Assembly: GCA_964017145.1 (NCBI GenBank)
Contig: OZ024843.1
Span: 177,001 to 241,000, forward strand
Direction of reading: 5' to 3'
From: Agrocybe praecox
Taxonomy: Eukaryota > Basidiomycota > Agaricomycetes > Agaricales > Agrocybaceae
DNA: 64,000 nt
Positions 1-64,000 of the stretch are shown piece by piece. Position 1 is the stretch's first letter. Each line of letters starts with the position of its first letter. A program made the translations under genes and the position numbers. The notes below the pieces were generated by a model that did not search any database, was not told the DNA's origin, and saw only the letters and a list, made by a program, of their open reading frames with translations.

Positions 1-1132
1 AAGCAAAGTCGTAGGGTAGTCAGATTGTGGTCACGTATCAGTCAGTAATTGATGGGACTGACTAATGTATGCAGAATTGTCGTTTTTTTTGAGTGAAGTC
101 CGACTGGGTGGTCGGTTAATAGTCAATTTCTTCAGAGGAAAGTACCACCTTAGTCGGACAATTGCTACTCCTCAGTGATTTCGTAGTCGTGATCTTCCTT
201 CTGTTAGCCATTCTCACCGGCTTCTGATAATCATAAAAATCAATTTATTATTGCTATCAAATACATCCAACAGGCTCTAATTGTGCCCTAAGCTCTAAGT
301 GTAAAACTACGCTATACATTAGTTATAAGCTCGTCATTGCAGAGGCGCACCGTGCAGGCCATTTCTGCTATATCTATCCATCTAAACTGACTTGAATCTG
401 GTGAAGTTTCACAATAATCTAAAGTTGGCATCAGTTTGGAGCCCGAATCCAGCTGAATGAGAACATAGCGGCTTACGGCAGAGAATTTTAATGATTATTC
501 TGATCGGTTCTGGAGAGCAAAAATGAGTGGATGTACAGCACTGATACTAATTCAAAATATGTACCTGGTTTCCCGTTATGACTGTCTGTGGAATTCAAAA
601 AAGGAGGGAGAAACAGTAAGTAATGTTCCAAGAGGAGGGTGCATTGCACGCACATAGAGATCCCATTCAACCGGCCAAAACCACAACAGCCTCCAGCTTC
701 AAGCTTCAAGATGCGCGTCTTTTGAATAGCGGTACACGACAAGGCGACGAATATAGCCGGCGTCGGAAATGCCTTGAAAGTATTGAGCAGTGCAGAGCAG
801 CAATATTTAGCAAAGATAATTCCATCAGCACAAAGACAACAAGGAGTTAAGCAAGATTTGACTTTCCTGTGGTTGTATTCCGGAGCGGGTGACTGTGGCG
901 ACTGGCGTACATGAGCGAGTGGATAAAGAACAAGAAGAGGGGCGCGGACGGGAACTTGAAGTAAAAAATTGTACTTATGTGGTCATGTGATATTTCAGGT
1001 TCCGACCAACTTCGAACTTATGTATGTATTTTATTCGCCTGCATGGCGCCATGCGCACCTAATTACATCCGTGAGGATTAATCTGACTGATGTCAGACTA
1101 AGATACAACTAGCTACTGACCAAAAAAATGTA
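1..1132. other. No gene recognised
   Basis: Only short ORFs are present, with no domain, splice pattern or family resemblance that I can see. The stretch is probably intergenic or decayed repeat DNA. Confidence 0.5.
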
Positions 1133-1715
1133 TCAATGTGGTCCAAGACACATGTCGGACTGTTGTGTGACTACGGCATGACCACGGCTGACCTTGATCC
1201 GACTTTGCTTTTTACTGAGCATGACAGTTAGGTTGTGTTCTGTAGGTGATAGTTGATTCATCTGGGTGCACTGTGTTCCGTCAATGATGGGGTAAATTTT
1301 TTGTATGTCACCATCTATTCTGCACTCAACCGACGACGAGCCACTACCACCAAGGAATGTTGCCAAAAAACCAGTTCCTGGAATATTAAGTACCGTCGGA
1401 TCTTCCTTCGCCCCAGATATGCATTAATAAAATTTTGTGCTTACCATTGAATATGTACGAAAAGCTATACGAAACAAAAATGGCGGACCCAGTGGTGTGT
1501 AGAGTACCATAGTAAGGGGTACTGATAAAAGGGGGCCCTGATACACGATTCATATCGGTTGGCATCCCTGTTGATTTGGCCCAAGGTCCCGAATAGATGA
1601 TTGCTGGATCGTCGTCGTCAACAAAAACAAGACGATTTACATATTCTGTGTCGTCCTGTTGCATTCTTGCCATGGGAGATGGAAGTGGAGTAGCTTCTAC
1701 GTCTTCAAAGGCCAT
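1133..1715 (-). pseudogene. Truncated member of the tandem one-pass membrane protein family (copy 1)
   Basis: Two exons (1715-1445 and 1377-1133, minus) join in phase 1 at the Phe-Asn-Gly position used by every paralogue in the window and give 171 aa. Exon 1 carries the family start VFVDDDDPAIIYSGPW, then PYYGTLHTT and FSYIFNG. Exon 2 carries ECRIDGDIQ and LSPTEHNLTV. After HNLTV the reading frame leaves the family sequence and stops, so the second half of the ectodomain, the membrane helix and the cytoplasmic tail are missing. There is no clear signal peptide. If expressed it would be a small soluble ectodomain fragment; I regard it as a 3'-deleted pseudogene. It is the only copy on the minus strand. 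The start at 1715 is the first sensible Met; a Met about 50 bases downstream is also possible. Confidence 0.65.
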
Positions 1716-2020
1716 TATATATAGGTAACAGAATTTACAATCATCAAACACAACTCACCTGAGACTCCAATAGTCAGTGAATTGACGGTCCCTTGTTGAG
1801 GTGGTAATGAAATGGTGGTGTCTCGGATGATGTGTCGGAGAATGTACCAAGATTGTTGTCACTGTTGATACGATCATTACTAAAGACTGAAAATAAGATA
1901 TGACATACTCCGTGTCCCGGAACTGAGAAATTATTGAGATTCTCAGGCTCAGGTTTTAGGGGAATATATGGGTAGTAAAGCTACAGGATGGAAACGAATG
2001 TGACTGGGCTGTAGGTACGT

Positions 2021-2192
2021 TGTGGCAGTGCAACCGGTCTGATTAGATTAGATCGTGTACAGACTCTATGTGACCCCGACGCGTACATAGCCGAATTCAG
2101 ATCATCCTTTGCCCACTACCGCCATCGTGCGAGGCTACTCGACGCGCTTCCGAGCCCAGCTACGCCATCTAGCTGCATACTGGACTGCTCCA
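2021..2192 (+). repeat. 5' LTR of the gag-only element
   Basis: This 172-bp repeat starts TGTGGCAGTGCAACC and ends GGACTGCTCCA. It is matched by the split 3' copy after removal of the inserted element, also exactly 172 bp. Confidence 0.75.
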
Positions 2193-2194
2193 TC

Positions 2195-2208
2195 TGGCGA
2201 CAACAGAG
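2195..2208 (+). promoter_or_regulatory. Putative primer-binding site
   Basis: TGGCGACAACAGAG begins two bases after the 5' LTR, where a sequence complementary to a tRNA 3' end (…CCA) is expected. The priming tRNA was not identified. Confidence 0.45.
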
Positions 2209-2474
2209 CGATTCGCTGCTCTCCGCTTTTTCTGGCAACATCTGTCCCAGTTTCGGCATCAAAACTGCCAGCAGACCATTCTGGTCGTTTTTTGACGCGT
2301 TTAACACACCGAAACCGCGTTCTCCGCCTCCTTCTTTCTTTCTAGCTCTCAGTAACCCATCACAGACAACACCAGACACTGCATAACCCGAGACCTGAGA
2401 CCAAATTAATCCAAAATTAATACAGACTTCCTTTTCCCACATACTTCATTAATACCTGTCAAATCATCTCCATC

Positions 2475-3308
2475 ATGCCGGCAGCCACTGCTGAAAAGCG
2501 AGCTCGTCAGAAGGCTAACAAGATTGTATCCAAAGCTCAAACCATCCCAGACACATCCCTTGCTCCCTCTATGAATCCCTTGCCAATTTCGCCTTCGGGG
2601 CAGCACTGTTCGGTCACGATCATTACCGACGAAACGAAACAACCCCCTTCCAGCTTCAAAATCGACTACATATCTATTCCCTTTCCCACCATCGAGATAA
2701 ACCCATCCTCTCATCCAACTTCTATAAACCTAAACGACCACTCGTGTATTTCGAAGGTGGAACTGACACGGATACTGTGTCAAGCCTACGTCAACGGTGC
2801 GAGCTACTGGGAAGGCCACATTACAACGAAGACGGACCTCCTTCAGCAGCAATACGACCAGAAATTACGAGCTACAGAAGCGAATTATGCAGAACGCAAA
2901 CACGACATTCACGACTCCGCCTTCGCCGACGGCTGTATGGAAGGCATGGAAAACTGCAGGGAACGGTTCGAGCTTCTGGAAGCGGATATGGCCGCAGAGT
3001 ATGACGAGAGGCGCAGGATTTCCGCAGCCACTCTCGACGACATCGTACAGGCCGCACAACAAACTGGTATTGAAGAGAAACGCACCCGCTGGAAGCTGCA
3101 GCTCGCCAATCGGGCCAACATTTCCATTCAGGCGACAGAGATACCCTTAGCGCGCACCTTTGCAGAGGCTAGCATCTCAACTGAGCCCGAAACAGCCCCC
3201 CTCCCCATCACGCCCTCTATCCAACCGCTTCTCGATCTCAGCACGCCCAACATCGCACTTCCTTCGTCTTCACCGCCCCCTACTTCGAAGCTAATCCTAC
3301 ACCTGTAG
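2475..3308 (+). CDS. Gag-like ORF of the LTR element, 5' portion (interrupted by KDZ-1)
   Basis: This is the first part of the element's only ORF: 277 codons as it stands, ending within the first eight bases of the inserted KDZ element. The N-terminus is basic (EKRARQKANKIVSKAQ), followed by a Pro/Ser-rich part, a helical region around residues 90-215 rich in Glu, Arg, Ala and Gln (likely coiled coil), and a Thr/Pro-rich end. Host sequence ends at 3300 and continues at 13690. Reading across that junction with one copy of the 8-bp duplication removed keeps the frame open to 14321, about 485 aa in total. No protease or zinc knuckle was seen. Position between the LTRs suggests a gag-type structural protein; the sequence itself does not prove it. 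Confidence 0.6.
   Translation: MPAATAEKRARQKANKIVSKAQTIPDTSLAPSMNPLPISPSGQHCSVTIITDETKQPPSSFKIDYISIPFPTIEINPSSHPTSINLNDHSCISKVELTRILCQAYVNGASYWEGHITTKTDLLQQQYDQKLRATEANYAERKHDIHDSAFADGCMEGMENCRERFELLEADMAAEYDERRRISAATLDDIVQAAQQTGIEEKRTRWKLQLANRANISIQATEIPLARTFAEASISTEPETAPLPITPSIQPLLDLSTPNIALPSSSPPPTSKLILHL
3293..3300. repeat. Target-site duplication of KDZ-1, left
   Basis: AATCCTAC, repeated at 13682-13689. Removing one copy plus the element restores an open frame across the junction. Confidence 0.85.
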
Positions 3309-3317
3309 CTGTTATAG

Positions 3318-3942
3318 TCATATATCATATACTGGTAGTTACCACAGACTGTGATACATGCATACTGCTACTCTACAGACTGCCTAATCTGGAAAGACCC
3401 TTTTTTAAAGGTTTTTTGGTGCCGGAAATGCCGTAGTATGGTATATTATGGCTCTGGGGGGGTGGGCAGGGTGATATTGCAGCCCGAGCGTCTGCAAATA
3501 GTGTGTGGTAGGGCGGGATGGCTTTGGATAGGGGGCGGGCGCTGGTAAACATAACCAAACATCGCGCCAAATGCCCTCTTTGACATGCGGTTGGCTTGTT
3601 CACTGGGTTCGGGATGGATTTGAGTCGGGAAACAGCGAGCACAGGTTGTTATATATTTATACACTTTTTTAACACTGTTTGCGCGCCTCTTTGGGGACGG
3701 GACGGGGTGGATGCAGAAAAGGGAGGATGGATAATGTTCATTATTTTTATCTATTCTTAGTTCGTTCAGCTGGACAAGCGCGCTGATGTCATTGATGGAA
3801 ATCTATAATTAAATATAGATTTCGGCGCTGAAAATAAATTGATGTAATAGGTCCAGACCATTTCCCGAGCGCTCATGTTAAATATAGCTGGCGAGCGCTC
3901 AAATTATAAAGCAACACGTGATAACGGCGTACCTTTCTTAAT
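3318..3942 (+). repeat. Left long inverted repeat of KDZ-1
   Basis: This arm is the reverse complement of 13039-13663 (paired coordinates sum to 16981). Spurious ORFs on the two arms translate identically. It holds an AT-rich near-palindrome around 3808-3832, which could be a transposase-binding site, and GC-rich blocks. No gene is recognised in it. Confidence 0.9.
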
Positions 3943-4230
3943 ATGAATAGCTGCTTCCTTATCTCGCTTGCGCTCAGATAAGATAAAAATCTATTCTGAT
4001 AGTCGCATGTGTTATTAACGAGACCTATCTAATCTAGTATGCATTATCTATTAAACACTGCCACCTTGCGAACCTCGTGTTGGTTTGTTTGAAGTCGTGT
4101 TTCAACCCTATCACTTTTTATATACTGCATTGAAATTTATTATACCCTTGCAGTCCACACTTGTTAGTTGAATAGGTTCAAGCAATCGCAAGAAATATTG
4201 TACATGAGAAAAGAATATTTATACTAAGTT

Positions 4231-7200
4231 CTAGCTATCACTTTCATCATCAGACATGTCCACTCCATGTTCGGTGTTCATGTTGCTAGGGTTTTCTTCG
4301 CCGTCCATGTCATTCTGATCGTCGTCCTCACTATTGTCCTCGTCCTCGTCGTCCTCGCTCTTATTATCCCCATTTGCGTCTGCCGATGTTACTTCAGTCA
4401 AGGGACCTGCCCAAATTTTACAAAAATGATCATCAAGAGATCGTTGGAGGGCTGATTGAGCTTTAGCGTAAGCACGTAATCCTTCTTCCAAGTCCTTTTG
4501 GATATTGGTGCGGCTGGCAGCTCGCTCCTCCCACCAAGCACCCTTCCACTTGAGGAATTTGCTTACCCTTCGCATTTCTTCCCTCAGCAACAGCACCTCC
4601 TCCTTTGCTCGATTTGCTCGTGCTCTGCTCTTGGCCCACTCAGAGCGTAAAATTTCATCTGTAGCTTCATGGATATTTCCGTCACTGGACTGTGTGAGCC
4701 AAATCCAAGACAAAGTGCGACGTGTTTCGCCAGTGCCGTCTCGGCGGTTGCGTACTTCGTTTAGCAGAGATATTTCCGCAGTCTGGAGATGTTCCGGTTG
4801 CTCGACTTCCATTTGATCGTCCTCCAGGACTCCACGACGGTCGTGACGTTCTCTCAACTTGTTGGGATCCTGGTAAGATCGTATGTCTGCATCCTCCAGC
4901 ACACAAAGAGACTCTTCCCAACTTCCCACGCCATGTAGAGCCTTGTAGGCACGCCTTGACGCCCGATATTTCTCTGCGCTCATTCTTGCACGTTCGTACA
5001 CTCTGTCTATGACTGCCCGTGATCTAGTACCATCACACTGTCCCCTTACATTCTTGTTTTTGAATAATACCATGCGACTCTTGATTTTCAGTATGTGACG
5101 AACGCTATCAAGAGCATCGTGGCACTGAGCTAGCCGGATTTTCTCTTCAATTTCCGCCAAACCCGGAATGCAAATTCGCTGGCGATCCGTGGCGGGGATA
5201 AGGGATGGCAACCAAATGTCCATGTCTTCAGGGTGGTCAGATGATGGCTGAGATGCTGTTGTTCTAGACGATTGCAAGGTCGTTCGGTACTGAAGTAGTC
5301 CAGGTATATAAATAGATGAAATTTCGTCCCATGCACGAATTCTGTTACACAAAACATTTTGCTGTTCGGTGAGATTTCCTTCCTGTCTTGTTGTTGCGCG
5401 CGAGGTGATTCCTTTGGCAAGTCGTCGTACACGGCGTCTGAATTTTTGTACGGTTAGCAATGGCAAGCATCGATGAGACATGTGGACATTACTGTATTTC
5501 CTCTAAATCCAACCCCAATAAGATGAAGGCCGAAGCGCTTGTAGCATGGAGCATGACAGCACCGTCTTTCAGCATGCGCTCGTCGTCGTCCGCAAGCTCT
5601 TTCCGAATCTGTGCTTCCGAGATATCTAATTAAGTAGGTTAATAGGTTATGTCGATGTTGTTTATTAGGTACAAGAACAAACTTACTTTTGACATCGGAG
5701 TGATATGGATTGGGTGCCGTTTTAGGAAATATATCCTTCTCCCATATGGTACACATCTCTTCCCACTGTTTAGGGAGGTGGGCAGAGCTTGGCGAAGAAC
5801 GCAGAGAGTCGGTTAAGCCGCGATGAGCTTCAACCTGGATGTTTCTTTCGGCCACAGCTTCCTTGTATTTACGCATCAGGGTTTTTCCCATCCCGATATA
5901 TTTTAGCCAGTTCCAGAAATTAAAATGATCATCGAGGACGTCTTGACGTGACCCCAGACCTTGAGTTTTGGTTGAATTCCCTAGGGGGTTATGACCGGAC
6001 CATACTCTCTCGGGCACTTCCAAACCCGAGAGGCCGACGCCAGCGATGAAGTTAAGTGAAAACATTTGATGATTTGATGAAGTGCCATGCATCGGCTCGT
6101 GCAGCTTCGGGATGGCAGGGACTAATTTTATATTCTCGTCGATTTTGATAATATCGGGCCAGTGTTCCTCCATACGCTCGTATAAGTGGATAAACCACTG
6201 ACAAGCAATATCGTAGCTAACCAGAACCAGAGGGGTGTCAGCTGCTTTGATGGAAGACCCAAAAACGAAGTCCATATTCGCATATCTTGAATGTATAGAG
6301 TGAGATGTGTATTTTTAACAGCACTAGCCCAACGTAAACATACCTTTCCCCTTTCTGAAGATTTCCGATTCCCAAAGGAAGAATCATTTCTGATCTTCCA
6401 CAGAAGGCACCTCCAACGCCGGTGTGCCTTAGACCGTTCGAGTATTTGGACGATGCCTTGGCCAAAGCCTGCAGTCCAATGCACGTACTGATCTAAAATC
6501 AGATTAAAGCTGAGTGAGCATATCTGCTAAATTTCATTTATAAACGACTCACGTCGGCATCGTTCGCTCTGCTCAAAACATAGCTTTCGTATGGTTCGCG
6601 GGGTAACAGGTACGCCCAGCCAATTCCAAGCCCGGGATCTTGGGAATAATTCGAAACCAACTGGTTCTTCAAGCGAAAGTTGGCATCCATACACAAAAAC
6701 ATTGTGTATATATACCTAACCAGTTTCACGTTAAATGTAGACAGCTTCGTTAGTTAACTGAATAGACGACGTACATCGATTCCTCGGGAGTATTTTCAAA
6801 GTCGGACGGAAGATTGACACCCCTCCTTGGGCACGATGGACATTGAACAGCAAGTTCCCCTTGCTTTGTAGCTTCGACACCTGCATTATCATGCGCTCGC
6901 CCACCCCATTTCAGCATCTTCAAATGACGCCATTGGAGGACAATGCGCATAAGTGCTCGATACCGCGATTTAGGCACTGAAAGCCCGGTGTTGGCGGTAA
7001 GTTTTTCTATCCCCCGATAGAAGTCATAAGTCCCCGCTTTTGTGGTAAGCGCGAACTTATGGAGTAAATCGAGAAGACCGAACGTAGCGCATGTCTTGAC
7101 GGTTACTTGTGATCCGGGATAGAGTCCACGCCGGATTAACTGAAGATGTTTTGGGATAGCGCGATTGCAGCCACAAAACTTGATATTGACCTCATGTATG

Positions 7201-8074
7201 CCGTTGGTATGGAGAATCAAAAGGGAAGAGTGACACGGAACAGGTATAGGGCAAAAGTAGCTTGCGTGGTTGAGCTGAACAGAGAGACCCAATTTTTTCA
7301 ACGATGTGGGTCCAAAAAATTCGCCGTTCCAGACCTGAAAAGATGGTATACATGTTACACAGGTCAGAAAAAGACCGATGGTGAAAATCTACTCACTGAG
7401 ATCGAATGAAGTGGGGCGCTCCTATGACATCTCACGCAACACGATTGACAGACGAGGTCCGGCACGAAGCAATCCTGACAGCGATACGTAGGGGTCCCAG
7501 GCTCTGCAACTTTTCGAGCGATGCAATCCGGGCACTGTGTGGCAGAGCGAAAGTCACCTCTTCCGGCCCAACGAAAAATTTCGTCCAAGTACCCCTGGCG
7601 ATGAAGTTCTTTCCACACGACGTGAGGTCGTTTCTATCGAAGAGCAAGGAATCAATAAGAATTAATAATTTGACAAAATCAGTTGAACGGAGATAAGATC
7701 TTAGATTAGACCAGATAAGTACTTACCGATACTCTCCCCTGCTTGTACCTTTTCCTGGGTCTTACAGGATCAACTTGGACGACTTCGTCTGCCACTACGA
7801 TGTCTGCATACAGCGCCTCGTCGTACCACTGGCTATCTGGATCTAAGGAGAACTCAGGATCGTCGATTGGTTCCCATGACGTAGCTTCGTTCCATGAAGT
7901 ATCAAAGCGAAAACGTTCGGCAGGTGCAGTGATATGTGAATTACCCACTCGACGAAGGTGGCCTTCTCGTGCATGAATTGCCTGACTATTACTGGCAAAA
8001 GGGACCGTGTCGTGGTAAGAGCCGCCTTCTTCCTGATACCGCTTTGCTGTCTTTCTAGATTGCGATGGTGGCAT
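4231..8074 (-). CDS. CxC2-type KDZ transposase
   Basis: This is a multi-exon DNA transposase that should cut and join KDZ-1 at its ends. The first exons are 8074-7727, 7633-7397 and 7334-~6775; the last block is 5481-4231. Start is MPPSQSRK at 8074. Exon 2 has the cysteine cluster CPDC...CQDC...CQSCCVRCH that defines CxC2 forms. Exon 3 continues with GEFF, C-P-IPVPCHSS and the helical part. Later exons carry MFLCMDANFRLKNQLV, CIGLQALAKASSKYSNGLRH, ILPLGIGNLQKGERY, and the family motif VSYDIACQW, whose Asp is a likely catalytic residue, followed by PKLHEPMHG and LEVPERVW. The C-terminal part has NKNVRGQ and TRSRAV and ends in an acidic Asp/Glu stretch. No stop or frameshift was seen. It points outward, away from the accessory genes. 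Confidence 0.88.
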
Positions 8075-8787
8075 GTGTGAAATAAACCAAGGAATGCAGA
8101 CGTCTGTTTTTTTTCCCTATGATATACGGGATTTTATAGATAAAAGAACAATACATACACGTGTAAGTAAAACTTAACATGAGGTGGAGGTCCTGAAAGC
8201 GAGACAACGCAACTAAATACTCGGTCCACTACACGACTTCAGCAAGCGAACGAATAGATTATAAGCGCAGGATAGCACAAGGGACGATTTCGTACCATTT
8301 TCCTGGCACAAACATCCCGTTTCCGAATGAAGAAAAGGGAACTCCCCTCCAAAAAAGCTCTTGTAAGATGAGTAAAACAGTTGATTTAAAATGATCAAGC
8401 TTTGAAATCTGACAGTGGTAGGGATGGTATGCAAATGGCGGTTTTGAAAATACATGATGTTATATGTTGGTTCCTAATCTATCTACCCAGGTGATATTCC
8501 GTGCGTCTCTAAATAATCTCCGCTTTCGCTTCTAATTGACACTTAGTATGTATTCTGATCTCATAACTATGCTCATTTTCGACGCTTCGCAGGACCCAAC
8601 TGCACAGTGAACGTTCTCTCAAGTCGACGATGAGAATAGGGGACCCGTCAGAATATGGAAGGATTTCTTCTGAACGGGGATATGTCATCGTAAGTTGTCA
8701 TTGTTTCGATGTCGCATTGTTAAAGATAGCAGCTTGAAGTTTCCGTTCTTTTGTTCGTTGACTGTTTCTTTATTGTTCTCCACAACA
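8075..8787. other. Intergenic part of KDZ-1
   Basis: AT-rich spacer between the divergent transposase and small-protein genes. No convincing ORF was seen. It probably holds both promoters. Confidence 0.5.
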
Positions 8788-9275
8788 ATGGCGGGAGATA
8801 GAGTGTCCGGCGACCGCAAACAAAAGAAACAAGAGTACCGACGGAGGTACTATCAAGAGTGAGTCTCACAATCCATACCCACACGTACATCATGTTAAAT
8901 TATAATTTGTCATATTAGCAACATCTTTTCTGAGCGGCGCGAAGCTCGTGCAAGAGCTCGATGGTATTTTACAAGGCCTTATTTCAGCCGTACATCTGAG
9001 CTTACTTACGATAACACAGTGCCAAAGAATTCTTTTCTGCGGATGAAAAAGCCGCGCACGCCGAGAAACATCGTACAGCACAAGCGAAGTACAGGGAACT
9101 CAATAGAGATAAAGTTAACATCAGAAAAAAAATGTATCAGTAAGTTTTAATGTTGCCCCGTGTTTGATGACCGAATAACAGACCAACTAGCGAGCGGAAA
9201 AAAAAAGAAGCTGAAATATTGAGGGACGAGGCAGAGTTTCAAGAGCTCTGGTCTCGAGCTGTCAACTCATCTTAG
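8788..9275 (+). CDS. Small basic coiled-coil protein of KDZ-1 (109 aa, four exons)
   Basis: This gene is assembled here from exons 8788-8858, 8919-8963, 9020-9139 and 9182-9275. All three introns are GT-AG, 42-60 nt long, and the four exons sum to 330 nt with the frame kept at each junction, which is unlikely by chance. The product is highly charged. It begins MAGDRVSGDRKQKKQEYRR, then has ERREARARAR, ADEKAAHAEKHRTAQAKYRE and ERKKKEAEILRDEAEFQ, and ends SRAVNSS. It should form a long Lys/Arg/Glu helix, possibly DNA- or RNA-binding. No known domain was recognised. The location between the transposase and the RNase H1-like gene argues for an accessory role in the transposon; this is inference. 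Confidence 0.7.
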
Positions 9276-9401
9276 TACAGGATGTGTAGAGTGAATGGGA
9301 TTAGACGGTTTATTCTGCCTGAGAAGCTGCTAACACTAACACTACTATGTACTACATAGATTTTTTTTTTTAATGGACGACGAAACCAAAACACGAGAAG
9401 G

Positions 9402-9417
9402 ATACATACATACATAC
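9402..9417. repeat. (TACA)n microsatellite
   Basis: Short run of four-base TACA units in the spacer downstream of the small-protein gene. Confidence 0.7.
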
Positions 9418-9497
9418 AAACCCATTTGGGTGTATGTACTCAAACCTCCTGCGTCGGACGAAATCTAAGACAGATTGGATTTAAATCCTTCATCGGG

Positions 9498-10490
9498 TCA
9501 AGGAAAGTAAGGGGGAGGAGGTAAAATCAACAGGATTGGCTGTCCATTAGCCTGACGACGATTTTTACGGACTCGTACAGGGGTGTCTGGTAGGGGATCC
9601 AGTGGGTCGTCTCGGGTGCCTGCTGGAGAAATGCAGACCGGATCCTCATGCGTGCCGTCTGGGGATACAACAATTGGAAGACTCAGGGTGTCCCCGAGGG
9701 TGCGCGGTTTCTTCATCCTGGGACTTGGAGTCTTTGGTTCCCAGAATTTGACGAGGCCGGCCTCAAATGCCTCAGTGTAGCAAGCCTTGGCTTCAATCCA
9801 AGTTTCTCTGGAGACATAAAGAGCATCAGGGAGCCCGTTCACCGACGGTTTGGCTCTCTCCCTAAAATTAGAATTAGTACTTTGTCTTTATTTCATCTGT
9901 TAAATCAATTTTCACCCACCAGTCGTTGTATATGCCAAGAGAGCGCCCCCTGACGACTATGTAAAAGCACTGCCCTGATAGTTTTTCCATTTTGACTAGA
10001 TTCTCTGGCCAAGTTACGACTGTGGACGAAGAATTGAGGTGTGGATCTTCGGTATCGACAATCCTCGCAGAATGGTAGGCATGAGCCTGTCTCTCAGCGG
10101 TCGTAGTATATCCTACGCATCATGAGGCAGCCAAAATGAACAAAGATGCAGTCAAGATCAAGGTGCTGATACATACCTCTTGCAGTTGGCGTACCAAGCC
10201 GAGATACGGGATAGCGACGATCTGAAAGGGTGAAAACTAAAACACGCATTCAGATAGAGAACGGAGGTAAAGACAGATGAGAAATAGGCGATACATACCG
10301 CAATTTATCCAATCCAGGTGTGTGAATTAGCCTGTTAATACTCGCTAATTTCCCTACAACATGAATAGTCGTCAGTAGAAATGTTAACATAGTTCCAAGA
10401 AAAAAGACGGCCGAGAAATCGGTCCAACCTACCAAGAAAGAATCGAGCCATTTCTGTTTTATAACACCCCATCCATACGTCGAGACTCAT
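9498..10490 (-). CDS. RNase H1 N-terminal (viroplasmin-like) domain protein of KDZ-1
   Basis: Five exons on the minus strand (10490-10433, 10353-10299, 10221-10177, 10090-9920, 9861-9498) sum to 693 nt and 230 aa with the frame kept. The key region reads GQCFYIVVRGRSLGIYNDW, an intron, then VNGLPDALY and WIEAKACYTEAFEAG. This matches the small fold at the N-terminus of RNase H1 and in caulimovirus viroplasmin, which binds RNA:DNA hybrids or double-stranded RNA. No RNase H catalytic domain follows; the C-terminus is Pro-rich and low in complexity. It starts MSLDVWMGCYKTEMARFF. The acceptor of exon 4 is non-standard looking (…CTGAGAG); the more usual upstream AG runs into a stop, so that junction needs transcript support. 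The start codon is only 22 bp from the start of the divergent accessory gene. Confidence 0.65.
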
Positions 10491-10512
10491 ATTCTGTTGG
10501 CATACGTTCGTT

Positions 10513-12772
10513 ATGGTCAACCCAGGCGCTTTCAAGGGTGCGCGTTTGCAATTCCTTCTGGGCGAAAAACTAGCATACTCCAAGGCCGTGAAGAATGGGC
10601 ACTCAGCCGATGCTCTCGCCAATATTCAACGTCGCTTTTTTAAACGATTTCCAATAGAGCTAAAAGAAGACGTGGACCCTACTCCAGAAGAGCTGACTGC
10701 TGTCGACGATGAAAGTCCGGACGCTGAACCGGTAGCGCCGTGTCTGGAGACGTTGGGGAAAGAGCGGTACGACATTGAGATCGAATCTCTGTCTCGAAGA
10801 CAGAAAAAAATCGTGTTCTGCAAGGGTGTATGTGTTTATGACTTTCTGTTTTTATTTTTAGTCCTAATTAACGTCAATAATTCCAGCAAATTAAAAGATG
10901 GCTTGCTTACCAGTTTGGCCGGGACAATGACATTGATCCCAAAGAATCTGGTGCTCATAACCCATACCGTGCTCTGCTCAACAAGCTCTCTGGAAACGTC
11001 ATGAACCGTCCACGCTGTAAGACAGCTACGAAAATGTGGTGGAGAAGTGAGCCTAAGCTGGTAGCAGATGAGGTGAGGCTTCGTGCTTCCCTCGACCCAA
11101 CTTTGAAGCCCAACCAGATGGTCGCGTTCCGTGATAAGGTCGCAAGGGAAATGTTTGCACTGCTGCCTAAAGAAGACCGCGACCATTGGCAGCACGTTGC
11201 TCAAGAGGAGCATCGTAAAGCCTTGGATGATTGGAAGAAGGAAATGGAGGGAGACCCCTCGACTGATCCTGCTGACCGTCAAAGGTATTTTTCATGATCA
11301 GTTGTTTTAGTTCGCATATTACATACTGACACTTACCTCGATAGGTGTATTCAGGGATTGGTTACGTTCATGCAACCAATTCTTGACCTCGTTTGCCAAG
11401 CTACGGGATGGAAAGCAACGTTTATCACTGGAGGACCGGAACCAGCACATGAAGGGAGACTGAACATCATAAGGTACGTGTATGAGCATGCTTCCAAGTT
11501 ATAATCAATTTAAAATTTACCTTAGCGTTCACTCGGGAACTACCAGTGGCGATATTAAGATGAATTTTGGGAGGGCGGAGAGAGCAAAATATAAAAAATA
11601 TATTGTTCCGTTGTACGGCCAATTCCTACAAAAGTGCTACAGTAAGTTTTTATTTATTTTAGATTATTATTGGTATACTAACACATACACTAGCTCCAGA
11701 GGAATGCCGAGCCCGTGCCCTTCCCACTGAATGCGAGTTCGACCCACTGGAGCAACTCAACTTGGATGCCGATGGCGCCAACTTCGACACCTTCAACTTG
11801 ACGCCGAACGCCGCCTCTTCTTTGAACGTCGCGTCTGTTTCGAATGTCGCGTCTGTTTCGAACGTCGCCTCTTCTTCGAACGCCGCCTTAAGTTCTCCGA
11901 ACGCCATCTCTTCTTCGACCGCAACTGCTCTCGCATTGCCATCGACAACTGATCCTACCAGCAACGTTGTTCCGACTACGTCTGCCACTGAGGATGTCAC
12001 GACGTTGGAATCAGGAGACATGTCCGAGTCCGCGATTCGTGAAGAAAGCCTCGTGGAAACACCTCCACCATCTCCCGGACCAAGCCCTCCTCCTTCACCG
12101 CCAATATCGCCTCCTATCGTGCCTTCTTCTCTTCCAACGACGGCACCGTCTATCTCACTCCTTAACCCACCTTCACGGGCCCCAACTCCATCTTTAGGGA
12201 AAAGGACCAGATCCAACACTATGCATCAAGAGAAGAACAGCGAGTCAGAGGTCAGCACTAAGAAGACTAGAAAAGACTGTGGCGAGGTACCCACCAATTC
12301 GATCGCTGCAGTAGCAGCCCCCATTGACGCTGTATGGTTCAAAAAGGCCATGGAAATGCTCACAAGCGAGTCGTTAGGGACCGAGTGGGCTGCTCTCGTC
12401 AACGTATGGGCCACATTTGAAAAAGAACAAGTCGAAAACACGGACCTTGGCAAGTTGTCCTCAACCAAGCGTCCTCCCGCGGTCAGCGCCTGGATTCAGC
12501 GTGCTCGTAAAGGAACTTGGCGGCCAGACATCCGCGATATCGATACGTATGAGATATCTTTTACGAGCTGGTGGTCAACTTTGCTCCCCGGACCTGCCGA
12601 AAGCTGGGAAAAGCTTCGTAAACCAGGCGTAAACGGTGTGCTTAGTGTGATGGTGGCATTGTTCTTCTGGGGTTGCGAGGTCCATCAAAATGGAAGTGAC
12701 AGGCAACAACAGATTTGGCGGCAGGTCGTTATTGACTCTAGCAAAGCCTTCACTGCTATGATGAGTTCGTAA
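10513..12772 (+). CDS. KDZ-associated accessory protein (678 aa, five exons)
   Basis: Exons 10513-10827, 10887-11284, 11345-11473, 11526-11641 and 11694-12772 sum to 2037 nt with frame kept. The N-terminal half has KGARLQFLLGEKLAYSKAV, RRFFKRFPIELKEDVDPTPE, an IKRWLAYQF segment and an HMG-box-like helix (FRDKVAREMFALLPKEDRD...W). It is followed by GWKATFITGGPEPAHEG, INIIR-type and HSGTTSGDIKMNFGRAERA motifs. I recognise this set as the accessory ORF that travels with KDZ transposons in Agaricomycetes; its role is unknown and probably DNA binding or recruitment. A Ser/Ala/Asn tract built on a ~21-bp coding repeat (NVASVSNVAS), a Pro-rich stretch and a C-terminal globular part with WIQRARKGTW follow. 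It is intact. Confidence 0.75.
11823..11890 (+). repeat. 21-bp coding minisatellite
   Basis: About three tandem units based on GTCGCGTCTGTTTCGAA encode repeated NVASVS. It is a length-variable tract inside the accessory gene. Confidence 0.7.
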
Positions 12773-13038
12773 ATATTAGCTTACATGTTTGATATCGTAC
12801 AGTAGATGACTGATAATCAATAATCAATGTTCGGGTGGGCTCACTTGGTGAACATGGTTGATGAACTCGGATCCACGCCAATTATGTCACGAAAATTTAA
12901 GATAAAATTGGGATGTGTATGAACCACATCCGTTGAACAGTCGAGTATAGTTGAAGTATAGACAAGTAATTGATACAACAGGGAACGACGCCAGCAACAA
13001 CACACGTGGCAATCTATTTTAACATTTAGTGCTGCATC

Positions 13039-13663
13039 ATTAAGAAAGGTACGCCGTTATCACGTGTTGCTTTATAATTTGAGCGCTCGCCAGCTATATT
13101 TAACATGAGCGCTCGGGAAATGGTCTGGACCTATTACATCAATTTATTTTCAGCGCCGAAATCTATATTTAATTATAGATTTCCATCAATGACATCAGCG
13201 CGCTTGTCCAGCTGAACGAACTAAGAATAGATAAAAATAATGAACATTATCCATCCTCCCTTTTCTGCATCCACCCCGTCCCGTCCCCAAAGAGGCGCGC
13301 AAACAGTGTTAAAAAAGTGTATAAATATATAACAACCTGTGCTCGCTGTTTCCCGACTCAAATCCATCCCGAACCCAGTGAACAAGCCAACCGCATGTCA
13401 AAGAGGGCATTTGGCGCGATGTTTGGTTATGTTTACCAGCGCCCGCCCCCTATCCAAAGCCATCCCGCCCTACCACACACTATTTGCAGACGCTCGGGCT
13501 GCAATATCACCCTGCCCACCCCCCCAGAGCCATAATATACCATACTACGGCATTTCCGGCACCAAAAAACCTTTAAAAAAGGGTCTTTCCAGATTAGGCA
13601 GTCTGTAGAGTAGCAGTATGCATGTATCACAGTCTGTGGTAACTACCAGTATATGATATATGA
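13039..13663 (-). repeat. Right long inverted repeat of KDZ-1
   Basis: Mirror of 3318-3942. It starts directly inside the variable 3' flank of the accessory gene and ends 18 bp before the element terminus. Confidence 0.9.
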
Positions 13664-13681
13664 TATTAGAGGACATGGCTG

Positions 13682-13689
13682 AATCCTAC
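13682..13689. repeat. Target-site duplication of KDZ-1, right
   Basis: AATCCTAC, the partner of 3293-3300. Confidence 0.85.
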
Positions 13690-14321
13690 CAAAACGATCA
13701 TCACTATTCTCGTCTAAACGGTACTTCAGCGGCCTTTTTTCATCTTCTCCGACAGTAAAGACAGTGACCAAGCCCCCAGCTATATCATCATCTACATCAC
13801 TTATCCCTATCGCTTCACTCCCACCATCCTCACCCACAGAAAAATCCCCGTTATTTGACCTGCCGGTACCGCCACCAGTACCTGACGAAAGACCTTCATC
13901 CGTCTCTGAGCCACCCATCATCGAGGACGCGGTTCCTTTTACATGGTCAAACGAACCCCATCCTGAACTATCTGTGCACCAAACCTGCTCTGTTACCGCT
14001 CCATTCCCGACACGCTCCATCATACCTCCCCCCCAACGCGACTTCTCGGACCTGCGAAGTTCTGGAGGAAATCCCTGGCACAGCCTACAGCATCGCAAAG
14101 GACGTGGCCGACGACGCCAAACCCGGCAAAAATCATCTCATCAACGGAAACGACAACAACCACCCCATAATCATTCCTATCCTCCTGCTCATCCACACCA
14201 TTCCAACAGTCTCACTCCCTTAGACTGGGTCTCCGATCCTCGCCTTCTTTCTCTGAGCCAGATTCTCACCTCGTTAGGCTGGTCTCCACCTGCTACATTG
14301 AACCCGAATTTTGTTAGATAG
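13690..14321 (+). CDS. Gag-like ORF of the LTR element, 3' portion
   Basis: This is the continuation of the ORF broken at 3300. The frame is open from 13690 to the stop at 14319-14321, and reading through from 3300 is in register without any stop. The product is Pro/Ser-rich (PVPPPVPDERPS), then very basic (HRKGRGRRRQTRQKSSHQRK), then His/Pro-rich, ending TLNPNFVR. The basic stretch could bind RNA, as expected of a gag protein. There is no ATG near the junction, so this half is not expected to be translated alone. Confidence 0.6.
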
Positions 14322-14367
14322 GTTTTGTGTACGCAACAAGGGCGTTGCTTTGTAGAAGGTGGGCACA

Positions 14368-15367
14368 TGTGGCAGTGCAACCGGTCTGATTAGATTAGAT
14401 CATGTACAGACTCTATGTGACCCCGACGCGTCAGCCAGTACTGTCAAATTTCTTGATGAAGAGTCCTTAGTTGCCTATTTGACTTGATGCATCCACGCCC
14501 TTAGTTAACCATTTGCCTAAATCATGTATCAGGGTGACCGACAGTGACTATGAGGCTGAAGTCATGTGAAAAGTATGTGATATGCATGTGATTCGGTGCA
14601 CAGCCACCAAAACTATTTACAATAGAGTGTTCTAAAAATATATCTGAACTAAAAATAGATTTATTTCGTCCTGAAAACATAGAAATGTTCTATAAATAGA
14701 TCTTTTCTAAATTTAGACGTGGTCTAAAAATAGATTTGAGTTTCATTTTGGCAAAATCAAAAATATTCTAAAAATAGATCTGTGCTAAAAAATAAATAAA
14801 TTCTAAAAATAGATTTATCTTGTCCTTTTTTATCTCAATCCCATCTATTATGCATCAAAGGACTTTATCTCAAAAAGCTCAAAGTCCAAAGTCCTCTTGC
14901 CTTATTGGGTTAATTAGATGTGACACCACTCAAAGGCCCTGTTTGTTTTGTATCCTGCATGCCCCTGCCTGGTGATATCATTATTTATTATTTGTTTACA
15001 TTTGAGGCCATATAAACATATGAATAGAGCCCAAACATGTAAATAGAGGCAAGCAAAAAGCCATGTGCATAGATTTTGATCCCATCAATTACAAACACAT
15101 GACTATCAGGTGATAAGTCACAAACAGTCACAGTCAGCCAGTCGACAGGCTGGACACATGATTTTAGACCAATGGATAACTAAGGGCATGGATGCATCAA
15201 GTCAAATAGGCAACTATGGATAAGTCATGAATGAATTTGACAGTAACTTGTGGACGCGTACATAGCCGAATTCAGATCATCCTTTGCCCACTACCGCCAT
15301 CGTGCAAGGCTACTTGACGCGCTTCCGAGCCCAGCTACGCCATCTAGCTGCATACTGGACTGCTCCA
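14368..15367 (+). repeat. 3' LTR of the gag-only element, split by an inverted-repeat element
   Basis: The LTR is 14368-14431 plus 15253-15367. Removing the 821-bp insert and one GACGCGT restores exactly 172 bp. A purine-rich tract AGAAGGTGGGCACA precedes it. Confidence 0.75.
14432..15252. mobile_element. 821-bp non-autonomous inverted-repeat element (MITE-like)
   Basis: It is flanked by GACGCGT (14425-14431 and 15253-15259), a 7-bp duplication or 8 bp with one mismatch. Imperfect terminal repeats of about 85 bp start CAGCCAGTACTGTCAAATT and, from the other end, CACAAGTTACTGTCAAATT; both contain TTGCCTATTTGACTTGATGC. The interior has many CTAAAAATAGAT units between about 14633 and 14815. It has no gene. 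The interior (about 14560-15115) is related to that of the 941-bp element at 27427-28367. Confidence 0.8.
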
Positions 15368-15371
15368 ACGT

Positions 15372-15880
15372 ACGAGAAACTTAGGACCACCTGAGCAGGT
15401 AGCAACTTGACACGAATGCGATCCTTTTATAGCACCCATCAAGCACCCGTAGGTAGGCTACAGCAGTTCCTCGTGCTGGACAATGCAGCAGTCCCACGTG
15501 TCTTGTCGTTCACAACATGGAAAATAGCAAGACACAGACTCGCCGAATGGGCGAGAAATTCTATTCTTGTTATTTTCAGAAAATGCGCATGCGCATGCGC
15601 TCAGTCTCGTCCTCTGGATTTGCGTCATAAGGAAGGTGTTCGAGGGCATTGATCCATCCTCCACCCACCTTAGGCATTCGGACCGAATTCCGCCACTGAA
15701 TGTCATTTAATTTACAGCACCCAGTGGAGAACCGCCGGGAAATATAACAAGAGATACGTTCACACTAATACATAGGGGGAAAATTGGAACATCATAAACC
15801 ATTTAATTTTAAGGGATTGTAAGGAACACAAATGGCTTGAAAGCTAAGAAGGCAAACAGGGCGAAAGGGATTCGTAACGG
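15372..15880. other. No gene recognised
   Basis: Spacer between the LTR element and the first R repeat. It contains a GCGCATGCGCATGCGC run near 15586-15601. Confidence 0.45.
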
Positions 15881-17330
15881 GATGAGCGGCATGATGTCAT
15901 TCATGTGACCTTGCCGAATATCGGAGAGCCCGGAACGGCCCCGTCTATCCCGAATGCCCGCCTTTGTTCGCCCCATACTCCCACCATCGAGCTCCCTGTT
16001 CCTTGCTCTCTTGGCCTTCCTCTCGCTTTGTTACGCCCACCTAAACCTACACATGTGACGCCCGTAATGCACGCAGAATATTATATGGTACTGTGGCGAC
16101 GAAACCAACTAAACGTCAAACATCGCTAAATACATTGGGCTGTTATTTTTATTGTCCTTCAATACCATCTATATCTGCCTGCCGAACTCCTACAAATCCC
16201 TTTTCTCTGCCTTTTATACAGCTAGCATCGTTCGTGCATTCTACCTGCTATCGTGTTCTGAACCATGGTCATTCCGGTGCAGCCTATTTTTGCATTTAGG
16301 GGTGACCATTGTCAATTATTGGATCATCTTGAATTCACGAGGGTGACATTACCCAGGCTGGATAGGTGGGGAGTATAAAATAAATATGGTATGCCAATAT
16401 GATCAAAGTTCCTGGTGCGTGCATAGTAAATATTTTTGTTAACCTGTTCTTCGGTCTTTGTCCTATCAGAATGGGTTCAATGAATCCGTTCTTGCACTCT
16501 CTTAAACAGTTCATCCTAGCAGAGAGCTGGAAGCGGTCCCCTAATTCTGCCATTTTCTTCCCGTCTACTGTTATATTGTTCCTTGCTCTTGGCCTCCCTA
16601 ACCCGTGAAAATGTTGTATAAAGGAATTGTTCGCTGCACCTGCCATCAAAATTCATGCTCTATACCTAGTCCTCATTTCAATGTTGCGGAATCGAATTGA
16701 ACTCATGGAATATATTGTGCATTATTTTTCTTCCTTCCTCGTCTTCCCTTCCTCCGACATTGTCTGAAAAGTTCTCTTCGAGCCCATCTGTGGTCACCCA
16801 CTTCGACCCCTCAAATAACGCACAGCCCACGCAGGAAGGCTGGGCTCGTCCACACCACCTTTATTACTCACCTATGTATTTTCTATCTTGCCGCTGGTAC
16901 GAGACATTCTTTCCCATCTCTCCTAATATGTTTGCTGAAGATTCGTCTTACAAGGTTCGGGCTGTATCTGATCATTACTTAACATCCAGTGGGTCCCTTC
17001 TCTTTCGATGCTTAATCATCACATACAGGACTTACACCATTTATTCTGGTATTTTCGCACCTCTACGACTCTTTTTTGAAACGCGCAATACAAACATACG
17101 CTGTATGGTGTGTATGATGCGGTTTGCTTTCAATTTGAAGCTTGATATTTTGATATATAATACTCCTCTAAAACGGAACAGGGTCGACGCCACCATGATT
17201 GGTAAGACTTGAACTCCCTTCTTCTTTCTTTCTCCTAGACCATATAGGCATTTCTGCGTGCTATGGACCTTTTCCTCACTCTTGAATTCAGCTGATACCC
17301 CTGAACAATACATGATACCACGGAAATGGT
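15881..17330 (+). repeat. Dispersed repeat R, copy A
   Basis: About 1.4 kb non-coding repeat. Landmarks in order are: GCATGATGTCATTC and CGGAGAGCC near the start; TTGTTCGCC-CATAC-CCCACC; AATGCACGCAGAA; GGGCTGTTATTTTTATTGTC; ACCCACTTCGACCCCTCAAA; and CTGAACAATACATG at the end. Related copies lie near 23.1, 27.2/30.4 and 36.5 kb in the same orientation. ORFs in it are not conserved in frame between copies. The type of element is unknown. Confidence 0.7.
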
Positions 17331-18075
17331 TGGGACAGGAAGCATGGAGTCAACGATGTCAACTCCGGAAATCTGATACCGTATTCGATTCTTGGCTCCC
17401 TAACGTCGTTCCGCGTCGTATCTCCTCTTCTCTCTCTTCGGGACATTCTATGACTGATTGATCCATAACTTCAACTCTTATCGTAACTCGGCTTAACTGA
17501 TGGAGTGTGGGAAAGGAGGGGCATATAATGTTCATTCTTTAATGGAATCACAAAGCTAACTAGGGGCATAAAGTCTGATTTCAGCTTTCCTGTTGCGCCT
17601 CGTAAGAAATGTTTTAATTATGATTATTCCTACTAATTTAGGCTAGGAATCTCCATGGCATATCATATGTTCCGGACATGTTAACCTAACTCTTACTCTG
17701 CTCCAAACGAATGACGCGTAAAGCACCAGAATGTAAGTACACTTTCATATTCCTTCTCACGACTTTCTCTCGTCGCGTGCTACCCAATTCTCTCCTACGA
17801 ATGCGATACATGATTCGCCTTAGACGTAAAGGAATCTATGTTTTGTACTTCTTCCTATACTTGCCTTCACGATACGCTATGTAATGCTTAACTTTCAGAT
17901 AGGCTCTCCCCTGTTGAGTGCCACAAAAAGTTCAGCACTCACGGAAATCCTGGAAGTCGTTCCTCCGTTTATCTGCACGTCACGTCATTATAGTTTGTTG
18001 ATTATTTTCTTTGTCGTCATTTGGTATGCCCTGGCAACATTGTCCTCGTGTCCAGGCACTGATGAGTCCTTATGT
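17331..18075. other. No gene recognised
   Basis: Spacer between repeat R copy A and an LTR remnant. No supported ORF or structure was seen. Confidence 0.45.
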
Positions 18076-18249
18076 TGTGGCAGTGCAACCTGCCCCAGTC
18101 AGATTAGATTAGATCGTATACAGCTATGTGACCACGACACGTACATAGCTTAATCCATCCTTGCTTTGACCACAACTGCCATCGTGCGAGGCTGCTCGAC
18201 GCGCTTTCGAGCCCAACTACGCCATCCAGCTACACTCTGGACTGCTCCA
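18076..18249 (+). repeat. Solo LTR of the gag-only element family
   Basis: It starts TGTGGCAGTGCAACC and ends TGGACTGCTCCA like the LTR at 2021-2192, with several differences. No convincing target duplication was seen. It lies about 750 bp upstream of membrane-family copy 2, similar to the remnant before copy 5. Confidence 0.65.
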
Positions 18250-18996
18250 ACATGTACGATCCACGACTTCCTCAGATCTAGTCCCCTTAACGACCTTCTG
18301 TCCTCACAGATACAGCTGTACAACAGGATATGAATCAAGATAAGATGGAAGTGAGGCCTTGAGTCATTTAAGTTGAGAGAACAAATCAAAGAAGGGCTAC
18401 AAGAAAAACATGGGATACACGCGTTCTCTTCCATGTGGTCTGTCAGGTGCGAAGGTAGAACAGGGCTATACCGACCTTACTGTATCACCCATCCGGTTCT
18501 AAATCTGACAACGCTCCTGGACTACAGCCTCTCTTCCAATAAGCAGCTCTTCAGCCAACTAGTTTCGCATTCGCATATTTTCTCTCTCTTGAGAACATAT
18601 CCAGGACGTCGAATTCCCGTGCCCACGGCTCTATCCACATATATCCATCAACCATCTGTCCAACGTTCAAAAATCGATGGACCAAATGACAACTCCGCTT
18701 TGTTTGTTCTCGTACCACCCAATTGGAGCCAGATCAACTGATCCCCAAAAATATAGGTCCGTCTAACCCGTCTGACTCATGCCAGTAATCGTTCCCACAC
18801 AAAAAAACCTCTAACAAACTTACACATCTTCATTATACTTGATTATTGATGTCAAGATATCAAAAACGCTGAATGGTTCAAGATTGGATTGGATATTGAC
18901 ACCGGTAACTTGCGGTACTCAATCTCATAAATTAAAAGGGTTGTACTACGGTTTCAGCCAACAAATATCCTCCCAAGCGAGGTGTTCCTTCTTTCC
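18250..18996. other. Upstream region of membrane-family copy 2
   Basis: No supported gene. An ORF at 18373-18741 has no recognisable features. Confidence 0.4.
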
Positions 18997-20524
18997 ATGA
19001 GCATTAGTACCCATCGGCCAGTCTTTGTCGATGACTACGACGCAGGAATCATCTATGACGGGGCTTAGTCGGGGAGCATGGGGCTCACGACGAGCGCAGA
19101 GATTCTGACTGATCCTGGTTCACGAAGTACGCTGTTTTACGGAACACTTCACACCACAGAGGTCTATCAGTCGGAATATAGTTTCTCATACCTATTTAAT
19201 GGTAAGTGTTCTCTTCAAATATTCTTGCACACAATGATTTGTATTCATTCATCATTGATATACAACAAATTTATCACAGGAACGAATTTTAATGCTTTTT
19301 TCGTTGGTGGATCCGGGCTGGAAGCTTCACCATGCAAAATCGATGGTGTCATTCAGGAGATGGAACCATTTAATGGGGGATTCACGTGTCAAAATAAGGA
19401 TGCACTATCATCGAAAGAGCATAACTTAACATTTACGTCGCATATTTCGAATGAGCTCGTCTCATTTGATGGATTATATTTTACGCCTACAAAGGTTGTA
19501 GATGGAGGTGCAGATCAACAATAAGACCTAAAGGTTAGCCTAGAGAGTGCGGGTGACAGCTTCGACTTGAAATTCAATGGTCAGTAATATTTCAGCGTAT
19601 TTTGTTTAAATTATCTAACCCTACCATCTAGGAATCTCAGCTGGAATATATGTGACTAGTGAATTTAACTCCTTTGGAACGGTGTCTACATGGTTTCTTT
19701 CTTACAGTATTGACAATATTCAACACTTTAACTTCACATTTGTGAACCCATCTCAGAATGCTGAGCTAGATCTCATAACCCAACTTCTCATACAAACACC
19801 ACCTCTTTCCTCAAGCACACATACTCTAACTGTGACCCTTCTAAAGCCAGAGGCTTTTGGAGTGGACCAGCTCTACTTCGACTTTGCCATTGTTCAAGGC
19901 ATGGCGCGACAATTTGGCCTGGAAGTTGTCCCAAACATATCAACGTCTATCCCCCAATCCAGTCCGGCGGCTCCAACTTCCTCGACAATATTGAATCCAG
20001 CGACTACTAGCATACAAATATCTACAATCGGACGCGGTCGCCAGGTTAGCCATGGTGCTATTGCTGGTATTGCGATAGCTTCCTTTGTGGCGATACTTAC
20101 GGTGTTTGCTTTATGGAGATACGTCATTCAAAAACAAACAGTGATCGCTCCCGATGACAACTCAACTGTACTACCATTCATCCCACCTAATACAACTCAA
20201 ACCAGTCGTTTGATTGTGTCCCAACACACACCCGTTTCAAAGGTTAACCAGTCTCACCAAGCATATGGCATCAACAGGTCGACCGCAGAAGGGCAATCCC
20301 GTCCTCAAGGTGAAGAAAACATAGTCATTGGGCCAATAAATAGAGGGCGTTTAGTGACAAATCAATACAGAGAATACACACAGAGCTCTGAGGTTGCTAA
20401 CTCAGAAGATGGGCGTAGCCATGAGCATGAGGACGAGGAGGATATTATAAGCCTGCCACCTATATATAACACACTTAGGAGGTCCCTCACGAACACTGAA
20501 CCTTCGTCTATGCCTCAGGTCTAG
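18997..20524 (+). pseudogene. One-pass membrane protein family, copy 2 (two in-frame stops)
   Basis: Exons 18997-19201, 19280-19579 and 19632-20524 follow the family splice pattern. The first exon starts MSISTHRPVFVDDYDAGIIY and hits TAG at 19066-19068 exactly where paralogues have the Trp of GPW (TGG). Exon 2 has a second stop, TAA at 19522-19524, before SAGDSFDLKFNG. Exon 3 is fully open: the second ectodomain half, a Pro/Thr-rich stalk, the basic-flanked helix GAIAGIAIASFVAILTVFAL, and a tail ending SLPPIYNTLRR. The long open exon 3 suggests recent decay. It is followed at once by another tail relic. Confidence 0.8.
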
Positions 20525-20541
20525 TTAGCATAGCATATATA

Positions 20542-21102
20542 TTGTTCCCAGATAGAATTATGCATATTGGATGCAATAGACCGCACCACGGAGATACAGG
20601 CGAAACCGTTAGTTACTTCACATACCAGATGACTCTTATTCAAAATAGGACACGGTCAACTAACCTGGAAGTAGTTACAAATGCCACTTCTCTTTCTCCG
20701 ACGTTGAATCTAATATCTCCCAGCTTGCGTGTATCCAGTCCAACATTTTCGTTCACTCCACCGTCTTCCCCAACCAACCTACATCGGATCAGCGAAGGAA
20801 AGATTGTTACCATATAATCGCAGCGTGGAATTTCTACCATCTAACCTCCCTGATCCTTCCCCAAATAGACGCTTCAGACTCGCACAGTTTACAGAACGAG
20901 AGAAATAACAAACACCGACAAGCATTTCCCTTGCAGAATCCGAATCCACAGCCCGAAGCACACCAACAATCACATACAGGGGCTGAGGTTGAAGAAGGGG
21001 ACCGGGCCCTCTATCGTCCTCGTCCTTTGCGCCCTGCTAGATCCCGTCGAGTTCGCTACAGAGTACATGAAGACGGTGGAGCAGTCATGAATTCGGAGTA
21101 GT
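20542..21102 (+). pseudogene. 3'-end relic of another membrane-family copy
   Basis: Fragments in shifting frames match the end of family exon 3: TYQMTLIQNRTRSTNLEVV, then a Ser/Pro-rich part, RFRLAQFTERE, and VRYRVHEDGGAV before a stop near 21100. No exon 1 or 2 is present, so this is the leftover 3' end of a tandem duplicate. Confidence 0.65.
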
Positions 21103-21415
21103 AGGGTTAAGGATCCCGGTCAGACCTAAAATATCGAACTCTAGTGTACTTCTATGATTGATGGATTGCACACAAATAAAACTTGGATACATAGATAGTC
21201 CACGGTTACAGAGTCGCGTTGCTTGATAATAGCCCCTATTAATAATGTTTGACAAGGAAGTTCGGAGATCCCGGCGAGAAGTGATGGACTGTTCTACAAG
21301 CATCACTTACTGGGCGCTTCTCACATTATGCCACGGAACGGTTCTCTGGGTTACATTTGACGTTATCACAGTACGAATTTCTGATACTTATTTGAGGGTG
21401 ATAATGATCAGCTGA

Positions 21416-21422
21416 TATAAAA
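21416..21422 (+). promoter_or_regulatory. Possible TATA box for copy 3
   Basis: TATAAAA lies about 305 bp before the ATG at 21727, in an otherwise AT-poor stretch. The distance is long for a TATA element, so this is weak. Confidence 0.3.
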
Positions 21423-21726
21423 CTCCCACATGCATCAATTGTCTAATCAACATGAGACATCTTCTCCCTTCCCTTCTCTCCTCAGGTATCGAGTCACTCC
21501 AAATCAGAATCAGAATTGTGATTCTAAGAAGGTGATCCTGGCTTGCTATTCCTATAGTAATAGGACAAGGAGATCGAATATCAGAAATATGATCTCTAAA
21601 TAAAGGCGAATCTGGCTGTGTTTTGTCAGATAAGACATTTCGGATTGGACGCCTTAAATGATTGGATAATTTGCTTGCGCTCTATGACTATCACGTCCCT
21701 AACCCATCATCGCATGCACTCCAAAC

Positions 21727-22920
21727 ATGCAGGAGAGCTCAGAAACACGGATTTATATCGATGACAGCAACCCAGACATTGTATATCAAGGTGTATGGAC
21801 AGAAGAAAAAGGTTTACCAACGGCCCTTAATGCGGTGTCAATGCAGGGATTGCCCACTCCGATTTATAGTACATTACATACCCCCGCACAGACCAATTCC
21901 ACAAGCGAATTTTGGTACATATTCAATGGTGAGTTAAAATCCTTCGACGCTCTATATTGCAGGAGTGATGTATCAGTAATAACTAATGTTCGTGGCTCAA
22001 CATTATAGGAACCTTTGTTCAAGCAATTTTTCTGGCGGACACGAGTCAGGAAGGAGCGTCATGCAAGGTTGATAATGTTCTAGTACCGCTGGACTCAACC
22101 GCAGCAGGATTTCAGTGCTCCGCTATATTTCTAACACCTACTGAACACAATTTGTCTGTCACACTGGGTCCAGAAGCATCCTCAGCTATGTTTGATGGTA
22201 TCGTGTTCGAGCCCTCAAAACTCCCAGATACGGGAGTGGATGTAGCGATATATTCAAACATTGGGACGTTGCAAAATCGAGGTGATAATTTTGGGGTTAC
22301 CTTCAACGGTAAGAATACTCACCCTGATTTAAACACTGTAATGTCAACGCACTTCTCATGATTTTATAGGTATCTCAGCCGGCATATACGGAGAATTTCT
22401 CTTTGTCTCCAACGATAGCACTCCATCTTCAGGCATATTACAATATAAAATCGACCATGGCACACCTGTCAATTTCACAGTGGCCAACCCTCTTCCGGAA
22501 CTGACTGTCAATGTTACTGGTCAGCTACTTATCCAAACACCAATGCTACCAAAAGACCAACATACAATTACAGTAATGGTTCTCGAGCTGGGAGACCTGG
22601 TATTCTTCTCTTATGAGAACATAGTGGCCCAGAACGAGACAAGAACATCGAGCTTAGAAGTTGTACCGAGCACATCTACCCCCATTCCTTTGATGTCCAG
22701 TACCGGAACTTCCGGTCCTCCATCATTGGTGACTAAAAAGGGTACTCGCGTCAGCCATGGTGATATTGCCGCAATCACTGTTGGCGCTGTGTCTACCCTA
22801 CTGATGGTAGCCTGGATATGGAGGCAGGTTACGAAAAGGCGTAGCGTGGTCGCTCTTAATCCGACATCTGATATCAATGAAAAACAAGACAAACAATCTT
22901 ATACACACGATGCATGCTAA
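21727..22920 (+). CDS. One-pass membrane protein family, copy 3, with a replaced cytoplasmic tail
   Basis: Three exons (21727-21928, 22009-22308, 22370-22920) give 350 aa with no stop. It starts MQESSETRIYIDDSNPDIVY without a clear signal peptide. Exon 1 and 2 form the first beta-rich half (YSTLHTP, FWYIFNG, CKVDNVLVPL, LTPTEHNLSVTL, MFDGIVFEP). Exon 3 gives the second half with GILQYKIDHGTPVNF, several N-glycosylation sites, the stalk, and the helix IAAITVGAVSTLLMVAWIW followed by Arg/Lys. The tail is only about 30 residues and ends DKQSYTHDAC. The tail blocks of the other copies (EKTNKYR, RYRFH, SLPPxY) are missing. The same end sequence occurs in the non-coding 3' flank of copy 4, so a deletion has joined the gene to its 3' flank. 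Confidence 0.75.
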
Positions 22921-23119
22921 ATGTACACAAGGAATGAGTGGAAGGGAGTGCCGAGGAAAATTGGCAAGGGAGTGGGCGTCGTTGACTCATCCTTCAGACT
23001 CTTCGCTATTTATTCGTTTTTTATAAAGAGAGGTGACTCTTTTGAACACATGAAACAGGAAAGGAGAATGTCGAAGTAAGAATTGGCGGGAAAGATACGC
23101 GGGATATGTTCGAGCAGGG

Positions 23120-26100
23120 GTTCGGAAACCGGGTCAGCGGCACGACGTCATTCATGTGACCTTGGCGAGTATCGGAGAGCCCTGAACAGTTCCATGTTTC
23201 CCGAATGCCTGTCTTTGTTCGCTACATACTCCCACCATCGAACTCCCTGTTCCTTGCTCTTTCTGTCTTTCTCTCAATTTTTCATGCCCATCTAAACCTA
23301 CGCACATAACGCACATAATGCACGCAGAACATGGTACGGTACTGCCACGAAGAAACCAACCAAACGCCAAATCGGCAGAACATTGCTAAATACGTTGGGC
23401 TGTTATTTTTATTGTCGTTCGACATCTCCTAAATCAGCATGCCGAACTTCTTTCCACCTGCTATCGAGTTCTTAACCCGTGGTCATCCTGGTGCGGTCTA
23501 TTTTTACGTTCAGGAGGAACCATTGTCTATTAGGGGGATCATCATAGCTTGGATGAACGAAGGAGATATTACCCAAGTTGGATTGGTGGGGCGTATAAAA
23601 TGAGGACGGTATGACGATTTCATCAAATTTCCTAGCGCGTGCATAACAAACATTTTCTTCAACATGTTTTTCGGCCTTTGTCCTAGCAGATCGAGTTCAA
23701 TGAATCCGTTCTCGCATTCTTGGGCGAATTGTGAAACACTTCATACTCGCAGACAGCGTGCAGCAGTCCCCACCTTCTGAATTTCGCTTCCCTTCTCACA
23801 TTATGTTGTTCCTTCCTCCTGACCTCCTTAACCCGTGAAAATAGCGTATAAAGCAATTATTCGCTGCACCTGCTATCGATTTTCGTGCTCTATCCATAGT
23901 CCTCATTTCAGCTCGTTGAATCCGGCCGACTTTCAACTTTGCGGAATCGATTCGAAACCACGGAATGCAGTTGTTAGTCTGCTTCCTTCCTCGTCTTCTT
24001 TTCCTTCCTGGCGCCTGTCTGAAAAGGTTCTCTTTCAGTCCATCTCTTGTCACCCACTTCGAACCCTCAAATAACGCACATCCCATACAGCATAGCTTGG
24101 CCCATCCACATCACCTACATTACGCGCAAATATGTCTTCTATCTTGACGCTGGTACGAGACGTTCTTTCCCGTCTTTTTAAATATGTCTGCTAAATCTTT
24201 GTCTTACAAGATTCCGGCCTGTATTTGCTCACCACTCAACATCCATCATCGAGATTCTGTTAAAGAACGCTCAGTATCGTAGCAATAGTGAGTCGTAATT
24301 CCCTTCTCTTTTATCTTCGCGTACACAACTTACGCCATATATTCAGGTGTTTTCGCACCTCTACAACTCTTTTTGAAACGCACAACACAAACATGCACTG
24401 TATACCAAAGGATCAAGGTATGTGTAATGCTCCTGCCTATGATGTGCCGTTTGCACCAAAAATCCCATGCACAAAGTTTTTTTAATCGCGTGCAAAGTTT
24501 TTTCGATCACTTTCTATTTCTCACCTCTGAAGCACCGTAGCACTTATATGACCTCATGTAAATCAGTAGAATGCTAATTTAAGAATTTAGATGTTGAAAA
24601 AACTGCGGAAATACGTCAGTGCAGTGAGTTATTTTAAGAATGGTCAAGTAGCAATGACTAGACACTGCCATTCGCCATAGACTCGACATAAAGGCCCAAT
24701 ATGTTGTTCTTCGAGTGTATATAAGCCCTGTATACTATTATATAACCTCTAAAAATATTTACCATATGTTTTCACGCAGAAAAAAATTAATTTGGATGTA
24801 TTTTTGACCCATAATACATGTTCTACAAGTCGTCTGACTTATCTCCGCATCTATCTCTGTTACTGCAGATAACCCTGCGCAACCAAGAACCTGTCGGTAC
24901 TCAAAGATACCCGCTACGACCACAACCTACTAGGGTGCAAGGTCAGAGAACCTTATTGGGTGTGTCAGACCTCAGCAATCGATGTCGGCCATAGGGCGAC
25001 CACAATTCTAGATGGTGGTGCAACCTTTCGGAGCTTTAGATGGTGCCTTAATATTCTATTTCTTCCTTGTAGGCTCGATTTCTGTATCTTCGCCATGTGA
25101 TCCGGTCTCTTCGCGGAATGTTGAGTCAAAATACGCTTCACCGAGCTTGATACTCTGCTAGACCAGAAGGGACAAGACAGTGGATACAAAGTGGAAAGTG
25201 TACTATTTTTGTAAAAAGAGTACGCGCAATCGTTCGTTAAAATTACATACCACAGTATCTTCAAACAAATTTTTACATTTTCGGGGGTAACATATAGATG
25301 CAGTTGTACTAATGGCTCAGGTACATACACTCCACAACACAATATGACATGGTTCAGCGCTCGTTCACAGTATTAATATCAAGGGACGGATCTGACCTGG
25401 TAAATTAGATACTGCACGAGCATTTTTGCCCTTTGAACAAGTTGTAAAACGACCGTAAATCTCCATATATAATTATACAGAATTGAGAAAAAGTCAGCGT
25501 TTGTGAGGGCACAGCTGGAACAACCTAATATACTACAATTATGAACACAACTAAATATTAAAAATTTCTTCTACTATTTTAAAACCTTTCGCCTCCTCGA
25601 AGTGTGTGGTGAGGGAGGACCTACAACACAAGGACAAGGGAGCATTGAAATTATTCCCACAGGTCGCTTATCTTAGACACAACGCGCTGAGTCCGCATTG
25701 GATGAACAAACATAAGAAACTTCAAGATGATGATAGTTGGAATGCACACATAAACAAGAGTATATTCCTTACATTTCTTTGATGCTCCATGAGTATTTTT
25801 TTTCATAGCGTACATCAAAGGCATTAGCCCTACATTAGCTGGGTGGGTACTTACCAGTATCCACTCGGTTATAGGTGCGGGAAGTGGCAGAAATTGAATG
25901 GTGATACATTAAAAGCTAGTATACAGTAATTATATGTATATAAAGACTGTCTGAGGCAGATAGTGTGTGATGAGAACTAATAGGAGTGCCTACAGCAAGA
26001 CAATAACTCGCAATTGTGCCCTTTGGAGGCATTTCTTCATTGAAAACACATTCATTCCTGCGTGAAAACATGTGATAAATATTTTTAGAGGTTATATAAT

Positions 26101-26590
26101 AGTATACAGGGCTTATATACACTCGAAGAACGACATATTGGGCCTTTATATTGAGTTTACAGTGAATGGCGGTGTCTAGTCATTGCTACTTGACCATTCT
26201 TAAAATAACTCACTGAACCTATGTATTTCCGCGGTTTTTTCGACACCTAAATTCATTAATTAGCATTCTACTAATTTACATGAGGTTATATAGGTGCTAC
26301 GGTGCCTCAGAGGTGAGAAATGGAAAGTGATCAAAAAAAACTTTACGCGTGGGATTTTTGGTGCAAACGGCGCATCATACTTGCCGTCATCCTGGTGTTC
26401 GAAATATTGATTTGCGAAAATTACGATATGCCTTGAGTTTGAAAGCTTGAAATCTCGAGACCTCCTATTTCTCTACAACAGAACGGGGGCGATGCCTCCA
26501 TGCGCAAAATACGCGTATACCTTGCCATTCGGGACGTGGGTTCTGTTCTTTTTCTTTCTTTCTTTCTTTTCGGCATTATGATGCCATGAG
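23120..26590 (+). repeat. Dispersed repeat R, copy B (interrupted)
   Basis: It runs from 23120 to 24437 and continues at 26380-26590, with the 1.94-kb inverted-repeat element between. Landmarks match copy A: GACCTTGGCGAGTATCGGAG, GGGCTGTTATTTTTATTGTC, and GATGCCTCC near the end. Confidence 0.65.
24438..26379. mobile_element. 1.94-kb non-autonomous DNA element with ~330-bp inverted repeats
   Basis: The left arm (24438-24779) and right arm (26058-26379) are inverted copies at roughly 85 % identity by eye. Both begin TATGATG-GCCGTTTGCACC and share CAAGTAGCAATGACTAGACA and GTATATAAGCCCTGTATACT. Flanks read CCTGCC on the left and CTTGCC on the right, so the target duplication is short or decayed. 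The interior has no credible gene; a 125-codon minus ORF at 24965-25342 has no known features. Confidence 0.75.
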
Positions 26591-27426
26591 CAGAAATAAC
26601 CATAGCACACGAGGATCAAACAAGATAGGATGACGAGAACAGTCATATTAATAACGCGTCTGCATACAGCCAGCCAGCATATAATGGCGCAATGGAAAAA
26701 AACAACACAACGGAAAAATGGTTTGTACTTTCATATGCGTAGAGGGAAGAAGATGTGAGCGAGCGAGTGGTTAGCGCATAGCGAGAGGATCATGGGAAGA
26801 TTACAGATTAGAGTGGAGGACTTAGGGGTATGCAGCATAAGAGTGTGTACGAATGGGTACAAGACAATAGAAATGGGGAGCAAATGTACGCAGGGAACAA
26901 GTGGATGGGAATGATAAGGAAATTTGGGATGGGGGACAAAGTGAAGCGGAAAGTACGAGCGAGGAAAATCGAAGAAAGAAGGGAAGGGAAACGGAGGGAG
27001 GCACATAAGGGCACGATGGTATGCTGGGCGGGCGGCGTTTTTGACAAAGTGGTCGACGGGAGATGCCGCCGCCTGCAACTGAAAATGACGCTCTTATCCT
27101 TCCGACTCTTCGCTATTTCCTCGGTCTTCGGTAATAAAGAAAGAGGAATCTTTTAAACACACCAAAAGGAAACGAGAATGTCGAAACAAAAAATTGGCGA
27201 GAAATATACCACGGGATAAGTTCGAGCAGGGGTTCGGCAACCGGTCAGCAGCATGATGTCATTGACGTGACCTTGGCGAGTATCGGAGAGCCTGGAACGG
27301 TTCCGTGTTTCCCAAATGCCGCCTTTGTTCGCCACATACCCCCACCATTGAGCTCCCTGTTCCTTACTCTCTTGGCCTTCCTCTCGAATTTCCACGCCCA
27401 ATTAAACCTACGCATGTAATGCACGC

Positions 27427-28367
27427 ACCTGTAGCAGCTACCTTTATATATCAAATGTAGCAAACTGCCTAAACCTAGTGATACATCCTGGGGGCCACTT
27501 TGCTACCTTCCGCTTTGCGATGTCCTAACACCTATAAGAGTGACTATAGGTGACGGTAGGCTGAAGTCATGTGATATAAGGCATGTGACTTGTGCATAGC
27601 CACCAAAACTAAAATTATATCGTTGGATAGAGAAAAATTCGGGGACCATGCTAAATATTTTTTATTACATAAGCATCAACGGTTCAGTCGCAAAACGCAA
27701 AATACTTTTTGAACCTTGTGTATAAATCAAAATAAAAGATTAAAATATTCATAGTGAGCTGAAAAAAAATTCTAAAATCATCAAAAAATATGTACTATAC
27801 TATATTAGGCTTGACCTACCTAATTAGGCAAAGTGTTTTAAAAATAGCTTCGCGCTATAAATACATGCATTACCTACTCAATACATAAATTTCTAAAAAT
27901 GGAAATTTAAACTAAAAATAGATCCGTTCTAAAAATAGATTTGATCTTATTTGGTCATGTCTTAGTCCTGTCCATGCATCAAGAGGACTTTATCGCAAAA
28001 TCTCAAAGTCCAAAGTCCTCTTGCCTTATTGGGTTGTTTGAATTTGATGTCACTCAAGGGCTTTGTTTGTTTTTGTATCAGGCCTGCCCCTGCTTGCTGA
28101 CATCATTATTTGTTATTTGTTTGTATTTGAGGCCATATAAACATATAAGTGGAGCCTAAACATGTAAATAGAGGCAAGCAAAAAGTCATGTGCATTGATT
28201 TTGACGCTATCAATATCAGACACATGACTATAGTCACAAATAGTCACAATAGGCCTGCCAGCCAAAGGTCTTTCCAAAAAAGGCAGGTAGCAAATTGCCT
28301 ACCTGGATGTATCACGTAGGTTAGCAAACTGTCTACATTTGATATAGAATTATAGCTGCACTGGCTG
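27427..28367. mobile_element. 941-bp non-autonomous element with KDZ-1-like ends
   Basis: It is flanked by the 8-bp duplication ATGCACGC (27419-27426 and 28368-28375). It starts ACCTGTAGC and ends TGGCTG, exactly like KDZ-1. The next ~70 bp are imperfectly inverted and share ATATCAAATGTAG and GTGATACATCC. The interior has CTAAAAATAGAT units and blocks shared with the 821-bp element (AAAGTCCTCTTGCCTTATTG and others). It has no gene. Likely mobilised by a KDZ transposase. Confidence 0.8.
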
Positions 28368-28466
28368 ATGCACGCAGAATATTGGATGCTACTGTCTCGA
28401 CGAAACCAACCAAACGCCAGGCATTGCTAAATATTTTGGGCTGTTATTTGTATTGTCCTTCAACAT

Positions 28467-30422
28467 CAACAAAAGTGTTCGACTCTTGTGACACAGTTGG
28501 GATCAGTTGTGAGCCAGCCAGAATATCTATAATTGATCATAATTCCCATAATTTGTCATAGTTACTCATAACATCATCCACACAGTTTGTAACTGAACTG
28601 TAATCACATGGTAATTGGATTACAATCGGCAGAATTCTTATACACCTCATGTTTGGTATAATATATTATATCAAACCCTTATCATTTCTCAGGATATATA
28701 GTGAACATGAGCATATCATAGGTGTAATACATCAAGCGTAGTATGTTGATTATAATTCTGTTATGTACCGCCTATTAACTGTTGACAACGGGCATTTATT
28801 GCCAATTGGGGTCTGCCGTCCAATGACTGTCAGTTGATATTGCATCACAGAAGGACTTGAGAGTAATCAGAAAGTGGTATGGTAAAAGAGATAGCATTGA
28901 TTATATAGTAATGGCGTGAAATAATAACTACAAGATCGCCCGGGATACAGATATCATGCACTAGTAGCAGCCTTGCTACTCCGCATATCCGGGTTTCTCA
29001 TGGTTGAACAAATCCTCCAGCCTCTTCACGCGAATTCTCCTCCTCATCCCCAGGCGAAGCACCAAAGATTGTTCTATAAAACTTGCATTAAGTTCAAATT
29101 GAAACTGATTGGTAAAGAATACTGACCTATTCCACCAAGCTATAAACTCGTTGATCCTCCTGCCTCATCCCACCAGCCGAAGGAAAAGATCGGAAGGAAC
29201 AAAACATATCTATGTTCATGTTCAAGAACTTATTAGCAAATAACCCGTCAGAACCGTGAATGGAGGGAACATACAGTGGCTTCTGTGCACGCGATGATGA
29301 AAGTCTGAAGACTTCATACCATGGATATGCTAGGGGCAGATGGAGATGTGGCGAACACCCTAATATCGCGATTAGCGAGAGTAAAAGGAATTGACACTGG
29401 ATACCGCACCTTAACAAACATCTCACTGGGGCCAATAAAGATGTGGCGGGCACCCTAATACTTACCATGATTAGTAAAAGTAAAGGAAATTGTAACTGGA
29501 TACCGCACCATCTAGCTTTTTAGAAACCTCGAGAAAAGGTTTGGAAGGCCGCAACGTTCGTTTGACTGCTGGCATGGCATTTGACTTGACCACCTTGAAG
29601 ATCTTGCCATATCCTAAATGTTATAAGTAAACCAAATAAAAGTCTCGAGAGGGATACTTACTACATATAAAGCTGTGGTGTGATGGTGGTGGTAGGGAAT
29701 GAGAGTCAGACGAAATCATCTGGCCAGATAGAGGTTTGTTTAATCAAACAAGCAGGAACAAATAGACTTCACGTGAGCTGCGTCGCGTCGCGCCAGTAAT
29801 ACACGGTGATGACCTAGCCGTCGGCACTCGGTCGGCACCCTCGCCCATTTTCCCAGTGGGCAAGTAGATTTGAAGAGCTATTGGTTCTGGAGGCCGCTGA
29901 ACGCGAACGCTTGAGCCCTTTTTTCACTGCATTTATTCTCATGATGGATGTGTTATCCGCTAGTTGTAGCTTGTGAAGTGCTTCAAGTGCTTTCCACATC
30001 AAGCGAATTTTGAACTCGGTTTTGCAAGTTCCATGATACTCCGCTGCCAGATGGATCCAGACTAGGACCTATGAAATTTCTGAAAACAGATCAGTTGGGC
30101 AGTGGGAACGTGTGCCTTTGCCCCCGAGTTCTCAGATTGTGGCTCAGAGGTAGGGGCCTCAGCATGGTGTGAAATTACAATGAAGGTTCTGAGAAAGCTG
30201 TGATCGTGTTCTTAGATGATAGTACTTGGATTATAACTATCAAAAGAGGGCCGCAGTCAGCGCAACCGTTTACATAGATTGTGGTTGGATTATGAATGGA
30301 TTATGATTGATGCAATGGATCAGAGATATTATAGCTGAGTCATGATGGGATTACGTCTGCACACAAAATTACAATCTCCGAAATCAATCGTAATTACTCA
30401 TAGTTTCGCAGCCTTTTTGCTG
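28467..30422. mobile_element. 1.96-kb DNA element with subterminal repeats (hAT-like?)
   Basis: It interrupts repeat R copy C. Weak terminal similarity (CAACAAAAG versus CAGCAAAAAGG from the other end) and flanks TTCAACAT / ATGAACAT (6 of 8 match) suggest an 8-bp-duplication element. Both ends are rich in short repeats of the type ATCATAATCC and GGATTATAA, typical of transposase-binding arrays. No transposase is visible. Confidence 0.5.
28990..30010 (-). CDS. Possible spliced gene of unknown function inside the 1.96-kb element
   Basis: Short open segments on the minus strand look like exons: one with KALEALHKLQLADN and KKGLKRSRSAASRTNSSSNL (about 30002-29814), one with GYGKIFKVVKSNAMPAVKR (near 29630-29520), and one at 29468-29127. 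Putative donor and acceptor sites are present, but I could not build a continuous frame. The higher GC than the element ends hints at a captured host gene fragment. Confidence 0.2.
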
Positions 30423-31745
30423 ATGAACATTTTATATATCTGCATGCCAAACTTCTACAAATCATGTTTTTTTTTCTTTCCCTTTTACACAGCTAGTATT
30501 GTTCCCCCGTTCCACAAACTTTCACCTGCTATCACGCTCTTCAACATGGTCATCCCGGTGCGGCCTATTTTTACATTCAGGAGGGACCATCGTCTATTAT
30601 CGGGATCATTATAGCTTGGATAGACGAGGGAGATATTACCTGGATAGGTGAGGCGTATAAGTTAAAGACGGTATGACGATTCCATCAAAATTCCTTCCCC
30701 GTACATAACAAACATTTTCTTTAGCCTGTTTTTCGGCCTTCGGCCTAGCAGAACGGGTTCAATGAATCCGTTCTCGCATTCTTGGGCGAATCGTGGAACG
30801 CTTCATGTTCGCAGAGAACGCGCAGCAGTCCCCTACCTCTGAAACTCGCCCCCCTTCTAATTTTATGTTGTTCCTTGCTCCTGGCCTCCCTAACCCGTGA
30901 AAACGATGTATAAAGGAATTGTTCGCTCCACCTGCCATCAACTTTTGTGCTCAATTCCTCCTCCTCATCGCAGCTCGTTGAATCCGGCCAACTTTCAACT
31001 TGGCATCATCGAATCGAACTCACGGAATATAGTGCGCGTTAGTCTGCCTCCTTTCTTCTCTTCCCTTCCTCTCCGACGCCTGTATGAAAAGGTTCTCTTC
31101 GAGCCCATCTGTGGTCACCCACTTCGACCCCTCAAATAACCCATAGCCTATGCAGGAAGGCTTGGCCCGTCGACATCACCTTTATTACGCACAAATGTAT
31201 TTTTTATTTCGCCGCTGGTACGAGACGTTCTTTCTTGTCTTTCCAAATATGTCTGCCAGATCTTCATCTTACAGAGTTCGGGCTCGTATTTTCCCATCAC
31301 TCAACATCCTTCATTGAGATTCTGTTAAAGAAGTCTCAGCATCGTAGCAACAGTGAGTCGTAACTCCCTTCTATTTCTATGCTTAATCATCACACTGTAC
31401 GCAACTTATACCGTATATTCAGTTATTTTCGCACCTCTGCGACTCTTGACACGTGCAACATAAACATACACCGTGACTTTTTGCCAAAGGATCAAGGTGT
31501 GTGTGGTGTGGTCGCCGTCATATTGGTGTTTTAGATGCTGATTTGCGAAATCTGGGATCGCAGGCTTGATATCTTGACATGTGATATTTCTCTAAAACGG
31601 AACATGGCCGACGCCTCCATGATTGGTAACACTCGAACTCTTTTTCCCTTTCTTTCTCCCCGGCCATATAGGCATCTCTTCAAACAATATACATTTTCCT
31701 CACTGTTGAAGTCAGCCGGTACTCCTGAACAATACGTTGAAACTA

Positions 31746-33786
31746 TCCAACGCAGTTAACCTATATCGTGTAGTTGCGCAGGGAGGGAAAACGAAACGAG
31801 TGGACTGGCCATTGATAGTGTGCGTATATCATCAATCATCGAACACAATTATATTCCGCGTCTCAGCGACTAACTAGACTGGATAAAGAGCGCCGTTCAT
31901 ATTTCTCGATCGCTGCTCTCCGTTTCTGTAAATTCCTACCACCATTGACTGAACTCCCAATGCTCAAACGCCTCATCCTAACGTGGCGCTTTGAATGTGC
32001 AAATCTTGTTGTATCATCCTTTATTTGGTCGCTCATCCTCATAGTCCCGGATCGCAGAGGAGGCCTAGCCACACATAAAGCTCAAACACGCACCCGGCCG
32101 CAACGTGGCCGTTTTCCTTGCCTTCCTTGGCATTCGGGACGCGGGTTCTCTTTTCTTTTTTTGCCTATTTTCCTCGACGCACCTGATTCTTATTGCCATG
32201 CCTCGTCCATTGAGCGCGCAATTGACAGGCTCGACTTCAAACAAGGGAGCCCCCGGCACTGTCAAGGTACTGTGACTCATGACATAGTTGACGTACTCGC
32301 CGTCTCGCTCTTCCCTCCATCTCTCGTTCCTTTCCTCGCTTTCCCTCAATATTCTCAACGCCGACATACTTCTATGCAACTGCATATTACAATATAGGTA
32401 TGTTACATCGCTTCAAAATACAGATGTGTGCTAAGAATTAATTCCAGATTCCAGTTATGTTGGTATAAACCATACCATGGCTAATGTTCTGGCTGGAGGC
32501 TCTGTTTGCGGTGTATAAGAGTCCATGGAAGGTTGATGAGACCTTTAAAAGATGCCTGGATGCCTGTTCCTGTGGTACATGGTTTCGAATGTGATGGAGA
32601 ATTGGGTATCTAGTCTGCCTCACCTTTAAATAGGTATTGGAATGAATATTGATGGAAATCTACCAAGACCCTATGATATGTTCCAGTAAGATGTCGTTCC
32701 TTCATCCCACGCCGTCAGGGATCGCATGTCGGTTTCAAGTCCTGTGTTCGATAGCCTCGGGCCTCTATAAGAGATTGACGGGTCGGTGTCGTCGACCAAT
32801 ACCACTGGTGTCTTCAATAAGATGGAGCGTAGTTATCAGACGCCTTTCTATGGTACTTTTCGAACCCATGCACGTACATCCTGGGTAACGGCCCAGTTGC
32901 CTGATCAGGTCTAATTTTTGCGTGAACCCAGACTCAGAAATAGGGATACAACTACAAGGGAGATGCCTGTCAGTGTTCAAGGAGTGCACAGGTCATCTGC
33001 ATTGACTCCGTCAATATCAAGTGGTATGCCACGGTCATTTAGCATGCCCCTTTATTTCGAACGTTTCTCAAATATCCCGAGTTAATAATACCCATCTATC
33101 CAAATTGTCATCGGATATTTGGGTGATGCTACCTGTCAGTGCCTCGAAAGACCCTCCAATATCTTACTTTTCTATCAACAACATCACATGTCATACAAAT
33201 ATGATGCGAAAATGCAATGCTAGCTCAATAATTCGTCTCGGAGGGCCAGTGAAAGTAGCACGAAATCACACGAAATCAACAAAATACCCTTGACTTTTTC
33301 TGTTTCACGGAACAGGGGCAGCCCCCATGCTGCATCAATCCTATTACTTCCGTATGTAAGTAAATTACATTATTCCAATGGAAAAAGATGAGAACTGTCA
33401 TCGATACATATATAATAGAATATAGACATGACAAAAGGTTCGACTTCGCAGTCATGTAAATTGATTGATACTCTCAGAGATATCTCATAGGAAGGGCATC
33501 CAGTCCCCAAGCAGCGAATCGTTGCATAGAGTCAGATAATGCATGGTTCTGGAAAATTCATTTCTCAAATTACTCCAGTTTCATTCGGACCACTCTTGCT
33601 GTAAAATCCATTAAGGACATGTTTATAGGTATTTTTGATTTAGGAAACACTTGGCTTCTTAACACATGCCAATCAAGGGGACATATGTTCGAGATAATCA
33701 TAAATTTAGCCCTACATACATATAGCGAGTAAAAAGGATAAACTATTGTCATATTCCTCCTAAAGGGCAGTACCGAATCGTAGGCC
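31746..33786. other. Duplicated non-coding stretch and upstream region of copy 4
   Basis: 31760-31880 resembles 38590-38700 (GATAGTGTGC-TATAT and an ACGAAACGAGTGG block), and 32100-32180 resembles 26515-26590, so this is more of the large duplicated unit. ORFs at 31945-32397, 32649-32888 and 33021-33293 have no recognisable features. Confidence 0.4.
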
Positions 33787-35229
33787 ATGGCATCGCATAA
33801 GGAATCCCTAAATATGTGGGCCTTTGTAGCCGACGACGATCCTACCATAGTTTATGAAGGACCTTGGGTCACAAATAAAGGGGTACATCTAGCCCAAGTA
33901 CCAGATGCGCAATACCATTTTTCGTATGTGTTCAATGGTGAGTGATTTGTGCTATGTTGTATTCATAACGATAAAATTATGTTGACTATAATGTCCGACA
34001 CCCTAGGAACGTCCTTTATTGCGATTTTTATAGGAGAAGTTCCAGCGATGGGCTCACCGTGTATGATAGACGGTGTATCCCAGTCGATGGTCCCACACAT
34101 CGAAGGGTTCAAATGCTTCAGCAAGAAGATTCTATCGCCAAGCGAGCACAGTTTATCAGTCTCTCTGAGGATTAAATCGGCCAATATTTCATTTCATGGC
34201 CTATTTTTAACCCCTACAATTTTTTCGGACAATACAGGACAAGAATTCCATCCCCAGCTTGACGTGAGGACGGAGCCGCTTTTACAGGGAATAGAGTCCA
34301 CGATATTGAGTTCATTTCCCGCGTCACCGCAAGTCCCTAAGGCACATACACCTCAGACTACACAAGCATCACTGCAGCATGTATTGATGAGCACTTTCAC
34401 TATCGTCGATGTATCAACGACCACCCTTCCCCCAATAACAACTTTACACAACAAAGCTACAGCAACCCCTGGCCCTGTTAGTCCCCAGTCACTTGGACTC
34501 AAAACTACCAGCACACTAATTGTTGTAGTGTCACAATCTCCAAAACCACCCGCCATCACAGAGTTTCACTCATCCTCATCTACCTCCAATTCTCTCGCAT
34601 TTCTTTCAGATGTCCTGAGAAGTGACACAAGCATTTCTAGCTCCGCAACAATGTCCGGATTTGCTGGTTCCGTTTCTTCCACACTTGACACACAGGCGTC
34701 TCAGTTATCTGATACAGCGTCAAAGCCGAATAGTCATATGATTAGTGCGGGAATGTCTATAGGTATCACAATCAGCACCTGTGCAGTGCTACTTATTGGA
34801 TTGTGGATATGGAAGGGGGTGGTGCGAAAGAGATACCATAAAGGCCACAACATCAACGAAACAGCTATATCATTTGACCCACCAGATCCCCTACAGCTGG
34901 GTCAGTTCAGACTGTCCCAATATACAACGAGGGAGAAAACGAATAAATATCGTGAGGCGTTTGGTATCCAAACCATGACATCAGAGCGTATGGTACAGAT
35001 GGAAGGACCGGATCCCACAACAGGCATAGACGGGATACCGGTTTCTGATCACCCGCCCCATATTAGATATAGGTTTCATGAAGATGGAGGAGGGATCACT
35101 GAGGTGAACAGCAGCCCAGTGGCTTCTGAAGACGATATGATCAGCTTACCACCAATATACAGTACTCTCGGGAGAACTCGTCCACAATCTAATGTCACCG
35201 ATACTTCTTATGCCAGTCAGCCAGCGTAA
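33787..35229 (+). CDS. One-pass membrane protein family, copy 4, with a remodelled ectodomain
   Basis: Two exons (33787-33937 and 34007-35229) join in phase 1 at FNG and give 457 aa without a stop. It begins MASHKESLNMWAFVADDDP. Only the first ectodomain half is present (SPCMIDGVSQSMV, LSPSEHSLSVSL, FHGLFLTP). The second half found in other copies is replaced by a Ser/Thr/Pro-rich stalk of about 180 residues, likely heavily O-glycosylated. Then come the helix MSIGITISTCAVLLIGLWIW, a basic stop-transfer, and the complete conserved tail: DPLQLGQFRLSQYTTREKTN, a RYRFHEDGG block and ISLPPIYSTLGR. The PPIY fits the PPxY motif bound by WW domains of Nedd4/Rsp5-type ubiquitin ligases. No signal peptide is obvious, so a missed upstream exon is possible. 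Confidence 0.75.
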
Positions 35230-36369
35230 CTTATTGTATTTTTGACAAAGCCCTATATTACATGATGCATAGTCCCTGGAATTCCCGAACGATATTATTG
35301 TGTCTATGTATATCGGTAGGTATAGGGCCAATTTATTATTTAGAGCCCTTCTGCAACCGACGCACGACTGGCGGACTGTCACAGGTACCTCTTTCCCGAC
35401 ATGCAACATGTTCTGTGACATTGGAGATCAATGAAAGGCAAGAAAATCAATCTTATAAACACGATGCATGCTGCACTTAAAATACTCAGACTCTTGGAGA
35501 AAACAAGGAAAGAAAGTTGAAATAAAGAGAGGATACATGGTTGATTACGATTTAGCAATGCGAATATATGCACTTGTATCTCTTCAAATTAGGTGAAAGC
35601 ATACCTAGCGCAAACAACAAAACAATTGGCGCATGAGAAAGAAATGATTTCATCTGTCATGGTCTATCCCATCCCGGTCTCCCATCGACTTGTATATTCC
35701 TGTCTATTCCTTGTTCCATTCCTTCCACCTTCAAGATCGATCTGCCAGCCGCACAAAAATAGGTTGTGATTTGATTCGATTATTCTCGTCCTAGTGAAGC
35801 TGATACCAGTCTCAGATACCAGTCGTCCTCTAACTCAATAAAGCAAAGAAAGAAAGAAAAAGCCCACGGGAGCACAGCAATAGGCGACAAGGAAGTATGT
35901 AGTTTCACTTTTGCACTGTGTATGTCATCTTAAATATGTGCTCGGATAAGGAAGAGAAAAGGCGCGTTGATATTTTTATGCTTGAGATTAACAAGGAAAG
36001 AATCAAAGAAGGGAGGGAGAGAGATAGGAGCGAGTGGGTGGTTTTGCCAGAAAGGGTCAATGGATATAATCGAGCGAGAGTATAGATGGAAGAGAGAGGA
36101 AGGATAAGGACGAATGGAAGATTGGAGGAGAGGGCGGGCAGGAGGCATGATGGAGAGTCGAGTGAGGCCCGGGTCATACATGCCACGCATGCACACCGAC
36201 GAGAGACGCTTCTTTGTTTCAGTGGCAGAATCACCGAGGGAATCCTAGTCGGTGTATGAGCCTGTGTTCTTTAGGTGATAATGTGACCTTTGTGTGCCAG
36301 TATGCCGAGAGGGGCTCGGTTTGGATGATAGATGAAGAGAAGAAAGAAGCAAGCCCGTATAAAGACGTC
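35230..36369. other. 3' flank of copy 4 and purine-rich DNA
   Basis: Near 35427-35470 the flank contains ATCAATGAAA-GCAAGA and ACACGATGCATGCT, which in copy 3 have become the end of the coding region. From 35890 to 36130 the plus strand is an A/G-rich tract resembling those at 26740-27060 and 54.7-56 kb; long minus-strand ORFs there are compositional. Confidence 0.55.
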
Positions 36370-37640
36370 CAACGTGGCGGCATCACGATGAAATGGGCAG
36401 AAACGGCCAGAGCCCACGAGAATCAAACGAGATGAGACGATGAAAACAGTCCTATTAAAAATACGTATGCGGGCCTATAGCTAGTTAAGATATGATGGGG
36501 CAATGAAAAAAACGACACGACAGCGGCATGATGTCATTGATGTGACCTTGCTGAGTATCGGAAAGCACGGAACGGTTCCATGTTTCCCGAATGCCCGTCT
36601 TTGTTCGCCACATACCCCCACCATCGGGCTCCCTGTTCCTTGCTCTTTCAGTCTTTTTCTCGATTCTTCGTGCTCTTCTAATACTACGCATGTAACGAAC
36701 ATAATTCACGCAGAACATGGCATTGTACCGCCACGACGAAACCGAACCAAACGCCAAATCAACAGAACGCTGCTAAATATGTTGAAGTCTATCGCTTCCC
36801 TTTTGATACTATGTTGCTCCTGGCTTCCCTAGCTAATATGTTATTGTGGAATTTTTTTCTGTACCTCCCACCATTTTGGACTCTACCATTTGGTATCATC
36901 GCAGCTCATTGAATCCGGCCGACTTCCAACTCGGTGGAATTGAATTGGAACCGTGTGATATAGCGTGCGTTAGTTTCCTTGTTTCCTTGTCTTCCTCTCC
37001 TCTACGACACCTGTCTGAGAGTGTTCTTTTTCAGCCCACCAGTGGTCACCCACTTCGACCCCTCGAATAACGCACAGCCCATGCAACAAGTTTTAGCTCA
37101 TCCATATTATCTATATTGCTCGCCAATTTCTATTTTGCGCCGGGTACGAGACGTTCTTTCCCATTGTTTCAAACATGTTTGCTAAATCTTCGTCCTGCAA
37201 AGCTCTGGCTCTAAAGCGCTCGCTCTTCATCCATCATTGATATTCTATTCAACAACACCCAGCATCATAATAACAGTGAGTCCCTTCACTTTAGATGCTT
37301 AATCCTCACAATACACGACTTACACCAATTATTCAGGTATTTTCACACCTATGCGACTCCCTATGAAAACTGCAAGGTCTGTATTATACAAACACTCATT
37401 GTATATCAAAAGGTCAAGGTATGTGTGATGTGTTTGCTGTCATCCTAGTATTCAAATGTTGATTTGTCAAATCTATGAAGCTTTAGATCTTGATATGTGA
37501 TATTCCTCTAAGATGGAATAGGGCCGACGCCTCCATCACTGGTAAGACTCAAACTCCTTATTTTCCCTCTCCAAGGCCATATAGACATTTATGCGCACTG
37601 TGGACCTTTCCTCACTGGTGAATTCAGCACCAGATGCTGT
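36370..37640 (+). repeat. Dispersed repeat R, copy D
   Basis: Same landmarks as copy A: GCATGATGTCATTGATGTGA, CCACATACCCCCACCATCGG, GGTCACCCACTTCGACCCCT, GGGCCGACGCCTCCATC. It ends near 37640 where unrelated sequence starts. Confidence 0.65.
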
Positions 37641-37770
37641 GGGATTTATATACAAATATAAGTAACTTCCCTAAAAAAAAAGGTCAACAAATGAGGGCAA
37701 GTTCTTAGGTTCGATTATTAATCCATATTTGCCTTAGCCCTTACTTTGGTAATGATAAATCTGCGTGAAT

Positions 37771-37892
37771 TTATCCATCCCGTTCAATAGATAAGTATAC
37801 GTGGATTTGTCCATCCCGTGTGATGGATAAATTCTCTCGGATTAATCCATCCTCATTCCATGGATAGACCCGCTTTTGATTTATCCATCCCG
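37771..37892 (+). repeat. Four-unit TTATCCATCCCG repeat
   Basis: TTATCCATCCCG and near copies occur at 37771, 37807, 37842 and 37881, a spacing of 35-39 bp, with inverted GATGGATAAAT between. This looks like subterminal transposon repeats or protein-binding sites. It lies in about 930 bp (37640-38570) that interrupts the similarity between copies C and D; no gene is seen in that stretch. Confidence 0.6.
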
Positions 37893-38823
37893 CTCACGCA
37901 TATTTATCGATAAATTCTTTAATAAGCGGCATCTAGCCGCCGGCTTGGACAATTCGGATACTTCCGTGACGCATCAAAGACGCTCTCGTCTTGCGCTGCG
38001 TTGCACGGCGTACCCACATCATTTGCCCGCGCATTTCTCCGTATTTCTGAATCCTTAGTTGCAGATCTCCTTGTATTAGTAGTTCTATATCTTTATTCTG
38101 TACATGTAAATCCATAGTATATCTAGAAGACAGACCAAGATTTGCAGCAAAAATCAGTGATTCCCAGCGCCAAATTCTGGGTTTGTTTCAGGTTTGTTTT
38201 GTCCCTTTGTTATGTTACCAACTCTCTATATCGCACAAGATTAAATCCTCAACATAACTCTCATGATGATGTATGATTTTAGCTTGATTATATGCAACTT
38301 TTTTGAAAATATGTGAGGGAATTGTGGGCAACCCATGATCATCATTCAAGTTTACAATAGTAAATCGTGTTTGAATATGCACACGTTTCAGCACCATTCT
38401 GACCTTTACTCATTCGTAAACCAATCACCCTGGCAAGTATATCATATGAAAGGTATAATTTTCCTCTACGCAAAAATGTATTTATCTGGGCACAATATAA
38501 TATATACAAACCGCTCAGGAGGAACTTGGTATGTATATACACCTTGATTTCTGTGGATAACAAACGATTCTGCATTGCGGTTAATCGTGCCCTATATCGT
38601 ACAGTACGCAGAGATGAAAAACGAAAACGAGTGGATTGGTCTTTGATAGTGTGCATATATTATAAATCATTGAACAACAACTGACTTGTCCCGTGCTCGT
38701 CTTTGGAGCTTTGGGCCTATGTTTTTTTGGATGATCAACTCTGCGTAGAAGTCGTCCTATCGTACAATCCACTCTGCGCTCCTTCTCCGCATGTCTATAC
38801 GGCTACAATGATATTTTACACCC

Positions 38824-39475
38824 TCACTCGCTTCTATAAGCACAGAAATACACCTCCACATCTTCAATAGGTTCCCCCTTCGAGGTCCATCGGATGAGTA
38901 AAGCAGTGACACAATTCATGTCACTGCGATTCTGGATGTTTCGTAGTAGTAATATATTGTCCATTTGATCTCTATTCGATTTCTCTATCCGCCGTGTTGG
39001 GAAGCTGCCATATGAATTCGAGTTCACTGATCGGGACGCCCGAGCGATTCTCCTCTGCAGGAAGATTACCAGATTTTGAATCACAAATGTCCTATCTGAT
39101 TCCCTATCATCTTCCTGTATTTCATCCTCGAAAGCCCAGCAACCATCAAATACAATAGTTCGGTACCTCTTCATGGGTGACATTGAGGGTCGTAACTGCA
39201 TTGGACAAGTCGGTATGATGGCAGAATTGGAACTCTGTCAAATATGCTATGTCGGTAACCATGGTACGAAAGATCTCGTCGAGAATAGCTGGAGGGAGAT
39301 CTTGAACTATATTTGCGAGCGGCGCAACAGGCCGGATTGGTTGGGGCGAGTTAATGGACCGAGGGAGTTCGTATCCCATATAAATCTGCGACTTGGCTGG
39401 CATGACAGTGGTTTCATTACGATCCACAAAAAAGTCTGTAATTTTCATGTCATGGTACCCGAAATGCACCTGCAA
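38824..39475 (-). CDS. Small gene of unknown function
   Basis: Two open segments on the minus strand (39475-~39190 and ~39150-38824) can be joined by a 40-nt GT-AG intron that keeps the frame (…NVTHEE / DEIQEDDRE…), giving about 204 aa. The N-terminal part contains VHFGYHDMKITDFFVDRNE and an F-box-like DLPPAILDEIFRTMV. The second part is charged and ends DVEVYFCAYRSE. I do not recognise the family. An upstream TTTGCAG before the first codons suggests that an earlier exon may exist. It could be a decayed gene with a frameshift instead of an intron. Confidence 0.35.
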
Positions 39476-39524
39476 ACAAGATAATTTGGACCGATTCCTT
39501 CAATGTCTCCACTAATCTCGGTTC

Positions 39525-39612
39525 CAGATGTTAGGGAGAGTTCCGAGCGAGTTTGATGGCAGAGTCAAATTTTTTGCAAAAATTGATTGCAGATTACTCT
39601 CCCTAACATCTG
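39525..39612. repeat. Inverted repeat 1 of three adjacent hairpins
   Basis: CAGATGTTAGGGAGAGT (39525-39541) is perfectly inverted at 39596-39612; the loop is 54 bp. Confidence 0.85.
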
Positions 39613-39614
39613 TT

Positions 39615-39852
39615 GCATTTTGATAGAGGAGTGTAGGGATGGTCCCAAATATTACATCAGTCACAAATTGCTTCACTCCCATTGCGTCCCTTGGGCGTGT
39701 CTTCTACACTGACATTAATGCACTAGCACCTTGTTCGTGGAAAAAACTCTGTCAAAATGGACCTGAGTACCGTCTTAATAAATCTGTCCGCTGGGTGAGG
39801 GCCTTACTTTTTGTCACGCGTGACTCGTCCCTACACTTTCCTATCAAAATGC
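39615..39852. repeat. Inverted repeat 2 of three adjacent hairpins
   Basis: The 25-bp arm at 39615-39639 (GCATTTTGATAG...) pairs with 39828-39852 with two mismatches; the loop is about 188 bp. Confidence 0.8.
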
Positions 39853-39853
39853 A

Positions 39854-39987
39854 CCAGACGTTATAGAGCACATCTTCGCCATCAAATTCTCGTGTTTTTT
39901 TGCCTCCGACTCAAACTCCGCTCGCTTGTAGCTCCCCTTTTGTGATGTATCATGCAGATGGGTAAGATCGTGCTCTATAACGTCTGG
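39854..39987. repeat. Inverted repeat 3 of three adjacent hairpins
   Basis: CCAGACGTTATAGAGCAC (39854-39871) is perfectly inverted at 39970-39987. Confidence 0.85.
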
Positions 39988-40065
39988 GTACGAGACTACG
40001 TTTCCACGTATACAACATAATCAACATTATGTGGGAAGATGCAGTCTGACTGATTGATCCGTAGT

Positions 40066-40210
40066 GTAGATTAGATTAGATCAGTTCGTAACAACACGAC
40101 GTGTCCATAGCCAAATACAACAATCCTTGACTGCAACTGCCATCGTGCGAGGCTGCTCAACGTGCTTCCAAGCCTAGCTACGCCATCAGGCTGCATTCTG
40201 GACTGCTCCA
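40066..40210 (+). repeat. Decayed solo LTR of the gag-only family
   Basis: It contains TAGATTAGATTAGATC, GCCATCGTGCGAGGCTGCTC and a CTGGACTGCTCCA end. A further partial copy (CAACTGCCATCGTGTGTG...) lies at about 40541-40620. Both are upstream of membrane-family copy 5. Confidence 0.6.
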
Positions 40211-40794
40211 CCATGTGATACTAGATAGTTCATCAATGTTCCTGACAGATTGCGAGACGTAGGTGATGAGACGCTCGGATTTACGACTCTACAAAACATT
40301 TTGACACAGTTGAACGCTCAGGTTTTAATGGATAGGTATTTAAGAGAGGGAGGAGATACGATATGTAGATGACTGGGGTGGGCATCGCTGGAAGGTACAA
40401 GTATATGTTAAGCTGTACATGACTGATTTAACCAATCAAGAGCCTTGTTTCTCCAGTCACGGCATTGTCAAATTCGAGCGTTGACAGTATTCTAGACTCT
40501 CACTCCCTTCACTAATTCTATTCTGACATTATCGTTTTGACCGCAACTGCCATCGTGTGTGTCTTCTCAACGCACTTGCTAACCCAGCTACCTTGTCCGG
40601 CTACAGACTTGACTGTTCCATCTTGAAGAGTAAGTGTTCAGTGTTTGTTTTCCGAGTTATACACAGCTTTGATATCTCACCCGAGTGCAGATGCTGTATA
40701 ACATCATGATTCTGATTCCATGATCAGATTAGTAGTTATGAGAGATTTATAACTCATAAGTAATAGACATGATATACATCTAGAAATTCATCGC

Positions 40795-40801
40795 TATAAA
40801 A
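40795..40801 (+). promoter_or_regulatory. Putative TATA box of copy 5
   Basis: TATAAAA lies 41 bp before ATG 40836 and 59 bp before ATG 40854. This favours the second ATG, which matches the start context CTCTTCTCATATGTC shared with copy 6. Confidence 0.5.
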
Positions 40802-40835
40802 ATGCTCAAATATCCTCGGCCACTCCCCCTCACTC

Positions 40836-43800
40836 ATGCTAGGCTCTTCTCATATGTCTAATACAACTGTAAACATAGAAAATCCTGCCGTCTTTGTGGA
40901 CGACCATGATCCCGATATTGCATACCAGGGTTCATGGGGGACCAGCAGTGGCCTACCAACAAATATGAATATTTCGATAGCGCCAGGATCAAACACTCCT
41001 CCATACTATGGAACTCTACATACAACAATAGACTCTGGCTCCCCTGTTAATATCCTCAAGAATAACAGCTTTAGCTTCTGGTATATATTCAATGGTAAGT
41101 ACTTCCATATCGTTTTATTTAGTACTTAACAGTACCCAGGAACATCCGTGGAAGCAATATTTTTTGGTTCACCCACTCCAGTGCCGCTGTGCACGATCGA
41201 TGGTGCCAAACAAACCATGCTCCTACTATTACCCGGATCCGATCAATTTAGGTGTTTCAATAACGCTACACTGGCCCAGGCACCACACAATATTTCAATC
41301 GAAATATCACTACCTGGGATTTCCTTGGATGGTTTGTCATATAGGACTGCCACACTTCCAGAGTCAGGTGTTGGTTTACTATACAATATTGACCCATTCG
41401 AGCTGGCTGCAGTTGGTGGAGATTCTATTTATACCATCAACTTTGATGGTAACTGTTTTATTTTATTTGACTCTGAAGTGTTGAGTGTACACCTATACAC
41501 GACAAAAGCGAGCTCAGTGTCGGAAATAAAGATGACAACTATCTTTTTATACCTATACACGACAAAAGCGAGCTAGGTAGTGATGAATGAGTACGTAGTC
41601 AAGTACGAATGAGTCCATAACGAAACATACCTCAGTGTCGGAAATAAAGATAACAACTGAGGTAATAGAATGAAAACAAGTGGTTTATATAGGAAAGTAT
41701 AAACCACGTGTCCTGATCGAGTGCTGACCAGATACATAGTCCAACACACCCCCATCAGTACGAAGAGTCAGGACAGAGAAGAGAAAGTAACGGAAAAATT
41801 AGGTAGATACGAAAAAGAACAACCGAAGAAACAAAATAAGACAAAAAACTAGGAGTCAAAAGCTGGGGGAATAGTCAAATTAAGAACAGCCCGATGACGC
41901 GCAAATGCAGGATAAGGTAAAGCCTTTGTGAAAATGTCCGCTGGCATGTCCTGGGTTGGAATCCAAGTAGTTGAGAAAGAACCTTCACGAACATGTTCGC
42001 GAATGAAGTGGTGACGAATATCAATATGTTTCGAACGCTGGGATATAGCCAGTGACTCTGATAATGCGCATGCAGCCTGGTTATCGCTGAGAATAGGGAA
42101 AGGTCGAGGAACAGGAAGGTCAATTGAGCGCAAAAAAACGCACAGCCACAGTGCCTCTTTGAAAGCGTGCGACATCGCGTAGTACTCGGCTTCCGTTGAT
42201 GAGAGGGCAACACATTTTTGCTTGACAGCCGACCACGAGACGAGCGAACCTAAGAAGAAAAATGCGTAACCTGACACACTCTTCCTGTCACTCGTGTCAG
42301 AGGCCCAGTCCGCATCAGTGCATCCATTGGCCTGCATAAAGGAAGTCATAGACTGGGGTGCTGTAGGTGAGGCATGTCCTAGGCATAGGGAAAGGTATTT
42401 TGTGCCAGCCAAATAACGAAGGACATGCTTAGCGTATAACAGATGGACTCTCTTTGGTGACGAAGCATGTTGGCCCAACCACATTGCAGGAAATGCTACC
42501 TCTGGACGGAGATTGCATATGTACAAAATGCAACCCACCAGTCTTTGATATTTGGGCAACAATTCGGCATCCGTGATCTCTGGCAAAGGTACAGAGCCAG
42601 ATACATCTGGGGGTTTTGATGGGAAAGGAGTCTTTGCCGTTTTACAATTGGTGAGATTCCACTCTTCGAGCAATTCGGTGATGTAGACGTGAGCTGACAA
42701 CCATAAACGTCTATTAGCCCTGTCCCGGATTACGACCATACCCAAGAATTTCCCGCATTCGCCCATGTCGACAATGTTAAGGGATGCAGAAAGAGTGCGA
42801 AGGAACCATTGATAAAGGGGTTTTGAGTTTGTTACAGCCAAGCCATCATCAACGTGCAAGGGAACGAGCAAGACGAGTGGTGAACCATCTACGGGCATCG
42901 AAATTTTCGGATCCGGCGGTGTCGTCCACTTCCCATGAAACACCCCATGATCCGCGTCACAACGTTTTAAGCCCAAACCCAGAAACAGGCGAAGCAAGAG
43001 CATATAGAACTCGTAAGCAGACTGTCTTAACCCATACAATGCTACCAGCAACCTCAACACCTTTCCAGCTCCAGGATTCTGCAGGACATACCCAGGGAAA
43101 ACCCGCGCATAGACAGTGTGGCGTAATTTCGCATGCAGAAATGCGGTTTTACAATCGAACTGCATAACCTCGAGGTCCTTTACTGCCGCGAATGCAAGAA
43201 TAATTCAGACACTTGCACCACGAGCTACAGGCGCATAAGTCTCGTCGTATTGTGTCGGTCGCTGATTAAAACCCTGCGCAACCACCCTTGCTTTCTCTTT
43301 TCCTTCAATCCTCACACCATTTGCATCCGTCTTTAAAGCAAACACCCACTTCAACCCAACCGTTTTCTCGCCAGGAGGCAATGAAGTCTCTTCGAAAGCA
43401 TGCATTCCTGCGGGACTGAGACTGTCAAGCTCACGCTGCATAGCGGCCCGCCATAAATCAGCGTCAGGCCTTTGAACAGCTTCATCATAGGTGGCGGGAG
43501 CCTTAGTCAAGTCGAAAGTTTTTGTACGACCCAACCTAGGTGCAGAAAGAAAAGCAGCAATCTGCGGGACGTGCGACACAGTAGGCGGCAGATAGTAGTG
43601 AGGATCAAAACTGGATAAATGGATATCCCAGAAAGTCGAAGTCTCATAATCCAACGAGGTGTTGAAAGCTGTCTCAAAAGAGTCGGTTTCCAATGGGAGC
43701 TCAGCTGCCGCCACGTAGGACATGAAGAAATCCATGACACCCTTATTCGCTTCGTAACCACCCTGCAAAATCGAACGTTCCAACACATCAACAATCGGAC

Positions 43801-46800
43801 CATCAGCACCCTCATTGTCCACATCCTCCAAACGAGCATCCACCACCCTGTCCACACATTGTCCAGCAACACGGCCCACCACAGCACCCGCCAACCTTGT
43901 TCTCGAAGCAAGGAACACAATCATCGCAGACTTTCGTGCTTTACGGGCAGCTGCACTCTCCTTCCTCAAAACCATCACTTCATCATAAGCACGTCCTGCC
44001 GCAGTACGCTGTCGAGCCCTTGGCCCCAAAGATGGAGAAGGAACATCAGAGGTAGAAATTTCCGCTGGAGGTGACAAAGACTTGGGTATCGAAAATCGAG
44101 CCGACATATCTTCCACAAACTTGACATCGCGGGAGAAAGCATAGGATCCATTCAACTTCCGTACACGCCAACCCACTCGATGCTCATCATAACCAACAAA
44201 AATAGCTTCATATCGGGAAAGATCGCCCTTCTTGCGCACTTCAGGAGGGATCCAAACAAAACACTGGCACCCCCATACTCGCAGATGGGACAAGTTCGGC
44301 TTCGCTCCATTCAAGACCTCGAAAGGAGTTGTATTCACTGGTAACACTGAAGTTGGAGTCCTATTACGAAGATAAACTCCAGTCTCTGCAGCGTCATCAT
44401 AGAAGGCCATAGATAAACCTGCACCCGCAAGTAATGTCTGAGCTGATTCCTCTATAGTCCGAATATAACGTTCAGCCTTCCCGTTTTGAGAATGAGCATA
44501 TGGGGCTGTTTGCTGTACGACAATACCCTGCGAACGCAGCCAATCACCCAGAGGGCCCTTCCCGAATTCCAAAGCGCCATCAAAACGTAAGATCTTTACA
44601 CGGCGGCCTGTTAAACGGAAAAGGAATGATTCAATCCGCTGTACAAAGTCAAGGATTTCAGTACGTTTGGCCATCGATTTGTAAAAGCCCCAGTTTGAAC
44701 GATCATCCAGAATAATTACAAATTGAGTTTTATCCCGAAACGACATCTTCGCAAAAGGGCCACATGCATCCATGTGAAGCAGGTCACCAACGTTTTCTGC
44801 ACGAACAGCATTATTCACGTACGGCAACTGAGGAGACTTCCCAACAATGCAAGCCACGCAATTCCCAAATGTGAAAGGCCCGACATACTCCAGCCCTGTC
44901 GCATAATCCTTTGATAGCAGATTACGTGTAGCGTCAAGTCCCAGATGACCGAGACGTCGATGCCAAAGGTGTGGTGTCAACTTCAACCTAAGATAAACAT
45001 CGTTTTGCATCGGGACAGCTGGTAACGCAGTGATAGAGTGAGAAACAGTGTCAGACAAGGGGCGAATGAAATTGAGGTTCATCCAGTACAATCGGTTTCT
45101 CTTGTCGGCCGCCAATTGGAACCCAGGAAGTCGCGCATGAGTCATGGTAGCCAATGGAGTATCTGTTTCAAACACTATCCGCAGACCTTTGTCGTTCAAA
45201 GCTCCTACAGAGAGAAGAGCTAGAGGCACGTCTGGAGCAAAGAGACAATCGTGCAGAGCAAAGTCAACAGGTACACCGTTATGCACATAACGAAAAGTAA
45301 CTGTGCCAGACCCCAAAGCCTGCATTGATCCACAGTTTGCCGTACCGATGGAAACCGACTTTGAAGCATCGAAATCTGAAAACAGGGAACGATCATTGAA
45401 AAGATGATTCGTGCATCCTGAGTCCAACAAGGCATTGTAGCGATTCGATATGGAGACGAATGCAGTCGACGACAAGCCATGGATACCCGAAAAAGCCACA
45501 TTTCGAAACTTAGGGGATTCACACAAATCGTACAAGTCAAATCGCTCAATTGAGGTCGGGAACGAGGATACAGATAACGCGGCTAGTGGTTCTACAATGG
45601 ATGCATCATCAAATGTCGTTGGTGAAGCAGATGTGTAAGGTGACGTCGGGCGGGAATTGATAGAGGCAGACGTGTCAGGCATAGTAGGTAGTGACAAATC
45701 AAGATTCTCCATTTCTAGTGCATGAGCAGAACCGGCCAGGAAAGCTTGAGCACGTTGTCGCGTAGCCATAAACTCCTCGCGCCGGCCAGCCAAGCCTCCA
45801 CCTGGCTTGAAGCAAGTCGCCACAAGATGACCCGGCATATTACAGTTTGAGCATAGCAAGCCTGCCCGGTTGTTTGCGACAGGTTTGTTCACAGATCCAC
45901 CAGGAATAGAAGGCCGAGCTGCGTTTTGAGAAACTGATGCAGTAGAAGCGTGAGGCATAACTGCTGTGTTTGAGTTGCCACGACGGACATGAGATGCAGA
46001 TTGGATAGTGGCGGGCGCCTGAAAATTAATTTCCAGTGTGCGAATATCGTCACAAATATTGTGGAAACCCTCGATGTCATCATCATCTGTGTTCGAGAGC
46101 GTAACATTGAGAGTAGCTCGCAAAGTGCAGTAAGTCAAATTGTTTGGAAGACCTCGGATAAGACTGCTGATGTAGATTCGCATGCTCCCTGGATGACCAA
46201 GTGACGACAGGTAGGTAATGTTGCTCGACCAGGTCGTAACGTACTCGGTGACATTGGCTGGATCACAACGAAGTGCATAGAGGCGATTGACGAGATCCGC
46301 ACATTCGACAAAAGATCGAACACCGAAATGAGTAGCCAGCCTTTTGAAGATCAAGGAGGCAGTTCGAAGTTCTCGAGGCGCAACGGATGGTGGCAGCAAT
46401 GATCTCGCAACATCACTCAAACGTCCAGTCAGAATCTGACACGCAACAGCGTCATTCATTCTCCATTTCCTCCACGCGTCCAGCTGGGCCTTCGTACAGG
46501 GATCAGGTAAAGGCGGCATAACCACAGGCCTTTCGTCGTAAGGCAGCCCAGGATGAACCGGCATAGAAGGATCCAAGATGTGCCCGTATAGGTCCAAGCT
46601 CTGCAGCATCAACACCACCTGGTTCTCCCAAGCTAAGAAATCTAATCTAGTTTTAAGGATGGGGATGGAAGAAAGGCTCGGAACAGTAAGAGGTTTTGAA
46701 TCTAAAGAAGAATGAAGTTGATTTAAAGAAGTAACAGGACGAGAAGGCAAAGGTATCGCAGGAGTGGTAATAACAGGACTTTTTACAGAAAGTTGACGAA

Positions 46801-48520
46801 TAGAAGCAGGTGGACGAAGAAGAGGTCCTGGCCTGGATGAAGTCACAGGAATGATACGACGAGGAGTTTCATAAGGAGAATTACGATGTGTACGTGCATG
46901 CAATGCAGCCAAAGGAGAAGAAGGAACATTAGAGTGACGAAAATGAGGAGGAAGATCGCGAAGGCGAGGGGGCAAATTTGGTAAATTATAAGAGTGAACA
47001 ATAGGAGAATCGTCCGAATTCGGATTAAAAACATTATCAGAAGATGCAATGAAAGGAAAGCGATTACGATGGGGAACAGGAGGAAGAACCGGTGATACCG
47101 AGCGAGAGCGAGAACGATGACCAGACGGAAGAGGAGTACGATCCTCATGCCAAGGATTGAAGGAAGACATTGATATGCGGCTGATTACGGTTCAGGGCTA
47201 CCCGACCAGAGGTAATAAAATCGCCTCCAGGAAGTGAATGTATGCGCGTGATTACGGTCCACGGAAACCCGACTAGGGAGGAAAGTCCACTCTAGGTGAA
47301 AACAACAAGGGCAAGATCGCAAAGAGCGAGCCAAAGAAAAATTATGATGATTGTAAGAGAATGTTGCCTAAGCGGGGCCCATAACCTGTTGAGTGTACAC
47401 CTATACACGACAAAAGCGAGCTCAGTGTCGGAAATAAAGATGACAACTATCTTTTTATACCTATACACGACAAAAGCGAGCTAGGTAGTGATGAATGAGT
47501 ACGTAGTCAAGTACGAATGAGTCCATAACGAAACATACCTCAGTGTCGGAAATAAAGATAACAACTGAGGTAATAGAATGAAAACAAGTGGTTTATATAG
47601 GAAAGTATAAACCACGTGTCCTGATCGAGTGCTGACCAGATACATAGTCCAACATGAAGTGTAAGGCTTACACCCATCGCTCTATAGGTATTTCAATTGC
47701 ATTATACTTCTTATTCTGGTTTAACTCGACAATGGATACAACATCATACTCATATCTAATCGATGACGGACCACCGCTTAATTTCTCAATCAGTAATCCA
47801 ACTCAAGATCCTACACGGGATGCTGGATCTCAGCCTTGGCTTTTTGTTCAAACACCTCTCTCTCGAGGCTCACATACATTGCTACTTACCGTTGCGGAGC
47901 ATGTACCCAATATCAATGGGACATTCTTTTTAGAACAGGCTATTGTACAAAACACCACAAAATCATTTACTTTGGATGCTGTTCCAGATATTCCAGGAGC
48001 ACTCGAGCCTCCTGCGCCCTCGAGCGCTCATCAAATAAACCGAGGTGCGATCGCTGGTGTGGTGGTCAGCGGAATTTTGATGCTGTTGATGGGATATTGG
48101 TTATGGAAACGATCGTCGCGGAAACAAGGTCAAACACTCAACGATAGCGGCTTGATTGTCGAACCATTCAGCGCACCGCGTCCTACCCGAATCGGACTGT
48201 TTCATTTGGCCCAATACATGACAGTGGAGAAAACAAGCAAATATCGACAGGCGTTTGGTTCACAGAGCGCTCAGTTGGGACTATCAGGAGACGTACGCGA
48301 TGCTGAAAAAATAAGCATGGAAGAAATCATGCCACGTCGAGTGCGATACAGGTTTCATGTGGATGGGGGAGAGGTAGCAGATTCCCAACGTGATGGGATC
48401 AATGACGACGACGATGTTATCAGTCTACCACCGATTTATAGCACCCTAGGACGGCCTCGTCCAAATTCATTGAGAGCTGAGTCACTCACCTCGCATGATA
48501 TCATCAATCCTCCGGCGTAA
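40836..48520 (+). CDS. One-pass membrane protein family, copy 5, with a copia element in intron 2
   Basis: Exons 40836-41094, 41140-41448 and 47688-48520 total 1401 nt and 466 aa with no stop. Intron 2 is 6.24 kb because a complete copia element sits in it in antisense orientation; both splice sites are intact and match copy 6. The protein has the first half (FVDDHDPDIAYQGSWG, PYYGTLHTT, FWYIFNG, PLCTIDGAKQ, HNISIEISL, LPESGVGLLY), the second half (SYLIDDGPPLNFSISNPTQD, HTLLLTVAE), a short Pro/Ser stalk, the helix GVVVSGILMLLMGYWLW, and the full tail: YMTVEKTSKYRQAFG, RYRFHVDGG, ISLPPIYSTLGRPRP, ending INPPA. ATG 40854 is an equally good start. A KDZ transposon begins 42 bp after the stop, so the 3' end of the transcript is probably changed. 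Confidence 0.72.
41479..41746 (-). repeat. Copia 3' LTR
   Basis: 268 bp. It holds two direct repeats of ACCTATACACGACAAAAGCG, two of CAGTGTCGGAAATAAAGAT, and a 10-bp hairpin GTGGTTTATA / TATAAACCAC (41680-41707) that may belong to the promoter. Confidence 0.95.
41849..43165 (-). CDS. Copia polyprotein, C-terminal part (RT and RNase H)
   Basis: 438 codons in the same frame as the main part, separated by one stop. RT motifs are FDCKTAFLHAKL and LVPLHVDDGL (the copia xVDD active site). RNase H motifs are DADWASD, SVSGYAFFFLGSLVSWSA, SSTEAEYYA and HIDIRHHFIREHV, ending near the 3' LTR. The Met at 43165 lies within RT sequence and is not expected to be a natural start. If the TGA is not read through, this part is not made and the copy is defective. 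Confidence 0.92.
   Translation of the reverse strand: MQFDCKTAFLHAKLRHTVYARVFPGYVLQNPGAGKVLRLLVALYGLRQSAYEFYMLLLRLFLGLGLKRCDADHGVFHGKWTTPPDPKISMPVDGSPLVLLVPLHVDDGLAVTNSKPLYQWFLRTLSASLNIVDMGECGKFLGMVVIRDRANRRLWLSAHVYITELLEEWNLTNCKTAKTPFPSKPPDVSGSVPLPEITDAELLPKYQRLVGCILYICNLRPEVAFPAMWLGQHASSPKRVHLLYAKHVLRYLAGTKYLSLCLGHASPTAPQSMTSFMQANGCTDADWASDTSDRKSVSGYAFFFLGSLVSWSAVKQKCVALSSTEAEYYAMSHAFKEALWLCVFLRSIDLPVPRPFPILSDNQAACALSESLAISQRSKHIDIRHHFIREHVREGSFSTTWIPTQDMPADIFTKALPYPAFARHRAVLNLTIPPAFDS
43205..47170 (-). CDS. Copia gag-pol polyprotein, main part (gag, protease, integrase, start of RT)
   Basis: 1321 codons starting MSSFNPWHEDRTPLPSGHR. Residues 1-160 are Pro/Arg/Ser-rich. The gag domain follows, with a CCHC knuckle CSNCNMPGHLVATC near residue 440-454. 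The protease active site is LLDSGCTNHLF near 580. The pre-integrase zinc motif is WHRRLGHL...NCVACIVGK. The integrase core has the Asp in LLHMDACGP, the Asp in LRFDGALEFG and the Glu in NGKAERYIRT, the D,D,E set. The RT start is LKWVFALKTDANG and QYDETYAPVA. The ORF ends at TGA 43205-43207 inside the RT; the next codons continue RT sequence in the same frame (IILAFAAVKDLEVMQ). The position normally has Arg, so CGA to TGA is the simplest change. Confidence 0.93.
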   Translation of the reverse strand: MSSFNPWHEDRTPLPSGHRSRSRSVSPVLPPVPHRNRFPFIASSDNVFNPNSDDSPIVHSYNLPNLPPRLRDLPPHFRHSNVPSSPLAALHARTHRNSPYETPRRIIPVTSSRPGPLLRPPASIRQLSVKSPVITTPAIPLPSRPVTSLNQLHSSLDSKPLTVPSLSSIPILKTRLDFLAWENQVVLMLQSLDLYGHILDPSMPVHPGLPYDERPVVMPPLPDPCTKAQLDAWRKWRMNDAVACQILTGRLSDVARSLLPPSVAPRELRTASLIFKRLATHFGVRSFVECADLVNRLYALRCDPANVTEYVTTWSSNITYLSSLGHPGSMRIYISSLIRGLPNNLTYCTLRATLNVTLSNTDDDDIEGFHNICDDIRTLEINFQAPATIQSASHVRRGNSNTAVMPHASTASVSQNAARPSIPGGSVNKPVANNRAGLLCSNCNMPGHLVATCFKPGGGLAGRREEFMATRQRAQAFLAGSAHALEMENLDLSLPTMPDTSASINSRPTSPYTSASPTTFDDASIVEPLAALSVSSFPTSIERFDLYDLCESPKFRNVAFSGIHGLSSTAFVSISNRYNALLDSGCTNHLFNDRSLFSDFDASKSVSIGTANCGSMQALGSGTVTFRYVHNGVPVDFALHDCLFAPDVPLALLSVGALNDKGLRIVFETDTPLATMTHARLPGFQLAADKRNRLYWMNLNFIRPLSDTVSHSITALPAVPMQNDVYLRLKLTPHLWHRRLGHLGLDATRNLLSKDYATGLEYVGPFTFGNCVACIVGKSPQLPYVNNAVRAENVGDLLHMDACGPFAKMSFRDKTQFVIILDDRSNWGFYKSMAKRTEILDFVQRIESFLFRLTGRRVKILRFDGALEFGKGPLGDWLRSQGIVVQQTAPYAHSQNGKAERYIRTIEESAQTLLAGAGLSMAFYDDAAETGVYLRNRTPTSVLPVNTTPFEVLNGAKPNLSHLRVWGCQCFVWIPPEVRKKGDLSRYEAIFVGYDEHRVGWRVRKLNGSYAFSRDVKFVEDMSARFSIPKSLSPPAEISTSDVPSPSLGPRARQRTAAGRAYDEVMVLRKESAAARKARKSAMIVFLASRTRLAGAVVGRVAGQCVDRVVDARLEDVDNEGADGPIVDVLERSILQGGYEANKGVMDFFMSYVAAAELPLETDSFETAFNTSLDYETSTFWDIHLSSFDPHYYLPPTVSHVPQIAAFLSAPRLGRTKTFDLTKAPATYDEAVQRPDADLWRAAMQRELDSLSPAGMHAFEETSLPPGEKTVGLKWVFALKTDANGVRIEGKEKARVVAQGFNQRPTQYDETYAPVARGASV
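47366..47386 (-). promoter_or_regulatory. Copia primer-binding site (initiator tRNA half)
   Basis: Directly inside the 5' LTR the element strand reads GGTTATGGGCCCCGC. This complements an initiator tRNA-Met anticodon arm (GGGCCCATAACC), the half-tRNA priming known for Drosophila copia. Confidence 0.6.
47387..47654 (-). repeat. Copia 5' LTR
   Basis: 268 bp. I found no difference from the LTR at 41479-41746. The element leader of about 216 bp follows before the gag start at 47170. Confidence 0.95.
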
Positions 48521-48554
48521 ATTGCACCATAGTCCGTTTAGTAAATTATTAAAG

Positions 48555-48562
48555 GCTTATTT
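48555..48562. repeat. Target-site duplication of KDZ-2, left
   Basis: GCTTATTT, repeated at 54287-54294 and present once after copy 6. Confidence 0.78.
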
Positions 48563-48994
48563 CAGAAGTTGTAATCCGCTGGGGGAGACTGAGAATGATG
48601 AGACTCTGAGACTCGGAGTTTCCCGATGACCTTAGACCCAAACAAACAAGTCGCGGCACCGTCGGAATGCCCATATGGTTTCCTTTAACATGCCACGTTG
48701 CCGAATCTTGGCGCATGCACATGCGCCATCGTACGCGCTTTATCATATCCATTGGCTGTATCTTCGGCGCTCGCTACAATCCTCGAGGCCAGTATCTATA
48801 TTGAAGTGGTAAAGTGATATCAGTAGATAACCCTCAAAAGTGTGGACCGGATCCTACTAGCTATGACCATGAGGCTATCATCCCCGAACTGATGTTCCAA
48901 AGAGCAATGTACGCAAAATGTACGTTGCAATGACTTGTTTGATGACCTGGAACACATTTACATGAGGCTACACATCCACAATGCTAAGAAATTT

Positions 48995-49013
48995 TATCAC
49001 CTTTAAGGTGATA
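48995..49013. promoter_or_regulatory. Palindrome upstream of the alpha-kinase gene
   Basis: TATCACCT / AGGTGATA with a 3-base centre, 41 bp upstream of the likely TATA box. It could be an operator or transposase-binding site. Confidence 0.4.
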
Positions 49014-49053
49014 CTTTATCATAGAATATAAAAGAATTTCGATAAGAAAAAGG

Positions 49054-49060
49054 TATAAAA
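49054..49060 (+). promoter_or_regulatory. TATA box of the alpha-kinase gene
   Basis: TATAAAA lies 76 bp before the ATG at 49136. A second, ATATAAAA, lies near 49026-49033. Confidence 0.5.
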
Positions 49061-49135
49061 GAAGCTACCAACCTCTCTAAATATCTCAGTCTTTTTCAGA
49101 CAATTATTCACTGCATCCTCGTTGCTTCAATCTAG

Positions 49136-51708
49136 ATGTCTCAGGCTTCGTTTACCACCACTCGTGTTCCAGGGATTAATGTGCGTCCAACTACTCGGGC
49201 GACTCAATGCCAACACTGCCTTGCATCTCGGATGAGCGATGTCAAGTGTTGCATGGGTGAAGGTGCTGTTCTCGAAAACTATGGTCGCTGGTTTCAACGA
49301 GTACGCTCTTGTTCTAAATAGTAATGGCTACACAAACTGATCTAAATGACTTGCAGTGCTCAGGCGCTAATTGCGGCGCATTCTATTGGTACAACGAGCC
49401 CACTACACTTGAAATGATCCCCGAGGATGTTCGGCTTCGGTTTTCTCTGCGTCAAAGTGCCAAAGAGTCCGATTCTGCGATTCCCTGCTGCGCTCCAAAC
49501 TGCCTAACTGCTGATGGCAAACCTCGCGTTGCTAATAAGCACTGCGGCCAAACTCCTCAGCGGTGTGCGTCTTGTTGCAAGCTTGTTGGTGGATGCAAGA
49601 AGCATGGTGGAACTTCTGTTCTGCAGGCCTCGATGTCTCAGCAGGAAGTACTGTTGCCTATCCAGGAGGCAACATATCAGCCTCGAGCAGCGTATGCGCG
49701 TCCTTTGGACGAAAATTATGGCAATCCGTACACCAAAACTCAGACGGATCGCGAAGAAAAGCAGAGACGGTTGCAACTTGAGCTAGAAATTGCTTCCAGG
49801 AGGAAGAACAAGGTCGAAGTAATCTTGTGGTCGAAGGTGAGTTATTTTACAGTTTTATGCTATTGAATCAGTCATCTCACTACTCAATTATTGTGTTTTA
49901 GAGGTTCTGCGAACCGCGAACATTCCACGTTGTGGCAGACCACCCTGAAAACCTTGTCCTCGATGGAGCAGGCTGTCAGGCTGTTGTCTCTGCGCTAGGA
50001 AATACTGCGCTGGTTCTGGTTCTCTACGCTTCGCATGATCGTTTCGATTGGATAACTCAAGTACTCGATGTGCCTATTACAATTGGGACGCAGCGCGTAG
50101 TTCTTATTCGCGCTGACGGCTTGCACGAAGAAGAATGCCCACGCTTGGACGAACACGTTGCAAAGTTTATTGAAAAGCAGGATTTTTCTTCAAGGGCATC
50201 ACTTTCCGAGACTCGCCATCCTCCTGCCGCCTCTCAGTCGACATCTACAATACCAGAACTCATTCCCAATGAATCGACACTCACGATATCGTCAGATATT
50301 ACTGCAAGCACTACTGCTACAAGCCGACCAACCCTTTCAATTCCATTTCCCCGCCGGTTTGCATGCGACATGGAGCCAGGGATGAAGGTCTTGTCGCAAA
50401 TCAAGATAGGCGCCGAGATCGAAGCTGCTTTCAGTGCGAACTTCCCCGAAAGTAAATATAACAAGGCAACATACTACAGGCATCGTCGTTTCTATTTGCA
50501 GGCAGTCGAGAGGGATATACTTCATCCCTTTGTTAGCCACGGTCGAACCGAACAAGGATCATGGGCCAACGTAATAAGAGGTCCGTTAATCTGATTTCTC
50601 TTGCTCAAGAAATTTGTTGATTATTTCCATTCTAGCACTCTCTACAGACCAGTCTGTTCCCTCGGTAACATCTCAAACGATCGCTAGAGATGTTATTGCT
50701 TCTCCGGACCCTGTCATACCGAGCCCTAAATCTCCGGTCCTTATTGCTAATCAATTTAGTGACAGTGTCGGTGTTCGACACGGAACACGGTTGTGTAACG
50801 AGGACTACACTGTGTGGACTGTCAGCATCGAGGGATTTCAATACGAGAGCGGAGAACTTCAATCCCATGTTATAGAGCAAGGGAAAACAGTTCTTTATGA
50901 CGAAGAAGCAAGATATATTGGTACACGAAAGGAGATTCATATGGTATGTTTCCATTTATACTTGCTATTCATATTCTGACAGATTTACAGTGCCTTATTC
51001 ATCTCCAAGGTGAGGACCGAACTATGGCTGCAAAACCATTCAAGATTGTTGGTCCTAACTGGTGGTATCCTTGTCCGAGCATGGAGAGCTACTGTTGGCT
51101 TGAGGGATCTCGCTTATCCCGGGGTCATTTCTTTGGGCAACAGTTTAATATCGCCATTAACGACAAAGAAATACTGCTGTGTGGTATGTCCCTATTTTAT
51201 ATCAATAAAAATCTTCACTAACAAATTTTTGTAGACTTTGACATTCTTCCCGCATTTCTGCTGTGTCGAGGAAGTTATACTGTTGTCACTCAACCATGGT
51301 CAACGGGGATCAGTATCTGTGTCAACAAATTGGACTCCAATTCTGATAGGAACCTCTTGGTCACGGACACCTTCTCGGCCTTCTCACATTACACTTTTGA
51401 GTATAGCGGACGGAAGGCAGTCATGGTGGATTTTCAAGCTTTTTTGGATCTCAACGACAAGTATCATGTGTTCGATTTTGTCACTCATACGATGTGAGCA
51501 ATACTTATGTTTATACTGGACATACGGAAATTAACACGTATAATTTTTTAGGTTGGAGTTTATTCACGAGCAAAATTACGGTGGGAACAAGGGTCCGATT
51601 GGGATACAGCACTTTGCTGCACGTCACAAGTGCAACAATATATGTAGATCTCTAAAGTTGCCTGCCCCTGTCTTTCAGGAGCTTCCTGAATTTGAAGATA
51701 TGCTGTAG
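49136..51708 (+). CDS. Alpha-kinase-like protein with Cys-rich N-terminus, resident in KDZ-2
   Basis: Seven exons (49136-49300, 49357-49836, 49902-50580, 50636-50943, 50991-51183, 51235-51493, 51552-51708) sum to 2241 nt, 746 aa, all GT-AG and in frame. The N-terminus is Cys-rich: CQHC...CC, CSGANCGAFYWYN, CCAPNC, CASCCKLVGGCKKH, a probable zinc-binding module. A variable Ser/Thr-rich middle follows. The C-terminus matches the alpha-kinase fold: TMAAKPFKI (candidate ATP-binding Lys), TDTFSAFSHYTFEYSGRKAV, VDFQ, FDFVTHT, and the zinc-linked end GIQHFAARHKCNNICRSLKL. The classical DLQG reads DFQA here, so activity cannot be assumed. The gene is inside the transposon ends and convergent with the transposase. 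Confidence 0.8.
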
Positions 51709-51796
51709 ATAAATTATAATCCACGTATTTTATTGTCCGGTAGTACATCAAGGTGTAGCAAAGAGAAATATCAATTAATTTTGACATTATGTTTAA

Positions 51797-54029
51797 CTAC
51801 GAGAATATAGCTGAGCTCGGGATTGACCAGGGCGCATGACCGGCCTCTTCTAACTGCTTAATGGCATACCGGTTTCGGCGCTTGATCATTTCATCGAGAT
51901 AGAAGTTAAATCTTGTTACCTCCATGTCTCGAAGTATTGCCTGATATCCACCAAGCCATACATTTGTCTGTTCGCAGATTGATGTGTTGAATTTCCACTT
52001 TCCGTCATCCGAAATAAGCTCGGGGAAGGCTGCAGGATTGCAGTAACGTTGACAATGCATATCTGTTAGCTTGTGTTTGGATTTAAAATGAAACACATCA
52101 ACTGGCTTGCCCGTATTCATAAAATGCGAGTCGGATATAGCGCGCTGGTGAGCATCAAGCCTGCAGTTGTTGTCAAAAATGAAATACTCCGGGGTGGATT
52201 CTGGAGTAGGGAAGGTAGCTTTTGCAAAGATCTGAATAATTCTCATTAAACATAGTCTGTGAGGTAAGATAATGGTTTACTCACATTAACGGCAGAAATA
52301 GCTTCTGATCCAAAGAATGTTGCCCGGGAGAGTATAACACCGCATGGTCGCATTATAAGCTGCTCGTTATGAGTACGACGTCGCCCAAAGTATGCCTTCA
52401 ATTTTTGATTTCCGTCCTCTGGCTTTCCCTCGCATTTTATAGTATTTTCACTCTCGATTAGGACCTCATCATCATTTTCTTCGTCTCCGGTGGGTATTGA
52501 CGTATCTGGAACAGATACGCCAGCCTTTTTGAGACGTGCACGTAGTTGGAATAGAGCCTTTCCTTTCTGGAAGTATGCTTTCTCAAGTGCCCGATGTGTG
52601 CTGAGTATACACGTTCGAAATCCGGCTTCTCGACTTGCCTTGCACTCCGTCACAGCACAAATTGCATTCTGATCATTGTGATTGGCACAGAAGCGATGAC
52701 GGTTGCTGACCAGTGGATGTTTACAGTCATGAATGGCACAGCATGGATGTCCGATCGTGTCCCCATCACATACAGCAGCCTGCATTTTCACTGGGAAAAG
52801 CGAAAATATAAGTAAAATAGATAAGATTCAGTAATAATCACTCACTTTTTTGCCCGTTCTCGTCCTCAAATACAATGAAGCAAAGATCACATGCATGGGT
52901 GTAATTTTCCTGTCCACATCCTTCCATCCTTTTGTTTCGCTCAGCCAATGCATCTTTCAGACGATCAGCCTGTGATCCCTCGTTGTGCGACAATGTAAGA
53001 ATTGATCCTCGCTCAGCTCTGTCTAAAAGCAGTGAATAAAGAAGGAATCCGTTCATGACGTGTTTTTCTCCCAAAGCAATCGAGGTTTGCCAGTTGGAAG
53101 CTTGAGAGTCGACACATGCAAGTTTATTGTATGCGAGTTCATTATTAACCACCTGCGCTTGCAGGTTTGCAAGCGCAGCATTGTAAATTCGAGCACTGTT
53201 CATTGCTGATAACCTGTAACACTTTTAGACTTGTGTGATATCTGTTGAGTGATACACACACCATCCATATACCTTCGACGTTGCAATAAATTCCAGCAGT
53301 GCCGCATCCATAAAAAAATGCTGCGAGACTTGAACTATGAAAGGCATTCCTCCGTAGTACTGACGCACATTGTATCTTTTATGAACAAAATTGTTGTGAT
53401 AATACCGCCGGTTACATCCTACAGAATTATCTTTGTCAATCATTTCGAAAGTCAAAATACAATGAATTGCTTGCCTCTACAGTAAAGAGACGTCGTATAG
53501 ACTGGAAGCGCACCTTCTCGAAGCGTGTATAGTGTACCCTTATAGGTTACTGGGTCGGTCAAGGTGCGGACATTATCTGTATCACGATAATGCGAACACA
53601 TTGAGTCTGTACAAACCCGAGTAGGTGGATATATATGCTTGTATGCTTCCATAGGAAGCCACATTAATATAAAAGCCTCTACTAAAATTTAGACGAAGTG
53701 TACTTACATGTTCCCATTGGTAGGGCATACTTATTATACATGATCACATCTGCATCACGGAGAATGTGTGTCTCGATGGACAAAGACCAGATCTCTTCTT
53801 TTAGGATTGTCCAGCAGGCAGACGTTGTTTCTAGGCTCTCTCTCATGATATGGGAGATGATTGACTGTATGTCAGGAGGGAGATGTGCTGGAGGTGCCGT
53901 GATATCCTTGAGACTGTTTCGTATGGTAGGCAAGGAAGCCCTGAAAAAATCCGAGAATTTTGCAATCTTGAGAAGAGGTAGTGAGTCACGGCCATTGTGA
54001 ATGGCTAAATCGGTGGCGGTACGCAACAT
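51797..54029 (-). CDS. CxC5/CxC6-type KDZ transposase
   Basis: Multi-exon transposase of KDZ-2 starting MLRTATDLAIHNGRD at 54029. Exon 1 has a helical N-terminus (PPDIQSIISHIMRES). The next exons carry CTDSMCSHY, YCRGCNRRYYHNNF across an intron with a GC donor, and a RYNVRQYYGG block. A second cysteine cluster follows: CCAIHDCKHPL, RFCANH, CAVTECKASREAGFRTC, HRALEKAYFQKGKALFQLR. The core has GVILSRATFFGSEAISAVN, IFAKATFPTPESTPEYFIFD (probable catalytic Asp), GKPVDVFHFKSKHKLTDMHC and FNTSICEQTNVWLGGYQ (probable Glu). No stop or frameshift was seen across the exons I joined. It ends 88 bp from the end of the convergent alpha-kinase gene. Confidence 0.82.
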
Positions 54030-54286
54030 AGGAAGCGGGTACTAAATTTTAACAACTTCTTTAGACTCTATATAAGCTATATACGAGTCTACGAGTCTAT
54101 GAACGATTATTTTCTAAGTGTCGCGGACGTTTCCGGGTGCCGCTGTGCCGCTGCCTTGGCATCAAACGAACCACATGCGAGTCTTGCTGTTTTCGGAGTT
54201 CCGAGTATAGACTTGGCATCAACTTGGCGTGTGCCTAGTCTCAGAGTCTCAGAGACTCAGTCTCTCCCAACGGATTACATGCCCTC

Positions 54287-54294
54287 GCTTATTT
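54287..54294. repeat. Target-site duplication of KDZ-2, right
   Basis: GCTTATTT, the partner of 48555-48562. Confidence 0.78.
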
Positions 54295-54620
54295 GTACAT
54301 TATCCTCAAGTCACCGCCGTTTATGAATTTATATTCCGGCCATGGCTCGGGGTGATGGATTCCGTACATTATTCCGACCCCGAGGTGGCAACAGTTTGCC
54401 CACATACACAATCTTCCCTTTTCCTTATTTATCACCCCTTCCCTCGCTCTTGAATGCTATAGCTTAACGTTCAATATTGAGGGCTCATCCCGCGTCAGCG
54501 TCAATGCCGTTTATCTAGACCGTAGGGCGTCAGAATTTGTGAGGAGGCTATCGCATCACATCTCTGCTTCGTCACAACTGCTGCTCCTACCGTTTCAAGC
54601 AGTGATGCGCATGGAACGTT
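54295..54620 (+). repeat. Downstream flank T of the membrane family, copy 1
   Basis: It shares CATTATTCCGA, CAGT-TGCCCACA, TTGAATGCTAT and GCCGTTTATCTAGACCG-type landmarks with 59110-59700 and 60250-60389/62150-62420. It follows copy 5 after removal of KDZ-2, so it is part of the duplicated gene unit, not an independent element. Confidence 0.6.
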
Positions 54621-57523
54621 CAACGAGCCCATTAGGGAGTGTTATATTATATTCAGAATCAGACTACATGCATGTACGAGGAAAGAAAGAGAACTTGAAA
54701 GAGAAAAACTCACACAGGTCGCCTGAGGTCTCGAAGGAGCTTGAAAGTTGAGCGTGGATTGCTAAACAAAAAGAAAGAAAGTCATCTGGGTCCTCTCGCC
54801 CGGCCACGTTAGCGTATTCGACCGACAGGGTAAAACTCTTGCGCATGAAATTTGGAAAAGGCGAAGAGACGAAGAAGGTTATCCTAAATTCCAATCTTCA
54901 GCCCATGAGCCACGAGGGACGCACCGACGGAATCTCGGTTTCCAAGGAAGCGAGAGCAAGAGCCACTTTTCCGCCAAAGATTTAGCAAGGGAGAGTAGGA
55001 AAAAGAACCATACATGGCGAGTTGGGTAACGAACACGATAGAAGGAGAGTGTGGACGGGTGGGAAGGGAGGAAGGAAGGAAAAAAGAGACAAAAAAAGGA
55101 CCATCAGGGAAGAAGACAAAGGGTACGTGCTTCGCCTCCATGACGCTTGCGGGCGGGTTAGCGTGAAAGCCTAGAGGGAATATAGAAACACGGAAACGTG
55201 GCAGTTAGCGTTTCTAAGTTTGCATCCGTGGCTGTGGAGAATGGTAATGGCCGGAATGGGAGAGCGGATTGGAGCGCGATGAAGGGAGAAGGTCTGAGGG
55301 AAAGAAAAGGATCGTACAGGCGTCGCATCGCATGACGAAAAACGTGTACAGAGACCATTGGAGATCTTCGACCCTGAAAGCAGAAAAAAAGAGTAGAAGT
55401 GCTAGACGCGAACGACGAAGGAAAAGAATCACGAGAGAAGAAGGTTTCTGCATCGTTTTTGAAGAAGAGGTGAGTGAATAAAAGAGAGAGCGATAAGTAT
55501 GACATATGGAGGGGAGGAGACGATCAGAGGAGAAGAACGGGAGATAGAAATGGAGGGGCAGACAAATAAGGATAAAGTGGAAGAGTGAAGAAGAGTGGAG
55601 GAAAGGGGGACAGGAAAAAAGGAGAGAAAACGAAAATATACATCAAAGGACCCATCACGGATGGGGGCCATACATGCCTCGCACTACAAGTTCGCGCGCG
55701 TTAGCATGGAAGCTAAACCTAGAGACTAGTGAGAAAGACGACGATGTGCCAGTAGCGTTCCACGTTCGGGTTTGCGTTTTGCGTTTTCGGAGAGCGGAGA
55801 GCGGTAATGTCCAATGGAATGGGAAGCGAGAACGGGTAGAAGGGGAAGGGATGCTTCGTGTTCTTATATTTACAAAGAGAGCGAGGGAGGGAGGAAAGAC
55901 GATATGAGCGCATGGATGGCGGAATTGGAGTGAGTAGCTGATCTCAGTGAAGGAAGCACATGAGGGAGGCAGGGAGGGGGTTGGAAGGACGCGCAGAGAA
56001 AAATAAGAGGACTACGGAGTAGCATGGTTCGTTGGGCACATAGTATACAACGGGGGTTTCCAATACGTTCGCAGGGATTCAAGTGTGTGATACCCGAACA
56101 GCGTTTGATCAGGGTCCTCAGAAACGTTGGGGAGGAAAGAGCGAGTAGCGAGAAGAGGCACGATCGAGAGGAGGAACTTTCTGCTGGAGGGGTTGAGCGG
56201 ACGCAGATAACCTGGATTTGAATGAAACTGAAATGAGGATGACAGCGAGGACCGACTCACCGTGAAAGACTAGTTAATCCCACGCACGAAGTGCGCTCCA
56301 GACCCCCGCATAAGTACCCATTCTACTTGTATGTACGCATCTCCTTCTTTGGCATGGACTTAAAAAAGAAGATGTTCATTCCATGTATGCTGAGTGTACT
56401 ACAATGCGATGCGGTTGACCTGTCGGAAGTGTCTATGCGTATGCGTATGATGATGGTTGATCGCAAGTTGATCGTAACATGTGTGACGTGGGATACACGC
56501 GCGGCGTTATCGGACCGCCTACTTCGGATTCGGCAACGATTCGGTTACCATGCAAACAGCCCACTACGCCCGGAACACAGAAGGCAGGGAGGGAGGGATG
56601 CGTCAACGCTTCAACACCATCGATCGAACCACATTCCTACGTAGGCTTATCACACGTCTCTCACCTCATTCTGCCTACATCTACCTATCCAATCTCGTCC
56701 TATACGCAGGTGCGTGTACATCTCATTCATAACGTCTCGCCAAAGTCCAACAGGCGCGTTGAGGAATAATTCATGTGGAGCCCGACCAGGAACCAAGTTT
56801 TGGTTTGCGTTTGAGATGGGCCAGTGGTTGGGGTGTGAGGTGTGAAGGAGAGGAAAGGAAGGAGGGGGATATAGAAGATTCCTATTAAAGATGCCGGGTT
56901 TAGCTTACTTTCGACCCGAGTCGGTGAGTCATTTACTTGATAGGAAGGTGTTAGGAAAGAAAGAGGAAAGAAAAAGCGTGTGCTACGACGATGAGAACCT
57001 CTCCCACAGCATCTAGTCAACTAACCAACCGACCAAATGGTACCACATCTCTCTGTTCCATCCCGTTTTTCCCGACTAATTTTCTGTCATTCTCTTTCAC
57101 ATCTTGACCTTCTAGTTTTGCTTCCTATTTTACAAACATGTCCTGATTTTATTCATGTATAACACTCAATCCCGTTATTTAACAATAATATCAATCAACA
57201 CCAACTGCGATCTCTTGACCTTCTTTACCTCGGACGTTTTCTCCCAACGTTTTCTCGCCATTTGCTCTACATTTTACTAAATAAAAGTCGCTTGACGGAG
57301 CACAGCCAAGATCTCTTTTGTAATAAAAACGAGACACATGAGTAGCTCGTCTTATCTCTACGGATGAGACTTCTTGTCTGCCGTCAACGTCAAACTAGCA
57401 CCCGGGCTCAGCTTAGCAGAGGTAAATCAACGGGCCCTACGCCATTTTTATTGTGATATGCGCCATATAACATCACGATTCTTAAGCTATTCTTCTGGGT
57501 CACTCGTGCCACGCTCTTCTCAT
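54621..57523. other. Purine-rich, internally duplicated non-coding DNA
   Basis: The plus strand is A/G-rich. Blocks around 55130-55300 and 55660-55870 are related (GCGTTAGC-TG-AAGC, then GTAATG-CC-ATGG), an imperfect ~0.5-kb tandem duplication. Parts match 62.5-63.9 kb (GCTTGAAAGTTGAGCG). Long minus-strand ORFs (for example 55158-55505, 56727-57020) are Ser/Phe/Pro-rich products of composition. No gene is supported. Confidence 0.55.
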
Positions 57524-59015
57524 ATGTCCATAACCATAAATCTCACAGATCCCACCGTTTTTGTGGACGACCACGATCCAGCTATTGTCTACCAGGGTAC
57601 ATGGGTTGCCACCACTGGAATACCAACAAACATCAATACCTCGACAGTGCCATCATCAAACGCTCCCCCCTATTACGGGACTCTACATACGACACAAGAT
57701 GGTGGTAGTAGTACAGGCTCCAGCTTCTGGTATATATTCAATGGCAAGTTCTTCTATATCGCTCTATTTGGAAGTTAACAAAGCCTAGGGACGAGCTTTA
57801 TGGCAATATTTTCCAGTCAATTCTCTCCAATGCCGCTGTGCACAATAGATGGTGTTCAGCAAACCTCATTACTAACTGGCGAAGGACATGGCGAAATCAT
57901 ATGCTTCAATAACACTTCACTTCCCCAAGGACAGCATAATCTTTCAGTCCAAATGACACCTCAAGCGATTTCATTTGATGGCTTGTGGTATTCGTCAAAC
58001 ACACTGCCAGAGTCAAGCGTCGATTTATTATACGCTTCCAACACTGTGCAGTCGGCACTTGGTAAAGAGCATACCTATATTATCAACTTTGATGGTAAAA
58101 CCTTTACTTGATTTGTGTTCGAAGTATTGTAAGGCTTACATTAGTTAATATATAGGCAATTCCATCTCACTATACTCCTATTACATCTTCAATTCAACAA
58201 CAGGAACAACATCGTTTTCATATCTTATCGACGAGGGACCACCTCTGAATTTCTCACTCAGTAACCCAACTCAATATCTTGCTTGGGGTGACAGTTTTCT
58301 TCCCTGGATTTTTATCCAGACACCTTCTCTCTCTGTCGGGTCACATACATTGCATCTTACCGTTGCCGAGGATGTGTCCAACGTTCAGCAGTTCACCGTA
58401 GAGCAGATTATTGTGCAAAACACCGCAAAATCATTTAATTTGGATCCTGTACCGGCTATACCCGTACCAAATGTACCCGTGTCAAGCTCCCTAGACCATC
58501 CGACAACCCCGACAAAAGTACCGGTCCCAAGCTCGTTTGACCATCCGACAACCTCGACTCCTGCTACCCCAAGCGTTCATCAAATAAACAGAGGTGCTAT
58601 CGTCGGTGTGGTAATCGGTGTATTTTTTATGCTGTTGCTAGGATTCTGGATATGGAAACGGGCGTCACAGAAACAGGGTCAAACAGTCAACAATAAAGAT
58701 CCAATCGTCCAACCGTTCAGCGCACCAGATCCTCTCCAAATGGGACAGTTTCCTCTGGCACAATACACGACAATAGAGAAAACAAACAAATACCGACAAG
58801 CATTCGGTTTACATCCCCCGCAAGTGGGATCATCTGGAGGCGTACGCGATACTGAGGAAATAAATACGGAAGAAACTGTGCCACCCGCTCAGACTCGTCG
58901 AACACGATATAGGTTTCATGCGGATGGGGGACAGATAGTAGACTCCCAGCATGATGGACTCGATGACGACGAAGATATTATCAGCCTACCACCGAATTAT
59001 AGCACGCTCGGATGA
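57524..59015 (+). CDS. One-pass membrane protein family, copy 6
   Basis: Exons 57524-57743, 57789-58094 and 58156-59015 give 461 aa. The start MSITINLTDPTVFVDDHDP follows the same CTCTTCTCATATG context as copy 5. Intron 1 has a GC donor (GGCAAGTT) where paralogues have GT. Both ectodomain halves are present (PYYGTLHTTQDGG, FWYIFNG, PLCTIDGVQQ, HNLSVQM, SFDGLWY, LPESSVDLLY, SYLIDEGPPLNFSLSNPTQ, HTLHLTVAED). The stalk has two copies of a PVSSSLDHPTT-like unit. The helix GAIVGVVIGVFFMLLLGFWI follows. The tail has YTTIEKTNKYRQAFG, RYRFHADGG and ISLPPNYSTLG, then TGA where copy 5 has Arg; about 24 family residues downstream are still readable, so the end is truncated by one nonsense change. Confidence 0.8.
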
Positions 59016-59109
59016 CCTCTTCCAGACTCATTGAGGGCTGAGTCACTCGCCTATCATGATATTAACGATCCTCCTGACCACAATGCCTAAATTACGCTCC
59101 ATTTAGTAC

Positions 59110-59847
59110 ATTAGTAGGGGCTTATTTGTATGTTCAACTCAATATACTCAACCATTGTGCCAACTGCGAGCCGGAAACAGTGTGCCCACAGCTACAATTC
59201 TATTTCTCACCCTTTCCATCGCTCTTCAATGCTATCGTTCAATGTTCAACTTCAATATGAGTCGGCTCTCACTGACGTTCAGCATCCGTCGGTGTCATTG
59301 CCGTTTGTTTAATCCGACGTCGGAGTTTCGCACTTATTATGCTCGGAGATGGTAGGACTCGATAATGATTTGCCAACGAAGGTGTTATGCTTCGCATGGT
59401 ATGATCATTCCTGCACATGCTGACGATGACGGCCTTGTCGCTCTGCTCATTGCGTCAAAGCCTCAAAGAACAGAGGAGGATGGAGCTAGATGGGTGTAGA
59501 GGACGCGACGACTCACGGTGTGCATCGGCCTTTCCCCCTGCTGGTGGAGGTTGGCCCGAATTTCCTTCTTTTTTTAAAGTACGTTGCTGGACGATGGAGG
59601 TGAGGAGGCCATCGTATCTCATCTCTGCTTGATCATCATTGATGATCCTACTACTGTTTACAGCGAGGTGCATGGGACGTTCAAAGAACCCATGATGCTG
59701 AGGAAGCCATTGATTGTATCACATGTCTGCTTGATTGCCCTGCTGTGAAACAGAAATGTGCCGTCATAATTATGTAATGCCATCGGAGTTTTGATGCAAT
59801 GTTTGGCATCACCCTTGACACCACACAACAGATCTTTCATAGAGGGT
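59110..59847 (+). repeat. Downstream flank T, copy 2
   Basis: Shares GTGTGCCCACA, TCAATGCTATCGTTCAATGTT and a GGTGAGGAGGCCATCGTATC-type landmark with the other T copies. It separates copy 6 from the tail relic. Confidence 0.6.
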
Positions 59848-60240
59848 CGAATTCGGGTCGATAAAGTAGTTCAAGATAATTCAATCATCCAACCGTTCAG
59901 TGCACAAGATCCTCGCCAAATCGGAGGGTTTCCGCTGGTTCAATACACGACAATGGAGAAAACAAACAAATACCGACAAGTGTTTGGTTTACAGACCGCG
60001 CAACTGGGATCATCTGGAGACGTACACGATGATGAGGAGATACGCACGGAAGAACCCTTGCCACCTGATCCAACTCGCCCAGTGCGATACAGGATTCATG
60101 AGGATGTGGGACAGGTAGCAGATGACGACGGAGATATCATTAGTCTACCACCAATTTATTGCACCCTAGGACGACCTCGTGCAGAGTCATTGAGAACTGA
60201 GCCAGTCGCCTCTCGTAATATTACAAATCCTCCAGGTTAA
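59848..60240 (+). pseudogene. Tail-only relic of the membrane family (copy 7)
   Basis: An open frame contains only the cytoplasmic tail: IIQPFSAQDPRQIGGF, YTTMEKTNKYRQVFG, VRYRIHEDVG, ISLPPIYCTLGRPR, ending NPPG. There is no ectodomain, helix or start. It is the 3' end of a tandem duplicate and is followed by another T flank. Its tail is better kept at the end than copy 6, which has a stop there. Confidence 0.75.
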
Positions 60241-60389
60241 ATTAGACCATGATGCACCTATCTGTAGTAAATTCGAGACTTATTTATACGTTACACACAA
60301 TATATCATCGTATGGGAATTTATATCGGTGGCGGCGCACCGTTCGGAGTGATTCCAGACATTATTCCGATTCCGAGCCTGCAGCAAATG

Positions 60390-62140
60390 AAACTAGTTCT
60401 GTTCCGATTAAACAAACGCCTTTCGAATAGAAATCCGTTTAAACACTCACAAATCTTAAACGAGTGTTTAAACAATATAATTTCTTAAACACACATTTAA
60501 ACACAGCTACACATTTAACAGACAGGATCCTATGCTATTCACACCTACATAAGGTCAAATGATGTATGTCCTGGCGCAATAAGACGCCATGAATACCAAG
60601 AGAAAAGGAAAAAGACTTAAAAGTGGTCATTAAGCGCGTTGAATAGCAGAAAATGAAAATCAACGGTGATGAACGGTTGGATGAAAATAAACATGTTGAA
60701 TGATACAAATAAAATTCAGCCAACTTAAACAGTTCAAAACCATTTAACCTTGACTGAATAAATAAACAAGATTGAACGGTTAATCCCGTTCAATCCTGTT
60801 TAATCAGAAACAAATAAGTCAACAGCGTTGAACAGCGTAATCGACTGTTCAACACCGTTTAAAAATTCAACGGATTTAAACAAAATGAAATCCGTTGAAA
60901 TTCCAGAAAGAGAAAAAAAAAAAGAAGGCGAAGGGGTTGCTATGCCAGTTCAAATTGAAAAATGTACATACTTACATAGCGATGTTTTGTTCTCCTGAGG
61001 GTTAAGACAGGGTCCATAACAGGTGGGGACTAAGAGAGAAGGGTGTCTTCGGTGTGGATTGACCTCGGAGTCTCATCCGAAGTCGTCCATGGACGGAAAT
61101 GAGGGAAGAGTGAAAGAAGCCAAGTTTCGCTGTCACTTGTGCTGGCGATTATGATCACGTGGATGCGGGAATTCTCCGACCTGCATTGTTTTATTGATTC
61201 TCCGATTCTCCGCCCATTGTGCGGAGTTTCAAACTCGAAACACGACCCGTGTTTACGCGTTTACGCGTTGTCCATTGGTTGTTAAGTTCAACCTCCACCA
61301 ACTTTCCGCCCTTCCCCACCTCCATTGCCATACCGGCGTCGTCCAACTCAACCCTTGGGCCCCACTAGCAGCAACAACTGCAACACGAAACCAGTATCGG
61401 CCTGGCCGCTCACTACTACTGCCCCCCGGGTCGTGCACTGGTGAACGCAATGGGATGGAACGTGCTGTGACGTGGCGTGCCGGAAAGATAGGAATAACAG
61501 AGGTAGGTATATTCCACGAAGGTATGTGGCTCGTACACCCATGTTATCTGTGTACTAACCACGGTTATCCAGTTTTAGTGGCAGCAAGGGGACCTCGCCT
61601 CTTCCGTTTCTATCCACTGTCAGTCCTCCTTCCCCTCTTGAATGTTCTCCCTTCCCTCCCTTGCTCCTACCTCCTTTCACTGTCCCACTTCTACTCTTGC
61701 CCCCTTTCAATGCCTCTTCAACGCAGCCAGCTCCCTTCCCATGTTCCCCTCTCCCCTCCTTTTTTCTTTGTATCCCCTTTCCAGTAGCTCTTGAGGGAAA
61801 ATGTCAAGTAGATCCTCTCCTTTATCTCTACAATCCCTTCAACTCCTGTATCTGTACATCCATTTGTATATCTATAATGATAGTTCAGATTGTTTAATAG
61901 TGTTTAATATATTCAGACCATAATTTAATTTTTCAACATGTTTAAACTGGCATTTCAAATTATCCAAGTACGTTGAAAAATGGTTCATTGGACCTGTTTA
62001 CGTTTTAACATGTTAGAATATTCTGTTTAAACAGTCATTTAAGAAAATAAATTGTTTAAACGACCGTTTAAGATTTTCCGTTGTTTAAACGGAATTCTAT
62101 CCGAAAGGCGTTTGTTTAATCGAAACAGAGTGGGTTACGG
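60390..62140. mobile_element. 1.75-kb MULE-like non-autonomous element
   Basis: It is flanked by GCAGCAAATG (60380-60389) and GCAGCAATG (62141-62149), a 9-10 bp duplication as in Mutator-like elements. Inverted ends of about 95 bp (60397-60490 and 62040-62133) share CGATTAAACAAACGCCTTTC and several GTTTAAAC octamers. More GTTTAAAC and GTTGAAC-type motifs continue inward from both ends. The interior has one 197-codon plus ORF (61194-61787) with no recognised domain and strong Pro/Ser bias. It interrupts a T flank. Confidence 0.75.
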
Positions 62141-62149
62141 GCAGCAATG

Positions 62150-62420
62150 TGCCCACCTCAACGATGTTCTCTTTGCCTTATTCTCAACCCCCCCCCCCCC
62201 CTCTCTCGAATGCTATCGTTCAATGTTTCGGCTGGTGCTCGTGAGCTTTTGCACCTGTTAGTGATGAATCCCGTTCACAACATATGTTCGTTCTGGCTTT
62301 CATGTCCATCCGACTTGCTTCCCACATGCGGAGTGTCATACTTATTCGGTTCGGACTTCAGTTGCTGGACGATGCAGGTGAGGTCATCATAGCACATCTC
62401 CGCTGAAATAAAGTCGAAAG
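62150..62420 (+). repeat. Downstream flank T, copy 3 (right part)
   Basis: Continuation of 60250-60389 after removal of the MULE-like element. It includes a run of about 14 C near 62191-62205 and the shared CGAATGCTATCGTTCAATGTT. Confidence 0.6.
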
Positions 62421-64000
62421 AAACACTCCAGCCATCACTCGCTCTAGCCAAGATAGGAAGGTGATTGAATCGAATGGAATTACATTTACATCAGCCCTAA
62501 GGAAGTGAAAGCAAGAGAAAGAGATAGAAATCACCAAAGCCCATGCCAATTCACCGAGTACAACATGATAGGAATAGACGATGAGAAGAACGATGAGGAG
62601 GAAAGAAGGGGAGAGGGACGGTAAAAGAGGTCCAAGGAGAGAGCAGAAAACAAAATCTAATACGCTCAAAGGTTGGAACAAGCGTCCTATAGCCTAAATA
62701 AAAAAAGGGAAAGAAAACACAAGTTCACGCATCTGCATTCATAGAGTCTTCCTGCTCGGGCTATGACTATCGGAACATCGCATACTAGCAAAGTTATGTT
62801 ACAGTAATAATCATACTAAACATGAAGGAACGAAAAAGCAAAACCTCACACCTCAGACACACAGGACGGAGGGCTTGGCACTCACGCGTGAGTGTGAACC
62901 GCTGGAGAGAAAGAGAAGTAAGTTTAAGCCACGCGTCACGACAGTATCCATAGGCATGGAAATTAAGTACATGAAGCGAGACGACGAAAAAGTCCAGTTC
63001 TAGTCTTCACTGGTTCCTCGTTGTGCCTCGTTGTGGATTATCGATCGCCGATTGTCGTGTTAGTTTTGTCGTGTTTGGCTGCTATAGAAGGGAAGGAGCG
63101 AAAATGATATGATCGAGTGGATTTTATAGGTGGAATAGATTAGAGAGCAGAAGAAAGAGGAAAGGAGGTGCGGGGAAGCAATGAGGGATGAAAGAGGAGA
63201 AGGGGAGCAACGTAGTATACTAGGGAGAGAGGAAGCGAAAGGAAACACGCTCATAAGTTGGACCGAGAGTCGTGCAACACCAAATAGATATACGAAAGCA
63301 CCGTAACCCATTCCATAATTATCGAGGTTGTCCTGCTCGGGCCTTCTACGAAGAAGGATGGCAGCATGACCTATTAACGAATTCAAGTCATTTTATCAAT
63401 AGACTACACCGAAAGAAGTAGAAAGAAAAACATACAAGACAAAGGCGCTTGAAAGTTGAGCGCAAAATGAACGTCCAGATCAAAAGAACGATTGATAACG
63501 TGTATGCGGAGGCATGAGACATGCGTCTGCGGTTTGGAAAAACTATCCATAGTGTGTGAGGAGACCCGGAATTCCAATTTTGATCTTCACCCCGCAACAT
63601 GTCATCGAAGGATCACCGACCGAATATCGGATTTTCCTTTCCGCCGGACATTATAATGAATAGTCCGTGTTTTTTTTTTTTTTTTTTTTTTTTTTCATAT
63701 TCAAAAAAGAGATTGGCATGGCAAGAGGGAGGGAAGACGACACGGGCGCGAGAGAGGATGGAGGATTGGAGAGGAAGTGGAGCGAGGAGCCTTGGGTAGG
63801 AATGCGATGTCCAAATAACGAGGCATGGAGGGAGCGACGATGACACGGGCGAGTGCATGGGTAGGTCAGAACCGGAGTCGGAGGAAGCGTTGGAGTACAA
63901 AGGACAATAGGAAGCGATGCGGTTCGAGAATGTTACGACAGGGGCTCGGAGACGGCGGCAGGAAGAGGACTGTACAGCACCGAGAGGGGTTTCTAGGGGG
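62421..64000. other. Purine-rich non-coding DNA
   Basis: Two related A/G-rich blocks (about 62500-62770 and 63110-63345) both end in TCCTGCTCGGGC. A run of 26 T lies near 63670-63695. ORFs here are compositional and no gene is supported. Confidence 0.5.

Follow-up and report, generated by a model that had tools for sequence, protein, structure and literature searches.

An alpha-kinase gene carried throughout one clade of CxC5/CxC6 elements in the genome of Agrocybe praecox

The window analyzed here, a stretch of 64,000 nucleotides from Agrocybe praecox, contains an element of 5,724 bp, flanked by a perfect 8-bp target-site duplication, in which an alpha-kinase gene and a CxC5/CxC6 transposase gene face each other. 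The two genes are convergent, both reading frames are intact and 88 bp separate their stop codons, and no third gene was seen within the element (Table 1). Both gene models are predictions from the DNA sequence; the kinase introns are all GT..AG and leave one open frame, and one of the five transposase introns is GC..AG, with the GC donor situated after the exon at 53645-53475. The limits of the element, its 8-bp duplication, the seven-exon kinase and the convergent transposase with nothing else inside had been proposed in a first-pass annotation of the window, the coordinates of which proved to be exact. The two ends share an inverted part, TGTAATCCGyTGGGrGAGACTGAG, which is identical between them at 22 of 24 positions and which starts 7 bases inward of each terminus, while the outermost bases are unlike and specific to their side. 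No duplication adjoins the TGTAATCC repeat itself; on either side, the 8-bp duplication lies 7 bp beyond it.

Table 1. Features of the element in the window and size and duplication of the five delimited elements
Feature	Position in window	Strand	Description	Basis
Target-site duplication, left copy	48555-48562		GCTTATTT	Sequence inspection, end comparison
Target-site duplication, right copy	54287-54294		GCTTATTT	Sequence inspection, end comparison
Kinase-side end	48563-48593	+	CAGAAGT, then inverted part TGTAATCCGCTGGGGGAGACTGAG	End type shared with four further elements and both short copies
Transposase-side end	54256-54286	-	GAGGGCA, then inverted part TGTAATCCGTTGGGAGAGACTGAG	End comparison
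Alpha-kinase gene	49136-51708	+	746 aa, 7 exons	Gene model; PF02816 match; catalytic and zinc residues
Kinase exons	49136-49300, 49357-49836, 49902-50580, 50636-50943, 50991-51183, 51235-51493, 51552-51708	+
CxC5/CxC6 transposase gene	51797-54029	-	652 aa, 6 exons	Gene model; Pfam match; homologue conservation and fold
Transposase exons	54029-53708, 53645-53475, 53418-53262, 53213-52846, 52790-52285, 52231-51797	-
Window element	48563-54286		5,724 bp, duplication GCTTATTT
C12 element			6,516 bp, perfect 8-bp duplication CACGATAT
C3 element			5,749 bp, perfect 8-bp duplication GACATTTC
C8 element			6,505 bp, perfect 8-bp duplication AGAAATCC
C7 element			6,900 bp, perfect 8-bp duplication GCATTTAT

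Upstream of the element, the minus strand holds a reading frame of 1,321 residues (43205-47170), named Copia-like Gag-Pol by its appearance. A frame of 288 residues with a hydrophobic stretch (47654-48520) ends 42 bp ahead of the element's first base, and the insertion may thus sit just behind a host gene. Elsewhere in the window, at 5910-6708, a KDZ-core (PF18758) transposase is represented by two minus-strand fragments, the second of which has stops; in the genome, 176 PF18758 matches were counted.

The predicted kinase is composed, in order, of a cysteine-rich N-terminus, conserved middle regions and a C-terminal alpha-kinase domain. The latter matches PF02816 (E 4.2e-12; 47 bits against a curated cut-off of 21.3) and possesses all of K559, D674, Q676, D689, H660, H720, C722 and C726, which we take to comprise a putative ATP lysine (K559), the D-x-Q motif, a catalytic D and the H/H/C/C zinc site. 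A profile of the kinase cores matched solved alpha-kinases in the PDB at E values of 4e-14 to 2e-9, namely a putative kinase, myosin heavy chain kinase A, alpha-protein kinase 1, eEF2 kinase and a TRP-related protein, and the H, D-x-Q, D and zinc motifs line up with those of the PDB alpha-kinases in the printed alignments. The C-terminal catalytic core and zinc motif are shared with myosin heavy chain kinase A and eEF2 kinase, whereas the element kinase is transposon-encoded and adds the cysteine-rich N-terminus and the unnamed conserved middle regions. The N-terminus contains N-x-G-R-x-F-x2-C, presumably a likeness to GRF zinc fingers; Pfam zf-GRF gave no match up to E 10 in four N-terminal kinase segments, and a Pfam search of N-terminal and middle segments returned no named domain, a weak match to DUF4548 (E 0.055) being obtained for one of six segments. 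Exon 3, modelled by itself with AlphaFold, reached a pLDDT of 50.

The product of the second gene matches CxC5 (E 4.8e-33) and CxC6 (E 4.4e-24) in Pfam. Its DDE triad is placed at D348, D528 and E595, positions that are occupied by D, D and E in 61, 63 and 59, respectively, of 64 aligned homologues (out of 311 homologues, of which 120 were listed). A close homologue was modelled with a DDE (RNase H-like) fold; a Foldseek search of the PDB gave no match at E <= 0.001, VIA-align providing a second look at Foldseek's PDB matches only, and no relative of the transposase was found in viral contigs. Modelled fold and conserved triad suggest that the CxC5/CxC6 protein is itself a transposase of the DDE type. 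The first-pass annotation had labelled the element 'KDZ', and this label stands in part: CxC5 and CxC6, both present in the transposase, are named KDZ-associated by Pfam, but the KDZ core itself, PF18758, gave no match up to E 10 in the 652-residue protein or in its homologue P0002, in which only CxC5 and CxC6 were found. Profile comparison with KDZ proteins of the same genome, in single-pair comparisons with a shallow 4-row KDZ alignment, provided a weak link, at E 0.027 and at E 0.0018 (probability 14.8), and the order of motifs around the second D is similar in CxC5/CxC6 transposase and KDZ proteins. Judged by these sequence profiles, 'KDZ' would apply to the window element by association only.

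The genome of A. praecox (59.17 Mb in 347 contigs) was searched for both families, with matches to PF02816 at 12 places and to CxC6 at 15. Five of the PF02816 places lie no more than 2.1 kb from a CxC6 place and are convergent with it every time, while a sixth pair, on contig C7, emerged from translation of the region and a search with the window kinase, the Pfam search having missed its kinase; the chance expectation for pairs of this sort within 3 kb is about 0.02. The kinase is thus present, and convergent, at all six loci of the clade to which the window transposase belongs, and at five of these it is enclosed by matching ends and an 8-bp duplication. In the five delimited elements the kinase-side end starts with CAGAA(C/G)TT or CAAGAGTT and the transposase-side end with GAGGGCAT, GAGAACAT or GAGAACGT. 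At the sixth locus, C4:3081513, lies a disrupted element related to that of C12, with DNA 89% identical over 3 kb, for which no right end could be located. A search of the genome at the DNA level revealed no further full-length copy of the window element.

Two short elements, of 761 bp (L053, 4137-4897) and 779 bp (L054, 3541-4319), have window-type ends on both sides, perfect 8-bp duplications (ACTTTGCT and CCATATTC) and neither gene, and look like non-autonomous derivatives. An 8-bp duplication accordingly accompanies all seven copies of which both ends are defined; five further window-type ends, single-ended or incomplete (L051, L052, L055, L056 and L057), were not counted. At L073 (1420-2660), the transposase end of the C12 element recurs as a partial copy with 97.7% identity over 1.24 kb.

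As the same layout is repeated in four other divergent elements, each with its own perfect 8-bp duplication, it is not a product of chance, and the occurrence of the kinase at six of six clade loci, five within matching ends and a duplication, indicates that it is a resident gene of the element. This part of the earlier proposal is well supported. The comparison that had been suggested for it, with homologous kinases inside the same ends and duplication, was made within the one genome whose context was studied and yielded five divergent elements of 5.7-6.9 kb, the window's included, besides the disrupted sixth; kinase-less copies between matching ends, which were to count against it, were seen only as the two short copies that lack both genes. 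The window element is almost certainly a DNA transposon, i.e., a mobile unit with a resident kinase, and in this genome every locus of one clade of CxC5/CxC6 elements has the alpha-kinase.

Other alpha-kinase sequences of the genome were noted in repeated surroundings. At L009 (39-2706), an alpha-kinase frame lies within inverted repeats of at least 45 bp that are 95.6% identical, and a copy at L011 is 82-88% similar; these may represent a further type of alpha-kinase-bearing transposon. Repeats that are 99.5% identical and located on different contigs (L012, 383-2978; L014, 26-2978) contain another alpha-kinase fragment, and no inverted ends or duplication were seen at them.

Relative to that of the window, the transposases of the clade are 44-75% identical in conserved matched segments, with values of 24-31% in N-terminal segments and in a single long C7 match spanning introns. 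The kinases, at 20-28% identity to that of the window, diverge much faster, and there is no close intact kinase pair. The five element kinases, of which the C3, C7, C8 and C12 models were partly joined by hand with unchecked splice sites and the C7 gene carries a frameshift, nevertheless have 44 invariant columns; nine N-terminal cysteines, K559, H660 and the zinc-site residues H720, C722 and C726 are invariant. Three of the five differ at the D or Q positions of the active site: N replaces D (674) of D-x-Q in the C8 and C7 kinases, and in the C3 kinase E replaces Q (676) and S is aligned to D689. These changes suggest that some element kinases may be weak or inactive. Beyond this genome, a five-row kinase profile compared with 5.8 billion proteins found, among 7,993 candidates scored, at least two full-length relatives, both from Favolaschia claudopus, which are 87% identical to each other and have an N-terminus like that of the element kinases; with the window kinase as single-sequence query, none of 5,647 candidates from the protein database reached E <= 0.001.

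In the transposase tree, which was built from the six kinase-bearing and three of the nine sister transposases (using an earlier 636-residue window model and replacing the stops of the C4:3081513 row by X; one branch was flagged as long), the three sister transposases stand apart from the six kinase-bearing ones with support of 100/100. The kinase tree, comprising five element kinases and partial sequences of four others (those of L009 and L011 were excluded), groups the element kinases with support of only 83/83, without a resolved order among those of the window, C3 and C12. C7-C8 is the only pair common to both trees, and the co-phylogeny of kinase and transposase is thus resolved only in part.

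The other nine CxC6 places belong to a more distant, sister type, with matches mostly of 22-28% identity. No PF02816 match was detected near these loci by the Pfam search, the one that missed the C7 kinase, and the nearest on a shared contig is about 38 kb away. In four near-identical sister members an element end (CAGTACTT..., read inward) lies a few hundred bases behind the transposase, which leaves no room for a convergent kinase there; a second end and a duplication were not found for the sister-clade elements. The kinase would hence mark one clade rather than all CxC5/CxC6 elements, and, with none detected at the nine sister loci, it does not appear to be needed for movement in general. 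In the sister elements at L077 with L029 and at L078, a second frame of about 240 residues lies upstream on the same strand; it was translated in one copy, and the DNA of the second copy is nearly the same there. This frame is possibly a partner gene, other than a kinase, of the sister clade.

DNA transposons are usually viewed as a transposase plus ends. For the elements described here, we regard as reasonably probable an explanation as a cut-and-paste CxC5/CxC6 DNA transposon with two resident genes, the kinase serving as a helper in trans; that helper role, taken by itself, is a plausible suggestion that falls somewhat short of probable. The transposase would bind the end repeats, excise the element and insert it with an 8-bp stagger, in the manner of DDE cut-and-paste. 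The cysteine-rich N-terminus may direct the kinase to DNA, to chromatin or to the transposase, and the kinase, acting in trans, would phosphorylate either the transposase or a host factor involved in silencing or repair. Phosphorylation might then raise transposition or lower silencing, by analogy with the service that TET/JBP is thought to render to other fungal transposons. That the kinase has stayed with the transposase despite deep divergence suggests that the element uses phosphorylation to regulate its own movement or its host, and the kinase's faster divergence fits a changing host target or weaker constraint. In a wider and more tentative reading, CxC5/CxC6 proteins would be distinct and widespread DDE transposases of mushroom-forming fungi, one clade of which forms a two-gene system with a DNA- or chromatin-directed kinase that controls transposition or silencing. 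With defined ends, duplications and two intact genes, the proposal is directly testable.

The main rival explanation supposes that the kinase acts on the host, as a survival, drive or addiction gene or as a suppressor of host defence, and so keeps the element in the population. Kinase domains are found in other selfish elements of fungi, the Spok spore killers, which provide a parallel; the far greater divergence of the kinases than of the transposases can fit an arms race, and no kinase was detected in the sister clade. However, Pfam identified no further domain of an enzymatic or toxin-like kind, whether in the window kinase, in segments of the related kinases or in the pair of Favolaschia proteins, and the place and orientation of the kinase beside the transposase are fixed in six elements; action on the host appears unlikely, if well worth keeping in mind. 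Carriage as passive cargo, in which an ancestor captured a host alpha-kinase once and its descendants carried it without benefit to the element, would resemble the passive transfer of TET/JBP genes among fungal transposons that is described in passages of PMC12730594, and repetition is likewise apparent at some of the genome's remaining alpha-kinase loci. A useless gene should decay, however, whereas these kinases keep most active-site and all zinc residues down to 20-28% identity and persist in Favolaschia, and a search of the elements' own genome located the N-terminal module nowhere but in the elements; we consider this reading improbable.

Two further candidates were rejected. That a host kinase gene merely neighbours the transposase has a negligible probability, given that the layout with matching ends is repeated, with the kinase at six of six clade loci and five of them within perfect 8-bp duplications. 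Membership of the window element in IS3EU would agree with the opposite orientation of alpha-kinase and transposase stated for IS3EU in part of PMC12730594, but is very improbable on ends and duplication length: these elements have CAG../GAG.. ends and an 8-bp duplication in seven of seven copies with both ends defined, as against the TA..TA termini and usually 6-bp duplications given in published descriptions of IS3EU (PMC10045372, PMC12730594), by which the two are set apart.

The preferred reading, a two-gene CxC5/CxC6 transposon with a helper kinase, invites comparison with several known systems. KDZ elements and the element described here are both associated with accessory genes, the partner being TET/JBP in the former and an alpha-kinase in the latter. 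An 8-bp duplication is likewise given for Zisupton and a Dileera family in the portions of PMC12730594 that deal with them. Kyakuja, in turn, is described in sections of the literature as having a 7-bp duplication, 5'-CA..TG-3' termini and no inverted repeats, none of which fits this element.

A CxC5/CxC6 insert is also on record from sporeless Pleurotus ostreatus (Lavrijssen 2020, PMC7641404), in which, according to the passages concerned, a 6,792-bp insert that contains a 739-residue CxC5/CxC6 reading frame and is present in several copies broke poMSH4. In those passages its authors report no KDZ transposase near the insert, suspect Copia retrotransposons and cite Iyer 2014 (PNAS) for the cysteine clusters. 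Compared by description, this insert has a similar size and CxC5/CxC6 frame to the window element, and it is possibly the same kind of element; if the CxC5/CxC6 frame is itself the transposase, a simpler reading than Copia is offered for it, which may explain the insertion that broke MSH4 in the sporeless oyster mushroom.

The nearest precedent is IS3EU of rusts. The first-pass annotation had been aware of no described kinase-bearing KDZ element, and the newness implied there is weakened, as PMC12730594 (Kojima 2025), parts of which cover both alpha-kinase and KDZ, already mentions IS3EU elements of rusts with alpha-kinase genes; alpha-kinases in transposons were thus known. In section 4.1 of that paper the alpha-kinase of rust IS3EU is opposite to the transposase, as it is here, and in all TET-bearing families a TET/JBP gene lies between the transposase and alpha-kinase genes, which are in opposite orientation. 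Ends, duplication length and host lineage differ between the two, as does, for the TET-bearing families, the TET/JBP gene between. The alpha-kinase families of rusts are large, a table in PMC4469406 giving 79 and 39 genes in two of its columns, and transposon-borne kinases may contribute to them. If the proposed role is correct, alpha-kinases would, with rust IS3EU, constitute a second recurrent helper of fungal transposons beside TET/JBP, one that works through protein phosphorylation.
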